The notes under the pieces are model-generated. The model saw nothing but the letters and a program-made list of their open reading frames with translations. It ran no database searches and had not been told where the DNA came from. A stretch of 64,000 nt of DNA from Candidatus Nitrotoga sp. SPKER (GTDB lineage: Bacteria > Pseudomonadota > Gammaproteobacteria > Burkholderiales > Gallionellaceae), in contig QFXG01000001.1 of the NCBI GenBank assembly GCA_003402285.1, positions 1-64,000 on the forward strand, read 5' to 3'. Every line of letters begins with the position of its first letter. Within the stretch, counting starts at the first letter, position 1. Below, piece after piece: positions 1-64,000 of this stretch. Position numbers and translations under genes: made by a program.

Positions 1-672
<672 letters not shown>

Positions 673-781
673 TATAACATTAAATATTACAAGTTGCGTT
701 GCAATCAAAAACCAATTACTTCTTCCAGTTGATGGCTGATTGATTACCTGTTTAATCAGGTAGCCAGTTAGTCGACAGTTA

Positions 782-898
782 TGTCTGACGACCATAGCAA
801 GTTGGTCCCACTCCTTCCCATCTCGAACAGGACAGTGAAACGACTTTGCGCCGATGATAGTGTACATACGTATGTGAAAGTAGGTCATCGTCAGACTC
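782..898 (+). rRNA. rrf: 5S ribosomal RNA
   Basis: A complete 5S rRNA of about 117 nt. The 5' GTCTGACGACCATAGC and 3' GTAGGTCATCGTCAGAC ends pair to form helix I, and the internal CCCATCTCGAACAGGACAGT is the conserved 5S core. It follows the 23S gene and precedes a strong hairpin, so it closes the rrn operon. Confidence 0.96.
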
Positions 899-900
899 CT

Positions 901-943
901 TATAAACACCAAAGCCCTCCAAGTGAGGGCTTTGGTGTTTATA
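901..943 (+). terminator. rRNA operon terminator hairpin
   Basis: A perfect 19-bp inverted repeat: the left arm (901-919, core AAACACCAAAGCCCTC) pairs with the right arm (925-943) across a 5-nt loop CAAGT. It starts just past the 5S end. The right arm carries TTT runs but no long T-tract follows, as is common for rrn terminators. It separates rRNA transcription from pyrG. Confidence 0.9.
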
Positions 944-976
944 GTCCATCAAGAGCTTTCTTTTTGAGAGCGATAA

Positions 977-2665
<1,689 letters not shown>

Positions 2666-2672
2666 CGACCAT

Positions 2673-3524
2673 ATGAAATTATGTAATTTTGAAGTCGGCT
2701 TGGATAAACCATTGTTTCTAATTGCAGGACCTTGTGTGATTGAGTCCGAGCAATTGGCGTTGGATACTGCAGGGCAAATCAAGGAGATCTGCCTGAAGCT
2801 GGGTATCCCGTTTATTTACAAGTCATCTTACGACAAGGCCAATCGCAGTTCGAATAAATCTTTTCGTGGCTTTGGAATAGATGCAGGCCTGAAAATTCTG
2901 GATAAGGTAAAAACTCAAATTGGCGTACCGATACTAACTGATGTGCATAGTGTTGAAGAAATCGCGTCGGTTGCCGCAGTGGCGGATGTTCTGCAAACAC
3001 CTGCTTTCCTGTGTCGTCAGACCGATTTTATTCATGCTGTGGCAAGCGCTGGGCGCCCAGTGAATATAAAGAAAGGGCAATTTTTATCGCCATGGGATAT
3101 GCAAAACGTGGTTACAAAGGCACGCGAGGCTAGCGGTTTGGATAACATCATGGTGTGTGAGCGCGGTGTATCATTTGGCTATAACAATTTGGTGTCGGAC
3201 ATGCGTTCCTTAGCAGTAATGCGTAACACTGGTTGTCCGGTTGTATTCGATACTACGCATTCGGTGCAGTTACCAGGCGGGCAAGGCACAGTAAGCGGTG
3301 GGCAGCGCGAATTTGTTCCAGTGCTGGCGCGAGCAGCTGTAGCGGCAGGTATTTCTGGGCTGTTCATGGAAACGCACCCCAATCCGGCGCAGGCGTTGTC
3401 GGATGGACCGAATGCCTTTCCGCTTGGATATTTGGAGGCACTGTTGCACACATTAAAAATTTTGGATGAGGCAGTTAAGGAACAGGGTTTAATCGAAGAA
3501 AGCATAGACTTGAGTAATGTTTAG
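2673..3524 (+). CDS. kdsA: 3-deoxy-8-phosphooctulonate synthase
   Basis: A 283-residue KDO-8-phosphate synthase that condenses phosphoenolpyruvate with arabinose-5-phosphate to make the KDO precursor of lipopolysaccharide. Family motifs seen are [10 protein letters not shown] (residues 15-24), the [11 protein letters not shown] substrate loop, and [16 protein letters not shown] near the C-terminus. The frame is open upstream to an ATG inside pyrG (2547), but the ATG at 2673 gives the canonical length and N-terminus and lies 7 nt after the pyrG stop. Co-transcription with pyrG and eno is likely. It implies a KDO-containing outer membrane. Confidence 0.96.
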
Positions 3525-3539
3525 TGAATGAAGGAATAA

Positions 3540-4826
<1,287 letters not shown>

Positions 4827-4855
4827 GCTCTGCGCTTGATTTTAATTTAATATAA

Positions 4856-5191
4856 ATGCGCTGGGTCTTGCTGATACTGATATCTTTGCTACTGCTATTG
4901 CAGTATCCGCTGTGGCTTGGTAAGGGCAGTTGGTTGAAAGCTTGGGATCTTGCTCATCAAGTTGATGAACAGAAAAATATAAATCAAAAGACTCAAGCGC
5001 GCAATACACTGCTGGATGCCGAGGTGCGCGATCTAAAGCAAGGCACAGAAGCCGTAGAAGAACGCGCTCGTAATGAATTGGGGATGGTCAAGCGCGACGA
5101 AATTTTTTTTCAGGTAATGGGTGATCATTCGTTATTGCCTGCGTCAGCCGGGCTTGATGTCAGGGCAGCTAGCGGTGTGCTTCTGAAATAG
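4856..5191 (+). CDS. ftsB: Cell division protein FtsB (DivIC/septum formation initiator family)
   Basis: A 111-residue small bitopic membrane protein. A transmembrane segment (about residues 3-19) follows a very short cytoplasmic N-terminus. A periplasmic coiled-coil of about 35-80 follows, rich in E, K, Q and N. It then has the conserved RNELGMVKRDEIFFQV stretch typical of FtsB. FtsB forms the FtsQBL divisome complex. The position directly after eno is the classical ftsB location in beta- and gammaproteobacteria. Spacing after eno is 29 nt. Confidence 0.93.
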   Translation: MRWVLLILISLLLLLQYPLWLGKGSWLKAWDLAHQVDEQKNINQKTQARNTLLDAEVRDLKQGTEAVEERARNELGMVKRDEIFFQVMGDHSLLPASAGLDVRAASGVLLK

Positions 5192-5401
5192 CGGTGTATA
5201 AAATCCAGATTTTGGCAAATAGATACTGACTGTATTGATTGATTCGGCTAGGATATGTTTGAACTAACCTGCGGGCCACATTATCAATAATATATTATTG
5301 ATTTTTAATTAAGAATTAATATTTTGCCAGCTATTTCTTGCGAATATTAATTTACGCGTTAAACTTACAAAGTTGGACACACTTAACTTAGGAGACAAAC
5401 A

Positions 5402-5839
5402 ATGAGATTAAAACTAGCATTGCCGATTTTTATATTATTTGCATCAGTCAGTTACGTCCATAATGTATTGGCACATGATCATGATATGAAACAATCGCCG
5501 GAACAACGAGTTTATTTTATTGAACCCAAAGATGGCGCAGAAGTCGGCAACGAAGTTAAAGTTGTGATGGGTGTACAAGGGATGGAGATCAAGCCTGCTG
5601 GTGCTGTAGTAGAAAATACCGGGCACCATCATTTGCTTATAGATGCATCGCAGCAGCTGAATGCCGGAGAAGCGGTTCCGACCGGAAGTGACAAACATCT
5701 CCATTTTGGCAAAGGTCAAACGGAAACCACAATTAAATTAGCGCCAGGGACACATACACTGACTTTGCAATTTGCTAATGGCGCGCATGTTTCTTATGGC
5801 GAAAAAATGCGTAGTACGATTAGCGTGACTGCTAAATAA
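5402..5839 (+). CDS. Secreted DUF4399 family protein
   Basis: A 145-residue periplasmic or secreted protein. An N-terminal signal peptide (about residues 1-24, ending VLA-HDHD) precedes a single DUF4399 domain with typical RVYFIEPKDGAEV, GHHHLLID and KHLHFGKGQTET motifs. The histidine-rich HDHD and GHHHL patches are notable, but the function of the family is not known to me. A clean TAGGAGACA ribosome binding site precedes the ATG. The 210-nt upstream gap has a possible promoter with TTGCGA near 5338 and TAAACT about 16 nt downstream. It is probably monocistronic, with a terminator following. Confidence 0.85.
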   Translation: MRLKLALPIFILFASVSYVHNVLAHDHDMKQSPEQRVYFIEPKDGAEVGNEVKVVMGVQGMEIKPAGAVVENTGHHHLLIDASQQLNAGEAVPTGSDKHLHFGKGQTETTIKLAPGTHTLTLQFANGAHVSYGEKMRSTISVTAK

Positions 5840-5922
5840 AATTAGCTTATTGATTTAAACGGCTGGTCAATTTTGCTGTCTCCATTAATCTGGAGGCATC
5901 TAGAAACCAGCAAAGGCCAATG

Positions 5923-5959
5923 CAGCCAAGCCCCTTAGAGTGGTTTGGCTGTTTCTCTT
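5923..5959 (+). terminator. Rho-independent terminator after the DUF4399 gene
   Basis: A ten-base-pair stem, CAGCCAAGCC (5923-5932) with GGTTTGGCTG (5942-5951), including one G-T wobble. It has a 9-nt loop and is followed by TTTCTCTTT. It lies about 85 nt after the DUF4399 stop codon and would end that transcript. Confidence 0.75.
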
Positions 5960-6250
5960 TCAGAAGGCTGAACAGCCCGAAGTGACTGACGCTCCATCCC
6001 CTTTGTTGTCGTTAAGAATTGTGCATCCTGATAATCAGGAAGAGGTGTTCCACATAAATGGATGCTAAGACTGGTATCGTTTTAGCGTTGCATGATTTTA
6101 CGATTATGTAATTCTGTAAATCAACAGCCTCACAGTTTAATAATCGGAAACAATCATGAAGAAATCTACACTGTTTGTACAAAGCGACATAAGCTGCAAA
6201 GCCTGTTAAAATCGCCAGCTTGATTGTTAATCACCATTGGAGAAAGTAGC
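5960..6250. other. Intergenic stretch before ndk
   Basis: No convincing ORF, RNA gene or repeat was seen here. The ndk promoter is presumably within it, but I could not pick a good -35/-10 pair by eye. Confidence 0.5.
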
Positions 6251-6670
6251 ATGGCTGTTGAACGTACCTTGTCAATTATTAAACCAGACGCCGTCGCCAA
6301 GAATGTTATTGGCCAGATTTACACACGCTTTGAGAATGCTGGATTAAAAGTGATTGCTGCACGCATGGTGCAGATGTCACGGACCCAAGCAGAAAACTTT
6401 TATGGCGTACATCGCGAGCGCCCCTTCTTTAAGGATCTGGTAGATTTTATGATTTCTGGCCCAGTGATGGTGCAAGCATTGGAAGGCGAAAATGCGATTG
6501 CAAAAAATCGTGATTTAATGGGAGCAACGGATCCGAAAAAAGCTGATAAAGGTAGTATACGTGCGGATTTCGCTGATAGCATTGACGCCAATGCAGTACA
6601 TGGTTCAGATTCACTGGAAGCTGCCGCAGCAGAAATTTCTTACTTTTTTCCTGATCTGAAAGTTTCATAA
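6251..6670 (+). CDS. ndk: Nucleoside diphosphate kinase
   Basis: A 139-residue nucleoside diphosphate kinase that balances NTP and dNTP pools through a phosphohistidine intermediate. [12 protein letters not shown] opens the protein, and the active-site His117 lies in NAVHGSDS. The length is normal. The ATG at 6251 is chosen over a TTG at 6224 because it gives the canonical MAVERTLSI start and has a GGAGAAAG ribosome binding site. It heads the ndk-rlmN-pilW-rodZ-ispG-hisS-yfgM-bamB-der order conserved in betaproteobacteria. Confidence 0.97.
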
Positions 6671-6904
6671 ATTAACCTGTTCTTTTGCCAGTCATTTATA
6701 TTTACTATGCATAGGTTTTGTCTAGGCCGTTCCTTCACATTATCGTCTTTCAAATAATAGCCTGAGTTGATCAATATGCGAACCATGAAACGTTTGGGCT
6801 ATTATGGACGTGAATTCGCTCTAATTTAAAAGTCCCTAGAGGATCCACTATTAATAATAGTCCTCACCATCACGGGATGGCGTAATTTTTCAAGGTCATC
6901 ATGA

Positions 6905-7987
6905 ATGTCCGAAAATCTTCTTAACTTTGATGTGCAGCAACTTACCGCCTGGTTTGCTTCGATGGGTGAAAAACCTTTCCGTGCACGCCAGATATTGCGC
7001 TGGGTGCACAAAATGGGTGAGGCAGATTTTGCAGCGATGACCGATATCGCTGCTTTGCTACGCCAAAAATTGCAGCAGCAAGCTTATGTGGCAGCACCAC
7101 AGGTGATGCGAGACGAAATTTCTGCAGATGGTACGCGTAAATGGTTGTTGGACGTTGGCACGGGCAACGCAATTGAAACAGTGTTTATTCCAGAGGCAGA
7201 GCGCGGCACATTATGCGTCTCTACTCAGGCGGGGTGCGCGCTCAACTGCTCATTTTGTTCAACCGGTAAGCAAGGTTTTAACCGTAATTTAAGTGTGGCC
7301 GAAATTATTGGTCAATTGTGGTGGGCTAACCGCCAGATTGGCAAAGATTGTGATGGCAAGTGGCCAGTCACCAATGTGGTGATGATGGGTATGGGTGAGC
7401 CGTTGCTAAATTTCGATAATACGGTAAGTGCTTTGCGACTGATGCTGGACGATAATGCTTATGGCCTGTCGCGGCGTCGGGTGACTTTATCTACTTCTGG
7501 CATCGTACCGGCGATGGATAGACTGCGTGAGGAATGCCCCGTAGCGTTAGCGGTGTCGTTGCATGCATCCAACGACACCTTGCGCGATGTGCTGGTGCCG
7601 ATTAACCAGAAATACCCTTTACGCATATTACTGGCAGCATGCCAGCGCTATTTGGAACGCGCCCCCCGTGATTTTGTCACTTTCGAGTATGTGATGCTGG
7701 AAGGTGTGAACGACAGCGTACAGCACGCGCATGAACTTGTTGCGTTGGTGTGTGATGTGCCGTGTAAATTTAATCTGATACCGTTCAACCCTTTTCCACA
7801 GACGCATTACCGCCGATCCAAAGCCGATGCTATAGCCCGGTTTCGAGACGTATTGGTGCAGGCTGATATTGTTACGACTATCCGCAAAACACGAGGAGAT
7901 GATATTGCTGCAGCTTGCGGACAGTTGGCCGGGCAGGTACAAGATAAAACTAAACGAACACAGCGATTATCAGAGATTAGTACATGA
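6905..7987 (+). CDS. rlmN: Dual-specificity 23S rRNA/tRNA (adenine-C2)-methyltransferase RlmN
   Basis: A 360-residue radical SAM methyltransferase that makes 2-methyladenosine at A2503 of 23S rRNA and A37 of some tRNAs. The radical SAM motif CxxxCxxC is at Cys111, Cys115 and Cys118 in [17 protein letters not shown]. The second catalytic cysteine lies near residue 335 in [21 protein letters not shown] and SLHASND are further family motifs. The gap from ndk is 234 nt, so it may have its own promoter. The stop overlaps the pilW start by 4 nt, implying translational coupling. Confidence 0.96.
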
Positions 7988-8745
7988 AACTATTTTCACG
8001 CATGAGAGGAGTGAGCTTTTTGCTGCTTGCTCTAAGCATGACAGGATGTGTGACGCAGCAACATAATATTTCGCGGGAAGAGGCCAGCGCTAAAATACAT
8101 ACTGAATTAGCAGCACAATATTATGACCGGGGACAACTCGGAGTGGCATTAGAAGAAACTTCTTTGGCGCTACAGTCTAAATCCGACTACGCGCCGACTT
8201 ACAACGTGCGTGGCCTTGTACATATGGCGTTACATGAAGACCAGCAAGCAGATGAGGATTTTCAGCACAGCTTACGCTTGGACAGTGCAGATCCAGATGC
8301 ACATAACAATTACGGCTGGTTTCTTTGTAAGCGCGGAAAGGAATCGGATTCCATCAAACACTTCATGACAGCGCTAAAAAATCCACTCTATACTACTCCG
8401 GAAAAAGCTTATTTGAATGCAGGCTTATGCTCTATCAATACTGGCAATGTGAACAATGCTGAAGAATTTTTTCAAAAAGCGCTAGCGGCCCAACCCAATA
8501 TGCCGGATGCCCTTCTTGGTTTAGCCAATCTATACTTTACTAAAGCGGATTATTCAGGTGCGAAATCTTATTTTATGACCTTTAAAAAACACAGCGTATC
8601 TCCTTTGACGGCTGAAAACCTATGGTTAGCAGTACGTATTGAACGTAAGCTGGGAGATAGAATTACGGAAAATAACTACGCGGTGCAATTACGTAAAAAC
8701 TTTCCTGATGCGCGTGAAACTCAGCTAATGCTGTATAGACAATAG
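7984..8745 (+). CDS. pilW: Type IV pilus biogenesis/stability lipoprotein PilW (PilF-type TPR protein)
   Basis: A 253-residue outer-membrane lipoprotein with tetratricopeptide repeats. The signal peptide ends in a lipobox LSMTGC (Cys22). TPR units run from about residue 38 to 215, including the characteristic [12 protein letters not shown] segment of PilF/PilW, which helps assemble or localise the PilQ secretin. No other pilus gene is in the window; this orphan placement between rlmN and rodZ is normal in betaproteobacteria. It overlaps both neighbours (ATGA with rlmN, shared G with the next GTG). Confidence 0.9.
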
Positions 8746-9512
8746 TGGATAATTCGGCGGAAAATACTTTAGACAATACCTCCAGCAGCGTTGAGGTACG
8801 GCCTTTCAGCGTGGGCGCCGTGCTGCGTGAAACACGCGAGCGACTCGGGTTAAGTCTTGCTGATGTGGAAAGTCGTCTCAAATTTGCATCGCGTCAAATT
8901 GAGGCACTCGAGGCGGACAATTTCACTCGCCTACCGGAAATTTCCTTTGTGCGTCGCTTCGTACGCAGTTATGCCAAGCTATTACAATTGGATCCTGCCC
9001 CCTTGCTGGCATCACTACCAGTGGAACCAGTACAACCCTCGCTGCATACTGCAAACGTTGCGATTGACGTGCCGTTCCCAAACACTTACGCAACGCGCAG
9101 AATCAATATCATCTGGTTGTCGATCGGTCTTGTTGTCCTCGCGATCACATTGGTACTCTTTATCTGGTTCAACCGTGACCTGCGAATTATGCAGCAGCAG
9201 GCTACAATGGAAACAATAGAATTACCAACCATCATGCCTATTCCAGCTTCCACAGTGGCAGCAATATCTCCGCAATCCGTTGCTATAAGGCTTAAGTTTG
9301 ATGCGGATTCATGGGTGAAAGTAACAGACAATGACGGCAAAATATTACTGTCACAACTCAATTCTAGTGGTAGCGAACAACATCTCAAAGGCAAGGCACC
9401 ATTTTCCGTGATTATTGGTAATATCAACGGAGTACGCCTATTTTATCAAGGGAAGCTTGTTGAACTCGCACCCTTTAACAATGGCGGAACCGCGCGCCTC
9501 ACGTTGGAGTAG
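8745..9512 (+). CDS. rodZ: RodZ-like helix-turn-helix membrane protein (DUF4115)
   Basis: A 255-residue bitopic membrane protein. A cytoplasmic Xre-like HTH (about residues 24-90, GAVLRETRERLGLSLADVE) is followed by one transmembrane segment (about 122-143) and a C-terminal periplasmic DUF4115 domain (about 175-253). This matches RodZ, the MreB-binding cell-shape protein, although the member in this locus is often annotated only as a DUF4115 protein. The start is a GTG overlapping the pilW stop. It lies 3 nt upstream of ispG. Confidence 0.85.
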   Translation: MDNSAENTLDNTSSSVEVRPFSVGAVLRETRERLGLSLADVESRLKFASRQIEALEADNFTRLPEISFVRRFVRSYAKLLQLDPAPLLASLPVEPVQPSLHTANVAIDVPFPNTYATRRINIIWLSIGLVVLAITLVLFIWFNRDLRIMQQQATMETIELPTIMPIPASTVAAISPQSVAIRLKFDADSWVKVTDNDGKILLSQLNSSGSEQHLKGKAPFSVIIGNINGVRLFYQGKLVELAPFNNGGTARLTLE

Positions 9513-9515
9513 ATT

Positions 9516-10790
9516 ATGAGCCAGCATTCCATTTCGCGTCGTGCGACGCAACGTGTCATGGTAGGTAATATCGCCATAGGCGGCGGTGCCCCTATCGTTG
9601 TACAGTCGATGACCAATACTGATACCGTGGATGCTGCAGGAACCGCGCGTCAAGTTTTTGAGCTTGCACAAGCGGGTTCCGAGTTAGTGCGCATTACTGT
9701 CAATACTGCCGAAGCTGCTGCACAGGTGCCCTACATCCGTGAGCTACTCGACAAAATGAACTGTAATGTTCCTTTGGTGGGTGATTTTCATTATAACGGT
9801 CATCGCTTGTTAACAGACTTTCCGGAATGCGCCCAAGCATTGGGCGGATATCGGATTAACCCGGGCAATGTTGGTCGTAACCGCAAGGGTGAAGACCAGT
9901 TCGCTATGATGATAGATGCTGCCTGCCGTTATTCTAAGCCGGTACGTATCGGGGTTAACTGGGGTAGTCTGGAGGCTGATTTAATCGTGCGCATGATGGA
10001 TGAAAACGCTAAATTACCGCAACCGAAAGAGGCTGCTGCAGTAATGCGTGAAGCACTCATCGTGTCTGCACTGGATAGCGCTCAACGCGCCGAAAAGCTC
10101 GGTTTGCCACATGATCGAATCGTGCTGTCATGCAAGGTGAGTGAGGTTCAAGCTTTAATCGCGGTATACCGTGAACTTGCACTGCGTTGCGACTATCCGC
10201 TGCACTTAGGGTTAACTGAAGCTGGCATGGGATCAAAAGGCATTGTTGCCTCCACCGCCGCGCTGGCCGTGCTATTACAGGAAGGAATAGGGGATACTAT
10301 ACGTATTTCTCTCACACCAGAACCGGGTGGTGAACGTACGCAGGAAGTCATCGTGGCACAGGAAATTTTGCAAACGATGGGACTGCGTTCCTTTACGCCG
10401 ATGGTGATTGCATGTCCCGGTTGCGGACGTACCACCAGCACGGTTTTTCAAGAATTAGCGCAAAGTATCCAATCTTATTTACGCGAGCAAATGCCGGTGT
10501 GGCGCGAGCAATACAGCGGCGCTGAAGAAATGACGGTGGCGGTAATGGGCTGTATCGTGAATGGTCCGGGGGAAAGCAAGATGGCCAACATTGGTATCAG
10601 TCTGCCGGGCAGTAACGAGCATCCTGCAGCGCCGGTATATGTGGATGGTCAAAAAGTAGTTACTTTGCGGGGTGACAATATTGCCAACGAGTTTAAGCAA
10701 ATTGTGAATGATTATGTGGCGCGCAACTATGTGCGGCTTGAAACAGGGCATCCGTATCCTAAAACTATACCGATCCAGGTAATAAATTAA
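9516..10790 (+). CDS. ispG: 4-hydroxy-3-methylbut-2-enyl diphosphate synthase (flavodoxin)
   Basis: A 424-residue IspG, the 4Fe-4S enzyme of the MEP isoprenoid pathway that converts ME-cPP to HMBPP. The N-terminal TIM barrel starts with [17 protein letters not shown] and continues with [10 protein letters not shown]. The C-terminal cluster domain has CPGCGRT and GCIVNGPGE, which supply the cluster ligands. The length fits the longer proteobacterial form. It follows rodZ by 3 nt, as in many betaproteobacteria, and precedes hisS by about 100 nt. Confidence 0.97.
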
Positions 10791-10892
10791 GTATCAAAAA
10801 ATGTACATAGTATTAGGCTGAAATCCACTCGCTATAAATTCTAATAACGGCTGCTTTAATCAGTCATAAGTGAAGTAAAGGTTAATCGTTTT

Positions 10893-12170
10893 ATGAGCAG
10901 CAATTCTCCATTGCAGGCAGTACGCGGTATGAATGACATCTTGCCGGAAGAGGCGGGGCTTTGGCTGTGGTTTGAGGACACAGTGCGTGACTGGCTGGAA
11001 AGTTATGGTTACCGCAACATTCGTATGCCATTGCTGGAACATACGGCGCTATTCAAACGTGCGATAGGCGAAGTGACCGATATTGTAGAAAAAGAAATGT
11101 ACAGTTTTGAGGATAGCCTTAATGGAGATCAACTCACGCTACGCCCGGAAGGCACTGCATCCTGCGTGCGGGCCGCACTGCAACACAGCCTGCTGTACAA
11201 TGCACCGCAGCGTTTGTATTACAGTGGCGCGATGTTCCGTCACGAGCGTCCGCAAAAGGGACGTTACCGTCAGTTTCACCAGATTGGTGTAGAAGCATTG
11301 GGTTTCACTGGCCCAGATATTGATGCCGAACAAATTGTGATGTGCGCACGTCTGTGGCGCAAACTGGGCTTGCGCGATATCACCTTGCAACTCAATACAC
11401 TGGGTGATATAGCTGCACGGCAGCGCCATCGCGCCAAGTTAATAGCCTATTTCGAGCAGTACAAAAGTGTGCTGGATGAAGATGCAACACGCCGTTTGCA
11501 AAGTAATCCATTACGCATCCTGGATAGCAAAAATCCGGCTATGCAAGAATTGATCATTGCTGCGCCCAGTTTAATGGAGGAACTGGAAGAAGACGCGCTT
11601 AAACATTTCGAAGCGGTACAAAAAATTTTACAGCGCCATGAAGTGGCGTTTGAGATAAATTCACGCTTAGTCCGCGGGCTGGATTACTATAATCGCACTG
11701 TATTTGAATGGATTACTACTCGCCTCGGCGCTCAAGGCACCGTCTGTGCGGGCGGTCGTTTTGATGGTTTGATTGGACAAATCAGTGGAAAATCTGCACC
11801 CTCCACTGGTTTTGCCATGGGCATTGAACGCTTGTTGGCATTGTTGCAGGAGGATGGCATGAGCACGCCGCCAGCGCCTCTAGATGTATATGTGGTGCAT
11901 CAAGGTGAGATGGCAGAAGGCATGGCGAGCTTGATAGCAGAGCGATTGAGGGATTCTGGGCTGCGTGTTTTATTGCATTGCAATGGAGGAAGCTTTAAGT
12001 CGCAGCTGAAAAAGGCAGATGCCAGTCATGCATGTGTGGCTGTGATCCTTGGTGACAATGAGGTGAGTACTGAGTTGGCCACGCTCAAGCCGTTACGCGG
12101 TGGCGAACAAATGAAAGTGGCATTTGGCGACTTGCCGACCAAAATTAATGAATTGATTAAACAAGGATAA
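10893..12170 (+). CDS. hisS: Histidine--tRNA ligase
   Basis: A 425-residue class II histidyl-tRNA synthetase. Seen motifs are [12 protein letters not shown] at the start, the class II motif 2 region [20 protein letters not shown] (about residues 109-128), the histidine-specific [15 protein letters not shown], and GFAMGIERL as motif 3. A C-terminal anticodon-binding domain follows. The length is typical. The 100-nt gap before it may hold a promoter; the next gene starts 5 nt after its stop. Confidence 0.97.
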
Positions 12171-12175
12171 AGAAA

Positions 12176-12814
12176 ATGGCAGTACTTGATTTACAAGAAC
12201 AAGAACAGGTAGATGCATTTAAGGCATGGTGGAAAGATAATGGCAAGTGGCTGTTAATAGCATTGGCCTTGGCTGTAAGCGGTTTTGCTGCAATGCAGGG
12301 CTGGCAGTCTTATAAAGAAAAGAAGATGGTAGATGCCAGTACTTTGTATGCAGAACTGGAAAAACAGCTTGCCAGCAACGATCCCAAGCGTATCAATGAT
12401 GCCGAGCAAGCAGTAGTTGATCAGTACGGTTCTACTGCTTATGCGCCGCGAGCGGCTCTGCTGGCGGCACAGGTTAATCTTCAGAATAAAGATGTGGCGC
12501 GCGCTAAATCACAATTAGAGTGGGTAATCAAACATGCTGACGAGACCGGGCTACAGAACGTAGCGCGCCTCAAATTAGCGAGTGTATTGCTGGATGAAAA
12601 AAATTATGCTGATGCACTCAAGCTGCTGGACGTAAAGCATGCTGACTCTTTCATGGGCTTATATGCTGATCTCAAGGGCGACGTGTTACATGCACAGGGT
12701 AAGACTGACGAAGCACGTGCCGCTTACCAGCTTGCATTCAATAAAACGGATGCTCAAAGTAAGTATCGCACTCTAATCCAAATGAAACTGGATGCGCTTG
12801 GAGGCGCTAAATGA
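12176..12814 (+). CDS. YfgM-like ancillary SecYEG translocon subunit (TPR_21 membrane protein)
   Basis: A 212-residue inner-membrane protein with a short cytoplasmic N-terminus (EQEQVDAFKAWW), one transmembrane helix (about residues 24-42), and a periplasmic TPR-like domain. This matches the YfgM/TPR_21 family, which associates with SecYEG and periplasmic chaperones. Position between hisS and bamB is the standard yfgM site. The ATG follows hisS by 5 nt with an AAGGATAAAG ribosome binding site overlapping the hisS stop, and its 3' end overlaps bamB by 4 nt. Confidence 0.9.
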   Translation: MAVLDLQEQEQVDAFKAWWKDNGKWLLIALALAVSGFAAMQGWQSYKEKKMVDASTLYAELEKQLASNDPKRINDAEQAVVDQYGSTAYAPRAALLAAQVNLQNKDVARAKSQLEWVIKHADETGLQNVARLKLASVLLDEKNYADALKLLDVKHADSFMGLYADLKGDVLHAQGKTDEARAAYQLAFNKTDAQSKYRTLIQMKLDALGGAK

Positions 12815-13953
12815 TTATTCGCATTGCTGCATTGCTGTTACTAGTAATGCTAGCAGGCTGCTCCACCGTATCTGGCTGGTTTGCCAAGGACAAGACCGGC
12901 AATGAACCCGCAAAGCTGGTTGAATTCAAGCAGACTGGTGCGTTTAAGGTGCGCTGGCAGCTCAAAATCGGAGGGAGCGGCAATTATATACTTCAGCCTG
13001 CCGTAACAAGTGATGCGGTGTATGCAGCCAATACCAAAGGAGAGTTATTTCGATTCGATCCTGCTACAGGTAAACAGATATGGCGTGCCGACAGTGGTTT
13101 CGCTATTTCTGCTGGCGTAGGGGTGGGTGAGGGCTTAGTGCTGGTCGGGGGTGGTAAGGGTCAATTGGCAGCCTTTGCGGCGGATGGTAAATTACTCTGG
13201 AAAACCAAAGTCTCCAGCGAAGTGCTAAATATCGCAAAAATTGTCGATGGCATTGCAGTGGTGCGTACCGCTGATGGTCGCCTTTCTGCACTGGATGTTA
13301 CAGATGGCAAACGCTTATGGTTGTATGAACAATCTGTCCCTCCGCTGATTGCGCGCAGTTATGCGAGCGTGGCAATTGAACGTGGCACCATATTTGGTGG
13401 ATTCGCCGCTGGTAAATTAGTGGCAGTTAGCTTGGGTTCTGGCATTGTCATATGGGAAACCGTTGTGTCCCAACCGCGTGGTAACACTGAATTAGAGCGT
13501 ATCAGTGACATCACCAGCTCGCCGGTGCTGGATGACGACCAAGTTTGTGCAGTGGCATTTCAAGGGCGTATCGCATGTTATGGCCTGGCACAAGGTAATT
13601 TACTATGGAGCCGGGATATATCCAGCGATAAAGGCATGACGTTATTCCATAATTATCTTTATATTACAAATACCACGGGCGCTATATTGGCGATGGATAA
13701 AAGTAGTGGAAGTTCGTTTTGGAAAAATGAACAGTTATTCATGCGCCAGACGTCGGCACCCTATGCATTTGGGGATCATCTGGCGGTGGGCGATTATGAA
13801 GGTTACCTACATGCGCTGAGCCGTGAGGATGGCAGCATGGTAGCAAGACTCAAAACCGATGGTAGCGCCATATTGGCTGCTCCGATGGAGTTGGATGGCG
13901 GTCTGCTGGTGCAAACACAAAAAGGCAGTTTGTATTCGGTGACTCTTCATTAA
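12811..13953 (+). CDS. bamB: Outer membrane protein assembly factor BamB
   Basis: A 380-residue lipoprotein of the BAM complex, which inserts beta-barrel proteins into the outer membrane. The signal peptide ends in the lipobox VMLAGC (Cys17), and the rest is a PQQ-like eight-bladed beta-propeller with recurring W/F-D-G-turn units such as FDPATGKQIW, AFAADGKLLW and ALDVTDGKRLW. Overlap with yfgM suggests coupled expression. Several outer-membrane barrels are encoded in this window (18.8, 34.9 and 53.1 kb), all expected BAM substrates. Confidence 0.95.
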   Translation: MIIRIAALLLLVMLAGCSTVSGWFAKDKTGNEPAKLVEFKQTGAFKVRWQLKIGGSGNYILQPAVTSDAVYAANTKGELFRFDPATGKQIWRADSGFAISAGVGVGEGLVLVGGGKGQLAAFAADGKLLWKTKVSSEVLNIAKIVDGIAVVRTADGRLSALDVTDGKRLWLYEQSVPPLIARSYASVAIERGTIFGGFAAGKLVAVSLGSGIVIWETVVSQPRGNTELERISDITSSPVLDDDQVCAVAFQGRIACYGLAQGNLLWSRDISSDKGMTLFHNYLYITNTTGAILAMDKSSGSSFWKNEQLFMRQTSAPYAFGDHLAVGDYEGYLHALSREDGSMVARLKTDGSAILAAPMELDGGLLVQTQKGSLYSVTLH

Positions 13954-13980
13954 GTTCTTGCTCCTAATTGAAAGTCTGAA

Positions 13981-15381
13981 ATGTTACCCACACTCGTTTT
14001 AGTTGGTCGTCCCAATGTGGGGAAATCCACTTTATTTAACCGCCTTACGCGTAGCCGTGATGCCCTGGTAGCTGATCTGCCAGGGCTAACACGTGACCGT
14101 CATTATGGTCGCGGGCGCGTTGGCGAACGGCCATTTCTAGTGGTGGATACTGGTGGTTTAGAGCCAGTCGCCAAGGACGGTATTCTGTATGAAATGGCTA
14201 AGCAAACGCGGCAAGCAGTGGACGAGGCTGATTTGGTGTTATTCCTGGTTGACGGGCGTCAAGGATTAACCCCGCAGGACAGAATTATTGCCGAGCAATT
14301 GCGTAAAACTGGGCGTCCTCTCTTACTCTTGGTCAACAAGGCTGAAGGTATGCAACGTGCTGCGATTGTTAATGAGTTTTTCGAATTGGGAATCGGCGAG
14401 CCGTTGCCAATTTCTTCGGCTCATGGTGACAATGTCAGTGAAATGGTAGAACTTGCACTGGAAGAGCTACCCCCCCAGACTGAAAGTACAGAAAATCATT
14501 CTGATCACCCGAAAATGGCTATCGTTGGCCGCCCCAACGTTGGTAAATCCACCTTGGTCAATGCGATTTTGGGTGAGGAACGCGTAATCGCCTTCGACCA
14601 ACCCGGCACCACACGCGACAGCATTTATATTGATTTTGAACGGGATGACAAGCAATACACTATCATCGACACTGCCGGGGTTCGTCGCCGCGGCAAAGTC
14701 GATGAAGCAATCGAGAAATTTTCTGTAATAAAAACCTTGCAAGCGGTGGAAGACGCCAATGTTGTTGTCCTTGTTGTAGATGCGCAACAGACGATCACCG
14801 AACAAGATGCGCATATCGCAGATTTCGTTTTACAAGCTGGGCGGGCACTAGTTTTAGCGGTAAATAAATGGGATGGGTTGGACGACTACCAGCGTGAGAC
14901 AACTAAACGTGATATTGATCGCAAGCTGCATTTCCTCAGTTTCGCCAAATTACATTTTATCTCCGCACTTCTTGGTAATGGCGTGCCCGCCATATTGAAA
15001 TCGGTAAATGAAGCTTATGCCGCCGCCATGGTCAAGTTGCCTACGCCTCAGCTTACACGGGTGCTCATCGCTGCAGTGGATAAGCAACAGCCTCCGCGCT
15101 CCCTGTTTCGTCCCAAAATGCGTTACGCTCATCAAGGCGGCAGCAATCCCCCGCTGATCGTAATTCATGGCAGCGCACTGGACAAAATACCAGACAGTTA
15201 CCGCCGTTATCTTGAGCACACTTTCTGCGCTGCTTTCAAACTTCAAGGCACTCCACTTAGAATCGAATTCAAGGCAGGGAAAAATCCATTCGCTAATAAA
15301 GCTCCCAAACCGCTAACCGAAAGCGAAGAGCGTAGTGCACACCGCGCTCGCATCCGTGGACGCAGGCTATACGGGCGCTAA
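13981..15381 (+). CDS. der: Ribosome biogenesis GTPase Der (EngA)
   Basis: A 466-residue double-Era GTPase needed for 50S maturation. Two tandem G domains each have [10 protein letters not shown]-loops (about residues 8-16 and 182-190), DTGG/DTAG G3 and NKAE/NKWD G4 motifs, followed by a KH-like C-terminal domain and a basic tail ending [10 protein letters not shown]. The length is usual. The gap from bamB is 27 nt. In many betaproteobacteria hfq and hflX follow der; here the sequence instead runs into decayed genes. Confidence 0.97.
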
Positions 15382-15519
15382 TCCAGATTTAATAATATAT
15401 AATAATTTTAATATGTTACGTTTTATACCTAGGAGTCAGGTGTAATTGCGCTGGATTAATCTACGTCTAACTCACCATTATTGGAATGTAAATCTCTGAA
15501 TTACACAACAATTAAAGAT

Positions 15520-16391
15520 ATGTTTTGTATATTCTTGCGACACATTGTTTTTCTTCACTTTTTCCTGTGCAGTTCAATCTTACAAGCCGCCAGCATCGTT
15601 ACAGCTAACGCCGATAATTATCGTGAATTGCTTACGCGGCTGAAACCAGGCAATACTCTTGTATTACAGCCTGGCGTTTACAAAAAAGGCTTACCGGTAC
15701 ACCAGTTGCACGGAAACAAGGACAAACCTGTCATCATCATGGGCCCATCAAATGGCCCTCTACCTGTTTTTTCAGCAAGGTTGGGACACAATACAATCAG
15801 CATTATTAATGCCAGTTACATTGTTATTCGTAATCTCGAACTTGACGGACAGGGCATAGCGGTAGACGGCATTAAATGCGAAGGGAACGCTGACTGGGCT
15901 CACCACATCACGCTTGAAAATCTCGTTATTAAGGGTCATGGCAATAACCAGCAAACTGTAGGTATTTCGACAAAGTGTCCCGCGTGGAACTGGATTATTC
16001 GGAATAACACAATTTTGGGTGCTGGCACTGGAATTTATCTTGGCAACTCCGACGGAAACGCAGCGAAAATTATGTTCAACATATTTCCGCTAATATGATT
16101 TTTGCTTCTAACCTTATTAGGCCCAAATCACAGGAATCTAATAGCATTGGCAAAAAAGAAGATGCCGTTAATTATCTAGTGAAACCATTTGCCCCATTAG
16201 GCGCGATGGATCTTTACCCAAAAGTAAAAAAGATGAAATCCCAACCAGTTGATACCACCCCTTTTCGTGTCTTTAAGGACTGGGATATAGACTTTAACGG
16301 GCGCAAGCGGAATGAGCACTACAATGGAGCGTATGGCGACGAGGGTATAAATCCCGGCTGGTTACCGCAAATCGAGCGTAAGCCACATTAA
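15520..16391 (+). pseudogene. Right-handed beta-helix secreted protein, internally deleted and frameshifted
   Basis: Two overlapping pieces in different frames look like the two ends of one gene. The first (15520-16098, 192 residues) has a signal peptide, then a beta-helix start with LVLQPGVYKKGLPV and GIYLGNSDGNA. The second (16095-16391) holds the C-terminal part ending in NPGWLPQIERKP. From memory, relatives are about 450-480 residues with a long beta-helix middle that is missing here. I infer an internal deletion of some 150-200 codons plus a frame change near 16060-16095. The ATG at 15520 is chosen because it sits just before the signal peptide; the frame is open to a TTG at 15481. Substrate unknown; polysaccharide binding or cleavage is possible for the intact family. 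Confidence 0.7.
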
Positions 16392-16413
16392 TCTTAACTT
16401 ATCAATTGCATAA

Positions 16414-16722
16414 CTGTGGGAAAAATCGCGGCTCTGTCTATCTGCATATAGCTGTGTGCTGGCCAGCGCGTTTGTTGCGAAGACTGTGCTGGGGTTAGCT
16501 ACCACCACAGGACTGATTGAACGGCCCACTGTCGACCGGGTATTGAAGTGCATTTGCGGATTCTCTATGTGGAATAGCTTGCCGGATGAATCGACCTGCA
16601 CGCAAGCCTGTGCAGAGTTTGTGGCAAGTGTGTTGGCAGAACGGGTGCACGGCAGCCTTGGCGAAAAAACCTTGAAAGTCGAGCCAAGCCGCGAGAAATC
16701 ATACCCAAGAGATAGGAGATGA
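16414..16722 (+). pseudogene. Transposase remnant (DUF772-type, IS1182/IS5-like)
   Basis: The open frame after the stop at 16411 reads like the N-terminal part of a DUF772-domain transposase: LWEKSRLCLSAYSCVLASAF, then LIERPTVDRVLKCICGF, then ESTCTQACAEFVASVLAERV. Intact relatives continue with a catalytic DDE domain of several hundred residues, which is absent. No start codon at a sensible site, terminal repeats or catalytic region were seen. It lies between the broken beta-helix gene and flgA, so an old insertion may explain the loss of neighbouring sequence. Confidence 0.7.
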
Positions 16723-16844
16723 AATTAAAGATTAAGAAATTTTTACCTGTTAACCATTTAATAGCGAACGTTATGCATTGCAAGCTGTCTGGTTTCTAAT
16801 GTTAAATGCTTCCTTAATACCCAGTTCAATCAGACAATTTCAAT

Positions 16845-17534
16845 ATGAAAAATATTTTGCAATGGACATTGGTCGGTGCATTACTGTACACGCTGTCCGC
16901 ATGGGCAGTGCCGCAGCAAAGCCATGTCGAAATACGCACACTCATTACTACTTTCGTGCATGAGCAAACACTTAACCTGCCGGGCCAAGTTACTATTACG
17001 GTGAATGAGATTGATCGACGCGTTTCCCTTCCAGCTTGTCCAGCGCTGGAGGCATTTATTCCTCCTGGAGGACAGTTATTGGGCAACAGCACAGTAGGCG
17101 TTCGCTGCACTACTAATATGAAGAAATGGACACTGTTCGTGCCAGTGCATATTAAAGTGAGTGCAAATTTGCTTATCGTCAATAGCTCTCTGCAACAAGG
17201 GCATATACTACGTGCCGAAGATATTGGAAATCAGAGAAGTGAATTAACTCAAATAGGTATTCTTACCAACCCTTTGCAAGCGATTGGCAAAATTCTTAAA
17301 TATAATGTAGGAGCAGGGCAGGTCTTAAAACAGGACATGTTGCAGGCACCTTACGTAGTAAAGCAGGGACAGGTAGTACAAATTCAAGTTGAAAGGCAAG
17401 GTTTTAAAATTCACGCCGGTGGCCAAGCATTAAATAATGCGGCGGAAGGGCAAGTTGTACAGGTTAAAACCTCATCTGGTCAGGTGGTGAGTGGTGTGGT
17501 GCAGCCGGACGGAGCAATAAACATTCGACCCTAG
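16845..17534 (+). CDS. flgA: Flagellar basal body P-ring formation chaperone FlgA
   Basis: A 229-residue periplasmic chaperone for assembly of the flagellar P ring. A signal peptide (about residues 1-22, ending SAWA-VPQQ) precedes the FlgA N-terminal region and a C-terminal SAF domain (about 105-228) with QGHILRAEDIG and ending GVVQPDGAINIRP. The length is typical. The usual neighbours flgBCDE are absent; upstream is a decay zone. It is followed after 150 nt by flgM and flgN. Confidence 0.94.
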   Translation: MKNILQWTLVGALLYTLSAWAVPQQSHVEIRTLITTFVHEQTLNLPGQVTITVNEIDRRVSLPACPALEAFIPPGGQLLGNSTVGVRCTTNMKKWTLFVPVHIKVSANLLIVNSSLQQGHILRAEDIGNQRSELTQIGILTNPLQAIGKILKYNVGAGQVLKQDMLQAPYVVKQGQVVQIQVERQGFKIHAGGQALNNAAEGQVVQVKTSSGQVVSGVVQPDGAINIRP

Positions 17535-17624
17535 CTCTTAATCTTAGATATACAATTATGTGTATATTTGTCGGGTGGGTATATATTGTGCAGCAAGTTT
17601 TGCTGGTGTATAAAAGCGGGGCTC

Positions 17625-17651
17625 TAAAGTTTTATATTTGGCTGCCGATGT
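17625..17651 (+). promoter_or_regulatory. FliA (sigma-28) class III flagellar promoter before flgM
   Basis: TAAAGTTT (17625-17632), an 11-nt spacer, then GCCGATGT (17644-17651). This matches the sigma-28 consensus TAAAGTTT-N11-GCCGATAA at every base but the last two. Its position, about 33 nt before the flgM start, is where the anti-sigma-28 gene's late promoter would be expected. Confidence 0.88.
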
Positions 17652-17683
17652 AAATTTTATCTGCGTTAGAAAAAGAGGTCATT

Positions 17684-17989
17684 ATGAAAATCGAAAAAAA
17701 TAGTAAACCGTTGCCTATTATTACGTCGGGTGAAGAGCGAGCGCGGGCGCCCACCACCAACCCTACAAGTAGCACACCATCCACTGCCACCAGTGTACAT
17801 CTGGGTGCAACTTCCGCACAACTTCAAAAAATGGAAAGCAGTATGGCAAACACACCGCTAGTGGATGCAGCTAAAGTCGCAGATATTAAGCAAGCGATCA
17901 GTGACGGCCGTTTTCAAGTCAATACCAGTGCTGTGGCTGATGGCCTGATTCAAACTGTGCAGGATTTAATTAACTCGCACAAAATCTGA
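17684..17989 (+). CDS. flgM: Negative regulator of flagellin synthesis FlgM (anti-sigma-28 factor)
   Basis: A 101-residue FlgM. The low-complexity S/T/P-rich N-terminal half is disordered in the family. The C-terminal half has the sigma-binding region with VDAAKVADIKQAISDGRFQV and VADGLIQTVQDLI. FlgM holds FliA inactive until the hook is complete and FlgM is exported. The near-perfect FliA promoter directly upstream gives the usual feedback circuit. An AGAGGTC ribosome binding site precedes the ATG; flgN starts 6 nt after its stop. Confidence 0.93.
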   Translation: MKIEKNSKPLPIITSGEERARAPTTNPTSSTPSTATSVHLGATSAQLQKMESSMANTPLVDAAKVADIKQAISDGRFQVNTSAVADGLIQTVQDLINSHKI

Positions 17990-17995
17990 TGCTAT

Positions 17996-18484
17996 ATGAT
18001 TAATGACAGATCTGCCGCTGCGACGGCAGAGTTTATCTCTCAGATGCATGCAGAACGTGATGCTTTGCATGCTTTCATACGCTTGCTTGAAACTGAACAA
18101 CAAGCTTTACTTAATGAACAGACCGAACAAATATATCTGCTAGCTGATACCAAGGTACAAATGGTACAGGAGTTGACGCAGTTGGTGAATGCGCGGAGAA
18201 ATGGAATGCTTACGCGGGGTATAAAAATTGAACCCGGCAGTATGGAGACTTGGTTGCAAACCCACACCGCAGTTAATTTGCCAGCGTGGTATGAAATCCG
18301 GCAATTGGCTAGCCATGCACAGCATATGAACCGCACCAATGGTGAATTAATTCAAGTAAAAATGCGTCTTAATCAGCAGACATTAACTATGCTACACAAT
18401 GCTACACATAGTGCCAATGGCTTATATGGGCCTGATGGCCAGCCGAACTTACCCGTATCAGGCCGCATTTTTAACAGTGTCTAA
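17996..18484 (+). CDS. flgN: Flagellar export chaperone FlgN
   Basis: A 162-residue, largely alpha-helical FlgN-family protein, the export chaperone for hook-associated proteins FlgK and FlgL. The helical run AFIRLLETEQQALLNEQTEQ near residues 26-45 and the position immediately after flgM support the call. It would share the FliA promoter with flgM. No further flagellar gene follows; the next gene is on the opposite strand. Confidence 0.88.
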   Translation: MINDRSAAATAEFISQMHAERDALHAFIRLLETEQQALLNEQTEQIYLLADTKVQMVQELTQLVNARRNGMLTRGIKIEPGSMETWLQTHTAVNLPAWYEIRQLASHAQHMNRTNGELIQVKMRLNQQTLTMLHNATHSANGLYGPDGQPNLPVSGRIFNSV

Positions 18485-18815
18485 TGAATTTGACATACAG
18501 TCACCATCATTATTGTGGGAACGATAAAGTAGCAGCTATCCACGACCCCCTGTATAGCGCTGTAGAATAGAGTTTTCCCTTTATTAAGGGCAAGTCGGTA
18601 CAGAAATTTGATGTGTCACGCTACAATGTTTCTGCTTTATAGTGACTTTCAGCTTGATCTTAGGCAAAAAATCCATCATATAATCCTCACCGAGATAGCA
18701 GCAGTATCCAGAATTTATTGTTGATGAACCATTCACATTGCCTTAAAAATGAAAGTCACATTGTATGGTCAGCGTGCTTGGGTAGGTAAAAATCGACCTG
18801 TCCAAGATTGCCGCA
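18485..18815. other. Intergenic stretch between convergent flgN and porin genes
   Basis: No supported gene. A small CCCTT-TATT-AAGGG hairpin near 18578-18591 has no clear T-tract. Frames here look like chance. Confidence 0.45.
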
Positions 18816-20117
18816 TCAGAATGCGAGTGTGGCATCGACTGATAATAGTAATTGATCCTTTTTATTATCAAAAGGCCTGTATGCTTGACCAATGCCATCT
18901 ACTCTGTCGTAACGGATATTTGGGCGAATATTCAGCTTTTGCATCAATTTCGAATCAAGTTTTAGCTGTTTAGCCGGTTTCCAGTTCATGCCTAAGGTGA
19001 CATCATAATAATCGGCGGGTTGACAGGTAGCCAAGAAGTCAGCTGCAAAGCTAATGTGTACACTATTAGTTGCTTGAGCTACCCGTACTGGCGAACAGAC
19101 ACGGAAGCCATCTCTATCACGGAACCATTCACTACGAATACCCACTGACAAATCTTCTCTCAGATCATGATGCAACTGCAGGTCGACACCATGCCAAGTC
19201 ATATCCTTATGGCCGTCAGGTATGAAGACCCCCCCCGCGAAACCACTAGTATGGTGCAACACCAGGAGTGTTTGGGGGGTGATTTTATGCTGTACTACTA
19301 GACTATAGAAAGCCCAAGGCTCATTGCTTCGTGAAGAAGTCTTGCTATAGGAGCCAGTGAGATTGATAGAACTTCGCTTGTCGTCGCTGGTCCAGGTTGT
19401 TCCAGCCAAACCGCCCCAAGTATTCAGTTCTTTATCCCAACCTCCATCCCAACCGCCCGTTGCGCTGCCAGTGATTGCCCCACCCATAAACGACCAATTC
19501 TTGTTGACTGTGTAGTTACCGACTAAGCCGGTATGGGTAAATGGCTCACCATTGCTAAAGGTGTAGGAACGTGTATAAAAGAAATTGTCCGGAGCGGGAA
19601 CTGTTTCATAACCGGTTGGTGAATAAAAATGACCGACCTTGAGATTCAGGCCGTTTCCCAACGGTACATAGGCTTCTAAATAAGCTTGTGGTAAAGCCAT
19701 ATTATAAAAGCGACTGGAAGAGCAGCATAAATGCAGATCCCAATTACTCCTTCTCAAAGGCTGGCCGGTATTTACATCAAATGCGGGGATGCCGTATGCT
19801 TGATCAAAAATAGCGTCGGTACCGAACATCAAATCAAATCGCCCCCCGAAATCCCATGTTTTTCCTTCTGTCGCCACAGCACGCTGCATGAATACATTCA
19901 GCTGATTCAATTGAAATTCTTTAGAACGATCAGCGAAAGTAACAGGGCCATTGAAGCGACTAGCTGGGTTATTCGCGTTATAAGTTATTCCTGCATTAAT
20001 CCAACCGCCCACTTCAATGCCATTATCTTTAAATAACGATGCAGACTCCTCGGCTCTTGCTGCGGGAAGTATGAACAAAGCACCTAGAGCAACAATCAGA
20101 AATTTAGTTTTATACAT
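18816..20117 (-). CDS. Outer-membrane beta-barrel porin (BBP2/OmpL-like family)
   Basis: A 433-residue outer-membrane protein with a signal peptide (about residues 1-22, ending ARA-EESA) and a barrel of alternating amphipathic strands ending in a terminal phenylalanine (VDATLAF), the BAM recognition signature. Features such as GIEVGGWINAGITYN, LNQLNVFMQRAV and the VGHFYSPTGYETVPAPDNFF loop match the putative beta-barrel porin-2 family (PF07642). The solute is unknown. It is transcribed alone on the minus strand, with an AGAAAG ribosome binding site. A cysteine pair CC near residues 131-132 is an oddity. Confidence 0.85.
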   Translation of the reverse strand: MYKTKFLIVALGALFILPAARAEESASLFKDNGIEVGGWINAGITYNANNPASRFNGPVTFADRSKEFQLNQLNVFMQRAVATEGKTWDFGGRFDLMFGTDAIFDQAYGIPAFDVNTGQPLRRSNWDLHLCCSSSRFYNMALPQAYLEAYVPLGNGLNLKVGHFYSPTGYETVPAPDNFFYTRSYTFSNGEPFTHTGLVGNYTVNKNWSFMGGAITGSATGGWDGGWDKELNTWGGLAGTTWTSDDKRSSINLTGSYSKTSSRSNEPWAFYSLVVQHKITPQTLLVLHHTSGFAGGVFIPDGHKDMTWHGVDLQLHHDLREDLSVGIRSEWFRDRDGFRVCSPVRVAQATNSVHISFAADFLATCQPADYYDVTLGMNWKPAKQLKLDSKLMQKLNIRPNIRYDRVDGIGQAYRPFDNKKDQLLLSVDATLAF

Positions 20118-20435
20118 GGCATTTTCTTTCTAAAATTGACAGCGAAATTCAGTAACGTCCCGTCAATTTAAAGCATTTTCCGTGCCAATAATATTTAACT
20201 AATTAAAACAAAATATTAATGTGTATCGTTAAGATAGAATAGAATTTTCATGCACTGATTTTAGGCATCTTAAAATATATATCGCACCAATCAGGTGCTT
20301 AGAGTTTGTCATTTGCAATAAAGTGTTTGTGAACTGAGGAATTAACCTGTACTCATGACATTTGCCGTTAAAATTATTCGCCGTGAGTTTCGGGTAGAAT
20401 AAGCATTTTATAAATTTATTTTAAAGGCATTAAAA
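20118..20435. other. Divergent intergenic region, porin / epimerase homologue
   Basis: AT-rich, 318 nt between two divergent genes. It must hold both promoters, but no strong paired -35/-10 or palindrome stood out. Confidence 0.4.
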
Positions 20436-21164
20436 ATGTACAAAATTGCACCCAGTATTATTTCTGCCAATTTTTCTAAGCTTGGCGAAGAGATCATCAA
20501 TGTTCTTGCCTCAGGCACGGACATTATTCACTTGGAAGTGATGAATAAACACTTTGTGCCAACTTTTAGAAATGGTTCAAAGGCATGCGCTGCGATCCGT
20601 CCTATTACTCAGGCACCAATAGAGATACACCTGACGAGTGGATACAATGTGGATAATTCACTGAATGACCTTGTACCGGAGTACGCTAAGGCTGGTGCAA
20701 ACATTATTACTTTTCACCCTGAAGCCGTTGATCGAGATGCGTACAACCTACCTTCTTTTGAAAATATCGAACGGATCATTGATTTAATTCACGAACATGG
20801 CTGTAAAGCCGGGTTGGCATTAAATGCTGGCACACCTTTTAGCTACCTCGATCATGTTATAAGCAAGGTTGATGTTGTCTTGATCATGTCTAAACAGACG
20901 GGCTTAATCAGTGGTCAGAAATTTATTCCCGAGGCGATTAATAAGGTGCGCATGGCACGCAAAAAAATCAATGAGAGCGGGCGTAATATCATTCTTGAAG
21001 TTCACGGGGATGTGAATTTAGGCAATATTGCACAAATTGCCATGGCCGGTGCTGACACTTTTGTGATCGGCTCTGCTATATACGAAGCAGGCAATGAGAC
21101 TGACCCAAATCAATATGATTCTATTGTTGCTGCCCTGCATGCAGAGCTTGCAAAGGTTGGTTGA
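20436..21164 (+). CDS. Ribulose-phosphate 3-epimerase homologue with altered active site
   Basis: A 242-residue TIM-barrel protein clearly of the Rpe family: IAPSIISANFSKLGEE at the start, GANIITFHPEA, GCKAGLALNAGTPFSYLD and GADTFVIGSAIYEAG. However, the metal and catalytic positions are changed. His32 and His65 are kept, but the aspartate of the HxDVMD motif is Glu34 in HLEVMNKHF, and the second catalytic aspartate (EVDGGV in the family) is His190 in EVHGDV. The phosphate-side MSVNPGFGGQ loop reads MSKQTGLISGQ. It may be an epimerase of different specificity or a non-catalytic paralogue; a normal rpe probably lies elsewhere in the genome. It stands alone between the porin and smpB. Confidence 0.85.
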   Translation: MYKIAPSIISANFSKLGEEIINVLASGTDIIHLEVMNKHFVPTFRNGSKACAAIRPITQAPIEIHLTSGYNVDNSLNDLVPEYAKAGANIITFHPEAVDRDAYNLPSFENIERIIDLIHEHGCKAGLALNAGTPFSYLDHVISKVDVVLIMSKQTGLISGQKFIPEAINKVRMARKKINESGRNIILEVHGDVNLGNIAQIAMAGADTFVIGSAIYEAGNETDPNQYDSIVAALHAELAKVG

Positions 21165-21254
21165 TATATGCTGCAAGTATGTCTCTCATGCAAAGATAGG
21201 CAATATGTATGCTGGTTTGATACAGTATTTTAATGCAGAGTGATCGTAGGGCAG

Positions 21255-21704
21255 TTAATTGCGTGATTTTTTCATTGCTTGTTGAGCTTCGCGTGAGGCA
21301 TCGCGTTCACGTTCGGCGTCACGTTTATCGTGTTGCTTTTTCCCTTTTGCAAGGCCGATATCCAGTTTGACGAGACTGCCTTTAAAGTGCATGTTCAATG
21401 GCATAAGCGTGTACCCAGCGCGCTGTACTTTGCTGATCAACTTGTTGATTTCAGCTGCATGCAACAGTAGTTTGCGTGTGCGGACCGGGTCAGGATAGAT
21501 ATGCGTGGAAGCGGTGGTTAATGGACTGATGTGGGAGCCGAACAGATACAGGGCACCATCTTTCACTGTAATATAGGCTTCCTTGAGATTGGCGCGTCCG
21601 CTACGGATTGCTTTGACTTCCCAGCCTTCCAACATGATACCAGCCTCATAGCGGTCTTCGATGAAGTAGTCGTGGTATGCTTTTTTATTTTGGACTATGC
21701 TCAT
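21255..21704 (-). CDS. smpB: SsrA-binding protein SmpB
   Basis: A 149-residue SmpB, partner of tmRNA in rescue of stalled ribosomes. Conserved segments are [46 protein letters not shown] and the basic C-terminal tail with [16 protein letters not shown]. The length is typical. It is divergent from ratA, with 42 nt between the starts; this smpB/ratA pairing is widely conserved in proteobacteria. Confidence 0.97.
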
Positions 21705-21746
21705 AATTTGTATATTCTACCAGCTTTGCATGGACGTACTGCCAGA

Positions 21747-22196
21747 ATGGCCTTAGTCGAGAAATCAGTATTGGTTCCCTACAGCGCGAAGCAGATGTTT
21801 GTTCTGGTAGATAATGTGGCAGATTATCCACGGTTTTTGCCATGGTGCGGTGGGGGCAGCGTCATCTCGATGGATGGAGATACTGTACATGCGACCGTAC
21901 ACATCAATTACCACCATATTAAACAGAGTTTTACTACTGAGAATGTGCGTCAGTTTCCTCATCACATTGACATCACACTGAAAGATGGTCCATTCAAGCA
22001 CCTTGATGGTGACTGGCATTTTATACCTCTTTCCGAATCTGCCTGTAAAATAGAATTTAAGTTGCGTTACGAATTTTCCAACAAATTACTGGAAAAAGTC
22101 TTTGGTCCTGTTTTTCATTTTATTGCCGATAGTTTTGTGGATGCCTTTGTTCATCGTGCAGAGAAGATTTATACAGAAAATGAAAGACCAGATTAG
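21747..22196 (+). CDS. ratA: RatA/Coq10-type START-domain protein
   Basis: A 149-residue polyketide cyclase/START-fold protein. Family signatures are KSVLVPYSAKQMFVLVDNV, DYPRFLPWCGG and WHFIPLSESACKIEFKLRYEF. Homologues are described as RatA (ribosome association inhibitor) and as Coq10-like ubiquinone-binding proteins; the sequence alone cannot decide between these roles. The frame is open far upstream, but the ATG at 21747 gives the canonical MALVEKSV start and lies outside the divergent smpB gene. Confidence 0.9.
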   Translation: MALVEKSVLVPYSAKQMFVLVDNVADYPRFLPWCGGGSVISMDGDTVHATVHINYHHIKQSFTTENVRQFPHHIDITLKDGPFKHLDGDWHFIPLSESACKIEFKLRYEFSNKLLEKVFGPVFHFIADSFVDAFVHRAEKIYTENERPD

Positions 22197-22272
22197 TATT
22201 GCAATTTGCCTATTAGCCTATCAGACAGATATTTATCTGTTCGGCACGCCAAGATTTATTTAGGGTTACTAA

Positions 22273-23172
22273 ATGTTAGATTACGACCTGCATTGTCATT
22301 CAACTGTTTCGGATGGATTGCTATCGCCTACAGAGCTAGTTGCGCGTGCAGCTGAACGAGGAGTGAAGTTTCTTGCGTTAACCGATCATGACGATTTATC
22401 TGGCTTGGCTGAGGCCGCCGCTGCCGCTGCACAGCACGGTATGCAATTTATAAACGGAGTGGAAATCTCGGTCACTTGGCGTAGCTACACCCTGCATATT
22501 ATTGGTTTATGTATCGATCCGAACTATAAACCGCTGGCGGAAGGTTTACATAACATTCGCAGTGGGCGTGGAGCACGTGCGCAGCTGATGGCTGAGTCGC
22601 TGGCTCGGAGCGGTATTAGCGGGGCGCTGGCAGGTGCTTATCAATATGCAGATAACGATGGCATTATTGGACGCACGCATTTCGCACGATTTTTGGTTGA
22701 GAAAGGCTACTGCAAGGATGTACGTAGTGTGTTCAAGAATTATTTGGTAAAGGATAAACCCGGCTATGTGCCGCATCAATGGGCTTCGTTGCCAGACGCA
22801 GTTAGCTGGATCTGTGGCAGCGGTGGTGTCGCTGTGCTGGCACATCCGGGTCGTTATACTTTGGCGCGCAAAGGTATGGGACAGAAGACATTGCGCGAAT
22901 TACTGCGTGAATTTATAGATTTGGGCGGGCAGGGGATCGAGGTAGTGTGTGGTAGCCACACGCCAGAGCAATATGCCGAGTTTGCGCGCTATGCGAATGA
23001 ATTTAATTTATTAGCTTCGTGTGGCTCGGATTTTCATGGGCCAGGTGAAAGTTATCGGGATTTAGGACGTTTGCCCGATTTTCCGCTGGATTGCCGTCCC
23101 ATTTGGCTGGCCTGGGAAACTGACCCATCCCCAGCGACGGAACAAGGAAAAGCGGAGAGAGCTAACCGCTGA
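22273..23172 (+). CDS. PHP-domain phosphoesterase (TrpH/YciV-like)
   Basis: A 299-residue PHP-domain metal-dependent phosphoesterase. Metal-binding motifs are DLHCHSTVSDG (residues 4-14), LTDHDDLSG, NGVEIS, VLAHPGRY and the C-terminal CGSDFHGPGE. Close relatives include YciV/RNase AM, which trims RNA 5' ends and hydrolyses 3',5'-nucleoside bisphosphates. It begins the conserved PHP-yciO-M50-trpS-scpA-scpB run and is separated from yciO by 2 nt. Confidence 0.92.
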   Translation: MLDYDLHCHSTVSDGLLSPTELVARAAERGVKFLALTDHDDLSGLAEAAAAAAQHGMQFINGVEISVTWRSYTLHIIGLCIDPNYKPLAEGLHNIRSGRGARAQLMAESLARSGISGALAGAYQYADNDGIIGRTHFARFLVEKGYCKDVRSVFKNYLVKDKPGYVPHQWASLPDAVSWICGSGGVAVLAHPGRYTLARKGMGQKTLRELLREFIDLGGQGIEVVCGSHTPEQYAEFARYANEFNLLASCGSDFHGPGESYRDLGRLPDFPLDCRPIWLAWETDPSPATEQGKAERANR

Positions 23173-23174
23173 CC

Positions 23175-23804
23175 ATGTCACAATTTTTCACGATCCATCC
23201 AATAAATCCACAGCCACGGCTGATTAAACAGGCCGCCGATTTAGTTCGCAATGGTGCGGTGATTGTCTACCCTACTGATTCCTGCTACGCCTTAGGCTGT
23301 CATCTTGGTGATAGGGAAGCAGTGGCGCGCATCCGCCAAATACGCGGTGTGGATGATAAACATCATATGACAATGGTTTGTCGTGATTTGTCTGAATTAG
23401 CCCGCTATGCACGAGTGGATAATGTGCAATTTCGACTTCTAAAAAATAATACACCCGGCAGTTATACTTTTATTCTCGAAGCGACCAAGGAAGTTCCCAA
23501 GCGCCTGCAACATCCTAAACGCAGTACGATCGGTGTGCGTATACCCGATCATCCGGTGGCGTTGGCGTTGTTGGAAGAGTTAGGTGAGCCACTGTTAAGT
23601 TCTACCTTGATTTTGCCAAATGAAGAGTTTGCAATGAATGACGCCGAACAGATTCGTGATCTGTTACAGCATCAAATTGATTTGGTAGTGGATGGTGGTG
23701 CGGTGGGATTAGATTCGACCACAGTCATCGATCTAACCACGGATACACCTGTGGTGGTTCGATTTGGTAAGGGTGATGTTTCACCATTTTTAATTGAGAA
23801 ATAA
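23175..23804 (+). CDS. yciO: Sua5/YciO/YrdC-family protein (YciO type)
   Basis: A 209-residue YrdC-fold protein. YPTDSCYALGCHLGD, the KxR-like nucleotide-binding segment near residues 54-66 (DDKHHMTMVCRDL), and PGSYTFILEATKEVPKRL mark the YciO branch. The fold binds ATP and threonylcarbamoyl-adenylate. TsaC/Sua5 members make the t6A precursor, whereas the role of YciO members is less clear, so activity is not asserted. It is tightly packed after the PHP gene and 7 nt before the protease gene. Confidence 0.88.
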   Translation: MSQFFTIHPINPQPRLIKQAADLVRNGAVIVYPTDSCYALGCHLGDREAVARIRQIRGVDDKHHMTMVCRDLSELARYARVDNVQFRLLKNNTPGSYTFILEATKEVPKRLQHPKRSTIGVRIPDHPVALALLEELGEPLLSSTLILPNEEFAMNDAEQIRDLLQHQIDLVVDGGAVGLDSTTVIDLTTDTPVVVRFGKGDVSPFLIEK

Positions 23805-23811
23805 ATAATAA

Positions 23812-24459
23812 ATGCAGATCGACCAACTAATACAAACCATTGCGATTGCAGCGATTCCGATTTTATTTGCAATTACCTTGCATGAGGCGGCGCATGGCTA
23901 TGTAGCGCGTCATTTTGGTGATATGACGGCTTATCAGCAGGGGCGTATCAGCCTGAATCCCATTCGCCACATTGATCCTGTCGGTACGATTCTGTTACCG
24001 TTGTTGACGCTATGGATGGGGGGAATCTTGTTTGGTTGGGCTAAGCCGGTGCCTGTGAACTTCGCTGCACTAAACCGTCCCAAGCAGGATATGTTGTGGG
24101 TGGCACTGGCCGGCCCGACTGCCAACCTGTTCATGGCAGTACTCTGGGCGGCGCTGGCCAAATTGGCATGGACATTACCGGCAAATTATTTTGCCGAGCC
24201 ATTGTTGGAAATGGCACAGATCGGAATTAAAATTAACGTTGTATTAATGGTGCTAAATTTGCTGCCGCTACCGCCTCTGGATGGGGGACGTATGGCCGTT
24301 AGCCTATTACCGCATCGCCAAGCTTCCATTCTGGAGAGAATTGAACCTTACGGTATGTTTATACTAATTTTTTTGGCGATTTCGCCAGTTCTCAGCTGGA
24401 TATTGGGGCCGCCTGTCATTGGTCTGATTAAATTAATTAATTCTATTTTTGGATTGTAA
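23812..24459 (+). CDS. Site-2 protease family (M50) membrane metalloprotease
   Basis: A 215-residue polytopic inner-membrane zinc protease. The HExxH zinc motif is in LHEAAHGYVARHFGD (about residues 23-37), and the second motif is in NLLPLPPLDGGRM (about 151-163). There are five or six hydrophobic helices and no PDZ domain, so this is the short M50B type rather than RseP. The substrate is unknown. The position between yciO and trpS is conserved in betaproteobacteria. Confidence 0.92.
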   Translation: MQIDQLIQTIAIAAIPILFAITLHEAAHGYVARHFGDMTAYQQGRISLNPIRHIDPVGTILLPLLTLWMGGILFGWAKPVPVNFAALNRPKQDMLWVALAGPTANLFMAVLWAALAKLAWTLPANYFAEPLLEMAQIGIKINVVLMVLNLLPLPPLDGGRMAVSLLPHRQASILERIEPYGMFILIFLAISPVLSWILGPPVIGLIKLINSIFGL

Positions 24460-24469
24460 AGTAAAAATT

Positions 24470-25672
24470 ATGCTTGTTGATCGAGTGTTATCAGGAATGA
24501 GACCCACGGGTAGCTTACACCTTGGGCATTACCATGGTGTGTTGAAAAACTGGGTGAAGATGCAGCAAAAATACGAGTGTTTTTTTTTCGTTGCTGATTG
24601 GCATGCGCTGACCACGCATTATGATACGCCTCAGATTATTGAACAAAGTGTATGGGATATGGTTATTGACTGGCTGGCCGTGGGAGTTGATCCAGCGCAA
24701 GCCACGCTGTTTATTCAATCCAGGGTACCTGAACACGCCGAATTACACCTGTTGCTATCCATGATTACGCCGCGTGGATGGCTGGAACGTGTGCCGACCT
24801 ATAAAGATCAGCAGGAGAAACTGACAGAGAAAGATTTAGGTACATACGGTTTTCTTGGATATCCGTTATTGCAAAGCGCAGATATTCTCATCTACCGCGC
24901 TACCCAAGTGCCAGTAGGTGAAGATCAGGTGCCACATATCGAGTTTACGCGCGAAATTGCACGCCGCTTTAACCATATTTACGGGCGTGAATCGGGTTTT
25001 GAAGAAAATGCTAAAACCGCTGTCAAAAAATTGGGGGGTAAAAAAGCAAAGCTGTATGACGAATTGCGTTCTCGCTATCAAGAGCAAGGTGATGACGAGG
25101 CGCTGCAATCTGCCAAGTTACTACTCGATGAACAGCAGGGCCTAAGCATCAGTGATCGTGAGCGTTTGTTCGGCTACCTTGAGGGTGGCGGGAAAATGAT
25201 TTTATTGGAACCCCAAGCCATGCTGACTACGGCTTCGAAAATGCCGGGGCTGGACGGGCAAAAAATGTCGAAGTCTTACAGTAACACCATCAGTTTGCGT
25301 GAAGACGAAGCCAGTGTGACGAAGAAAATTCGCACCATGCCGACTGACCCGGCGCGTGTACGTCGTACCGATGTAGGAAATCCAGATAAATGTCCTGTGT
25401 GGCAGTTACATCAGATATATTCCAATGAAGATACCCTACACTGGGTACAACAAGGCTGTAAGAGCGCGGCCATAGGCTGTATCGAGTGTAAACAACCGGT
25501 AGTAGATGCCGTACTGGCTGAACAAACCCCTATGCGCGAGCGTGCCCAGCGCTATCTGGACGATCCCAAGCTCGTGCGTAACATAATCTCTGATGGGTGT
25601 GAGAAAGCGCGCAAGCTGGCGGCTGAGACTATGCGTGACGTGCGTGAATCGATGGGTCTTAGTTACCGCTAA
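24470..25672 (+). CDS. trpS: Tryptophan--tRNA ligase
   Basis: A 400-residue class I tryptophanyl-tRNA synthetase. The HIGH-type motif is HLGH in PTGSLHLGHYHG (about residues 13-24), and the KMSKS motif is in GLDGQKMSKSYSN (about residues 262-274). It is longer than the 334-residue E. coli enzyme and matches the 400-residue form found in betaproteobacteria, with a basic insert around residues 170-215. The ATG at 24470 is chosen over an upstream TTG that would overlap the protease gene. Confidence 0.95.
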   Translation: MLVDRVLSGMRPTGSLHLGHYHGVLKNWVKMQQKYECFFFVADWHALTTHYDTPQIIEQSVWDMVIDWLAVGVDPAQATLFIQSRVPEHAELHLLLSMITPRGWLERVPTYKDQQEKLTEKDLGTYGFLGYPLLQSADILIYRATQVPVGEDQVPHIEFTREIARRFNHIYGRESGFEENAKTAVKKLGGKKAKLYDELRSRYQEQGDDEALQSAKLLLDEQQGLSISDRERLFGYLEGGGKMILLEPQAMLTTASKMPGLDGQKMSKSYSNTISLREDEASVTKKIRTMPTDPARVRRTDVGNPDKCPVWQLHQIYSNEDTLHWVQQGCKSAAIGCIECKQPVVDAVLAEQTPMRERAQRYLDDPKLVRNIISDGCEKARKLAAETMRDVRESMGLSYR

Positions 25673-25715
25673 ACAGGGCAAAAGATATTTCTGGCTTATA
25701 GATGCTGGCAAATAG

Positions 25716-26528
25716 GTGAAGACTTCGGCGCAGTCTCCAGGCAACACGCACGGCGTTCATATCCATGGCCAACCGTTGCTGGAGATGCCACTCGACCTTT
25801 ATATTCCGCCGGATGCTCTGGAAATTGTTCTTGAAACTTTCCAGGGACCATTAGATTTATTGCTGTACCTGATCCGCAAGCACAATTTGGATGTGCTTGA
25901 TATCCCGATGGCACAGTTGACGCAACAATACATGGTCTATATTGAGATCATGCAGCGCAACCGCTTGGAGTTGGCCGCTGAATATTTACTAATGGCGGCA
26001 GTGTTAATTGAGATTAAATCCCGCATGTTGTTGCCGCGACTGTCCAAGCTTGTGGATGCAGAAGAGGATGATCCTCGGGTTGAACTGATGCGTCGCTTGC
26101 TGGAATATGAGCAGATGAAGTTGGCCGCGCAGAAGTTGAACGAATTACCGCAGGCCGGGCGTGATTTTGAGTTGATTCAAGTTCTGATTGAACGTGTTGA
26201 AGCGCAGCGATTGCCGGATGTTACTGTGGAAGATTTGCGCCAAGCGTGGCTGGCACTGTTAGCGCGTGCAAAGCTGAATACTCACCATAGGGTGCGGCGT
26301 GAGGAGCTTTCGGTGCGCGAACAAATGACACGTGTATTGCGCCAGTTGCGGCACGGCGAGTTCGAAGCATTTGAAAATCTGTTTGAAGCGAGCGGTGGTA
26401 TTGCGCCATTAGTGGTGACATTTATTGCAATTCTGGAATTGGCCAAGGAAACCTTGGTCGAAATTACACAAACCGAAACAATGGGAAATATTTATGTTAG
26501 GGCAAGCCACAGTCTTACCGCTGAGTGA
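25716..26528 (+). CDS. scpA: Segregation and condensation protein A
   Basis: A 270-residue kleisin, which bridges SMC heads with ScpB for chromosome segregation. The N-terminal [20 protein letters not shown] signature (about residues 43-62) and the C-terminal winged helix ([20 protein letters not shown]) are clear. The start is uncertain: the GTG at 25716 adds a non-conserved leader of about 35 residues, and internal ATGs in frame exist. The 3' end overlaps scpB by 35 nt, so the pair is surely co-translated. Confidence 0.93.
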
Positions 26529-27084
26529 AAACCCCACTGTACAAATTGATGCGGTGCAACTCGAAAAAATATTAGAAGTTGCATTGTTGACTGCCTCAGA
26601 GCCACTGTCATTGGCAGAGCTGAAAAAACTTAGCGATGCGCCGGTAGAAAACCATATTATAGAAAAAATGCTGGAACAATTGGCGCAAGAATATACAGGT
26701 AGCGGCGTGGAACTCAACCGAGTAGCGAATGGTTGGCGTTTCCGAGCATGTCCTGAGATGCAACCTTATTTAGATCGCCTCAATCCACAAAAACCGCCGC
26801 GCTATTCACGCGCGGTTATGGAAACCCTCGCAATTATCGCTTATCGTCAACCCGTAACACGTGGCGATATTGAAGAGATTCGCGGGGTAGCAGTATCCTC
26901 GCAAATTTTGAAGACCTTGGAAACGCGCGGCTGGATAGATGTAGTCGGAACACGCGATACACCCGGCAAACCAGAATTGTTTGCTACCACCAAGCAACTG
27001 CTGGATGACCTTAATCTACGTTCCCTGCAAGAATTACCCCCACTGGAAGAAATGAGCAGTCTACTGGAGCACGATGAGATATGA
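26494..27084 (+). CDS. scpB: Segregation and condensation protein B
   Basis: A 196-residue ScpB with two winged-helix domains. [20 protein letters not shown] covers the first, and the signature [20 protein letters not shown] the second, followed by [20 protein letters not shown]. It dimerises and binds ScpA in the Smc-ScpAB condensin. The ATG at 26494 is preferred to an earlier frame-open ATG at 26425 because it gives the usual N-terminus. It overlaps scpA by 35 nt and is followed after 13 nt by a TrmH gene. Confidence 0.93.
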
Positions 27085-27097
27085 ATTTTGATGAACA

Positions 27098-27877
27098 ATG
27101 AAATATATCAGTTCGCACAGCAACCCTTTCTTTAAAGAGCTGCTCAAGCTGGCCAGTTCAGCACGTCAACGCCGAAAGACCCAGCAAACTTTATTAGAAG
27201 GCGCACATCTACTGCAAGCATATTATGCCTCCGGCAACCAACAGCCTCAGCATTTATTGGTGACGGAAGCGGCGGTGCAAAACCGCGAAGTAGCGAAGTT
27301 GTTGAAAAAATTTCCTGATGTGCCGTTATCTCAACTGAACGACAGCCTGTTTGCTGAGCTGTCTGAACTTAAAACGCCCAGTTGTATCCTCGCTCTGATT
27401 GAATTGCCTCGAACCCCAATCGCATCAGTACAAAGTAGCTTTTGTTTGTTGCTGGATGACATCCAGGATCCTGGCAATCTAGGTTCTATATTGCGTTCAG
27501 CGGCTGCGGCAGGTTGCGATGCAGTATTTTTGTCCAAACACTGTGCCGATGCATGGTCGCCTAAGGTACTGCGTGCTGGAATGGGTGGACATTTTGTGTT
27601 AAGAATCCATGAATCAATTGATTTACTCGCTATAGCTACTACATTTCAAGGGAAAATTTTTGCTACTGTGGTGGATGCAAAAAGCAATCTGTACGATTGT
27701 GATCTTCGTGGCAATATTGCCTTTGCGGTTGGAAACGAGGGAGCAGGACTGTCTGAAAGTTTGTTAGCAGCGATCAGCCAGCACATTGCTATCCCTATGC
27801 CGGGGCGTAACGAATCATTAAACGTTGCTGCGGCTACAGCTATATGTTTGTTTGAAGCTGTGCGGCAACGCAGGTAA
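27098..27877 (+). CDS. TrmH-family (SpoU) RNA 2'-O-methyltransferase
   Basis: A 259-residue SPOUT methyltransferase. An N-terminal substrate-binding region begins with SSHSNPFFKELLKLASSARQ. The three SpoU motifs follow: LLDDIQDPGNLGSILRSA, FAVGNEGAGLS and IPMPGRNESLNVAAATAI, which form the SAM-binding trefoil knot. It resembles RlmB-like or YsgA-like enzymes that methylate rRNA or tRNA ribose, but the target nucleotide cannot be read from the sequence. It is probably the last gene of the trpS-scpAB operon. Confidence 0.9.
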   Translation: MKYISSHSNPFFKELLKLASSARQRRKTQQTLLEGAHLLQAYYASGNQQPQHLLVTEAAVQNREVAKLLKKFPDVPLSQLNDSLFAELSELKTPSCILALIELPRTPIASVQSSFCLLLDDIQDPGNLGSILRSAAAAGCDAVFLSKHCADAWSPKVLRAGMGGHFVLRIHESIDLLAIATTFQGKIFATVVDAKSNLYDCDLRGNIAFAVGNEGAGLSESLLAAISQHIAIPMPGRNESLNVAAATAICLFEAVRQRR

Positions 27878-28064
27878 GCATTAATCTTAAGGTGATCAGG
27901 AAATATCAAGCAAATTATTACTTGGAAAGCTTCGTTAGGAGAAATTGAATAGGTGGACTGCTCAGTTTGCCTTTTATGAAATTCAAGGTGCGGCTTGATT
28001 TGCTCAATTTGGGTTGTTATAGTGAAAGCAGTAAATGGCGTTTTTTAACGAAAGGAATTTTATA

Positions 28065-28394
28065 ATGAGTATACTAGGAGCAACAACGTCAACCGTGGAT
28101 GTTTCCAAAGAAAAGCTAATGGATGATTTGAGAATAGTGGTAGCAGATGCTGAAGAACTGCTGAAGGCAACTGCCAATCAGACTGGGGAGCGTATCGCGG
28201 CGGCACGCGTCAAGGCAGGAGAGTCATTGCAAGCAGCCAAGACTCGGCTTTCCAATACACAAGTGGCGGTTATGGAAAAAACTAAGGCTGTTGCCACGGC
28301 CACGGATGAATACGTACATGTCAATCCATGGCAGGCCATAGGAATTGCGGCAGCGGTGGGTATACTTCTCGGTGCAGTTATTTCGCGTCGCTGA
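28065..28394 (+). CDS. DUF883 (ElaB/YqjD-type) C-tail-anchored membrane protein
   Basis: A 109-residue protein: an amphipathic helical body (about residues 15-80) rich in A, K and E, then the conserved YVHVNPWQAIGIAAAVGILLGAVISRR tail region, of which HVNPWQAIGIAA is the family signature and the hydrophobic end is a tail anchor. E. coli homologues YqjD and ElaB bind ribosomes in stationary phase. A strong GAAAGGAATTT ribosome binding site supports the ATG at 28065 over 28035. It has its own intergenic regions on both sides. Confidence 0.88.
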   Translation: MSILGATTSTVDVSKEKLMDDLRIVVADAEELLKATANQTGERIAAARVKAGESLQAAKTRLSNTQVAVMEKTKAVATATDEYVHVNPWQAIGIAAAVGILLGAVISRR

Positions 28395-28428
28395 ATCTAC
28401 TTCTAGTTTAAGGTCGATAATCTGGCTA

Positions 28429-28473
28429 TAGCTGCCGTTTATTGACCTTGTTTATAAAGGTCGGAGGCAGTTA
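28429..28473 (+). other. Two-tier RNA hairpin downstream of the DUF883 gene
   Basis: The outer arms TAGCTGCC (28429-28436) and GGCAGTTA (28466-28473) pair with one G-T wobble. The inner arms GACCTT (28444-28449) and AAGGTC (28457-28462) enclose a 7-nt loop. No T-tract follows, so it could be a processing or stability hairpin rather than an intrinsic terminator. Confidence 0.4.
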
Positions 28474-28689
28474 GCTAACCATTTATATAAACGCAGAACT
28501 GATTGAATTAGCAGAACGCGTATTTCTCAGATGATCAAAAGTAAAGCGTCAACGCATAAAACTGGCACAAGTTAGGCACTTTTAAAACTGGCTTTAGCGA
28601 TAATAGACAAAGGCTTGCTGGTATTTTTTAATGTCATTTGACATTGCTGGCGGGATTAATAATGAATAATATCAATTATTCTGACCTCC

Positions 28690-31600
28690 ATGCGCGAACT
28701 TGCACAAAATTTCACCCATAAACATAAGCAGAAACTACTTTCGATTGGCAAAATAACTGCCATCGTCTTTGTTGTTTTTAGCACACTTCTTTTTTTTGTC
28801 GGACCCCCAATCGTCAAATCATTTGTAGCCAAAAAAATTGGTGAGGAAATAGGACGCAAGGTTGATTTCGGCATAGTCAATATTAACCCCTTTACGCTGT
28901 CAGCAACCATAAGCAACATCTCCATCTACGAACCAGATCAACAAGAAAAGACTCTCGCCATAGATGAACTTTATGTGGATGGCTCACTGGCTAGTGTTAG
29001 CCGCTTAGCACCAGTAATCAATGAAATTCGGGTTAAACAACCAGTCGTTCGCATCATCCGTATAGCAGAAAACCAGTTTAATTTTTCAGATATAGTCAAA
29101 AAAATTCTCGATAAACCAAAATCTGACGATACGCCTGCACGTTTCTCGTTAAACAACATACATATCTATCAAGGCCGTATTGATTACGACGATCGGGTGT
29201 TGAAATCCCGTCACACCATTTCCGATTTTGATCTTGCTATTCCATTTCTTTCAAACCTGCCACACGATGTCGAAATTTTTACCTCTCCAGCGTTTAGCGC
29301 AAAAGTAAACGGCACTGCACTTGCTATAAAAGCTAAAACCAAGCCGTTTACTACATCACATGACAGTTCAGTGCAGATCAACCTTGATGGTCTATCGCTG
29401 CCAACCTATATGCCCTTTGTGCCAGTGCAGCTAAATTTTAAATTAGCCTCCGCTTTGCTGGATACGCGCTTGAATATCGATTTTAAACAAAGCGGCAGCA
29501 CGCAAAATATCGTTATTAGCGGTGATGCTGGCGTCCGTAAATTGCAGTTGCAAGAAAAATCGGGCGTACCCTTGGTGCAATGGGACAAGCTATCGGTGGT
29601 GCTTGATCGGGTGGAGCCGTTTAACAATCTGGTACGTGTGCGCGATATCAAACTGGAAAGTCCAGAGTTGCAAGTAAAGCGAATGCCGGACGGTTCCTTG
29701 AATCTTTTGCATGCATTTGTGTTGCCTCCGACAGCTCAAAAAGGCAAAGCCAGTAATAGTGCAAGCACAACGCCAAACAGTCAGCCCACCACTGTCAAGT
29801 CCAAGCCTGTTATCTTTGCGCTTGGTAATGCCGAGATAATAAACGGACATATAAATTGGCAGGATGCCACTATCGATCCTAAATTTGGACCTGCCATGCT
29901 GATGATCAAACGATTGGACGCCAGCCTGTCCAAATTCAGCACTGAAGGAAATACGCCAGCAAATGTAAATATCAAATTAGAAACCGATGCGGGTGAACTC
30001 TTGAGCCACCAGGGATCGCTCCTGCTCAACGGCCAATCTTTGCAAGGCGATTTGCAAATAACAGCCCTGCAGCCACAGCATTTGCGTCCATACTTTGCCC
30101 CCATTTTTGCCGCCGAACTGGCAGATACACTACTGGATGCTAAATTACCTTATCAACTGACTTGGCCAGAAACTGGCGTTAATCTGGTTCTCACTAATGC
30201 CAGTGCGCATCTACGCAATCTGCAAGTGACGCTGCCAAAAGAAAAAGACAGTAGCATCACGGCCAAAGACATCAAGCTTGATGGCTTTCAATTTGACCTT
30301 AATAAACAAATTGCCGTGCTCGATGGCATAGCCATTAATGCAGCCAATATAAAAATCAAGCGCAATATAAAAGGTCAAATCGATTTAATGGCAATGCTTG
30401 CAAGTAATGACTCTGCAACTAAAAAAACCACAGCTACTTCTGGTACGCCTGCTAAGGCCAGTGCTTGGCAGGCATCATTAAAGCAACTAAAAATTGAGCA
30501 ATCGGATATTTATTTTAGCGATGCAAAGGTCGCACCCGAAAATGGGGGCAAGCCGGCAGTGCAGCAGCTGAGTAACTTAGATCTCACACTTGAAAATATT
30601 GCTTGGATGACTGAGGCTGCCACTGCAACTCCCTCGCCGTTGACTCTCAAGCTTAGCCACAATAAACAGGGTAATCTGAATGCCAATGGCACCCTGACAT
30701 TACGTCCGTTCGGTGTGAATCTTAAAATCGATAGCAAAAAACTCAGTGTAAAAGCATTTCAGCCTTATTTTGCAGACCAGATCAACGCCAGTTTTACCCA
30801 CGGTAATCTTAGTACCCAGGGCAAATTGATGCTGCAATTACCGGAGCGTCGACCGTTACGCGCTAGTTATATTGGCTCAATCAATTTGGCCGATATTCAG
30901 GCGCTGGACAAAATTAGCGGCGATGACTTCATGCGTTGGAAATCCTTGTACATCGGCAATATAAACGCACAAATCAACACGCAAAAGAATCCGTTGGCAG
31001 TGTCGCTTGGCAACATTGCACTTTCTGATTTTTACGCACGGGTTATTGTTAATACCGACGGGCATCTTAATCTACAGGATATCGCAACAAAAAATGACCA
31101 AGGGCAATCGACTCCTACCAGTCTGACACAGGCGACACCTTCAACAGACAATTCCACGGAAGCTGCTGCTGAATTATCTACGCCAGCCATGACTGGGTCA
31201 GCAAGTTTGGCTGCTTCGAATGTATCTTCTGCCGTTACCTCAGTGCAGCCAGCAGGTGAAGCGTCAGCCAAAAATGCAGGCGTCAGACCATTAATACGCA
31301 TTGGACAAATTACCCTGCAAGGCGGCAATATCTATTTTTCCGACAACTTTATCAAGCCCAGCTACAGTGCTAACCTGACGGGTTTGACTGGTTCAGTTTC
31401 AAAGGTTGAGTCCGACGACCCCACACCCGCTGACCTCGTCATGAATGGCAAAATTGACGATGATGCCGCGCTGGAAATTATCGGCAAAATCAACCCGTTG
31501 GGTACACAATTATTTCTTGATCTGGCCGCCAAAGCTCGCAATATCGAGCTAACTCGTTTGACTCCGTATGCGGCAAAATATGCGGGCTATCCGATTACCA

Positions 31601-32478
31601 AAGGCAAGCTATCAGTAGATGTAACCTACCATATTGAGAATGGCCAGTTGAATGCCAAGAACAACATATTTCTCGATCAGCTAACCTTCGGCGAAAAGGT
31701 GGACAGCCCTGATGCGCTCAAATTGCCCGTGTTACTTGCGGTTGCACTGTTAAAAAATAGCCGGGGGGAAATCGACATCAGCCTGCCAGTTTCCGGTTCA
31801 CTATCCGACCCTAAGTTCAGCATTGGCGGCATAATTTTTAAAGTATTCGTTAACCTGATAACCAAGGCCATCATCTCGCCGTTCTCGTTACTGGCCTCAG
31901 CTTTTGGCGGTGGCGACGAACTGGGTTATGTAGAATTTGCTCCTGGTATCAGCAACCTGACGCCAGATGCACAGGTCAAGCTCGCTACGCTGGCCAAAGC
32001 GCTTAATGATCGATCTGCGCTTAAGCTCGAAATCATTGGTCGAGTCGATCCTGTTACTGATCGTGATGGTGCCCGCCGTGCCTATGTTGCGCAAAAAATA
32101 AAGGCGCAAAAAATAAGCAGTCTGAAATCTGATGGCGCCTCCGTAAACGTAGAGGAGGTGGTTGTCACCCCTGAGGAATATCCCAAATTCCTGGAACGAG
32201 CCTACAAGGCAGAAAAATTTTCAAAACCACGTAATTTTATTGGCTTACTAAAATCGTTGCCACCGAAAGAAATGGAAAATTTGATGATTACGAACGCACC
32301 GATCGGTGAAAACGAATTGAAGGCACTGGCTGAACGCCGCGCATTGTTAGTCAAGCGACATCTGGAAGAGCAAGGTAAAGTGGCCAATGGGCGAATGTTC
32401 CTGGTGGCTCCCAAATTGACGGCAGAAGGCATCAAGGATAAGGGTAAGCCTAATCGTGTTGATTTCACGTTGAAGTGA
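28690..32478 (+). CDS. Giant AsmA-like DUF748 protein
   Basis: A 1262-residue envelope protein. One N-terminal transmembrane segment (about residues 16-40) is followed by EEIGRKVDFGIVNINPF, the usual AsmA/DUF748 opening, then long repeated beta-rich stretches of the form 'GNIYFSDNFIKPSY' and 'SDIYFSDAKVAPENGG'. Low-complexity T/S/A linkers lie near residues 345-375 and 800-860. The last 200 residues (after FAPGISNLTPDAQVKL) resemble the OmpA-like end of DUF748 proteins. AsmA-like proteins are proposed to carry phospholipids between membranes. The direct role here is inferred. It is probably monocistronic. Confidence 0.88.
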   Translation: MRELAQNFTHKHKQKLLSIGKITAIVFVVFSTLLFFVGPPIVKSFVAKKIGEEIGRKVDFGIVNINPFTLSATISNISIYEPDQQEKTLAIDELYVDGSLASVSRLAPVINEIRVKQPVVRIIRIAENQFNFSDIVKKILDKPKSDDTPARFSLNNIHIYQGRIDYDDRVLKSRHTISDFDLAIPFLSNLPHDVEIFTSPAFSAKVNGTALAIKAKTKPFTTSHDSSVQINLDGLSLPTYMPFVPVQLNFKLASALLDTRLNIDFKQSGSTQNIVISGDAGVRKLQLQEKSGVPLVQWDKLSVVLDRVEPFNNLVRVRDIKLESPELQVKRMPDGSLNLLHAFVLPPTAQKGKASNSASTTPNSQPTTVKSKPVIFALGNAEIINGHINWQDATIDPKFGPAMLMIKRLDASLSKFSTEGNTPANVNIKLETDAGELLSHQGSLLLNGQSLQGDLQITALQPQHLRPYFAPIFAAELADTLLDAKLPYQLTWPETGVNLVLTNASAHLRNLQVTLPKEKDSSITAKDIKLDGFQFDLNKQIAVLDGIAINAANIKIKRNIKGQIDLMAMLASNDSATKKTTATSGTPAKASAWQASLKQLKIEQSDIYFSDAKVAPENGGKPAVQQLSNLDLTLENIAWMTEAATATPSPLTLKLSHNKQGNLNANGTLTLRPFGVNLKIDSKKLSVKAFQPYFADQINASFTHGNLSTQGKLMLQLPERRPLRASYIGSINLADIQALDKISGDDFMRWKSLYIGNINAQINTQKNPLAVSLGNIALSDFYARVIVNTDGHLNLQDIATKNDQGQSTPTSLTQATPSTDNSTEAAAELSTPAMTGSASLAASNVSSAVTSVQPAGEASAKNAGVRPLIRIGQITLQGGNIYFSDNFIKPSYSANLTGLTGSVSKVESDDPTPADLVMNGKIDDDAALEIIGKINPLGTQLFLDLAAKARNIELTRLTPYAAKYAGYPITKGKLSVDVTYHIENGQLNAKNNIFLDQLTFGEKVDSPDALKLPVLLAVALLKNSRGEIDISLPVSGSLSDPKFSIGGIIFKVFVNLITKAIISPFSLLASAFGGGDELGYVEFAPGISNLTPDAQVKLATLAKALNDRSALKLEIIGRVDPVTDRDGARRAYVAQKIKAQKISSLKSDGASVNVEEVVVTPEEYPKFLERAYKAEKFSKPRNFIGLLKSLPPKEMENLMITNAPIGENELKALAERRALLVKRHLEEQGKVANGRMFLVAPKLTAEGIKDKGKPNRVDFTLK

Positions 32479-32674
32479 AAACGCCGAAATTGAATTACGG
32501 CTGCCGCAACGGCATGTATGTATGGGATGCGCACTCAAACTCTCATCCTTTCTCAAAACTTCAATCCAGGGTAACGCTAAAAGATATATATTTTCTATGA
32601 GGAGTGATTTGCGCTCCTGTACCAAGCATGTCAAATTGTGTCTTCGTTTCGCTCGCACGATCTAACCTTATTTG

Positions 32675-33607
32675 TTAGGCTGAATAACCCTTCTTAATCT
32701 TTGATTTCCCTTTAGCGTGCCTGGCAATCCAATAAGCTATTTCATTTTTCCTCTCAATTGCATCTTCCCTTGCATTATGAGCTTTGAATTTTTCGATCTC
32801 GTCATCATATTTGGCTTCTGGGGCACCTTCATATTGGATTTCAATGAAATTGACACTACAGAGGACTGTCGAGTCAAGGTGCCAATAGTCGCCATCAGGA
32901 TCCTGGACTAAAAACAAACCAGCATTCAAAAGAGACCTCCCGCAAAACTGAAGCGGTATATCAAAGGGAAACTCTAAAATTGGTCGCCGATTATTTTCAG
33001 AAATCGAAACTGCAATCGCACTTTTCCGCTGCATCTCAGCCCACTGACCGGTCAGCTTTGCGATCATGATGAAAACAAGAAGGATTGACCCGGAGACGGG
33101 CGCCCGAAATAAACCGGCGACTGATGGCCACCAAGAACGCACATCATGCAACATCGCATGCAGAAATATCAGTTTGGAGCCATCAAGGGCTTCGTAAATT
33201 GGAATACGATTGCGTTTGTTAGCCCGCAAATGGAAAGGGAGCGGCTCGAAATGCGGAGCGTTCGGGTCGCCACCAATTCGGGCGTGACTGTCCTCCGTTA
33301 ACCATGCTAGCGTCATCCCAAATTGCTCGAAGTACTCGCGAAGGCAGATTCGTGGTTTAGACATCTTAGGTGTAATGAATAGCAGTTTATCTACCACTCT
33401 CCCCAAATTTGTTAAACCCGCGACCTTATGGGCGGCAGATAAACCTCGTTGGGCTAAATCGTTGGAGAGCGGAACCTGGAGGGATTGTAAGGTTTTGAAA
33501 TGTGGCGTCAACCCAATGTCATAAAGGGGCGGTAATGACTGAAGAAACAGATATCTTGAAACATGGTGGTGATGGGTAAGTCTGCTTTTCGAGAAACATG
33601 GCCACAA
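32675..33607 (-). CDS. Uncharacterised protein, 310 residues
   Basis: I do not recognise this family. The frame is 310 codons from an ATG at 33607, but an internal ATG at 33364 (residue 82, MSKPRICLREYF) may be the real start, since the first 80 residues look unstructured (a THHHHV patch) and no ribosome binding site is obvious at either. One hydrophobic stretch (about 172-186, SGSILLVFIMIAKL) could be a membrane segment. The C-terminus is charged, ending KGKSKIKKGYSA. It lies 60 nt downstream of the PepSY gene on the same strand. It is probably a real but accessory gene. Confidence 0.5.
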   Translation of the reverse strand: MWPCFSKSRLTHHHHVSRYLFLQSLPPLYDIGLTPHFKTLQSLQVPLSNDLAQRGLSAAHKVAGLTNLGRVVDKLLFITPKMSKPRICLREYFEQFGMTLAWLTEDSHARIGGDPNAPHFEPLPFHLRANKRNRIPIYEALDGSKLIFLHAMLHDVRSWWPSVAGLFRAPVSGSILLVFIMIAKLTGQWAEMQRKSAIAVSISENNRRPILEFPFDIPLQFCGRSLLNAGLFLVQDPDGDYWHLDSTVLCSVNFIEIQYEGAPEAKYDDEIEKFKAHNAREDAIERKNEIAYWIARHAKGKSKIKKGYSA

Positions 33608-33667
33608 TTTTCGTATATTTAATCGTGCTTAATAAGGGTAGCACGCCTTGTTCAGGCGTAATTATCT

Positions 33668-34840
33668 TCATTTTTGCACGCCACGCTTCTGTAACCAACG
33701 AATAACCCCAGTGATATAAATAACAGAGCAGGCTAAGCCGCAAAGTAAAACAAGGATGCGACCGAACCAGCCGAACGCTTTACCCGTATGCAATGGCCAT
33801 TGCCAGTCAAGAAAAGTTTCTCCTGCACTTCGGCGCGCGTTGGGCGCACGTACATCCAGTATCTTGCCACTATATTGATCAATCGTTATGAGTCGTTCTG
33901 ACCAATATGAACTTAGTCTGGGCACATTGCGTTGACTGATAACGTATACACCGGTAATAGTTTCAGGCAGTGAGATGCTGTTAAATTCGCCTTCGGGGTA
34001 ATGTTTTGTTGCAAGGCTCCATGCACGTTCCACGTCCATCGGAGGAATCCCTGGAATAGGGAACGATTCCAGTAATTGTGGTGATCCACGGGTCGTAGCG
34101 GAAAAGTGCTGTGTCATCCAGATAAAGGGGTCGTTAAGATTCATGTACACGCCAGATAATAAAACTGCCCCGAGTACCGGGAAAAAATATAAAGAAAACG
34201 TTTTGTGTAAATCAAAATTTAACCGGACGCGACTCGCATTGCGTTTGATGGTAAAGGCTTTGCTCCATTGTCCATTGGCAGGCCACCAAACGATCAATCC
34301 GGTAATCAAGGAAATGATCAAAAATAATGCGCAGATAGCCGCAAGAATAATGCCGTTTTCACCCATTAATAATGCGTAGTGAAGGCTGAAAATAGCATCC
34401 ATCAGGTAATCAGGAATCCATTCATTTACGCGATAGTTACGTACTCCGGTTGCCTGCGCTAGATAGGGATTCACGAAGATACGCTGCCAATTCCCGGACG
34501 GCTGACTGGCATAAACGGCAAATACGCCTTCCCTGCTGAGAGAGCCGTATACCGTAGTAAATTTACTATTGGGAGCCGCGACCTGTTCGGCTGCACGCAT
34601 AATTTTGTGCAGTGGCTGAAAAGCAGCCTTGTCTAATGCAGGGGCAATAACCGTCCGCAGTTCAGGATTCAGCCATTCGTCGATCTCGATCCAGAACACC
34701 AGCATCGCACCTGTAGTACCAAATACAAGCAGCAATGCCCCAATGAACAGGCCAAGATAAAGATGAATCTTCAGCCACCATTTTCGCCATGCGCGGCCAC
34801 CCGCAGGCCGCATGATAATCGGGGCAGCTTTATCGTTCAT
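33668..34840 (-). CDS. PepSY-associated transmembrane protein (siderophore/iron reductase-like)
   Basis: A 390-residue inner-membrane protein of the PepSY_TM family (PiuB/FoxB-like). Four hydrophobic helices lie near residues 23-48, 150-175, 202-222 and 352-376, with periplasmic PepSY-like parts between them. WWLKIHLYLGLFIGALLLVF and the FDLHKTFSLYFFPVL histidine segment are typical, the histidines being candidate haem ligands. Such proteins reduce ferric siderophores in the periplasm. It begins 13 nt after the receptor gene stop, with an AAGGGC ribosome binding site, so the two are co-transcribed. Confidence 0.88.
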   Translation of the reverse strand: MNDKAAPIIMRPAGGRAWRKWWLKIHLYLGLFIGALLLVFGTTGAMLVFWIEIDEWLNPELRTVIAPALDKAAFQPLHKIMRAAEQVAAPNSKFTTVYGSLSREGVFAVYASQPSGNWQRIFVNPYLAQATGVRNYRVNEWIPDYLMDAIFSLHYALLMGENGIILAAICALFLIISLITGLIVWWPANGQWSKAFTIKRNASRVRLNFDLHKTFSLYFFPVLGAVLLSGVYMNLNDPFIWMTQHFSATTRGSPQLLESFPIPGIPPMDVERAWSLATKHYPEGEFNSISLPETITGVYVISQRNVPRLSSYWSERLITIDQYSGKILDVRAPNARRSAGETFLDWQWPLHTGKAFGWFGRILVLLCGLACSVIYITGVIRWLQKRGVQK

Positions 34841-34853
34841 GTATTGCCCTTGA

Positions 34854-37343
34854 TTAATATTCGATCCGTAGCGAACCCATTACAGTCAGCGGTGTTCCAA
34901 GCGAAATAAAGTTTCCTCCATTGGTTCCGGCGAAATAAGTCCGATCAAATAAGTTATTCACATTGAGCTGGGCACTCATGCGACTGGCACTGACTTTAAA
35001 CTGGTAGTTAGCCATCAGGTTGGCAGTAACATAGCCGGGTAATTGAAAACTATTGCCGGCATCTCCTTGCCGGTTACCGACGCCTATCAACCCAGCACCC
35101 AATTTAAAACCATGCCACTCCTTATTCTGAAAAGCATAGGTATTCCATACGCTTCCATAATGACGCGGCGCCAGAAACAGGCGATTGCCCTGATTACCCA
35201 AATCGCCGGGTAATCCACTGTAGCCGGTATCTTTGGTGATTTTTGCAAAAGGCATATAACTATATGCAGCGATCATATTCCAGCCTGGCAGAATTTCGCC
35301 CGCCACATCGAATTCAATGCCGCGGGTTTCAGCTTCTCCAATCGCTTTTGAAAATAAGGGGTTTACAGGATCAGGAACCGAAATATTTTGTTTGGTCAGA
35401 TCATAATACGACAACGTTGATCTTAGTCGACCATCAAAAAACTCGGTTTTCAGGCCAGCTTCCCATTGCTGTGCTGTCTGCACGGGCAGCCTCTGCCGAT
35501 TGGAATTGAACCCGTTAGATACGCCAAAATTCTCGGTGTAACTGCTATACAGGGATAGCCATGGCATGGGACGCCATAACAAACCTGCACGCGGAGAAAG
35601 GCGATCGTCTACTCCGGTGGTCATTCCAAGGAGAATATCCCGACTCACAGCACTGTCATAGCGAAATCCCCCCATGATATGCAGGTTGAAAGGTAGCTTT
35701 ATTTGATCCTGAAAATAAGCGCCATGCCATGATTCCGTCGAAACATATCTGGACGAAAAATCTATACCGGGGGGAATGGCCGGCTGTGTCGTCATATAGC
35801 TATGATTGAATATATTGATCGGAAATGAGGGGCAGCAAATATCATTTACATAATCGTCACGCTGATAAAAATAGTCGTATCCAAACAGCAACGTATGTTG
35901 TGCCACCCCGGTGGTAATCTTTCCGATAAGATTAATTGAACTTTGGTACCGGTCTGTATTGGCTTTTCTCGTATCGACTGCATATCGATCAACTGTTCCA
36001 TCCAGTGCTGCTGCACCGAAAGGCAATACTGCTCTAGAAGGTTCAATCGTAGTGAGTTCCGTGGAAAGCCGATGAGTGATAGACCAATCTGCATTAAATT
36101 GGTGTGACCAATTAACCCCAAAGAAATTACGATCAACTTTATGACTGTTAAATAGAGGCTCACCCAGATTAATATTACGAGGAACCGGTGCAGGGCGATC
36201 CCCTAATGAAGGGATACCGCCATCTTGCTTCGTGTTGATAGTCTGATACTCCATTTCTGCGGTAATCTGCGTTTGCGGGCTGATGTTCCATTTCACCATC
36301 GGCGCAAAGAAGACTGTTTTTCTATCAATAAAATCACGAAACGATCCTGAATTTTCATAAGAAAGATTCAGACGATAAAGCAAGCTGTTATCTTTGGTCA
36401 CTGGGCCAGTGGCATCGACAGCCGTTCGATAAAAATCGAAACTACCCGCTTGTTGCTGCACCGAAAAATAAGGGATCTCTAATGGCTGTTTAGTAACAAT
36501 ATTAATAATCCCTCCCGGATCAGTCCGTCCGAACAGGATGGAACCAGGCCCTTTAAGCACTTCCATACGTTCAATATTGGCCATTTCGACTATGTTATTT
36601 GTCGGGATAAAAACGCCATTGCGATAATACGAAGTGGTTTGAAAACCACGAATCATAAAGCTATCTGCTCCCACTACGAAGTTTGGAAAAGTGGTCACGC
36701 CGCTTACATTTTGTAAGGCAGTATTCAGCCGAAATGCCTGTTGATCCTGTAAAACCTGTTTGGGCACCACTTGAATGGAAGAAGCGGTTTCCATAATGGG
36801 TGTATCAGTCCGGGTGGCAGAAATGGCATTGGTCCGAATATAACGTGTGTTGTAAGGTGAGTCGGCAACGATAGGAGCAGTGACTTGCACTTCGGGTAGT
36901 AATTCAGCAAGCTGACCAGTATTATCGTCCGGCTTGTTCAGATGATTTTTGGTTACTATGGTGAAATGACGCGGGGCAGTTTCAATAGCTATCCAGCCAC
37001 TATTAGCTAGCAGGTGTTTCAGTGCCGTACCCGCCTCATAATTTCCTTTAAGCGCATTGGTCTGATAAGTGGTAAGAAGTGCAGGGTCATAAGAAATTTT
37101 TAGACGTGCAGATTCAGCTAATTTCGCCAGAGCCAGTGGTAGGGATAAGGCTGGTATATCGATATCAATCTGCTCTGCGGCATAGGAAAGAATGGGAGTT
37201 GCTGTCATGCAAAGCAAAAAAAAGATGACGATACACAATGATTGCAATCTATCTTTTAAACATTGATTATATTGAAGGATAAGGTAGCTATAAATATTTT
37301 GATAAAAGCTCCAGGTAAAATTGAGGCCGACGTAATCTTTCAC
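34854..37343 (-). CDS. TonB-dependent siderophore receptor with N-terminal STN domain
   Basis: An 829-residue outer-membrane receptor of the FpvA/FecA-like group. It has a long N-region and a hydrophobic signal segment (about 34-54), then an STN signalling domain (about 60-125, LPLALAKLAESARLKISYDP), a plug (about 150-270, with MIRGFQTTSYYRNG and MEVLKGPGSILFGRTDPGG), and a 22-strand barrel ending with the phenylalanine-less tail SLRIEY. The STN domain usually talks to a FecR-type anti-sigma factor, but no fecI/fecR pair flanks this gene. The GTG start has a CAGGAG ribosome binding site. Two palindromes lie upstream. The ligand is unknown. Confidence 0.93.
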   Translation of the reverse strand: MKDYVGLNFTWSFYQNIYSYLILQYNQCLKDRLQSLCIVIFFLLCMTATPILSYAAEQIDIDIPALSLPLALAKLAESARLKISYDPALLTTYQTNALKGNYEAGTALKHLLANSGWIAIETAPRHFTIVTKNHLNKPDDNTGQLAELLPEVQVTAPIVADSPYNTRYIRTNAISATRTDTPIMETASSIQVVPKQVLQDQQAFRLNTALQNVSGVTTFPNFVVGADSFMIRGFQTTSYYRNGVFIPTNNIVEMANIERMEVLKGPGSILFGRTDPGGIINIVTKQPLEIPYFSVQQQAGSFDFYRTAVDATGPVTKDNSLLYRLNLSYENSGSFRDFIDRKTVFFAPMVKWNISPQTQITAEMEYQTINTKQDGGIPSLGDRPAPVPRNINLGEPLFNSHKVDRNFFGVNWSHQFNADWSITHRLSTELTTIEPSRAVLPFGAAALDGTVDRYAVDTRKANTDRYQSSINLIGKITTGVAQHTLLFGYDYFYQRDDYVNDICCPSFPINIFNHSYMTTQPAIPPGIDFSSRYVSTESWHGAYFQDQIKLPFNLHIMGGFRYDSAVSRDILLGMTTGVDDRLSPRAGLLWRPMPWLSLYSSYTENFGVSNGFNSNRQRLPVQTAQQWEAGLKTEFFDGRLRSTLSYYDLTKQNISVPDPVNPLFSKAIGEAETRGIEFDVAGEILPGWNMIAAYSYMPFAKITKDTGYSGLPGDLGNQGNRLFLAPRHYGSVWNTYAFQNKEWHGFKLGAGLIGVGNRQGDAGNSFQLPGYVTANLMANYQFKVSASRMSAQLNVNNLFDRTYFAGTNGGNFISLGTPLTVMGSLRIEY

Positions 37344-37427
37344 AGAACGCTCCTGTATTATTTATAACGGTGTTTTTAGTAGATGGTATTTAAAGCGTCG
37401 TACTGAATTTTCAGAGCAACAGATTGA

Positions 37428-37447
37428 TGCGCAATGATGATTGCGCA
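37428..37447. promoter_or_regulatory. Inverted repeat upstream of the siderophore receptor
   Basis: TGCGCAAT (37428-37435) and ATTGCGCA (37440-37447) form a perfect 8-bp inverted repeat around GATG. It lies about 85-105 nt upstream of the receptor GTG. The core AATGATGATT recalls Fur sites only loosely. Operator function is inferred. Confidence 0.45.
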
Positions 37448-37508
37448 GCAATCAGCTGAGCGCTTAGCTACCTAATTTGAGCTTACCTGAATGCAGATGC
37501 GGCGGGAA

Positions 37509-37540
37509 TGTGACAAATTGTCGCGCGACAATTTGTCGCA
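37509..37540. promoter_or_regulatory. 32-bp near-perfect palindrome in the receptor upstream region
   Basis: A perfect 26-bp palindrome at 37512-37537 (half-site GACAAATTGTCGC), extended to 32 bp with one mismatched pair. Each half-site contains the shorter near-palindrome GACAAATTGTC, so the element is a symmetric double operator-like structure. No T-tract follows on either strand, arguing against a terminator. Confidence 0.55.
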
Positions 37541-37674
37541 CCAAGAAAAATATACAAGTTAATCAGCTATTTTTGCGGCGTTTTAAATCTTTTTGGGGGT
37601 AATGATATCCTAGCGCTGAAATTGCGCCCGATAAGGTTCGTTAAAAAAGAATTCTGGGCTATTTTCTGCTCACA

Positions 37675-37851
37675 CTATCGATTACGACACACGTATGCCA
37701 ACGACCATGCGCATGCAGTTAATGTCCACGAAATGCTTTTAGCAGTGATCGAGGTGTCGATTATATTCATTTGCAGTACTACTGAGAGTGCGCTGAGGTT
37801 GATGGCTATAATTGAACATAGAATAAAATACGGCAGAAATAATTTTAACAT
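37675..37851 (-). CDS. Small membrane protein candidate, 58 residues
   Basis: A short frame on the minus strand with a strong AAAAGGATAAG ribosome binding site 5-6 nt before its ATG (37849-37851). The product opens MLKLFLPYFILCSIIAINL, a clear hydrophobic segment (about residues 3-28), has a second weakly hydrophobic stretch SWTLTACAWSLAYVC (about residues 41-55), and ends CRNR. I recognise no family. It lies upstream of the siderophore receptor on the same strand and may be in its operon. An ORF on the plus strand over the same bases lacks a good start signal. Confidence 0.5.
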   Translation of the reverse strand: MLKLFLPYFILCSIIAINLSALSVVLQMNIIDTSITAKSISWTLTACAWSLAYVCRNR

Positions 37852-37979
37852 GGTGACTTATCCTTTTTAATGACTTACAGATGGCTTTTTTAAAAACTAC
37901 ATTTAGTCAAGATTAAAGAGCTGGTTACACTGTGCTGCACTGATAAATTGTGATTAAAATAAATTTACTAAATAAAAGA

Positions 37980-38435
37980 TCAAAGGGTTACTTTTGGGGT
38001 GGCAGTTATACTTACTTCCTTATCTTCTGTGTTCGAGCGACGATATACACCTTTTAAAATCTCTCCGATAATTCCTCCAAAATTGGCGGCTTCTACTACT
38101 AGAATGAGACACGGTCCCCAGTAGGCAAGCGGAATTTGAAAAAACATGTCTACATCGGTAGATGGATTTTCGAAATAGGTTAGATAGACAAAACTAATGC
38201 AGCGTACAAACAGTGGCGGTAAACAAGCCAGCCATTTCCCACCTAAACCAAAAATCCAGGAAACCGCCAGACCCACCACGAACGGCACCAAAAATATATC
38301 TATCATCCAGGGAAAAGTAAAGGTAGAGATACCTGTAAATATTTCGATATTGACTCCCAGCGCTTTATCTCCCAAATAGTTCAGTGCCATGCCAACCAAC
38401 ACAGCAATAAATCCTTTAACATATCGAGAATTCAT
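37980..38435 (-). CDS. Uncharacterised polytopic membrane protein, 151 residues
   Basis: Four hydrophobic helices are visible, near residues 6-24, 38-65, 70-90 and 102-125, with a polar, charged C-terminal tail (about 126-151). The ATG at 38435 is chosen over an upstream start at 38468 because a consensus AAGGAG site lies 7 nt before it. I do not recognise a family. It is divergent from the MocR regulator gene, with 181 nt between them that contain a candidate operator, so regulation by that protein is plausible. Confidence 0.75.
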   Translation of the reverse strand: MNSRYVKGFIAVLVGMALNYLGDKALGVNIEIFTGISTFTFPWMIDIFLVPFVVGLAVSWIFGLGGKWLACLPPLFVRCISFVYLTYFENPSTDVDMFFQIPLAYWGPCLILVVEAANFGGIIGEILKGVYRRSNTEDKEVSITATPKVTL

Positions 38436-38569
38436 TTTTATTGCTCCTTTTTCAGTCAAACTACACATTTATTCTTAAAATTTTTCAAGGCGCTACTCGT
38501 TTGAGAGATGTTTTGTACTTATCCCTAACTCTCAGCCCTTACATTACAGAACAATAACCTGACAATACA

Positions 38570-38604
38570 GGTACAGTTGTTTTTATTTTTAATCAACCTG
38601 TACC
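38570..38604. promoter_or_regulatory. Candidate MocR operator between divergent genes
   Basis: GGTACAG (38570-38576) and CTGTACC (38598-38604) form a perfect 7-bp inverted repeat with a 21-nt spacer, just upstream of the MocR gene start. GTACAG-type half-sites fit my recollection of MocR-family sites. The position suits autoregulation and control of the divergent membrane protein. Confidence 0.5.
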
Positions 38605-38616
38605 GGTTCATTAACC

Positions 38617-40029
38617 ATGCCAATGTTAAGTTTAGATTCAAACGATCCTTTGCCACTAATTGACCAGATCGCTAATGCCGTCAAAAAAATGATAGATGAC
38701 AGGGCGATTCGATCGGGTGCGCGTATGCCTTCGATTCGTAGTTTCGCCCAAAATCACGGAATAAGCCGCTTCACTGTTGTGCAGGCATACGACAAGCTGG
38801 TGGCAATGGGATATCTGCATTCAAGGCAAGGTTCTGGGTTTTATGTTTCATCGCGTCCAACGCCACGAGATTCATCGGACGCGGCGTACAAACTCGATAG
38901 CGTCATAGATGTTGTTTGGCTGTTAAGGAACTCCCTTAAGGATCGTGCCAGTAAGACGATGCCCGGAGCCTGGTGGCTTCCAGCCTCATGGATGGTCGAA
39001 ACAGGCATCAAAAAAAGTTTGAGAGCGCTGTCACTGAAAGATGGGGAGTTTCTTACTGCCTATGGTACGCCGGGTGGTTATTTACCCCTGAGGGATTTAC
39101 TTCAAAGAAGGTTATCCAATATTGGTGTGGTAGCGGATACTTCACAGATCATCCTGACTACAGGTGTGACACATGCGATGGATCTGGTAACTCGTTATTT
39201 CATACGGCCAGGGGATGCTGTTTTAGTCGATGATCCGGGATATTTTATTCTTTTTGGTGGGCTGAAATCGTTTGGCGCCAAAATTGTAGGGGTTCCCTGG
39301 AATCATGATGGCCCTGATACCTGTGCGATGGAAGCGTTGATCAAAGAACATCATCCTAAACTCTTTTTTACCAATACGATTTTGCACAACCCGACCGGCG
39401 CCAGCATTAGTCAGCCTGTCGCTCATCGGATGCTTCAGCTGGCTGAAAAATACGACATGATCCTGGTTGAAGATGACATTTATGGTGACTTTCATCCGGC
39501 GACGGCGACTCGTCTTGCTACGCTCGATCAGCTCAATCGGGTGATCTATGTGAGTAGTTTCTCAAAATCGGTTTCAGCAAGTCTGCGTGTTGGATATTTT
39601 GCCTGTAACCGGGAAATCGCAGAGAGTCTGTGTGATGTTAAGTTACTGACAGGTCTCACTACATCGGAAGTAAGCGAACGACTGATCTATCAACTTTTGA
39701 CTGACGGCCATTATCGGAAGCATTTGGATAAGCTTCGCACAAAATTGCAACTGGCGCGACAAAACACGATTACAAAACTCGAAAATCTTGGCTTCACACT
39801 TTATTGTGAGCCGGAAGGTGGGATGTTCGTTTGGGCAAAATTGAATGACCAAAATAATGCGGCTGAAATTACAAGCCTGGCTGCGAAAGAGGGAATCATG
39901 CTCGCTCCTGGAAACATGTTTCGCCCGCACCAGGAATCTTCACCGTGGTTCAGATTTAATGTAGCCCATTGCGGTGACGATGCAACGTTCGAGTTTTTTA
40001 AAAAGGAGGGATACAGTATTGAAGTGTAA
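38617..40029 (+). CDS. MocR-type transcriptional regulator (GntR HTH fused to aminotransferase)
   Basis: A 470-residue chimeric regulator. An N-terminal GntR winged helix (about residues 12-80, LIDQIANAVKKMIDDRAIRS and GISRFTVVQAYDKLVAMGYL) is fused to a fold-type I aminotransferase-like domain (about 110-465). The PLP-binding lysine is Lys317 in SSFSKSVSASLRVG, and other cofactor motifs (LHNPTGAS, VEDDIYGDF) are intact, so PLP binding is likely. Such proteins sense PLP, amino acids or related amines. Divergent from a small membrane protein gene. The stop is 13 nt from the convergent CHASE2 gene. Confidence 0.93.
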   Translation: MPMLSLDSNDPLPLIDQIANAVKKMIDDRAIRSGARMPSIRSFAQNHGISRFTVVQAYDKLVAMGYLHSRQGSGFYVSSRPTPRDSSDAAYKLDSVIDVVWLLRNSLKDRASKTMPGAWWLPASWMVETGIKKSLRALSLKDGEFLTAYGTPGGYLPLRDLLQRRLSNIGVVADTSQIILTTGVTHAMDLVTRYFIRPGDAVLVDDPGYFILFGGLKSFGAKIVGVPWNHDGPDTCAMEALIKEHHPKLFFTNTILHNPTGASISQPVAHRMLQLAEKYDMILVEDDIYGDFHPATATRLATLDQLNRVIYVSSFSKSVSASLRVGYFACNREIAESLCDVKLLTGLTTSEVSERLIYQLLTDGHYRKHLDKLRTKLQLARQNTITKLENLGFTLYCEPEGGMFVWAKLNDQNNAAEITSLAAKEGIMLAPGNMFRPHQESSPWFRFNVAHCGDDATFEFFKKEGYSIEV

Positions 40030-40042
40030 CTTTTGTGTTTGT

Positions 40043-42580
40043 TCACACTGCCAATTTGAAGTTCGCCAAATCTGCCGATGAGATTGGACGGCTGAAATAA
40101 TAACCTTGCGCATCGCCACATTTGATATTGCGCAGGAAGAGGAGTTGCTCTGCATTTTCTACGCCCTCGGCCACTACATTCAGGCCCAATTTATGAGCGA
40201 GATCGATGGTTGAGGCACAGATTTCTGCAGCGTGGTGATCGGTTTCAATATCGCGCACAAAAGATTTGTCAATTTTCAGGGTGGTGATTGGAAATAGCTT
40301 AAGGTAAGTCAAAGATGAATGGCCAGTGCCGAAATCATCCAGTGACAGGGTGATGCCCATGTTTCTAAGCATGTTAAGAATTTCTATGCTGCGTTGAGGA
40401 TTTTTCATGGCAGCAGATTCGGTGATCTCCAATTCCAGGTGGGCCGCATCCAGTTCCGTTTCTTTAAGAACGCTTGCCACAAGCGCTGGCAATGTAAGCT
40501 GTTCAAATTGGCGAGCCGACAAATTGATTGCCACACGATTGATGTGCGTGAGTCCCGCCGCGTGCCATACCTGCATTTGCCGACAAGCGGTACGCAATAC
40601 CCATTCCCCCAAGGGTAGGATCAAACCTGAACTTTCCGCCATAGGGATGAATACGTCGGGAAAAAGTAGGCCGTGTTCTGGATGATTCCAGCGCACCAAG
40701 GCTTCTACACCAATCATGCGCCCAGACTGTACATTAATCTGAGGTTGATAAAACAGAACTAATTCATCCCGTACCAATGCTTGGTGCAACTGATTTTCCA
40801 GCAGCAGCCGATTCATGGCATCCCGATTCAGGTCTGGTGTGAACTGACAGTAGCTGTTGCAGCCCTGGGTCTTGGCGTTATATAGGGCAGCACCTGCATT
40901 TTTCAGAAGCAAAGTGACATCGCTGCCATCATCCGGAAAAAGACTAATACCGATATTAGAGGTGATGTGTAATTCCTGGCCCGCAAGATTATAGGGTTGT
41001 GCAAGTGCGTTCAGTACTTTTTGTGCGCATAACACGGCTGAATCGGCTTTCACTCCGTTGATAACAATACTAAATTCGTCGTCGCCCAGACGCGCGATGA
41101 TATCGTTGGTTCGAACGCTCGACTTTAAACGAGCAGTTACGTCCAACAGCATTTGATCTCCCGTTTCGGCGCCAAGGGTATCATTAATAGTATTAAAGCC
41201 GTCAAGATCAATCAGCAGGACGGCAAGGCTGCTTTTATTCATGTGCGCACCTTCGATGGCATGTGTGATCTGTGCGTGCAGGGCAAAGCGATTGGGTAGC
41301 AATGTCAGGGTATCAATGTTAGTTAACACGTGAATTTTTGCTTTATGCTCCTTATTCATAAGGCGTAGTGAATGTATGATTTCCAGCATATTAGCGAACA
41401 GCAGGGTCAGTAGAGGTAGCAGCAAAGAGCTTTCCTGCTTCAGCCAGTAGAGCAAGCTTAGATGGATTAAATAAACAATAAATGCCGCACCGAGGCTGAT
41501 TATCGCACCGGCAAGCGCAGGCCTGCGTGGCTGTCTTACTAATAGCAACGCAGGAACGAGGGCAATGAACAGCAACCCCGTTGTCCAGTACCAACGAGAT
41601 GGAGTGAGTACAAGATTTTGCGCGAGGGATTGATGAGTAATGGCCAGTACATAGAGACCACTTATTTCACCCACGGGGGTGTGAACACGGTCGGCAAAGA
41701 GAGCGGTGCTGCCGATGAAGACGGTCTTGCCGCGAATCATAGCTGGAGACAATTCCTGGCCAGGTGACCCCAACATTGCCATCGCAATACGGGCAAAGGG
41801 CATGGTCAGTACTGAATTCGTATTGCTTGGGTAGAAGAGATGGACAGCCCCCTCCTTGTCCGTAGGCCAGTTAAACGGGCCTACTTGCATGCCATTACCC
41901 GGGGTGAAATGTACCGATGGATGTGGTGTCCCGGAAAAATGCGTAGCGAGAGGCAAGCTTGGTATAACCTGGCCGTCGATACGGTGGAATAATGGAAAGC
42001 GACGCAAAATGCCATCTCGATCCGCCTGCACGGACACCACACCGATACCTGCATAATCAGGCACAGGTTGGGTAAATGATGTCAACGGTAACTGAATTCC
42101 TGACCAAGAGAAAGACGGCAATTCAGAGGGGACATCCCAAGTTAAACCGCGCAGATCGGTGAGCGCCTGTTCTTCGCCCTCAGTTTCACGGCGCATGGCG
42201 GTGGCGAGCACTACATTTGGATTGCGTGCAATCGCTTCCCGTAAGCGTCCATCATGTTCTCGCTGATCAGCAAACAGAATATCGAACGCCACGGCACGTG
42301 CACCCATTTCGCCCAGATAGTCAAGGAGCAAAGCAAAGGTGTCACGTTTATAAGGCCAAGACCCGAAATACGGTTGCATAGTGCGCAGAGAGGTATCGTC
42401 AATATCGATGACCAGCGCATCCTGAAAGAAATGCTGCTGCGCAGCCAAGCGCGTTTGTTTGTCCAAAAAAAACACATCCAGCTGTTGATACAACGGAGTA
42501 AAACTTAGCGCCCACGTTAATGCCAAGGCTGTCAGCGGAATCCATAAAGTATGGATAAACTTTGCAGCCACGATAAACAT
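40043..42580 (-). CDS. CHASE2-GGDEF-EAL cyclic-di-GMP protein
   Basis: An 845-residue membrane protein. A first transmembrane helix (about 10-30) and an extracytoplasmic CHASE2 sensor domain (about 30-285, DTSLRTMQPYFGSWPYKRD) are followed by three helices (about 310-395), a GGDEF domain and an EAL domain. The GGDEF motif reads GDDEF (residues 499-503), a change that may weaken cyclase activity. The EAL motif (626-628, GVEALVRW), DDFGTG and AEGVENAEQL are intact, so phosphodiesterase activity is likely. The ATG at 42580 is chosen because the upstream GTG (42631) lies inside the preceding gene. It is coupled to the LysM-FecR gene, which ends 14 nt earlier. Confidence 0.92.
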   Translation of the reverse strand: MFIVAAKFIHTLWIPLTALALTWALSFTPLYQQLDVFFLDKQTRLAAQQHFFQDALVIDIDDTSLRTMQPYFGSWPYKRDTFALLLDYLGEMGARAVAFDILFADQREHDGRLREAIARNPNVVLATAMRRETEGEEQALTDLRGLTWDVPSELPSFSWSGIQLPLTSFTQPVPDYAGIGVVSVQADRDGILRRFPLFHRIDGQVIPSLPLATHFSGTPHPSVHFTPGNGMQVGPFNWPTDKEGAVHLFYPSNTNSVLTMPFARIAMAMLGSPGQELSPAMIRGKTVFIGSTALFADRVHTPVGEISGLYVLAITHQSLAQNLVLTPSRWYWTTGLLFIALVPALLLVRQPRRPALAGAIISLGAAFIVYLIHLSLLYWLKQESSLLLPLLTLLFANMLEIIHSLRLMNKEHKAKIHVLTNIDTLTLLPNRFALHAQITHAIEGAHMNKSSLAVLLIDLDGFNTINDTLGAETGDQMLLDVTARLKSSVRTNDIIARLGDDEFSIVINGVKADSAVLCAQKVLNALAQPYNLAGQELHITSNIGISLFPDDGSDVTLLLKNAGAALYNAKTQGCNSYCQFTPDLNRDAMNRLLLENQLHQALVRDELVLFYQPQINVQSGRMIGVEALVRWNHPEHGLLFPDVFIPMAESSGLILPLGEWVLRTACRQMQVWHAAGLTHINRVAINLSARQFEQLTLPALVASVLKETELDAAHLELEITESAAMKNPQRSIEILNMLRNMGITLSLDDFGTGHSSLTYLKLFPITTLKIDKSFVRDIETDHHAAEICASTIDLAHKLGLNVVAEGVENAEQLLFLRNIKCGDAQGYYFSRPISSADLANFKLAV

Positions 42581-42594
42581 GGTAGGAATCGGGT

Positions 42595-44598
42595 TTACAA
42601 AGCGAACGGCACGAGCAGCAAAAGCAGCCACCAGTGGTTAAGTTTAGTCGGTGCTTCCATTTGCTGCGCGGGCTCACTGGTTTTAATTGGTGGTTCTATT
42701 TGTTGTACGGGCAGGCTGATTTTGGTCGGCACCTCTATTTGCTGCACGGGTCCAAAGGGGCCAGCAAAACCATCGGCATCAATAGTTTTGACGCGCAAGT
42801 AGTAAATGCCTGGTTGAGGATTGTCGATCTGGTTTTGGTTAATTGTCACCACCTTATCCATGATCGGTTGAGTAAAATCCGGATTACGTGCTACTTGAAC
42901 CTGGAATTTCTCACCTGCTCCGCTACTGCGCCAGTGGGATAATAGTCGCTTGTCATCAAGCTGCGCTGCTTCTAATTGCGGACTTTCAGGAATCTTGCGC
43001 TGAGTGAAGGATTGCACATCGCTGAAAGGCCCCCGATTTTGTTCCGCAGCGACAGAAGCAATACGCCAGTAATATTGCCCTGGGGTGAGCGATACCACGC
43101 ATTCATTGTTCACCTGTTCCGGCAAATCGGCCAATAATTCGGAAAAATCCGGTTTCGCAGCCAATTGCACGTGGTAAGAGTGAGCTGCGTTAGTGGTGTT
43201 CCAGCGCAACGTTGCTTGAGAGCCATAGATTTTTTGGCCATCCTGTGGCGCGCTGATAACAGGGGGGTCTGGAGGTGCCTTATGCTGAGTGAAAGATTGC
43301 ACATCGCTGAAAGGCCCCTGATTTTGTTCCGCAGCGATAGAAGCTATACGCCAGTAATATTGCCCTGGTGTGAGTGATACCACATACTCGGTGTTCACCT
43401 GTTCCGGCAAATCGGCGAGCAGCTCAGAGAAATCTGGTTTTGTAGCCAATTGCACGTGATAGGATTGAATGTCATCAACGGCATTCCAGCGCATCGTTGC
43501 CTGAGAGCCATAGATTTTCTGACCATTCTGTGGCGCGCTAATAACAGGAGGGAGCGGGTGTACCTTAAGTATGAACTCCCGGTCTGCATTTGCACCTTCC
43601 AAACCGTTGCTATCGATCGATCTTACACGCAGTACATAGCGACCATCTGGTAAATCAGGCCAATTCGCGGCATTGTCCTGAAATACATCATCCAAAAGTA
43701 GTTGTTCGAACGAGCGATCTGTAAACACCTGTGCATGGTAACGTTCCGCACCCACTGTAGCGGGCCATTCAAAGCGTAGCGGTACACGTTGCAACAGGCT
43801 AGGTACCAAGCTTAAATCAGGTGCCAATGATAGTACTTGCGGGATACGAGGTGATTCCCCTGGCGCGGCCAATGTGCCGAAACCGGCCAAAATGGTAACT
43901 GCTTCACCGCGAGTGCCGCTGGCCTCCATGGCGCCATCGAGCACTTCACTGCGCGAGACATGATCGAGGTCGCTCACATGAGCCCGAAAGTGGGTTCCCC
44001 TCACAACCAGATTGAGTGCGCGTGATTTGATTTCATAACGTGCGGATGGTTTCTGTTGTTCCGTTACGTGGGTATCCAGGCTGCCTCGATTCAATTTAAT
44101 AACCGTTTTGGCCATACCAGTTTTTCCGAAGCGCATCATTTCCATTAGGTTCACTTGCGTGTTCTGGGTAAGCAAAAGCCGTGACCCGTCCACAAAATGC
44201 ATGGATACACTTGCGTCAGCGCTGGTTTCGATCAGGTCACCGACCTCTAGTCGTGTGCCTGCAATGACATTTTGAGAACGTTCATTTTTTGAGGTACGTG
44301 TAACCTTGCCTTGAGTGTGAATAACTTTAGCAATGCCAATTTCACGCTTCAGCAAAGCCACCGGCAAACGTAACTGGGTTCCAGGCATGAGTCGCCTTGG
44401 TTCTGTCACGCCATTAAGTTTCTGGAGCTGGTACCAGTCGTTGGGATTTGCCAAATAGTCTGCCGCAAGGCCGATCAAAGTATCACCGGCATTTACTGTG
44501 TACAACCACTCCGGTTCAGCCGCAGCGACAGGATTAACAAGCTGTAGACCTAAGACGAGTGCTGTAACATAGCGCAGAGCATAAAGTAAATGTAACAT
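42595..44598 (-). CDS. LysM-FecR-fibronectin-like periplasmic sensor protein
   Basis: A 667-residue exported protein. A signal peptide (about 1-27) precedes a LysM peptidoglycan-binding domain (about 33-78, YTVNAGDTLIGLAADYL), a FecR domain (about 85-215, ending VVRGTHFRAHVSD), and four fibronectin-III-like units, two nearly identical. A C-terminal spacer carries three PVQQIEPPIKTSE-like repeats, and a hydrophobic end (about 652-667) may anchor it. The ATG at 44598 with a GGAGACAG site is preferred to 44649. Pairing of FecR/LysM proteins with CHASE2 signalling enzymes is known from many proteobacterial genomes; here it suggests a wall-linked input to c-di-GMP signalling. Confidence 0.9.
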   Translation of the reverse strand: MLHLLYALRYVTALVLGLQLVNPVAAAEPEWLYTVNAGDTLIGLAADYLANPNDWYQLQKLNGVTEPRRLMPGTQLRLPVALLKREIGIAKVIHTQGKVTRTSKNERSQNVIAGTRLEVGDLIETSADASVSMHFVDGSRLLLTQNTQVNLMEMMRFGKTGMAKTVIKLNRGSLDTHVTEQQKPSARYEIKSRALNLVVRGTHFRAHVSDLDHVSRSEVLDGAMEASGTRGEAVTILAGFGTLAAPGESPRIPQVLSLAPDLSLVPSLLQRVPLRFEWPATVGAERYHAQVFTDRSFEQLLLDDVFQDNAANWPDLPDGRYVLRVRSIDSNGLEGANADREFILKVHPLPPVISAPQNGQKIYGSQATMRWNAVDDIQSYHVQLATKPDFSELLADLPEQVNTEYVVSLTPGQYYWRIASIAAEQNQGPFSDVQSFTQHKAPPDPPVISAPQDGQKIYGSQATLRWNTTNAAHSYHVQLAAKPDFSELLADLPEQVNNECVVSLTPGQYYWRIASVAAEQNRGPFSDVQSFTQRKIPESPQLEAAQLDDKRLLSHWRSSGAGEKFQVQVARNPDFTQPIMDKVVTINQNQIDNPQPGIYYLRVKTIDADGFAGPFGPVQQIEVPTKISLPVQQIEPPIKTSEPAQQMEAPTKLNHWWLLLLLVPFAL
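42982..43551 (-). repeat. Tandem 285-bp repeat encoding two fibronectin-like units
   Basis: Two adjacent 285-bp copies (43551-43267 and 43266-42982) encode 95-residue units that both open PPVISAPQ and contain FSELLADLPEQVN and LTPGQYYWRIAS. They are nearly identical at DNA level, which suggests recent internal duplication within the FecR-domain gene. Confidence 0.85.
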
Positions 44599-44846
44599 GA
44601 CTGTCTCCAAACGAGTACTGTATATTTCCAATACAGAGAAGTTAAACAAAGATTACGACTGTTGAATCTGGGTAACTAGATTTTTCTTTGTTTGATCGGC
44701 TGGAAAAATATTTTCTTAATTTATCTTGCCAATTTTTTTATTTTTTTAAGCGGATTTTTTATCTTAACTATAAGATAGATTTAAATAGTTTCTTTGTTAA
44801 GCTTTAAAAATGTCATTATCGTACATTTTTGTTGCTTGCACATCTC

Positions 44847-44996
44847 ATGCTCAAAGTTGATGTCTGGTTCGAGGCAATCCGTGGCGTTGATCAAAAATTT
44901 AAAACGGGTGTAACAAAGTCAGGTGATTTATTGCTTAGCTCTAGTCGTCCTATGTGTATCTGGGGAGTACATGGTACAGAGGTACTAAAAAATTAA
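44847..44996 (+). CDS. Possible 49-codon small ORF
   Basis: In the 590-nt gap between the FecR-domain gene and the frameshifted gene at 45187, one coherent short frame runs from ATG at 44847 to TAA at 44996. The product begins MLKVDVWFEAIRGVDQKFKT and contains RPMCIWGVHG. It is less AT-rich than its surroundings and is followed at once by a palindrome. No ribosome binding site is visible and no family is recognised, so it may be chance or a gene remnant. The rest of the gap is AT-rich with no feature I can support. Confidence 0.25.
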   Translation: MLKVDVWFEAIRGVDQKFKTGVTKSGDLLLSSSRPMCIWGVHGTEVLKN

Positions 44997-45015
44997 AATA
45001 AGAAAATTTCTTATT
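44997..45015. repeat. 19-bp AT-rich palindrome
   Basis: AATAAGAAA and TTTCTTATT flank a single central A (45006). It begins directly after the stop of the 49-codon frame. It may be a weak terminator or a regulator site. Confidence 0.4.
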
Positions 45016-45186
45016 CTCATGGGATACCACTCTTTTCGTAAAACATGGTCACAATGCTCTTTTGTATTCAGTGTCCCTTTTCTTTTAGGTATTCAGCTGT
45101 ATGGTTAAAAACGGTCAACTTACAATTCATGCAGAGCGTTGATGACTATAGCGGCAATGATGTCGCCACCATATCAGGAGATATAC

Positions 45187-45500
45187 ATGTTGAAAGCACT
45201 CTTTGGCATTACCGCAATAACTCTCGTATTCGCTGCATCCAGCATGCCGACACTCCAAAAATTGACAATCGTGAAGCCAGGCAGGAGCAGCGCATTGATC
45301 AGGGCATTAGATCTGGTGCTTTGACCCCCAGAGAAGAGGCCAAATTAGATGCTGGACAAGCCAGGGTAGAAAGAATGGAAGAGAAAGCTAAAGCCGATGG
45401 CACCGTAACTCCGCATGAACGCAAGCGTATCAATAGAGTGCAAAATGAACAAAGCAAGAAAATTTACAATATGAAACACAACGAAGCTCACACGCAGTAA
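45187..45500 (+). pseudogene. Small secreted lysine/glutamate-rich protein, frameshifted
   Basis: An AGGAG ribosome binding site and ATG at 45187 start a signal peptide (MLKALFGITAITLVFAASSM), but this frame soon loses sense. The mature part (DTPKIDNREARQEQRIDQG through ERMEEKAKADGTVT and RINRVQNEQSKKIYN) continues in another frame to a TAA at 45500. Adding one base just after 45246 would join them as SSM-A-DTPKIDN. Either a single-nucleotide loss has inactivated the gene or the sequence has an error. The intact product would be about 104 residues, periplasmic and highly charged; its function is unknown to me. Confidence 0.75.
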
Positions 45501-45612
45501 TTCATTATGTATATGCTCACTCTTGACTAGAAGAGACACTACGCCACAATCAGCGTAGCGTCGACCCTTCTGAAGTACCATTATCTAAAATAAACAGTAT
45601 TAATTGATAGTA

Positions 45613-46680
45613 TCAATAGTCGGTGTATCCTTTTTCTCCCGGTGTATAAAAGGTATTGGCGTCTGGTGATATCAACGGACTATTGTTACTTAATTTTTCC
45701 ACCAGATCAGGATTGGAGATGAATGGGCGGCCGAATGCGACGAGGTCGCCACGCTGTAAATCGAGATCAAGGTTGGCCCGAGCCAAATCATAGCCGCCTG
45801 ACAAAATGTATTTCCCTCTGAATGCGGCACGTATTTTTGCTTTCAATGTCGGGCTAACTTCCGGTGCTCCTCTCGAGCTGTGATCGACGATATGGATATA
45901 CACCAAGCCGATACTGTTTAATTCGACGATCAGGCGTTCGTACAGTGCGTCCATTTCCGCATCAGCAGTCATACCGTTGGAAACACCGTAAGGCGAGATA
46001 CGCATCCCGATGCGATCTGCACCGATGACAACTGCGGCCGCTTTGGCAGCTTCTACGGCGAAACGAATGCGATTTTCAATGCTGCCACCCCAGCGGTCAG
46101 TGCGCTGATTGGAAGCGGCATTGAGAAATTGATCGATTAAATAGCCATTCGCCCCATGCAACTCTGCACCATCGAATCCAGCTTCAATCGCCTGTTTGGC
46201 AGCCGTCGCATACTCGGCGATGGCGTGACTGATGTCGGCTTCATTCATTGCAGTGGGAATAGGATACGGCTGTAGTCCATTGCTGTCCGTCCACATTTCG
46301 CCCGGGGTAGCAATGGCGGAAGGCGCGAGTACTCTGGAATCGGCTGGCATGTTTGCAAAGTGACTAACTCGTCCTGTGTGCATCAGTTGTAGGAATATCC
46401 TGCCACCTGCCTGATGCACGCCGTCTGTTACTCGTCGCCAGCCTTGTACTTGTGCATCGTTATATATACCGGGAATTCGCGCGTAGCCGAGTCCGTTCGG
46501 CGATGGTGATGTACCTTCAGTGATAATGAGCCCAGCTTTGGCACGTAGCCGGTAATATTTTTCCATCAGTTCGTTTGGCACATTGCCGATGGCTCGTGAA
46601 CGCGTTAGAGGTGCCATAACAATGCGGTTCTTTAGTTGCAATTTGCCCAGTGTGATGGGGGTAAAAAGAGTCGTGGTCAT
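45613..46680 (-). CDS. Old Yellow Enzyme family alkene reductase (NADH:flavin oxidoreductase)
   Basis: A 355-residue FMN-dependent ene-reductase of the NemA/OYE class. Motifs include LKNRIVMAPLTRSRA near the start, the substrate-binding pair in GAELHGANGYLIDQFLN, and LVAFGRPFISNPDLVEKL near the C-terminus. It reduces activated C=C bonds and electrophiles such as N-ethylmaleimide or nitro compounds. It lies downstream of doxX on the minus strand with an AAGGAAAA site, divergent from a LysR gene that probably once controlled it. Confidence 0.95.
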   Translation of the reverse strand: MTTTLFTPITLGKLQLKNRIVMAPLTRSRAIGNVPNELMEKYYRLRAKAGLIITEGTSPSPNGLGYARIPGIYNDAQVQGWRRVTDGVHQAGGRIFLQLMHTGRVSHFANMPADSRVLAPSAIATPGEMWTDSNGLQPYPIPTAMNEADISHAIAEYATAAKQAIEAGFDGAELHGANGYLIDQFLNAASNQRTDRWGGSIENRIRFAVEAAKAAAVVIGADRIGMRISPYGVSNGMTADAEMDALYERLIVELNSIGLVYIHIVDHSSRGAPEVSPTLKAKIRAAFRGKYILSGGYDLARANLDLDLQRGDLVAFGRPFISNPDLVEKLSNNSPLISPDANTFYTPGEKGYTDY

Positions 46681-46736
46681 GTTGTTTTTCCTTACTAAAT
46701 ATTTTTTAAATTAATACATGGGTCAGTGATGTAACA

Positions 46737-47189
46737 TTAAGAAACTCGAATTTGTGTTTCCTCGTCTAGACTCATACGGCCTGCCCCAAATAAGGTGAAT
46801 GCCAGTAGCCCACCTGCCATCGCAAGATTTTTCATAAACATGATTTGTTGCATTGGGTCTGCGCCAGAGTGAAACAACACGCCGGAAACGATACAGAAAA
46901 TTGACAGCGCGAATGCCGCCAAACGGGTTTGAAAACCAAGCAACAGTGCTAGTCCACCTCCCATTTCCAGCCCGATTACCAAGGGAAGAAGCTCACCGGG
47001 CAGCCCAACAGAGGCCATATAGCCTTGCGCTCCCGCATAACCTGCGCCCAGTTTGCTGAATCCTGCACTAATGAAAATTGCTGACGTTAAAAGTCTGGCG
47101 GTGAGCGCAAGCGACGCGCTGACCATAGGTATTGATACCAAGTTCACGATATTGCCATTGATCTGCTTGAAAATATTGTTGGTATTCAT
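46737..47189 (-). CDS. DoxX family membrane protein
   Basis: A 150-residue four-helix membrane protein with the DoxX signature RLLTSAIFISAGFSKLGAG, then PLVIGLEMGGGLALLLGFQT and FMKNLAMAGGLLAFTLFGAG. DoxX-like proteins are linked to thiosulfate:quinone oxidoreductase or redox stress membrane complexes; the exact role is open. A clear GAGGAG site precedes the ATG. It is first in a two-gene unit with the Old Yellow Enzyme. Confidence 0.9.
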   Translation of the reverse strand: MNTNNIFKQINGNIVNLVSIPMVSASLALTARLLTSAIFISAGFSKLGAGYAGAQGYMASVGLPGELLPLVIGLEMGGGLALLLGFQTRLAAFALSIFCIVSGVLFHSGADPMQQIMFMKNLAMAGGLLAFTLFGAGRMSLDEETQIRVS

Positions 47190-47270
47190 GTTGACTCCTC
47201 AATTGGATTAATGTGAGTACATCATAGACGGCTCGAAAAAATAGATAAAGCCATGAAGATGGGATAAGCT

Positions 47271-47287
47271 GTTCCACAAATGGAACA
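47271..47287. promoter_or_regulatory. Palindrome overlapping the LysR start codon
   Basis: TGTTCCA (47271-47277) and TGGAACA (47281-47287) are perfect inverted arms around CAA. The inner part satisfies the LysR T-N11-A rule. The ATG at 47280 lies inside it, so binding would block translation or transcription of the LysR gene. It could also control the divergent doxX unit. Confidence 0.55.
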
Positions 47288-47708
47288 AAAAAACATCTCC
47301 GCTGACGACTGCATTCTGTTCGCTACCATCGTTGAACAAGAAAGTCTGGTGCGTGCAGCAGAATACCTCGGTATGCCTAAAGCGACGGTCTCTCGCCGCT
47401 TGACGAATCTTGAAGCAGCACTGGGGCAACGGCTACTATTGCGAACGACCCGCCGCCTCACACTCACCGATTTTGGACAGGAATTTCTTGATCATTGCCG
47501 GCGCGTCGCAGAAGAGGTCGCTACCACGCAAGATTTTGTGCGCAGTCAGGATGTGCAACCGCGCGGACAATTGCGCGTCTCCATGCCGGGTGATTATGCC
47601 AAGCAACATTTTTCACGTGCCATCACTACTTTCATCGCAACCTATCCCGAATTGAGCGGCTTACAAATTAAAGCCCCCGGCTTTGCCGGGGAATACTTAC
47701 TTCTTTAG
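47280..47708 (+). pseudogene. LysR-family transcriptional regulator, truncated
   Basis: Encodes 142 residues against about 300 for the family. The winged HTH (about residues 8-66, SLVRAAEYLGMPKATVSRRL) and the linker with the start of the effector domain (PRGQLRVSMPGDYAKQHF) are normal up to about residue 128. It then switches to a short tail encoded by a GC-rich hairpin and stops. Most of the effector-binding domain is missing, so ligand response should be lost, although DNA binding might remain. The next gene's ribosome binding site overlaps its stop, which points to a deletion that fused unrelated sequence. Confidence 0.8.
47675..47691 (+). terminator. GC-rich hairpin at the LysR truncation point
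   Basis: CCCCGGC (47675-47681) and GCCGGGG (47685-47691) pair over a TTT loop. A partial AAAG/CTTT context resembles an intrinsic terminator, but here it lies inside the truncated LysR frame and lacks a T-run. Confidence 0.5.
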
Positions 47709-47718
47709 GAGCAAGACG

Positions 47719-48267
47719 ATGAATATGCGCAATACCATAGATCGTTACGGAACACTATCTATTGGCCTCCATTGGTCAATGCTGCTACTGTTCGTTGCAG
47801 TATATGCATGCATTGAACTACATGAATTTTTCCCCAAAGGAAGCGATCTTCGCGCGACTTTGAAAATCTGGCATTTTATGTTGGGCTTATCTATTCTTAT
47901 ACTAGCCTCGATACGCTTGGTAGTTTATGTAACTGGTCTCGTTCCTCGCATTGAGCCAGATCCTCCTAAGTGGCAGATGCAATCAGCTAAGTTAATTCAT
48001 ATAGCGCTCTATGCACTGATGATCGCTATGCCGCTGGCGGGATGGCTGTTACTCAGTGCAGAAGGTAAGCCGATATCATTTTTCGGTCTGCATTTGCCGG
48101 CGCTTATTGGCAAGAGTAAATATTTGGCGGATTTGATCAAAGAGATTCATGAAGCTGGTGGTACGATAGGTTATTTTCTCATCGGCCTACATGCCGCGGC
48201 TGCGTTATATCACCATTACTTTGTGCGCGATAATACTCTGCGGCGAATGCTTCCGAACCGAGATTGA
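47719..48267 (+). CDS. Cytochrome b561 family protein
   Basis: A 182-residue dihaem cytochrome b561. Four transmembrane helices (about 14-31, 50-70, 89-110 and 149-168) carry the haem-ligand histidines seen in IGLHWSMLLL, KIWHFMLGL, LIHIALYALM and LIGLHAAAALYHHYF. It moves electrons between quinol and a periplasmic partner. The ATG at 47719, with a TTAGGAGCAAG site, is preferred to 47683. It lies immediately after the truncated LysR gene; expression may depend on that gene's promoter. Confidence 0.93.
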   Translation: MNMRNTIDRYGTLSIGLHWSMLLLFVAVYACIELHEFFPKGSDLRATLKIWHFMLGLSILILASIRLVVYVTGLVPRIEPDPPKWQMQSAKLIHIALYALMIAMPLAGWLLLSAEGKPISFFGLHLPALIGKSKYLADLIKEIHEAGGTIGYFLIGLHAAAALYHHYFVRDNTLRRMLPNRD

Positions 48268-48545
48268 ATCGGTACCGTTCTTACAATCCCTAAGTTTTTT
48301 TAGTCGACACGGAGAACCATCCGGCAGCCTTAGGGCTGCTGTCGTGCGATATGATTACGGCTATGTTGTGGCTGAAGAAGTGCCTGAGAGCATTCGATAT
48401 AATCCAGTTATCTTGATGGTGAACCTTGATGGCCTGGCGGTGAAACTTGTGGCACGATGATGAAACCTTATGCTGAAAGCAGACATGCGTGATCAAATAT
48501 GCTTGAATATTGTGAACATATCGCTGTAAATAATCGCCCAAACTG

Positions 48546-50918
48546 ATGAAACTTCGCAAACTCTCAATCTGGTTTTCTGTGGGGGTACTGCTGGTATTGG
48601 GCGCAAATATGTTGTGTGTTGTGCTGATTGAACAGGCGTACAGCAAAATGATAGCTGTGCAAGAGCATCGGCAGCTGTCCATTCAATTGTCCAATGAACT
48701 GCAAAAAGAAACCGAACAACTGGCCAGTTTGGTACGCGCTTACACGACCACCGGCGAATCGCGCTATCTGTTTTATTACTACGACATTCTTGCCGTACGT
48801 CAAGGTAAAAAATCCGCCCCGGCCAAGTTTAATCCTGCGACGTATTGGGATGATGTGATTGCAGAGCGAATATTGCATGTCATACCTGAACAAGTTGAAC
48901 GCCATGTATTAACGGACAGGATGCGCGCTTTGGGTTTCAATGCACAGGAACTTCAGACGCTCACGCAGGTTTTCGCGGCCACTGAAGCCATGAAACAAAT
49001 GGAACAAATCGCTTTTGCTGCTACGCAAGGGCTTTATGATCCAGATAAACGCATATTTGTTTCTGAAGGAACGCCTCGTCTCGACTTTGCCAGCAAGCTG
49101 GTTTACAGCCAGGCCTATAACCAGCTGAAAGCTGATTTGGCACACGCTGTAGAGGGGCTGAATGAACAAGTCAGAAAGCGCACCCAAGGCGAGGTGGAGG
49201 ATGCAACCACACACTTACAGCGGCTCATTATGGTTTTGCTGGCAAGCATGGTGGTCACCATCGGTCTGGTTGGATTAGCCTTTAATACCGTACGTCGCCA
49301 GGTATTAAAACCGATCGAACGACTCAAATTGTCTGCCGATCGCTTGTCGGCAGGTGATTACACCAGCCGTACCCGACTGGATTCGACACGGGAGTCAGAG
49401 GTAGATGAATTGGCCGTATTGAGCGAGACGTTTGATAGCATGGCGCAATCAATTGAAGCCGATATCAGCCGTCGCCAAACTGTACAGTTGGCATTGGAAA
49501 AAGCGCGCAATCAAGCCGAGAATGCGACCCAAATAAAATCCATGTTTTTGGCTACGATGAGCCATGAAATCCGCACGCCCATGAACGCTATTCTGGGCAT
49601 GGCCTATTTAGCGCTAAAAACAGATCTGAATGCGCGTCAGCGCGATTATATTTCCAAGGTGCATAACGCTGCCAAGATGTTGATGGATATTATTAATAAC
49701 GTCCTGGATTTTTCCAAGATTGAAGCGGGCAAGCTGAAGCTGGAACAAAATCGCTTTCTTGTTGAGGAAGTCGTTTCCAATGTTTTGGGCTTGTTACAGC
49801 AACGAGCTTACGAAAAAGAAGTGGAATTATTGTTTGAAATGGATACCCCCCATTTGTTGGATGAAGGAGGTGCTTTGGTTGGAGATGCACTGCGTCTGGG
49901 GCAAATTCTGATTAACCTGTTATCTAATGCCATCAAGTTTACACATAGCGGTCATGTCAAATTGACGCTGGGTATTGACGCACAGGATGCCGAATCGATG
50001 ACGCTACACTTTACCGTGAGCGATACGGGTATCGGCATGACGGCGGAACAGATAAAACACTTGTTTCAAGAATTCATCCAGGCGGATGGCTCGATCACGC
50101 GAAAATACGGGGGGACTGGCCTGGGGCTGGCGATTGTCAAGCGTTTTGTCGAGCTGATGGGCGGACGTATCTGGGTGGAAAGCAAGCCCGATGCCGGTTC
50201 GAGCTTCATCTTTACCGCCCGCTTTTTACGCGCGCAACCGGGCACGGCTACCCCAGCGAACTTGTCTGGCGTACAGAACCTGCGCGTTTTAGTTGTGGAC
50301 GATCAATCTGAAGCGCGCATGGTGCTGGTCAAAATGCTGCATCATCTTGGCATGGGCCAGACACCGGAAGCCGGCATCGACAGCGCCGAGAATGGACAGA
50401 CTGCGCTAGATATGATTGCACAGGCACAGCAACAAAACCGCCCCTATCATCTGCTGATGTTGGACTGGGTCATGCCCGGCATGGATGGCGAACAAGTCTT
50501 GCGCAGTCTGCAGGTGCAGCCTCTAGACAACCCGCCTTTGCCGGTCATTGTCTCCGCCTACGATACAGATATCATGCACGATACCGTCTCCAGATTAAAT
50601 GCTCATCTATTCCTGTCCAAACCGGTATTGCCTGAGGCATTACGGCATTTACTCCAGAGTCTGTCGGAATATACGCCCGCATCGTCGCATGAACCAAGCG
50701 CACAGCCAGAGACTGTCACGCTACCGGGCCAATGGCCAGAGTGTTTGCCACAACTGAGAATATTGCTGCAAGAATGTAATGTTGAAGCGGCAGATCTATG
50801 GCAGGCTCACAAGTCTGCATTTGCACATCTGCTACCAGTGCAAACCATACATCGCATTTCGGTGGCGCTGGATAATTTTGATTTTGATATTGCCCTGACT
50901 TTGTTGCCGGAAGCTTGA
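48546..50918 (+). CDS. Hybrid sensor histidine kinase
   Basis: A 790-residue membrane kinase. TM1 (about 8-28), a periplasmic sensor domain (about 29-226) with no family I recognise, TM2 (about 227-248), a HAMP domain (about 249-313), HisKA with the phospho-accepting His340 in MSHEIRTPMNAILG, and HATPase (NLLSNAIKFTHSG, DTGIGM, KYGGTGLGLAI). A receiver domain follows with the phospho-acceptor Asp640 in LMLDWVMPGMDG. A C-terminal helical tail of about 80 residues follows the receiver. It starts a five-gene operon and would pass phosphate to the next gene's response regulator, perhaps through an Hpt protein encoded elsewhere. Confidence 0.93.
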   Translation: MKLRKLSIWFSVGVLLVLGANMLCVVLIEQAYSKMIAVQEHRQLSIQLSNELQKETEQLASLVRAYTTTGESRYLFYYYDILAVRQGKKSAPAKFNPATYWDDVIAERILHVIPEQVERHVLTDRMRALGFNAQELQTLTQVFAATEAMKQMEQIAFAATQGLYDPDKRIFVSEGTPRLDFASKLVYSQAYNQLKADLAHAVEGLNEQVRKRTQGEVEDATTHLQRLIMVLLASMVVTIGLVGLAFNTVRRQVLKPIERLKLSADRLSAGDYTSRTRLDSTRESEVDELAVLSETFDSMAQSIEADISRRQTVQLALEKARNQAENATQIKSMFLATMSHEIRTPMNAILGMAYLALKTDLNARQRDYISKVHNAAKMLMDIINNVLDFSKIEAGKLKLEQNRFLVEEVVSNVLGLLQQRAYEKEVELLFEMDTPHLLDEGGALVGDALRLGQILINLLSNAIKFTHSGHVKLTLGIDAQDAESMTLHFTVSDTGIGMTAEQIKHLFQEFIQADGSITRKYGGTGLGLAIVKRFVELMGGRIWVESKPDAGSSFIFTARFLRAQPGTATPANLSGVQNLRVLVVDDQSEARMVLVKMLHHLGMGQTPEAGIDSAENGQTALDMIAQAQQQNRPYHLLMLDWVMPGMDGEQVLRSLQVQPLDNPPLPVIVSAYDTDIMHDTVSRLNAHLFLSKPVLPEALRHLLQSLSEYTPASSHEPSAQPETVTLPGQWPECLPQLRILLQECNVEAADLWQAHKSAFAHLLPVQTIHRISVALDNFDFDIALTLLPEA

Positions 50919-50947
50919 AACTTTATAACATAGCGGAGTAAACCCCC

Positions 50948-51886
50948 ATGTTTGTTGAAACTGAACGCGCGACTATCTTACTTGTGGACGATGTGCCCGC
51001 TAATCTGAGTCTGCTGAGCAGCATCTTACGTGAGGATTATCGTATCCAGTTGGCGACCAGCGGTGCTAAAGCCCTGGAGCTGGTTGCGACCAGCTTGCCG
51101 GATTTGATTTTGCTGGATGTAATGATGCCGGAGATGGATGGTTATGAAGTCTGCAAGCGCCTTAAAGCCAATCCAGATACCTGTGATATCCCCGTGCTGT
51201 TCGTTACTGCCCGTAACCAGACCGAAGATGAAGAACTTGGACTGACGCTGGGCGCAATGGACTATATTCACAAGCCGATTAGTCCGCCGATTATCAAAGC
51301 ACGGGTACGCAACCACATTGCGCTCAAACTGCAAACCGATGCGTTAAAACGCCTTTCGTTTATCGATGGATTAACCCAGGTTGCCAATCGACGTCGTTTC
51401 GACGACATGCTGAGCAATGAGCTGCGGCGCGCTGCGCGACAGAAACATGAACTATCCTTGTTGATGCTGGACGTGGATTACTTCAAACTGTTTAACGATC
51501 ATTATGGTCACGGCTTGGGTGACCAATGTTTGACGCGGGTCGCCCAAGCCATGCAAGCCGAGATAAACCGTCCGATGGATTTGATAGCGCGTTACGGCGG
51601 TGAAGAGTTTGTCGTTTTGCTACCAGAAACTGATCTGGAAGATGCGCGTAAGATGGCCGAATCCTTGCGAAAAACCGTTGCTGCCATGCAAATTTCTCAT
51701 GCCCACTCACTGGCCGCATCGCATATCACGATCAGTATTGGGGTCGCTTGCAATACTCAAAGTGAAACAAATTCAGCGGCAGAGTTGCTCAAACTGGCCG
51801 ATCAGGCGCTCTACCTGGCCAAACAATCCGGACGCAATCAGGTAAAATCCTGGCATAACAAAAAACCCATTTCGAGGAACGTCTAA
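50948..51886 (+). CDS. Response regulator with diguanylate cyclase (REC-GGDEF) output
   Basis: A 312-residue PleD-like protein. The receiver domain (about 8-125) has the acceptor aspartate in LILLDVMMPEMDG (near Asp58) and the conserved lysine in DYIHKPISPP. The GGDEF domain (about 140-305) has an intact active site, YGGEEFVVLLPE, so c-di-GMP synthesis is likely. An inhibitory-site RxxD was not seen by eye. It starts 29 nt after the kinase and is its obvious partner. Its stop is 2 nt from the AttH-like gene. Confidence 0.94.
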   Translation: MFVETERATILLVDDVPANLSLLSSILREDYRIQLATSGAKALELVATSLPDLILLDVMMPEMDGYEVCKRLKANPDTCDIPVLFVTARNQTEDEELGLTLGAMDYIHKPISPPIIKARVRNHIALKLQTDALKRLSFIDGLTQVANRRRFDDMLSNELRRAARQKHELSLLMLDVDYFKLFNDHYGHGLGDQCLTRVAQAMQAEINRPMDLIARYGGEEFVVLLPETDLEDARKMAESLRKTVAAMQISHAHSLAASHITISIGVACNTQSETNSAAELLKLADQALYLAKQSGRNQVKSWHNKKPISRNV

Positions 51887-51888
51887 GC

Positions 51889-52977
51889 ATGCGCATAATC
51901 TGGCAAAAATTACCCTGGCTCATCGCGCTGATTCTGGCAATGATCGTTTTGAAATACCCACCGTTATTGCCGTGGATGCTCTTGGTGACGGCTATTTTTA
52001 TTTGCTGGCTTAGCCCAAAGCGTGGCCTGATCGGTCCGGTGACTTTGCCCGCAGACGATGCATTTTTACCTACCGAGCAGGTGCAGTGGTGGTACTGGAC
52101 GGGCCATCTGGAAACGGAAGACGGTCAGCATTTTGGTTTTGAAGTGGTGTTCTTTAGCTTCGATGCTTTTTTGTTCATGCGCGATCAATTGGTACAAGCA
52201 GCTATTACTGACGTGAACGGCAATCGCTTTGAATTCAAGGAATTTGTCGAATTTCATCTCCCCAATAAAACCCCAAATGGCTTCAAGCTCAGTGCTGGGG
52301 GAAACAATTTGATCACCGCGGTGGGCGGCAATGGTACAGATCATCTGCACAGCGCAATCGGTGATTACGTGCTGGATATTGACCTGCAATCAACCAAATC
52401 CCCCGCGCTGCATTACGGTGGCGATGCACATCCCTATATTTTTGGCGGCTACACCTACTACTACTCGCGTACTCATATGGCGACGACTGGCACCTTGAGT
52501 ATTAAAGGCAAGTCTTACAAAGTCACCGGAACCAGCTGGTTCGACCGACAGTATGGCGAACTCTTTCAAGCGATCGATAAAGGCTGGCAATGGTTTGCCA
52601 TTGAACTGGCAGACAACCGTCAAATTATGCTATTCGATTTTAACGGTGAAGAAGCCACAGTAGAAAAATCTGGATCGATCACCGACGCACAGGGACGAAC
52701 TACAACGCTCGCCGCGCATCAATTCGACGTGATTATACTGGGTCACTGGACCAGTCCCACCACTGGCTGCACCTATCCCGCTGGCTGGACGGTAACAATC
52801 GGCAACGAAATTTTCACCGTGCAGCCTGCTGTATCAGACCAGGAGCTGCGCGGTAACCACAGTTTCTGGGTTGGCCCGGTCTATTGGGAAGGTGCGTGCA
52901 ACATTAGCGGCGCAGTCAGCGGCCAGGCTTATGTGGAGCTAAATGGCTATTGCAAATGTCCAAAGCCTGAGTATTGA
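51889..52977 (+). CDS. AttH/CrtC-like lipocalin-domain protein with N-terminal membrane helices
   Basis: A 362-residue protein. Two hydrophobic segments lie at about 9-42, followed by a CrtC N-terminal lipocalin domain: EQVQWWYWTGHLETEDGQHF, the HPYIFGGYTYYYSRTHM strand and SWFDRQYGELF. Relatives include AttH and carotenoid 1,2-hydratase CrtC, but no carotenoid genes are near, so a lipid or hydrophobic-ligand role is as likely. It lies inside the signalling operon, 2 nt after the diguanylate cyclase. The porin gene follows about 130 nt later. Confidence 0.85.
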   Translation: MRIIWQKLPWLIALILAMIVLKYPPLLPWMLLVTAIFICWLSPKRGLIGPVTLPADDAFLPTEQVQWWYWTGHLETEDGQHFGFEVVFFSFDAFLFMRDQLVQAAITDVNGNRFEFKEFVEFHLPNKTPNGFKLSAGGNNLITAVGGNGTDHLHSAIGDYVLDIDLQSTKSPALHYGGDAHPYIFGGYTYYYSRTHMATTGTLSIKGKSYKVTGTSWFDRQYGELFQAIDKGWQWFAIELADNRQIMLFDFNGEEATVEKSGSITDAQGRTTTLAAHQFDVIILGHWTSPTTGCTYPAGWTVTIGNEIFTVQPAVSDQELRGNHSFWVGPVYWEGACNISGAVSGQAYVELNGYCKCPKPEY

Positions 52978-53107
52978 GCAAACCTGCCAAGTACAAGTCA
53001 AACGGAAAAGCCAAAAAAAGCCAAACGGTTATAATTTGCCGCTTTTAAATAGAATCGTTGAATTCTATAATCCTGCAGTCGCCTTGATCTGCCTCAAACT
53101 AATACGA

Positions 53108-54421
53108 ATGGCCATGCAAAAGCTGCTTAAAAATAGTGTGTGCACGCTTGCCTGCCTCTTGCTCGGCATGGTTAGTCTATCTACGCAAGCCGTCGATGTT
53201 TCCCTGTCGGGTTATGGCACGATGGGCTATGCTATCTCCGACAAAGACTACACTTACCAGCGTTACATTGATAACAAAGGCAGCTTCGAACGCGACACCC
53301 TATTCGGCGCACAATTAAATGCTCAATTCAATCCCGCATGGAGCGCGACGTTACAAGTCCAAGCAGCACCGCCTGCATTGCTAAGTGATCACCCAAACTG
53401 GCAACCAACCCTTACATGGGCATTTTTATCCTACCGTCCAGCTGACGATTGGTTGTTTCGCGTAGGGAAATTACGTATTCCCTTTTACTTGCATTCCGAG
53501 AATGCCAATATAGGCACGACGTACGCGCCAGCTCGCTTGCCGGTTGAGGTTTATGCCTCCGCATCGACGGTGAACTTTATTGGGGCATCGTTCGCCAAGA
53601 CCTGGCAGCTCAACGACAACGAATTTATTCTTGATGGCTATTGGGGAAATGCCGTGAAGGAATCATGGCGCTTCTATGCGCGTGACCCTGGTAATGTTCT
53701 CACTAAAAACGGTGCGGCGGGTGAATTCTTTGCACCCTTAGTGATCGAGTCAAAAGGACTGCGGTTGAGCTTGAATCGCGACGGAAACACCTTTTTGGCG
53801 GGTATGCATTTCGCCGATACCACGGCTCGCAACGGCACCACACTGGGGCCATCGACGTATGTGCCCGCGCCGGCTGGCGGTTGCGCACCTATCGGTATTC
53901 CGCCAGCATTTATTGGTAATTATTACTGTCCTGCTGCGAACGGCCCATCCAGTATAAAAACCGTTACTACCAATTTTGGTGCCAGTATTGATTTGGGGAA
54001 CGGCTTTCGCACAATAGGCGAGTATGTCAGACGTAAAAATGAAGGCTCAACCCTTTCCCCCGACAGCAAAGGTTTTTACCTGAGCCTGCAAAAAGAAATC
54101 GGTCACTGGACACCCTACCTGACCTACGCCAAGCTAACCACGAAAAACCGTGACTTATATCAGGCGGTAAATAGTGCTCAGACGATTATCCCGGCGGTTA
54201 ATGATTTACAGCGCAATCTGGCCGATACCATGGTGGTGTATGACCAAAACACATGGGCGCTCGGTACCGCCTACTCACTTAGCATCAATAGCAAAATCAA
54301 AGCCGAATGGTCTGTCGTAGAAACCGGTATTGCATCCAGTTTTATTGATGCACCGCCGGGTGGAAAATCCGGTGATCAACGCATCAATATGTTTTCTCTC
54401 TCTTACAACTTTACGTTCTAA
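53108..54421 (+). CDS. Outer-membrane porin-like protein
   Basis: A 437-residue outer-membrane protein. A signal peptide (about 1-28, ending TQA-VDVS) is followed by a beta-barrel with VSLSGYGTMGYAISDKD, DDWLFRVGKLRIPFYLHSEN (a porin-like constriction strand), and a C-terminal FSLSYNFTF ending in phenylalanine. The frame is open from 52943 but this part overlaps the AttH-like gene, so ATG 53108 or 53114 is the likely start. A loop rich in G, P and C lies near residues 250-285. Its partner gene for a periplasmic binding protein starts 11 nt later, suggesting coupled uptake or sensing of an anion. Confidence 0.85.
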   Translation: MAMQKLLKNSVCTLACLLLGMVSLSTQAVDVSLSGYGTMGYAISDKDYTYQRYIDNKGSFERDTLFGAQLNAQFNPAWSATLQVQAAPPALLSDHPNWQPTLTWAFLSYRPADDWLFRVGKLRIPFYLHSENANIGTTYAPARLPVEVYASASTVNFIGASFAKTWQLNDNEFILDGYWGNAVKESWRFYARDPGNVLTKNGAAGEFFAPLVIESKGLRLSLNRDGNTFLAGMHFADTTARNGTTLGPSTYVPAPAGGCAPIGIPPAFIGNYYCPAANGPSSIKTVTTNFGASIDLGNGFRTIGEYVRRKNEGSTLSPDSKGFYLSLQKEIGHWTPYLTYAKLTTKNRDLYQAVNSAQTIIPAVNDLQRNLADTMVVYDQNTWALGTAYSLSINSKIKAEWSVVETGIASSFIDAPPGGKSGDQRINMFSLSYNFTF

Positions 54422-54432
54422 GGGAGACAGTC

Positions 54433-54843
54433 ATGAAGAAATTAAAATTCAAACTGATCTCCGCGCTGCTGGCGCTTGTGATAGGTGAGGCGCATGCAGA
54501 GAGCGTGGTTGTCATCGGCCATGCGGGTCTAAGTAAGTTGGACGCAAATACCGTACAAAGAATATTTACCGGCAAGATTATCGAAATTGATGGTGTGCAT
54601 GTCACAGCAGTAAATCTCAAAGCAGGCGCATTGCGTGATCGTTTTTTGCAACACTATCTAAATCAAAAAGATGATAAATACACAGCTTATTGGACGGTGC
54701 GTCGCTTCATCGGCAAAGGTATTCCACCAAAAGAACTATCGAATGCCGCCGAAGTCATTAATTTTGTCCAAACCACACCTGGTGCCATCGGTTATATCGA
54801 TGAAAACGAATTGAAACCGGACTTGAACGTGGTAAGTCGTTAA
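54433..54843 (+). CDS. Small PstS-like periplasmic substrate-binding protein
   Basis: A 136-residue exported protein. A signal peptide (about 1-22, ending AHA-ESVV) is followed by a half-size PBP domain of the phosphate-binding PstS-like type, with LDANTVQRIFTGKI (about 36-49) and VQTTPGAIGYIDENEL (about 114-129). Full PstS is about 320 residues, so this is a one-domain relative. No ABC permease or ATPase is adjacent, so it may sense rather than feed a transporter, possibly presenting ligand to the kinase's periplasmic domain. It has a GGGAGACAG site and is the last gene of the operon. Confidence 0.87.
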   Translation: MKKLKFKLISALLALVIGEAHAESVVVIGHAGLSKLDANTVQRIFTGKIIEIDGVHVTAVNLKAGALRDRFLQHYLNQKDDKYTAYWTVRRFIGKGIPPKELSNAAEVINFVQTTPGAIGYIDENELKPDLNVVSR

Positions 54844-54935
54844 AGACGCGTCTATTTATTCAGTGTTGCACGGCGAGTTTTCCAGTATTTTCCAATTCAG
54901 GTATGAGCCTGAAGCGGTTACGGACTTGGTGATTT

Positions 54936-56171
54936 GATGGTGCGGGTTGGTCGGATTAAAAATAAAGTTTAATGGATTTTTGCTAATCAGTTTTGAGTTT
55001 ATTTTTTATGATTCTAGTCTCAAGAATTAGTGCTTTTCCGGTGTCGTTTTTCGATCAGTTATGCCCGGCGTTTTGGTTTTACAAAACGTTCAAATAATTC
55101 ACTCTTGGCGCGTTGCATTTCCTGAGCCGCAGCCAAGTCTGTTTTAGACTTCGCCAGTGCCTGCAAAGCTTCCAGCGTGATGCCCTTTTTGAGAATGACC
55201 CAACCCTTTGCCTTCAACTGTACCAAGCACTCCAGCGGAGTCTTCACATCCTCGTCTTTATAGCGCTTTATGATTTTGCCTTTCGGGCTAATGATCTCGG
55301 TCGCAAACATGCACGGGCGGTGAAAATTGAGCCATGGATTGAACGTTTCCTGATAGAACGCATTGATGGGTTTAGCGTACTTCTGGGGGATATGTTCGTA
55401 GCCCATGTGCTTGCGCACCACACTGGCATTCTTGCTCTCTGCCAGCGCGTTATCGTTACTGTGGCGCGAGCGCGATTTGGTTTGTTCGATGCGCAGTTTC
55501 TCAAGGATTCTCGCCACTGGGCCGTTGATGTACTCGGAACCGTTGTCCGAGTGAAAGCCCAAAATCACAAACGGAAACTGTTCGATGATTAACTCCAGTA
55601 CGGGCAACAAAAATGCCTCGCTGATACCCTGCACGCACGCCTCGACTTGCCACTGGCTCACAGCGTCAACGCAGGTGATGTGGTACACGCCCTTGATGCC
55701 GTCAAGATCGCCCTGGCGGACGGTGTCGATACGCACAAAACCGACCCTCCCATTGGGGCGTGGCACTTTGCGTACTCCGATGGAATTGCACACCGGATGG
55801 GTCTTGATGAAAATCACCCGCAAGGCTTGATAACCCGTGCTTTTGCGAAGGTTGTACAGGTGCGAAACAGACAACGTAGACAGTCGCTTATAGCGTGTAT
55901 CGCCATAGACGCTGTAAGCACGCTGCAAGAGGTGCGCTATTGCCGGGCCACACACGTCTTCATTGGCTTTGTCCATCTCGACGAGCAGTGCGATATCGAT
56001 AGCCGTGTATTTGCGCGCAAAGGGAGCCGCAGGCGCACGATAGCGTTTGCAGGTGGCGTGTTCGTTCATCGTTCATACCCTCCTCGTATGCAGGCTCTGG
56101 CTGCATTTCAGCAGCACGGCCCAAGTTACCGTTCGGTTTGATTGAACAAGAAATGGGCAACCGCACCTATC
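54936..56171. mobile_element. Insertion sequence with integrase-core transposase
   Basis: A 1.2-kb element around the DDE transposase at 55059-56069. Candidate imperfect terminal repeats are GATGGTGCGGGTTG (54936-54949) and, on the other strand, GATAGGTGCGGTTG (56171-56158), which match apart from one shifted base. I could not find a target-site duplication by eye, so the boundaries are tentative. Confidence 0.5.
55059..56069 (-). CDS. IS transposase, integrase catalytic core (IS481/ISNCY-like)
   Basis: A 336-residue rve-type transposase. The DDE triad is visible as Asp115 (FVRIDTVRQGD), Asp175 (FHSDNGSEYI) and Glu211 (NALAESKNASVVRK). An ATG at 56069 with a GAGGAGGG site is the likely start; relatives I recall have a longer N-terminal HTH region, so this copy may be shortened or use a separate upstream frame. 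No internal stop is seen, so it may be active. Long antisense frames over this gene are shadows. Confidence 0.88.
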   Translation of the reverse strand: MNEHATCKRYRAPAAPFARKYTAIDIALLVEMDKANEDVCGPAIAHLLQRAYSVYGDTRYKRLSTLSVSHLYNLRKSTGYQALRVIFIKTHPVCNSIGVRKVPRPNGRVGFVRIDTVRQGDLDGIKGVYHITCVDAVSQWQVEACVQGISEAFLLPVLELIIEQFPFVILGFHSDNGSEYINGPVARILEKLRIEQTKSRSRHSNDNALAESKNASVVRKHMGYEHIPQKYAKPINAFYQETFNPWLNFHRPCMFATEIISPKGKIIKRYKDEDVKTPLECLVQLKAKGWVILKKGITLEALQALAKSKTDLAAAQEMQRAKSELFERFVKPKRRA

Positions 56172-56225
56172 TGACCCACAAGCTTAATCGCTTAAACTCT
56201 AGCCGATGTCATGTTGCCCAGCCTA

Positions 56226-56253
56226 CTCAACATTATCATTGCATAATGTTGAG
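56226..56253. repeat. Perfect 11-bp inverted repeat next to the insertion sequence
   Basis: CTCAACATTAT (56226-56236) and ATAATGTTGAG (56243-56253) flank CATTGC. It lies just beyond the right end of the insertion sequence. No T-tract follows. It could be a former element end or a hairpin. Confidence 0.45.
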
Positions 56254-56299
56254 CCGACAGCGTTAATATACGAGATCTAGAAACTTAGTACGTAGACAC

Positions 56300-56407
56300 T
56301 GGCCACTAGCTAACGATGAAGCGATGTACAAGGCTAAATCGGGTGGACGCAACTGCGTTGAATCAGCTGTAGTAAATCCGTTGGCTGCGGAATCTGTCAT
56401 GAACTGA
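56300..56407 (+). pseudogene. C-terminal remnant of a GGDEF-domain gene
   Basis: In the 560-nt gap between the transposase and the BASS transporter, one frame reads LANDEAMYKAKSGGRNCV (56306-56359), then a short tail to a TGA at 56405-56407. This is the hallmark last helix of a diguanylate cyclase (usually LLKLADEAMYKAK..GRN). The frame closes upstream at 56264, and no GGDEF motif is present. It is therefore the severed 3' end of a lost gene, probably disrupted by events near the insertion sequence. The remainder of the gap, 56408-56628, holds nothing I can support. Confidence 0.7.
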
Positions 56408-56628
56408 AAATGCTTCGGTGGGCAAGCCAGGTACTGAGGTGTCAATGAGGTGAGCATAATGAAAAATGGAGTCACACATTGCCGTTTCCTTATGACATTG
56501 AATTGACGCTGATGTGATAACGTATGAGAGTCTTTTGAGCAAGAATTGAAAGAGAACGGCGCAAAAGGTGAATGGAGAGAATACAAGTCGTAACAATGTC
56601 AAAAGTATTCATGATTGGATAATATAAA

Positions 56629-57663
56629 TTGAATTTTATTTCGACAACTCAACTTATCAATCGTCATTTGCTCTGGTTCTTGATTGGCGCATATATCATT
56701 GCCGTTATTTTTCCAGCTCCCGGACTCTGGATAAGAAGTGTTTCTTTCGGCGAGATTTCTATCTACCAGCAAAAAACGAATGTATCGTTGTTGATGATTA
56801 TGCTCGCCATACTCATGTTCAATGCTGGTCTAGGGTTGAAAGTAGCTCACTTAAAAAACATTCTACAAACAAAATTTTTATTACTGACCGGACTGGTAGC
56901 GAATATGGCTATCCCCATCGCCTATATTTTTGGCGTAACGGTTTTGATGCGGCTATGGTATGAGCCGCTAGAAGTCCAGCATATTCTGGTGGGTCTGGCA
57001 TTGGTCGCCGCCATGCCAATCGCTGGAGGTTCGACCGCTTGGGCTCAAAACGCCAATGGTAATTTGGCTTTAAGCTTGGGATTGGTTTTTTTCTCTACGA
57101 TTCTGAGCCCCCTCATTACTCCGGTAGCGTTTAACATTTTTGGCGAGATGGCCTCGGAGGAATTCGAGAAGGTCTTGCAGAGCTTATCAGTATACGGTTC
57201 AGGTGCATTTTTAGGGCTTTGGGTGGTTCTACCCTCATTATTGGGCATTGCAGTGCGTTTGATAGTTAGCGATGGTTGGCTAGAGGGAGGCATGCCATTT
57301 TTGAAGTTTATCAATAGCATTGTTTTGTTGCTGATGAATTATTCCAATGCTGCAGTGTCTTTGCCGCAAGCTATCGCTGATCGAGATTATGATTTTCTAG
57401 CCGTCGCATTAGTTATTTCTGCAGGTTTATGTTTAACCATGTTTGCTGCTGGATATGGCTTGAGCCACTTGTTCAAGTTAGACCGCCCTGAGTCCATTTC
57501 ATTGATGTTCGGATTGGGCATGAATAATAATGGAACCGGATTGGTGTTGGCATCACTGGCATTATCTTCTTACCCCAATGTAATGGTGCCGATTATTTTT
57601 TATAACTTGGTTCAACACATTGCAGCGGGTACTGTGAACGAGGTTATGAACAGAAAAAAATAG
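56629..57663 (+). CDS. BASS-family sodium-dependent transporter (bile acid:sodium symporter-like)
   Basis: A 344-residue membrane protein of the BASS superfamily with about nine or ten hydrophobic helices. Typical motifs are MLAILMFNAGLGL, MPIAGGSTAWAQNANGNLAL, the cation-site-like FSTILSPLITPV, and GLGMNNNGTGLVLA near the C-terminus. The superfamily includes the arsenite exporters Acr3, but the Acr3 signature cysteine region is not evident, so the substrate is open. The TTG at 56629 is the probable start; the ribosome binding site is weak. It precedes the arsenosugar-like cluster on the same strand by 246 nt. Confidence 0.85.
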   Translation: MNFISTTQLINRHLLWFLIGAYIIAVIFPAPGLWIRSVSFGEISIYQQKTNVSLLMIMLAILMFNAGLGLKVAHLKNILQTKFLLLTGLVANMAIPIAYIFGVTVLMRLWYEPLEVQHILVGLALVAAMPIAGGSTAWAQNANGNLALSLGLVFFSTILSPLITPVAFNIFGEMASEEFEKVLQSLSVYGSGAFLGLWVVLPSLLGIAVRLIVSDGWLEGGMPFLKFINSIVLLLMNYSNAAVSLPQAIADRDYDFLAVALVISAGLCLTMFAAGYGLSHLFKLDRPESISLMFGLGMNNNGTGLVLASLALSSYPNVMVPIIFYNLVQHIAAGTVNEVMNRKK

Positions 57664-57909
57664 CGGGCGATCAATGTAGCCAGTTGGAATGAGTGTGTTT
57701 ATCTTTTAGTCACCGCGAGAATACGGTTTTATGTATGTGTCCTCGTTATATCAACAAATCGATAACACATCTGTTTATCTACACCCTGGTAAGTTGCAAA
57801 ATTTTACTTTGTAAGGAATTTAGCTTCTATAACGACTACTCCTCAGAAACATATTACATTGTCCATCTGGTAAAGTTCCTATGAGTAACATATTTGACAG
57901 GAGTAAGCC

Positions 57910-58887
57910 ATGCACGCCACTCTACCTCTGTTACAAACCACCGAATTCCCCCCTTTGCGTCGTCGCACACTGGAAATTCTACAAGTCAATCTGGGCTACA
58001 AGTGCAACCAGACTTGCGTGCATTGCCATGTGAATGCGGGGCCGACTCGTACCGAGATGATGGATAGCGAAACGCTGGCGCTGATTCCACAAGTATTGAC
58101 GGCACGCGACTTGCATACGCTTGATCTGACTGGAGGCGCACCGGAATTGCATGAGGGCTTTCGTGATCTGGTGCGTGCCGCTCGTATGCAAGGCCGTAAG
58201 GTAATTGACCGTTGCAATCTCACTATTCTATTCGAGCCGGGGCAAGGAGATCTCGCCGAATTTCTTGCTGCGCAGCAGGTCGAGATCGTCGCCTCGCTGC
58301 CCTGTTACTTGCAGGACAATGTAGATAAGCAACGCGGTAAAGGCACGTTCAATAAAAGTATCGCCGCACTGCAAAAACTTAATGCGCTGGGTTATGGCCA
58401 GCCTGGTAGCGGCCTGACTTTGAATCTGGTGTTCAATCCACAGGGTGTTTCGTTGCCACCAGATCAAACTACGTTACAAGCAGATTACCAACGCGAGCTG
58501 TTTGAGCATTTTGGCATCGTGTTCAATCAGCTGTTTGTCATCACCAATATGCCGATCCAGCGTTTCGGTTCAATGCTGGTTTCCAAAGGCCAGTTCAACG
58601 ACTACCTGCACCTGCTGCAAGAAAATTTCGCCGTTGCGAATCTTGATACGGTGATGTGCCGCAACCTGGTCAGTGTGGATTGGCAGGGATTTCTCTTCGA
58701 CTGTGATTTCAACCAGCAGTTGGGGTTGGCTATCCCCGGTCAAGGTCGTCCACATCTACGTGATTTGATGCAACAAGACTTGCAGGATCATCCGATCCAA
58801 GTTGCCGGCCACTGCTACGGCTGCACTGCCGGGCAAGGCAGCAGTTGCGGCGGCGCATTGAAAGAAAAAGAAAGCCTCGATACATGA
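57910..58887 (+). CDS. arsS: Arsenosugar biosynthesis radical SAM protein ArsS-like
   Basis: A 325-residue radical SAM enzyme. The CxxxCxxC motif is Cys32, Cys36 and Cys39 in YKCNQTCVHCHVNAGP. The C-terminal domain (formerly DUF3641) ends with cysteine-rich GHCYGCTAGQGSSCGG, likely binding extra clusters. ArsS acts after ArsM to add a 5'-deoxyadenosyl group to dimethylarsenite in arsenosugar synthesis. No arsM was found in the window. An AGGAG site precedes the ATG. It overlaps the next gene by 4 nt. Many ArsS relatives occur in organisms where arsenic chemistry is unproven. Confidence 0.9.
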   Translation: MHATLPLLQTTEFPPLRRRTLEILQVNLGYKCNQTCVHCHVNAGPTRTEMMDSETLALIPQVLTARDLHTLDLTGGAPELHEGFRDLVRAARMQGRKVIDRCNLTILFEPGQGDLAEFLAAQQVEIVASLPCYLQDNVDKQRGKGTFNKSIAALQKLNALGYGQPGSGLTLNLVFNPQGVSLPPDQTTLQADYQRELFEHFGIVFNQLFVITNMPIQRFGSMLVSKGQFNDYLHLLQENFAVANLDTVMCRNLVSVDWQGFLFDCDFNQQLGLAIPGQGRPHLRDLMQQDLQDHPIQVAGHCYGCTAGQGSSCGGALKEKESLDT

Positions 58888-61034
58888 AGCGTGCGCTGCT
58901 CGTTCTGCTGATTTTCGTGCTGATCGTCAGCTTCTTTGTTTTCGAGCTGGAGCGTTTTTTAACACTGGAATCGCTCAAACAGAGTCAGCAGGATTTTGCT
59001 GCGCTCAAGGCGCAGTCGCCCTGGTTGGTCGCGGCAGTTGGTTTTATGCTGTATGTAATCGCCGCTACGCTTTCTTTGCCTGGCGCATTGGTGATGACAC
59101 TGGCCATGGGTGCGTTGTTTGGGTTGGTGATGGGCACGGTGCTAGTGTCATTCGCTTCCAGCATCGGCGGGACGCTGGCTTTTCTGGCTTCGCGTTTTGT
59201 GTTGCGCGACATTGTGCAGCACCGCTTCGGTGACAAATTGAAAGCGGTTAACGACGGCGTGGCCAAAGACGGGGCTTGGTACTTGCTTACTTTACGTCTG
59301 ATCCCCGTGTTTCCATTTTTTCTCATCAATTTGCTAATGGGACTCACGCCGATGCGCACCCGCACCTTTTATTGGGTCAGCCAGGTGGGGATGCTGGCGG
59401 ATACAGTGGTGTTCGTGTATGCGGGAACGCAACTCGCGCAATTGCAAAGCCTGTCCGGCATTCTGTCACCAGGATTATTGTTTTCGTTTGTAGTGTTGGG
59501 CATTTCCCCGATGATCGCTAAAAAAATCATAAACTGGCTGCAACGCCGCCGCGTTTATGCCAAATGGAATCTCCCAGCACGATTCGACCGCAATCTGATC
59601 GTGATAGGCGGCGGAGCGGGTGGACTGGTGTCTGCTTATATCGCGGCGACGGTTAAAGCCAAGGTGACACTGATTGAGGCAAACAAGATGGGGGGCGATT
59701 GCCTCAATTACGGCTGCGTGCCAAGCAAGGCATTGATCAGAAGTGCCAAGCTGGCGCATCAAATACGGCACGCCGACCATTATGGGTTGGAAGCGAATGA
59801 AGGAAAGTTTAGTTTTAAAAAAGTGATGGCGCGTGTGTATGCGATCATCCGCACTGTGGCGCCGCACGATAGCCAGGAACGTTATACCAGCCTGGGTGTG
59901 GAAGTGCTGCAAGGTTATGCGCGCATTACTGACCCGTGGACGGTGGAAATAAAATTGAATGATGGCACGACTCAAGTGCTCACCACGCGCAGCATCATCA
60001 TTGCTACCGGTGCACAGCCTTTCGTGCCGCCGCTGTCCGGTTTGGAAGAGGTGGGTTATGTTACTAGCGAAACACTATGGGAAGCATTCGCCAGGCTGGA
60101 CATGGCACCTGCCCGCCTGGTGGTGCTGGGTGGCGGCCCGATCGGTTGTGAATTGGCACAGAGTTTCGCGCGATTGGGCTCGCACGTTACTCAGATCGAG
60201 AAGGGGCCGCGCATCATGGTTCGCGAAGATAGTGAAGTCTCCGAATTGGCACGCTCCTCGCTTATCGCTGATGGAGTGGACGTGCTGACCGGTTATAAGG
60301 CCGTACGTTGTGAGCAGGAAGACGGACACAAGTACATTGTGGTTGAGCAGGACGGCAAATTGCGTCGTATCGAGTTCGATGCGTTGTTGTGCGCAGTAGG
60401 CCGAGTGGCTCGACTGACAGGTTACGGCCTGGAAAAGCTTGGTATTGAAACTCAGCGCACAGTGGTCACCAACGACTATCTGGAAACGATCTATCCCAAT
60501 ATTTTTGCGGCAGGCGATGTAACCGGGCCTTACCAATTTACTCATACCGCCGCTCACCAAGGATGGTATGCGACGGTGAACGCGCTATTTGGTGACTTCT
60601 GGAAATTTAAAGCAGACTACTCGGTGATACCCTGGTCAACTTTCATGGATCCAGAAATTGCACGCGTTGGACTCAACGAGCAGGAAGCGCAAAAGCAAGG
60701 CATCCCTTATGAAGTTGTGAAATACGGTATAAACAATCTTGATCGCGCCATCGTCGATGGCTCAGCGTATGGTTTTATCAAGGTACTGACCGTGCCCGGC
60801 AAGGACAAGATCCTTGGTGCTACCATCGTCGGTGAGCATGCGGGTGATTTGTTAATCGAGTTCGTATTGGCGATGAAACATGGCTTGGGGCTGAAGAAGA
60901 TACTCAGTATCATCCATATTTACCCGACTCTGGTTGAAGCAAACAAATACGCAGCTGGGGAATGGAAGCGCGCCCATGCATCACAAAAAGTGCTGGCGTG
61001 GCTGAAGCGTTATCACGCATGGAAGCGAGGCTGA
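58884..61034 (+). CDS. VTT (TVP38/DedA-like) domain fused to FAD pyridine-nucleotide disulfide oxidoreductase
   Basis: A 716-residue fusion. The N-terminal part (about 1-225) is a VTT/SNARE-associated membrane domain with five or six helices and the LPGALVMTLAMGALFG motif. The rest is a mercuric-reductase-like FAD enzyme: the NLIVIGGGAGGLVSAYIAAT dinucleotide site, the redox-active pair Cys273 and Cys278 in DCLNYGCVPSK, a second GGGPIGCELAQSFARLG nucleotide site, and a HIYPTLVEANKY dimerisation end. The upstream stop overlaps its ATG, so coupling to ArsS is tight. The substrate is unknown; a membrane-located reductase for arsenical or thiol compounds is possible. Confidence 0.9.
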   Translation: MKRALLVLLIFVLIVSFFVFELERFLTLESLKQSQQDFAALKAQSPWLVAAVGFMLYVIAATLSLPGALVMTLAMGALFGLVMGTVLVSFASSIGGTLAFLASRFVLRDIVQHRFGDKLKAVNDGVAKDGAWYLLTLRLIPVFPFFLINLLMGLTPMRTRTFYWVSQVGMLADTVVFVYAGTQLAQLQSLSGILSPGLLFSFVVLGISPMIAKKIINWLQRRRVYAKWNLPARFDRNLIVIGGGAGGLVSAYIAATVKAKVTLIEANKMGGDCLNYGCVPSKALIRSAKLAHQIRHADHYGLEANEGKFSFKKVMARVYAIIRTVAPHDSQERYTSLGVEVLQGYARITDPWTVEIKLNDGTTQVLTTRSIIIATGAQPFVPPLSGLEEVGYVTSETLWEAFARLDMAPARLVVLGGGPIGCELAQSFARLGSHVTQIEKGPRIMVREDSEVSELARSSLIADGVDVLTGYKAVRCEQEDGHKYIVVEQDGKLRRIEFDALLCAVGRVARLTGYGLEKLGIETQRTVVTNDYLETIYPNIFAAGDVTGPYQFTHTAAHQGWYATVNALFGDFWKFKADYSVIPWSTFMDPEIARVGLNEQEAQKQGIPYEVVKYGINNLDRAIVDGSAYGFIKVLTVPGKDKILGATIVGEHAGDLLIEFVLAMKHGLGLKKILSIIHIYPTLVEANKYAAGEWKRAHASQKVLAWLKRYHAWKRG

Positions 61035-61712
61035 ATGATGCGTCTATCCATTATTGTGCCGATGCTCAATGAAGCAGAACAATTGCCGGAATTGTTTGCC
61101 CACCTGCTGCCCTACCAGCAAGCCGGTTGTGAGATTATATTTGTCGACGGTGGCAGTAATGATGGATCTGCAACTCTGCCTGAGATGGCTGGATTCATTG
61201 CGTTGTGCACTGCTCGCGGCAGAGCAAAACAAATGAATGCTGGTGCATCACAGGCCAGCGGTGATGTGCTGTTATTTTTGCATGCTGATACACGCCTGCC
61301 ACAGAATGCTACAGGCCACATTGAGCAAACTTTAATAAATAATAAATACTGTTGGGGGCGTTTTGATGTGTGCATTATTGGTCGCTTTATTATGTTACGT
61401 GTGGTCAGTCGTTTGATGAATTGGCGCTCGCGCCTGACCGGAATCGCCACTGGTGACCAGGCGATATTCGTACGGCGTGCCGTGTTCGAGCATCTACAAG
61501 GATTTCCTGATCAGCCGCTAATGGAGGATGTAGAGTTGAGTAAACGGTTACTGGTATTCTCGCGTCCTGCCTGTATTGCGCATTGCGTGACGACATCCGG
61601 TCGACGTTGGGAAGTGGGCGGGGTGTGGCGCACTATTCTGTTGATGTGGCGTTTGCGTTGGGCATATTGGCGCGGCACGGATGCCGGTAAGTTGGCGAGG
61701 TTGTATCGATGA
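61035..61712 (+). CDS. TIGR04283 family arsenosugar-associated glycosyltransferase (GT2)
   Basis: A 225-residue GT2-fold glycosyltransferase. The opening SIIVPMLNEAEQLPEL, the nucleotide-sugar FVDGGSNDGSATLP motif, and FLHADTRLP (a DxD-like site) match the TIGR04283 group found with ArsS. A short internal hydrophobic segment is present. It directly follows the fusion gene; ATGs at 61035 and 61038 are both possible starts. It overlaps the next gene by 4 nt. In the arsenosugar pathway it would glycosylate a 5'-deoxy-ribosyl arsenical; that assignment is inference from context. Confidence 0.87.
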   Translation: MMRLSIIVPMLNEAEQLPELFAHLLPYQQAGCEIIFVDGGSNDGSATLPEMAGFIALCTARGRAKQMNAGASQASGDVLLFLHADTRLPQNATGHIEQTLINNKYCWGRFDVCIIGRFIMLRVVSRLMNWRSRLTGIATGDQAIFVRRAVFEHLQGFPDQPLMEDVELSKRLLVFSRPACIAHCVTTSGRRWEVGGVWRTILLMWRLRWAYWRGTDAGKLARLYR

Positions 61713-62302
61713 TACCCACCCGCATCATCATTTTTGCCAAAGCTCCGCAGCCCGGTTTTGCCAAGACACGCCTGATCCCCTTGCTGGGGGCTGAGGCTGC
61801 GGCCAAACTGGCCAAGCAGATGCTATCCAACACTTTGTTCAACGCACTGGCTGCTGATATCGGCACGGTTGAGTTATGTAGCACGCCCAAGATTGATGAT
61901 ATCGCTTGGCAAGGTATAACACTGCCGGTTGGAATTAAGATTACTGATCAAGGCGAGGGGGATCTCGGTGCGCGACTGGCGCGTGCATCAGAGCGCGTCT
62001 TTGAAAATACAGGGCCAGTTTTATTGATTGGCACAGATTGCGTGGAAATGTCCGCTCCCTTGCTGCGCAAAGCTGCTCAATCATTATGCGAACACGATGC
62101 AATCATCCATTGCACCGCCGATGGTGGTTATGCGCTGCTGGGACTCAAGCGCCACAGTGCAGCACTATTCCGTGATATGCCGTGGAGCACCGATGCAGTT
62201 GCCAGCACCACCATCGCGCGCATCAGGCAACTCGGCTGGTCGCTGCATGTCGGGCAGTTGTTGCATGACGTGGATACACCGCAGGATTTAAAATACTTGT
62301 AA
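61709..62302 (+). CDS. TIGR04282 family arsenosugar-associated glycosyltransferase (DUF2064)
   Basis: A 197-residue nucleotide-diphospho-sugar transferase-like protein. The signature IIIFAKAPQPGFAKTRLIPL lies at the start, followed by LLIGTDCVEMSAPLLRKA and TADGGYALLGLKRHS. The TIGR04282 family is co-located with TIGR04283 and ArsS in many genomes and may make or transfer the sugar. It overlaps the preceding gene (ATGA), confirming an operon. The next gene starts 17 nt later. Confidence 0.88.
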   Translation: MIPTRIIIFAKAPQPGFAKTRLIPLLGAEAAAKLAKQMLSNTLFNALAADIGTVELCSTPKIDDIAWQGITLPVGIKITDQGEGDLGARLARASERVFENTGPVLLIGTDCVEMSAPLLRKAAQSLCEHDAIIHCTADGGYALLGLKRHSAALFRDMPWSTDAVASTTIARIRQLGWSLHVGQLLHDVDTPQDLKYL

Positions 62303-62319
62303 CCAAGAGTGGAGGTTGC

Positions 62320-63078
62320 ATGACATCACGAAATTTAGTGTGGTTGATCGGAGTGAGTTTCTGTTTACTGGCTCAAGCAAGCGATGAAGTCAGGCTCGAT
62401 CATTTCACTCAGGAGTCCGTGGACGTCCCGCCTCCCTGGCAATTAATACAGCTCAATAAAAAAGTACCGCCCACCCATTACCGCATCACGCGATGGGACG
62501 ATGTGTTAGCCATCGAAGCCACCGCCGAACGCAGTATGACGCTACTGGCACGACCGGTCGAGATCGATTTGAATCACACGCCGGTGTTGTGTTGGCGCTG
62601 GCGGGTGGATGCCCCGCTGGTCACGGCTGACATGGCCACCAAAGCAGGGGATGATTATGCCGCGCGCGTGTATGTCTCATTTACCATGCCGGCGTCTGCG
62701 CTAAGTTTTGTAACGCGCGTCAAGCTCAAGCTGGCACGTAGTATTTATGGCGATGCGGTGCCCGATGCCGCGATCAATTATGTGTGGGACAACCGTTATT
62801 CGGTAGGTACACGTAAGCTCAATGCCTATACCGACCGCATCCACATGATTGTGGCTGAATCCGGTGCTGCTAATGCAGGAAGATGGGTCGTTGCGCGCCA
62901 CGATGTGCAGAAGGACATGATCACTGAGTTTGGATCAGAGCAGGCGCACCTGGTTCTGCTCTCCGTTGCATCCGACACCGACAATACGGGAGAACACGCT
63001 CATGCCGGCTTCGCTGATTTTCAGTTTATTGAGAAAGATGCAGCGTGTTTTGCAGAACATGTCGCGGGTAAACTCTGA
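62320..63078 (+). CDS. DUF3047 domain secreted protein
   Basis: A 252-residue exported protein. A signal peptide (about 1-20, ending AQA-SDEV) is followed by one DUF3047 domain, with LCWRWRVDAPL, the AARVYVSF strand and INYVWDNRYSVGTRKLNAYT conserved. Function is unknown. It is the last gene of the cluster that begins at arsS, with a GGAGGTTG site. A periplasmic accessory role for the pathway is inferred from position only. Confidence 0.8.
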   Translation: MTSRNLVWLIGVSFCLLAQASDEVRLDHFTQESVDVPPPWQLIQLNKKVPPTHYRITRWDDVLAIEATAERSMTLLARPVEIDLNHTPVLCWRWRVDAPLVTADMATKAGDDYAARVYVSFTMPASALSFVTRVKLKLARSIYGDAVPDAAINYVWDNRYSVGTRKLNAYTDRIHMIVAESGAANAGRWVVARHDVQKDMITEFGSEQAHLVLLSVASDTDNTGEHAHAGFADFQFIEKDAACFAEHVAGKL

Positions 63079-63230
63079 GACTATGACCAACAATGGTCGT
63101 CCTACCCAATACTTGACAATAGAAGTAACATGAACAAATTTCTGAAACAACATGGAATTTATGATTGCCATTGTGGCAGCTCCCGGCTTGCCGGATGTAT
63201 AAGTCATATCACATGAAAGGATAATCCCCC

Positions 63231-64000
63231 ATGAAAACCTTGGAACCTTGCACGCTGGTTTTTTTTGGTGCCGGTGGGAACTTAAGCCGACGCAAACTGA
63301 TTCCCGCATTGTTTCATCTGGAAACCGCAAAGCGTTTACCGGACCATCTGATTATCCTGGGTTGCGATATTGCCCCCTATGAGCATGAACAATGGCTGGA
63401 TTTTGTATGTGACATCCTGCGTAAACTGCATGGTGCGAAAATTGACGAAGAGGCACTGCAACGTTTTTGTGCTCGCCTGCATTATTTCTCCATTCCACCT
63501 GGGGATGATGAGGCTTATGCGCGGCTACGAACCTTACTGGACGATGACCCGAAATTTCCACCAAATATAATGTATTACATGGCGGTGCGTCCCGTTGATT
63601 ATCCTGGCATCGTGGAGAAACTGGGCAACATGGGGCTGTTAAAACAACATAATGGCTGGCGTCGCGTGGTGATTGAAAAACCGTTTGGCTACGACCTGCT
63701 TTCCGCGCAGATTCTGCAAGCCAGTCTCTATCGCCATCTTGATGAACCGCAGATTTATCGCATTGATCATTACCTCGGCAAAGGCACAGTGCAAAATATC
63801 ATGGTGTTTCGCTTCGCAAATCTGCTGCTGGAACCATTGTGGAAAAATCATTATATCGACCATGTGCAGATCACCCATTCCGAGACACTGGGGGTGGAAG
63901 GGCGCGCCGATTATTACGAAGGTGCAGGCGCGCTGCGCGACATGGTGCAGAGCCATTTGATGCAGTTGTTAGCACTGGTGGCGATAGAGCCGCCGTTGAG
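63231..64000 (+). CDS. zwf: Glucose-6-phosphate dehydrogenase, 5' part (runs past the window)
   Basis: The first 256 codons of a G6PD (about 480-500 residues when complete). The NADP site is FFGAGGNLSRRKLIPALF (about residues 10-27) and the substrate site is IDHYLGKGTVQNIMVFRFAN. In the common form RIDHYLGKETVQN the residue after LGK is glutamate, here glycine. The EKPFG motif (IEKPFGYDL) is intact. An AAAGGATAA site precedes the ATG at 63231; an upstream in-frame ATG at 63213 is closed by a stop. It may lead an oxidative pentose phosphate operon beyond the window. Confidence 0.93.
   Translation, partial: MKTLEPCTLVFFGAGGNLSRRKLIPALFHLETAKRLPDHLIILGCDIAPYEHEQWLDFVCDILRKLHGAKIDEEALQRFCARLHYFSIPPGDDEAYARLRTLLDDDPKFPPNIMYYMAVRPVDYPGIVEKLGNMGLLKQHNGWRRVVIEKPFGYDLLSAQILQASLYRHLDEPQIYRIDHYLGKGTVQNIMVFRFANLLLEPLWKNHYIDHVQITHSETLGVEGRADYYEGAGALRDMVQSHLMQLLALVAIEPPL

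Follow-up and report, generated by a model that had tools for sequence, protein, structure and literature searches.

The window analysed here is a stretch of 64,000 nucleotides from Candidatus Nitrotoga sp. SPKER. Between positions 48546 and 54843 it carries five genes, all on the + strand, whose recomputed reading frames are separated by 29, 2, 130 and 11 nt, as the first-pass annotation had it (about 130 for the third gap). The first gene (48546..50918) encodes a hybrid histidine kinase of 790 residues with the architecture HAMP-HisKA-HATPase_c-REC and the H-box SHEIRTPMN; HisKA, HATPase_c and REC all exceed the Pfam cut-off, and HAMP is also matched. It is followed by a REC-GGDEF response regulator (50948..51886, 312 residues), a predicted diguanylate cyclase in which Pfam recognises both domains and whose translation displays GGEEF and RxxD (RPMD) motifs. 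The third gene (51889..52977) encodes a CrtC/AttH-like two-domain lipocalin protein of 362 residues, matched by the Pfam families CrtC and Lipocalin_9; PMC4717167 gives His, Trp, Tyr and Asp as the catalytic residues of CrtC. Then come a porin-family protein of 437 residues (53108..54421), whose longest frame opens at 52943 and whose signal peptide is preceded by a start at 53108 or 53114, and a protein of 136 residues (54433..54843), hereafter half-PstS, which has an ordinary signal peptide and lacks a lipid anchor.

The kinase and the four other genes are found in the same order in 8/8 Nitrotoga relatives fetched, one of which (G009) has its CrtC frame interrupted by a TAG, and the order is also kept in four Thiobacillus/Sulfuriferula/Hydrogenophilales loci. 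Porin and half-PstS are 11 nt apart in each of the 12 loci where the gap was measured, eight from Nitrotoga and four of Hydrogenophilales type. Since the order is kept in 8/8 relatives and the gap in 12/12 loci, this linkage is more than chance; the first-pass annotation, which would have been abandoned had relatives lacked it, stands on this point. Within the genus, half-PstS, the kinase sensor and the CrtC-like gene are inherited all or none, being present in the identical 9 of 19 genomes. On the other hand, the CrtC-porin gap contains a terminator-like hairpin in 4/4 Hydrogenophilales-type relatives, and two transcription units are therefore likely there, judging from sequence. The Nitrotoga CrtC-porin gaps gave no convincing hairpin; a TATAAT-like candidate promoter element (53030..53035) occurs in 9/9 Nitrotoga sequences, and scanning the region for promoters and terminators returned no signal above chance level.

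We then consider half-PstS. The window protein itself matches no Pfam family. PF12849, compared together with TIGR00975 as a PstS family, is matched by 12/33 of its relatives, and a second half-PstS in the same genome matches PF12849 at positions 94-192 of 267. A profile of the family finds solved PstS structures with an E value of 6.5e-11, mostly in mid-protein, 4h1x being the exception (best stretch 226-263 of 265); the profile restricted to the window subfamily (A2) found no significant match among solved structures. The structural model superimposes on 4gd5 with Z 13.2 and an rmsd of 1.8 over 102 residues, and it covers only residues 76-209 of the 321 of E. coli PstS, so that two lobes with a cleft between them are not found. 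According to its model, the protein consists of one PstS lobe only, lobe II, and a complete small PstS is ruled out. The term "mini-PstS" used earlier was right about the PstS-like fold but not about a small complete protein. A complete PstS is encoded separately in the genome, on contig C4.

The porin of the window scores 22.8 bits against Porin_4, under the Pfam cut-off of 27 (E 9e-5), and Porin_4 is matched by 7/16 relatives at E up to 0.01; the best solved relative of the family profile is OprP (E 1.6e-8). Half-PstS is adjoined by a same-strand porin-family gene in 127/137 cases, a count for which the porin profile was grown over those very loci and which leaves out seven loci without a called half-PstS (L030, L037, L038, L095, L139, L144, L165), two proteins longer than 260 residues and seven repeat-genome loci (L130-L134, L147, L141). 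In an independent check, with a porin profile from the window subfamily only, older gene calls and strand not required, a porin stood beside half-PstS in 42/61 cases of the class sample, and 45/52 porin matches adjoined a half-PstS. This sample (L070-L129) comprises 60 regions chosen among the strongest matches of the class-wide list, several genomes contributing more than one. Class-wide, the half-PstS family is matched in 76/274 genomes at E up to 1e-6, of which at least three (G137, G276, G341) may match solely via a longer PstS-like protein. In two relatives half-PstS forms the terminal part of a long protein that appears to be anchored in the membrane, and a porin gene adjoins both. L223, in which a truncated porin reads into half-PstS, was left out because it is possibly an artefact of a fragmented and contaminated genome (580 contigs, 7% contamination). 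Altogether, the conserved core of the five-gene set is the porin/half-PstS pair, and the earlier view that these two proteins belong together is supported.

What surrounds the pair elsewhere was examined in 77 neighbours, namely all same-strand genes of at least 110 residues within two genes and 150-nt steps of half-PstS. They include MCPsignal (16), Response_reg (13), GGDEF (12), HATPase_c (11) and EAL (10) families, as well as dCache_3 (7) and dCache_1 (5). Among 70 control genes drawn from 259, the 25 commonest families included HATPase_c (4), HisKA (3) and Response_reg (2), a listing that leaves room for single control matches to MCP, GGDEF or EAL. Signalling genes are enriched beside half-PstS over these controls. 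Only 13/65 half-PstS genes of the class sample share their run with a gene for a kinase, GGDEF or REC protein, a count that did not include chemoreceptors, so many pairs have no recognised partner. A phosphate theme among the neighbours is weak (metallophosphoesterases, 2/77), and no ABC transporter was seen among the 8 frames scanned around half-PstS, as had been noted before.

The periplasmic part of the kinase, at about residues 31-226 between two hydrophobic segments, was assigned no Pfam domain; the sensor (48636..49220, residues 31-225) is predicted to be a helical bundle. Its model (pLDDT 82.0) gave no Foldseek match at E up to 0.001, and reaches Z 13.1 with the ligand domain of MCP2201, a value common for helical models. 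In the window subfamily, 34/44 loci chosen by half-PstS alone have a partner kinase with this conserved, Pfam-less, predicted helical sensor; L139 and L152 have 8 kb of upstream sequence, yet no such sensor. In the reverse search, half-PstS lies 5.3-5.8 kb downstream in 4/6 genomes with a close sensor, and the other two leave the contig. The link between PstS-like protein and kinase sensor drawn by the first-pass annotation therefore holds as co-inheritance. Half-PstS is absent in 14/14 loci viewed of the wider sensor family. One sensor domain shared by all receptors adjoining the pair was rejected at sequence level, as the window sensor profile finds only L029 in L029-L129, and the neighbours of half-PstS include dCache_3 and dCache_1 domains. 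Partial distance correlations, computed over the 21 loci in which all five parts are present and in which Nitrotoga is represented by the window and L025, were 0.53 for porin and half-PstS, 0.35 for half-PstS and sensor, 0.64 for sensor and kinase core, and -0.01 for porin and sensor. The value for porin and REC (0.43) is unaccounted for by a chain from porin through half-PstS and sensor to kinase, and the sensor correlated better with half-PstS than the kinase core did in only 74.6% of subsamples.

The outputs have been exchanged. REC-HD-GYP proteins are of the c-di-GMP-degrading type and REC-GGDEF proteins of the c-di-GMP-making type; 36 distinct loci of the window subfamily contain 16 of the former and 12 of the latter, a natural reversal of output behind the same sensor. 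The c-di-GMP output postulated at the outset thus has its enzyme at the locus, but its type is not fixed. REC-GGDEF is found in one clade, which also has the CrtC-like gene; the two go together in 12/12 loci, which count as a single event because all belong to that clade. Being confined to it, the CrtC-like protein is rejected as a core part and is an add-on outside the core circuit; the initial remark that it has no obvious place there was correct.

We propose that porin and half-PstS constitute a two-gene signal-input cassette, which here would serve the conserved periplasmic domain of the kinase. Half-PstS would be a soluble periplasmic adaptor in contact both with the helical sensor and with the porin or a substance that the porin admits. 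Its docking would alter kinase activity, and phosphate would move from the kinase to the REC-GGDEF protein, leading to c-di-GMP synthesis. We give this reading a probability of about 0.5; physical contact or binding, the sensed ligand and the direction of the response are what we infer within it. In other loci the same cassette could feed chemoreceptors, GGDEF/EAL proteins and other kinases. The circuit drawn earlier, from porin and mini-PstS through the kinase to c-di-GMP, is supported as to linkage, pairing, sensor co-inheritance and the c-di-GMP enzyme, and weakened as to ligand capture and a constant type of output.

A first alternative is classical ligand presentation: phosphate or a related oxyanion would enter through the porin and be bound by the PstS-like protein, whose loaded form would stimulate the kinase. 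The phosphate-ligand residues of PstS include positions in lobe I and an arginine in lobe II. The lobe I positions fall outside the aligned range of the model, and the arginine is Leu62 in the window protein and Arg in 4/33 relatives, our judgement being limited to this residue as the remaining positions fall by an alignment gap. Because half of the known site is missing and the checkable arginine replaced, classical capture is doubtful and capture by half-PstS alone unlikely, which weakens this part of the first-pass annotation. The separate complete PstS and the few phosphate-related neighbours also speak against this scenario. It draws support from the PstS-like fold, from the distant kinship of the porin family with the phosphate porin OprP and from Pseudomonas aeruginosa, where phosphate-loaded PstS stimulates the chemoreceptor CtpL (PMC4926252); we consider it unlikely.

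Slightly less probable is that half-PstS signals how the porin and outer membrane are assembled, or what state they are in, rather than a solute, much as outer-membrane lipoproteins do for QseE. The proximity of the porin and the membrane-anchored half-PstS on a long linker would fit, as would the resemblance of the sensor model to helical sensors including QseE, whose solved structure also contains the outer-membrane lipoprotein QseG (PMC12691602). However, chemoreceptors, which more often follow solutes, are among the partners (16/77), and the window protein lacks a lipid anchor. That the pair merely serves import or envelope upkeep and is controlled by, or carried with, signalling genes is the least probable: the TATAAT-like element, the hairpins and the many pairs without a recognised signalling gene would suit it, but not the enrichment of signalling genes or the sensor that travels with the half-PstS subfamily.

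Returning to the adaptor reading, the pair looks like a reusable signal input because it recurs beside many other bacterial sensors. One could go further and assume, tentatively and against the odds, a widespread trans-envelope cassette with the porin as true receptor and half-PstS as periplasmic messenger, which Proteobacteria would use interchangeably in their two-component, chemotaxis and c-di-GMP pathways and which misannotation would conceal in databases. In a plasmid collection, 12/18 records with half-PstS label it "phosphate ABC transporter substrate-binding protein". If the pair is a signal input, this common misannotation would be corrected and a testable route would emerge from an outer-membrane channel to chemotaxis, c-di-GMP control and kinases. 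In this nitrite-oxidising host, a pore and half a phosphate-binding protein would be joined to a kinase that should control c-di-GMP. We found no description of such a pair in open PMC papers.

A parallel can be drawn with phosphate chemotaxis in P. aeruginosa, where a PstS-type periplasmic protein is likewise the input to a membrane receptor, CtpL, which binds no ligand directly (PMC4926252). There, a complete high-affinity PstS is shared with the transporter, whereas here a single lobe has a porin partner, no adjoining ABC transporter and a kinase with c-di-GMP output. In QseG-QseE (PMC12691602), the helical sensor of a kinase likewise responds to an accessory protein linked to the outer membrane, an action we propose here; QseG is a lipoprotein, unlike the soluble half-PstS with its porin. 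In TorT-TorS and XylFII-LytS, whose complexes are solved, a hybrid or sensor kinase bearing a helical periplasmic sensor has a dedicated binding protein encoded alongside it. Those binding proteins have two lobes; here one lobe, with a porin, would meet the sensor, a contact proposed from linkage and distance correlation. In YfiB-YfiR-YfiN/TpbB, too, proteins of the periplasm and outer membrane govern c-di-GMP synthesis, as is proposed for the window set; there the cyclase is YfiN itself, unlike the kinase here, and the families are not known to be related. Finally, OprO/OprP and Pst phosphate uptake combines distant kin of our porin and half-PstS, but the present locus has no ABC transporter gene and only half a PstS, with signalling partners instead.

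The five co-directional frames of the set (window 48546-54843, forward strand), with intergenic gaps of 29, 2, 130 and 11 nt, were reproduced as the first-pass annotation had described them. The first encodes a hybrid kinase (HAMP, HisKA, HATPase_c and REC in Pfam) with a periplasmic domain, the sensor (about residues 31-226), covered by no Pfam family. The second is a REC-GGDEF protein, the third matches CrtC and Lipocalin_9, and the porin scores below the Porin_4 cut-off. The last product, of 136 residues (54433-54843), has no match to any Pfam family. An ABC transporter part, already reported as missing, was found in none of the eight window frames scanned with Pfam. Directly 3' of the operon, on the opposite strand, lies a transposase-like gene with an integrase core (55059-56069, rve below cut-off). 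A LysR-type gene (47280-47708), shortened to 142 aa versus 301 aa in the relative L026, overlaps at its 3' end a cytochrome b561 frame (47683-48267).

The last product had been called a mini-PstS. Its kinship with PstS was borne out, but not the idea of a small complete protein, as the model covers only residues 76-209 of the 321 of E. coli PstS. A profile of 33 relatives matched solved PstS proteins mostly in the second lobe (as in 4exl, where residues 72-183 of 265 are matched at E 1.5e-10), 4h1x being one match out of line with this pattern. The AlphaFold model (mean pLDDT 88.4; beyond residue 30 the block means range from 92 to 98) superimposes on 4gd5 with a Z of 13.2 and an rmsd of 1.8 over 102 residues. 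The protein is thus predicted to be half a PstS. It does not belong to the known type of phosphate-binding protein, because the lobe-I phosphate ligands presumably fall outside the aligned range, the lobe-II arginine is replaced by leucine (arginine is found in 4 of the 33 relatives) and a separate complete PstS is encoded in the same genome (contig C4). It may still have an altered or shared ligand site.

The porin/half-PstS pair is the reusable core of the system. We called 137 half-PstS genes in 137 loci (8 from Nitrotoga, 32 from relatives, 60 from a class sample and 37 named), seven of which had none and some several. In 127 of the 137 cases, a porin-family gene on the same strand is no more than 300 nt away, as counted with a profile grown over these very loci (Nitrotoga 8/8, relatives 27/28, class sample 60/65, named 32/36), and the porin comes first in 107 pairs and second in 20. 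With a profile trained solely on the window's subfamily, a porin adjoins 42 of 61 class-sample half-PstS genes, and 45 of its 52 matches among 686 genes adjoin a half-PstS. The best solved relative of this porin family is OprP (E 1.6e-8).

The partners of such pairs are often signal receptors. Among 77 operon neighbours of half-PstS we found MCPsignal (16), Response_reg (13), GGDEF (12), HATPase_c (11), EAL (10) and HD_5 (3), whereas 70 controls, separated from the half-PstS by a distance of four genes or more, gave HATPase_c (4), HisKA (3) and Response_reg (2), with MCPsignal, GGDEF and EAL absent from the 25 families listed for them. Against this reading, a kinase, GGDEF or REC gene shares the run of just 13 of 65 class-sample half-PstS genes, a count that leaves chemoreceptors aside. 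Four of 18 plasmid records with a half-PstS were viewed: porin and half-PstS adjoin a chemoreceptor in Pseudoalteromonas and P. aeruginosa, a "hypothetical" gene at the porin's position is followed by an EAL protein in Caballeronia, and no receptor was found nearby in Alteromonas. At the Alteromonas plasmid locus L204, a type IV CRISPR set lies close to the half-PstS and the hypothetical gene that adjoins it. The Nitrotoga genome itself carries a second module (L057, contig C24, 3341-8212) with a half-PstS, a porin, a dCache_3 and Hpt kinase and a GGDEF protein. Beside another pair, a REC output protein carries an adenylate/guanylate cyclase domain (L054, 11772-13202).

Searching for the gene order in other genomes, as had been proposed, showed the whole set in the same order in all eight Nitrotoga relatives fetched; the 11-nt gap between porin and half-PstS recurs in these eight and in four Thiobacillus, Sulfuriferula and Hydrogenophilales loci. 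Across the 19 genomes of the genus, our own included, the same nine contain a close half-PstS (E at most 6.1e-76), a close sensor (at most 8.5e-91) and the CrtC-like protein (at most 2.2e-228); G004 and G016 show only a partial CrtC family match (32-33%). In G009 (L023/L130) the CrtC-like gene is interrupted by an in-frame TAG, and the neighbouring half-PstS, porin, cyclase and kinase frames are all open. The gene set first described is real and conserved, and much of its logic was anticipated at first pass.

Output through c-di-GMP, proposed at first pass, fits the window's REC-GGDEF protein, but the type of output is not fixed: 36 distinct sensor loci, the window not counted, contain REC-HD-GYP (16), REC-GGDEF (12) or neither in view (8). 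The CrtC-like gene occurs in exactly the 12 REC-GGDEF loci, which group with the window as one clade in the sensor, porin and half-PstS trees (support 0.99, 1.00 and 0.95) and therefore count as one event. It seems that a c-di-GMP-degrading output was exchanged once for a c-di-GMP-making one, the direction being read from the distribution. The CrtC-like protein is under constraint, because at 83-84% its identity between the window and four Hydrogenophilales-type loci is higher than the 64-81% of kinase, cyclase, porin and half-PstS. The AttH structure paper suggests lipid binding (PMC2954199). The gap between CrtC and porin genes contains a TATAAT-like element in 9/9 Nitrotoga sequences and a terminator-like hairpin (-5.6 to -16.9 kcal/mol) in the four Hydrogenophilales-type loci. 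Porin and half-PstS may be transcribed apart from the other genes; this alone would be no argument against one circuit.

The sensor was found in 34 of 44 named loci of the window's subfamily, picked by half-PstS motifs alone; in eight of the other ten the contig extends no more than 5.1 kb upstream, and L139 and L152 lack the sensor despite 8 kb. Conversely, six of 300 genomes of the order encode a closely related sensor (E at most 5.8e-57), with a half-PstS 5.3 to 5.8 kb downstream in four (G000, G388, G439, G543) and a contig that stops before the expected position in two (G498, G520). In G485, a close half-PstS and porin lie on a 3.5-kb contig, too short to judge the sensor. None of the 14 loci viewed for distant sensor homologues showed a half-PstS, and nine such homologues scanned comprise six chemoreceptors, two GGDEF-EAL proteins and one hybrid kinase. 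One distant copy belongs to a GGDEF-EAL protein of the same Nitrotoga genome (L189, contig C17, 6044-9274), with no half-PstS nearby.

For each pair of parts, the distances among 21 loci are correlated (0.76 to 0.93). Partial correlations (porin-half-PstS 0.53, half-PstS-sensor 0.35, sensor-kinase core 0.64, porin-sensor -0.01) suggest a chain from porin through half-PstS and sensor to kinase core; however, porin-REC also reaches 0.43, and the sensor outdoes the kinase core in correlation with half-PstS in only 74.6% of subsamples. These correlations fit an adaptor role of half-PstS and prove nothing.

We think that a signal from the porin, or the porin's cargo, reaches the kinase sensor through half-PstS; we infer the contact and the signal, as well as the sign of the response. 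In two loci half-PstS forms the C-terminus of a longer protein beside a porin gene (L214, 4241-6265, minus strand; L215, 3231-4937, plus strand). Both longer proteins contain a hydrophobic segment and a long linker of low complexity, an architecture that would be consistent with a tether extending in the direction of the outer membrane; L215 has a DnaJ (J) domain over cut-off and L214 no Pfam match. The PstS fold can serve as a kinase input, since a complete two-lobe PstS domain (PF12849) is fused to a PAS-HisKA-HATPase_c-REC kinase in L216 (136-2658) and L217 (2079-4676). One class-search genome, G203, has 12 half-PstS profile matches, of which at least one is a kinase with a fused complete PstS.

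The earlier picture is thus changed in three respects: a half PstS rather than a small one, a reusable porin/half-PstS pair and an exchangeable output. The kinase sensor is modelled as a helical bundle, for which Foldseek alone gave no hit with E up to 0.001. The model's best Z is 13.1, to the MCP2201 ligand domain, with 10.7 for QseE bound to QseG, 10.6 for LytS bound to XylFII and 9.2 for TorS-TorT, values which the tool itself warns are common for helical models. We rate the gene set as a form of accessory-protein-coupled signalling.
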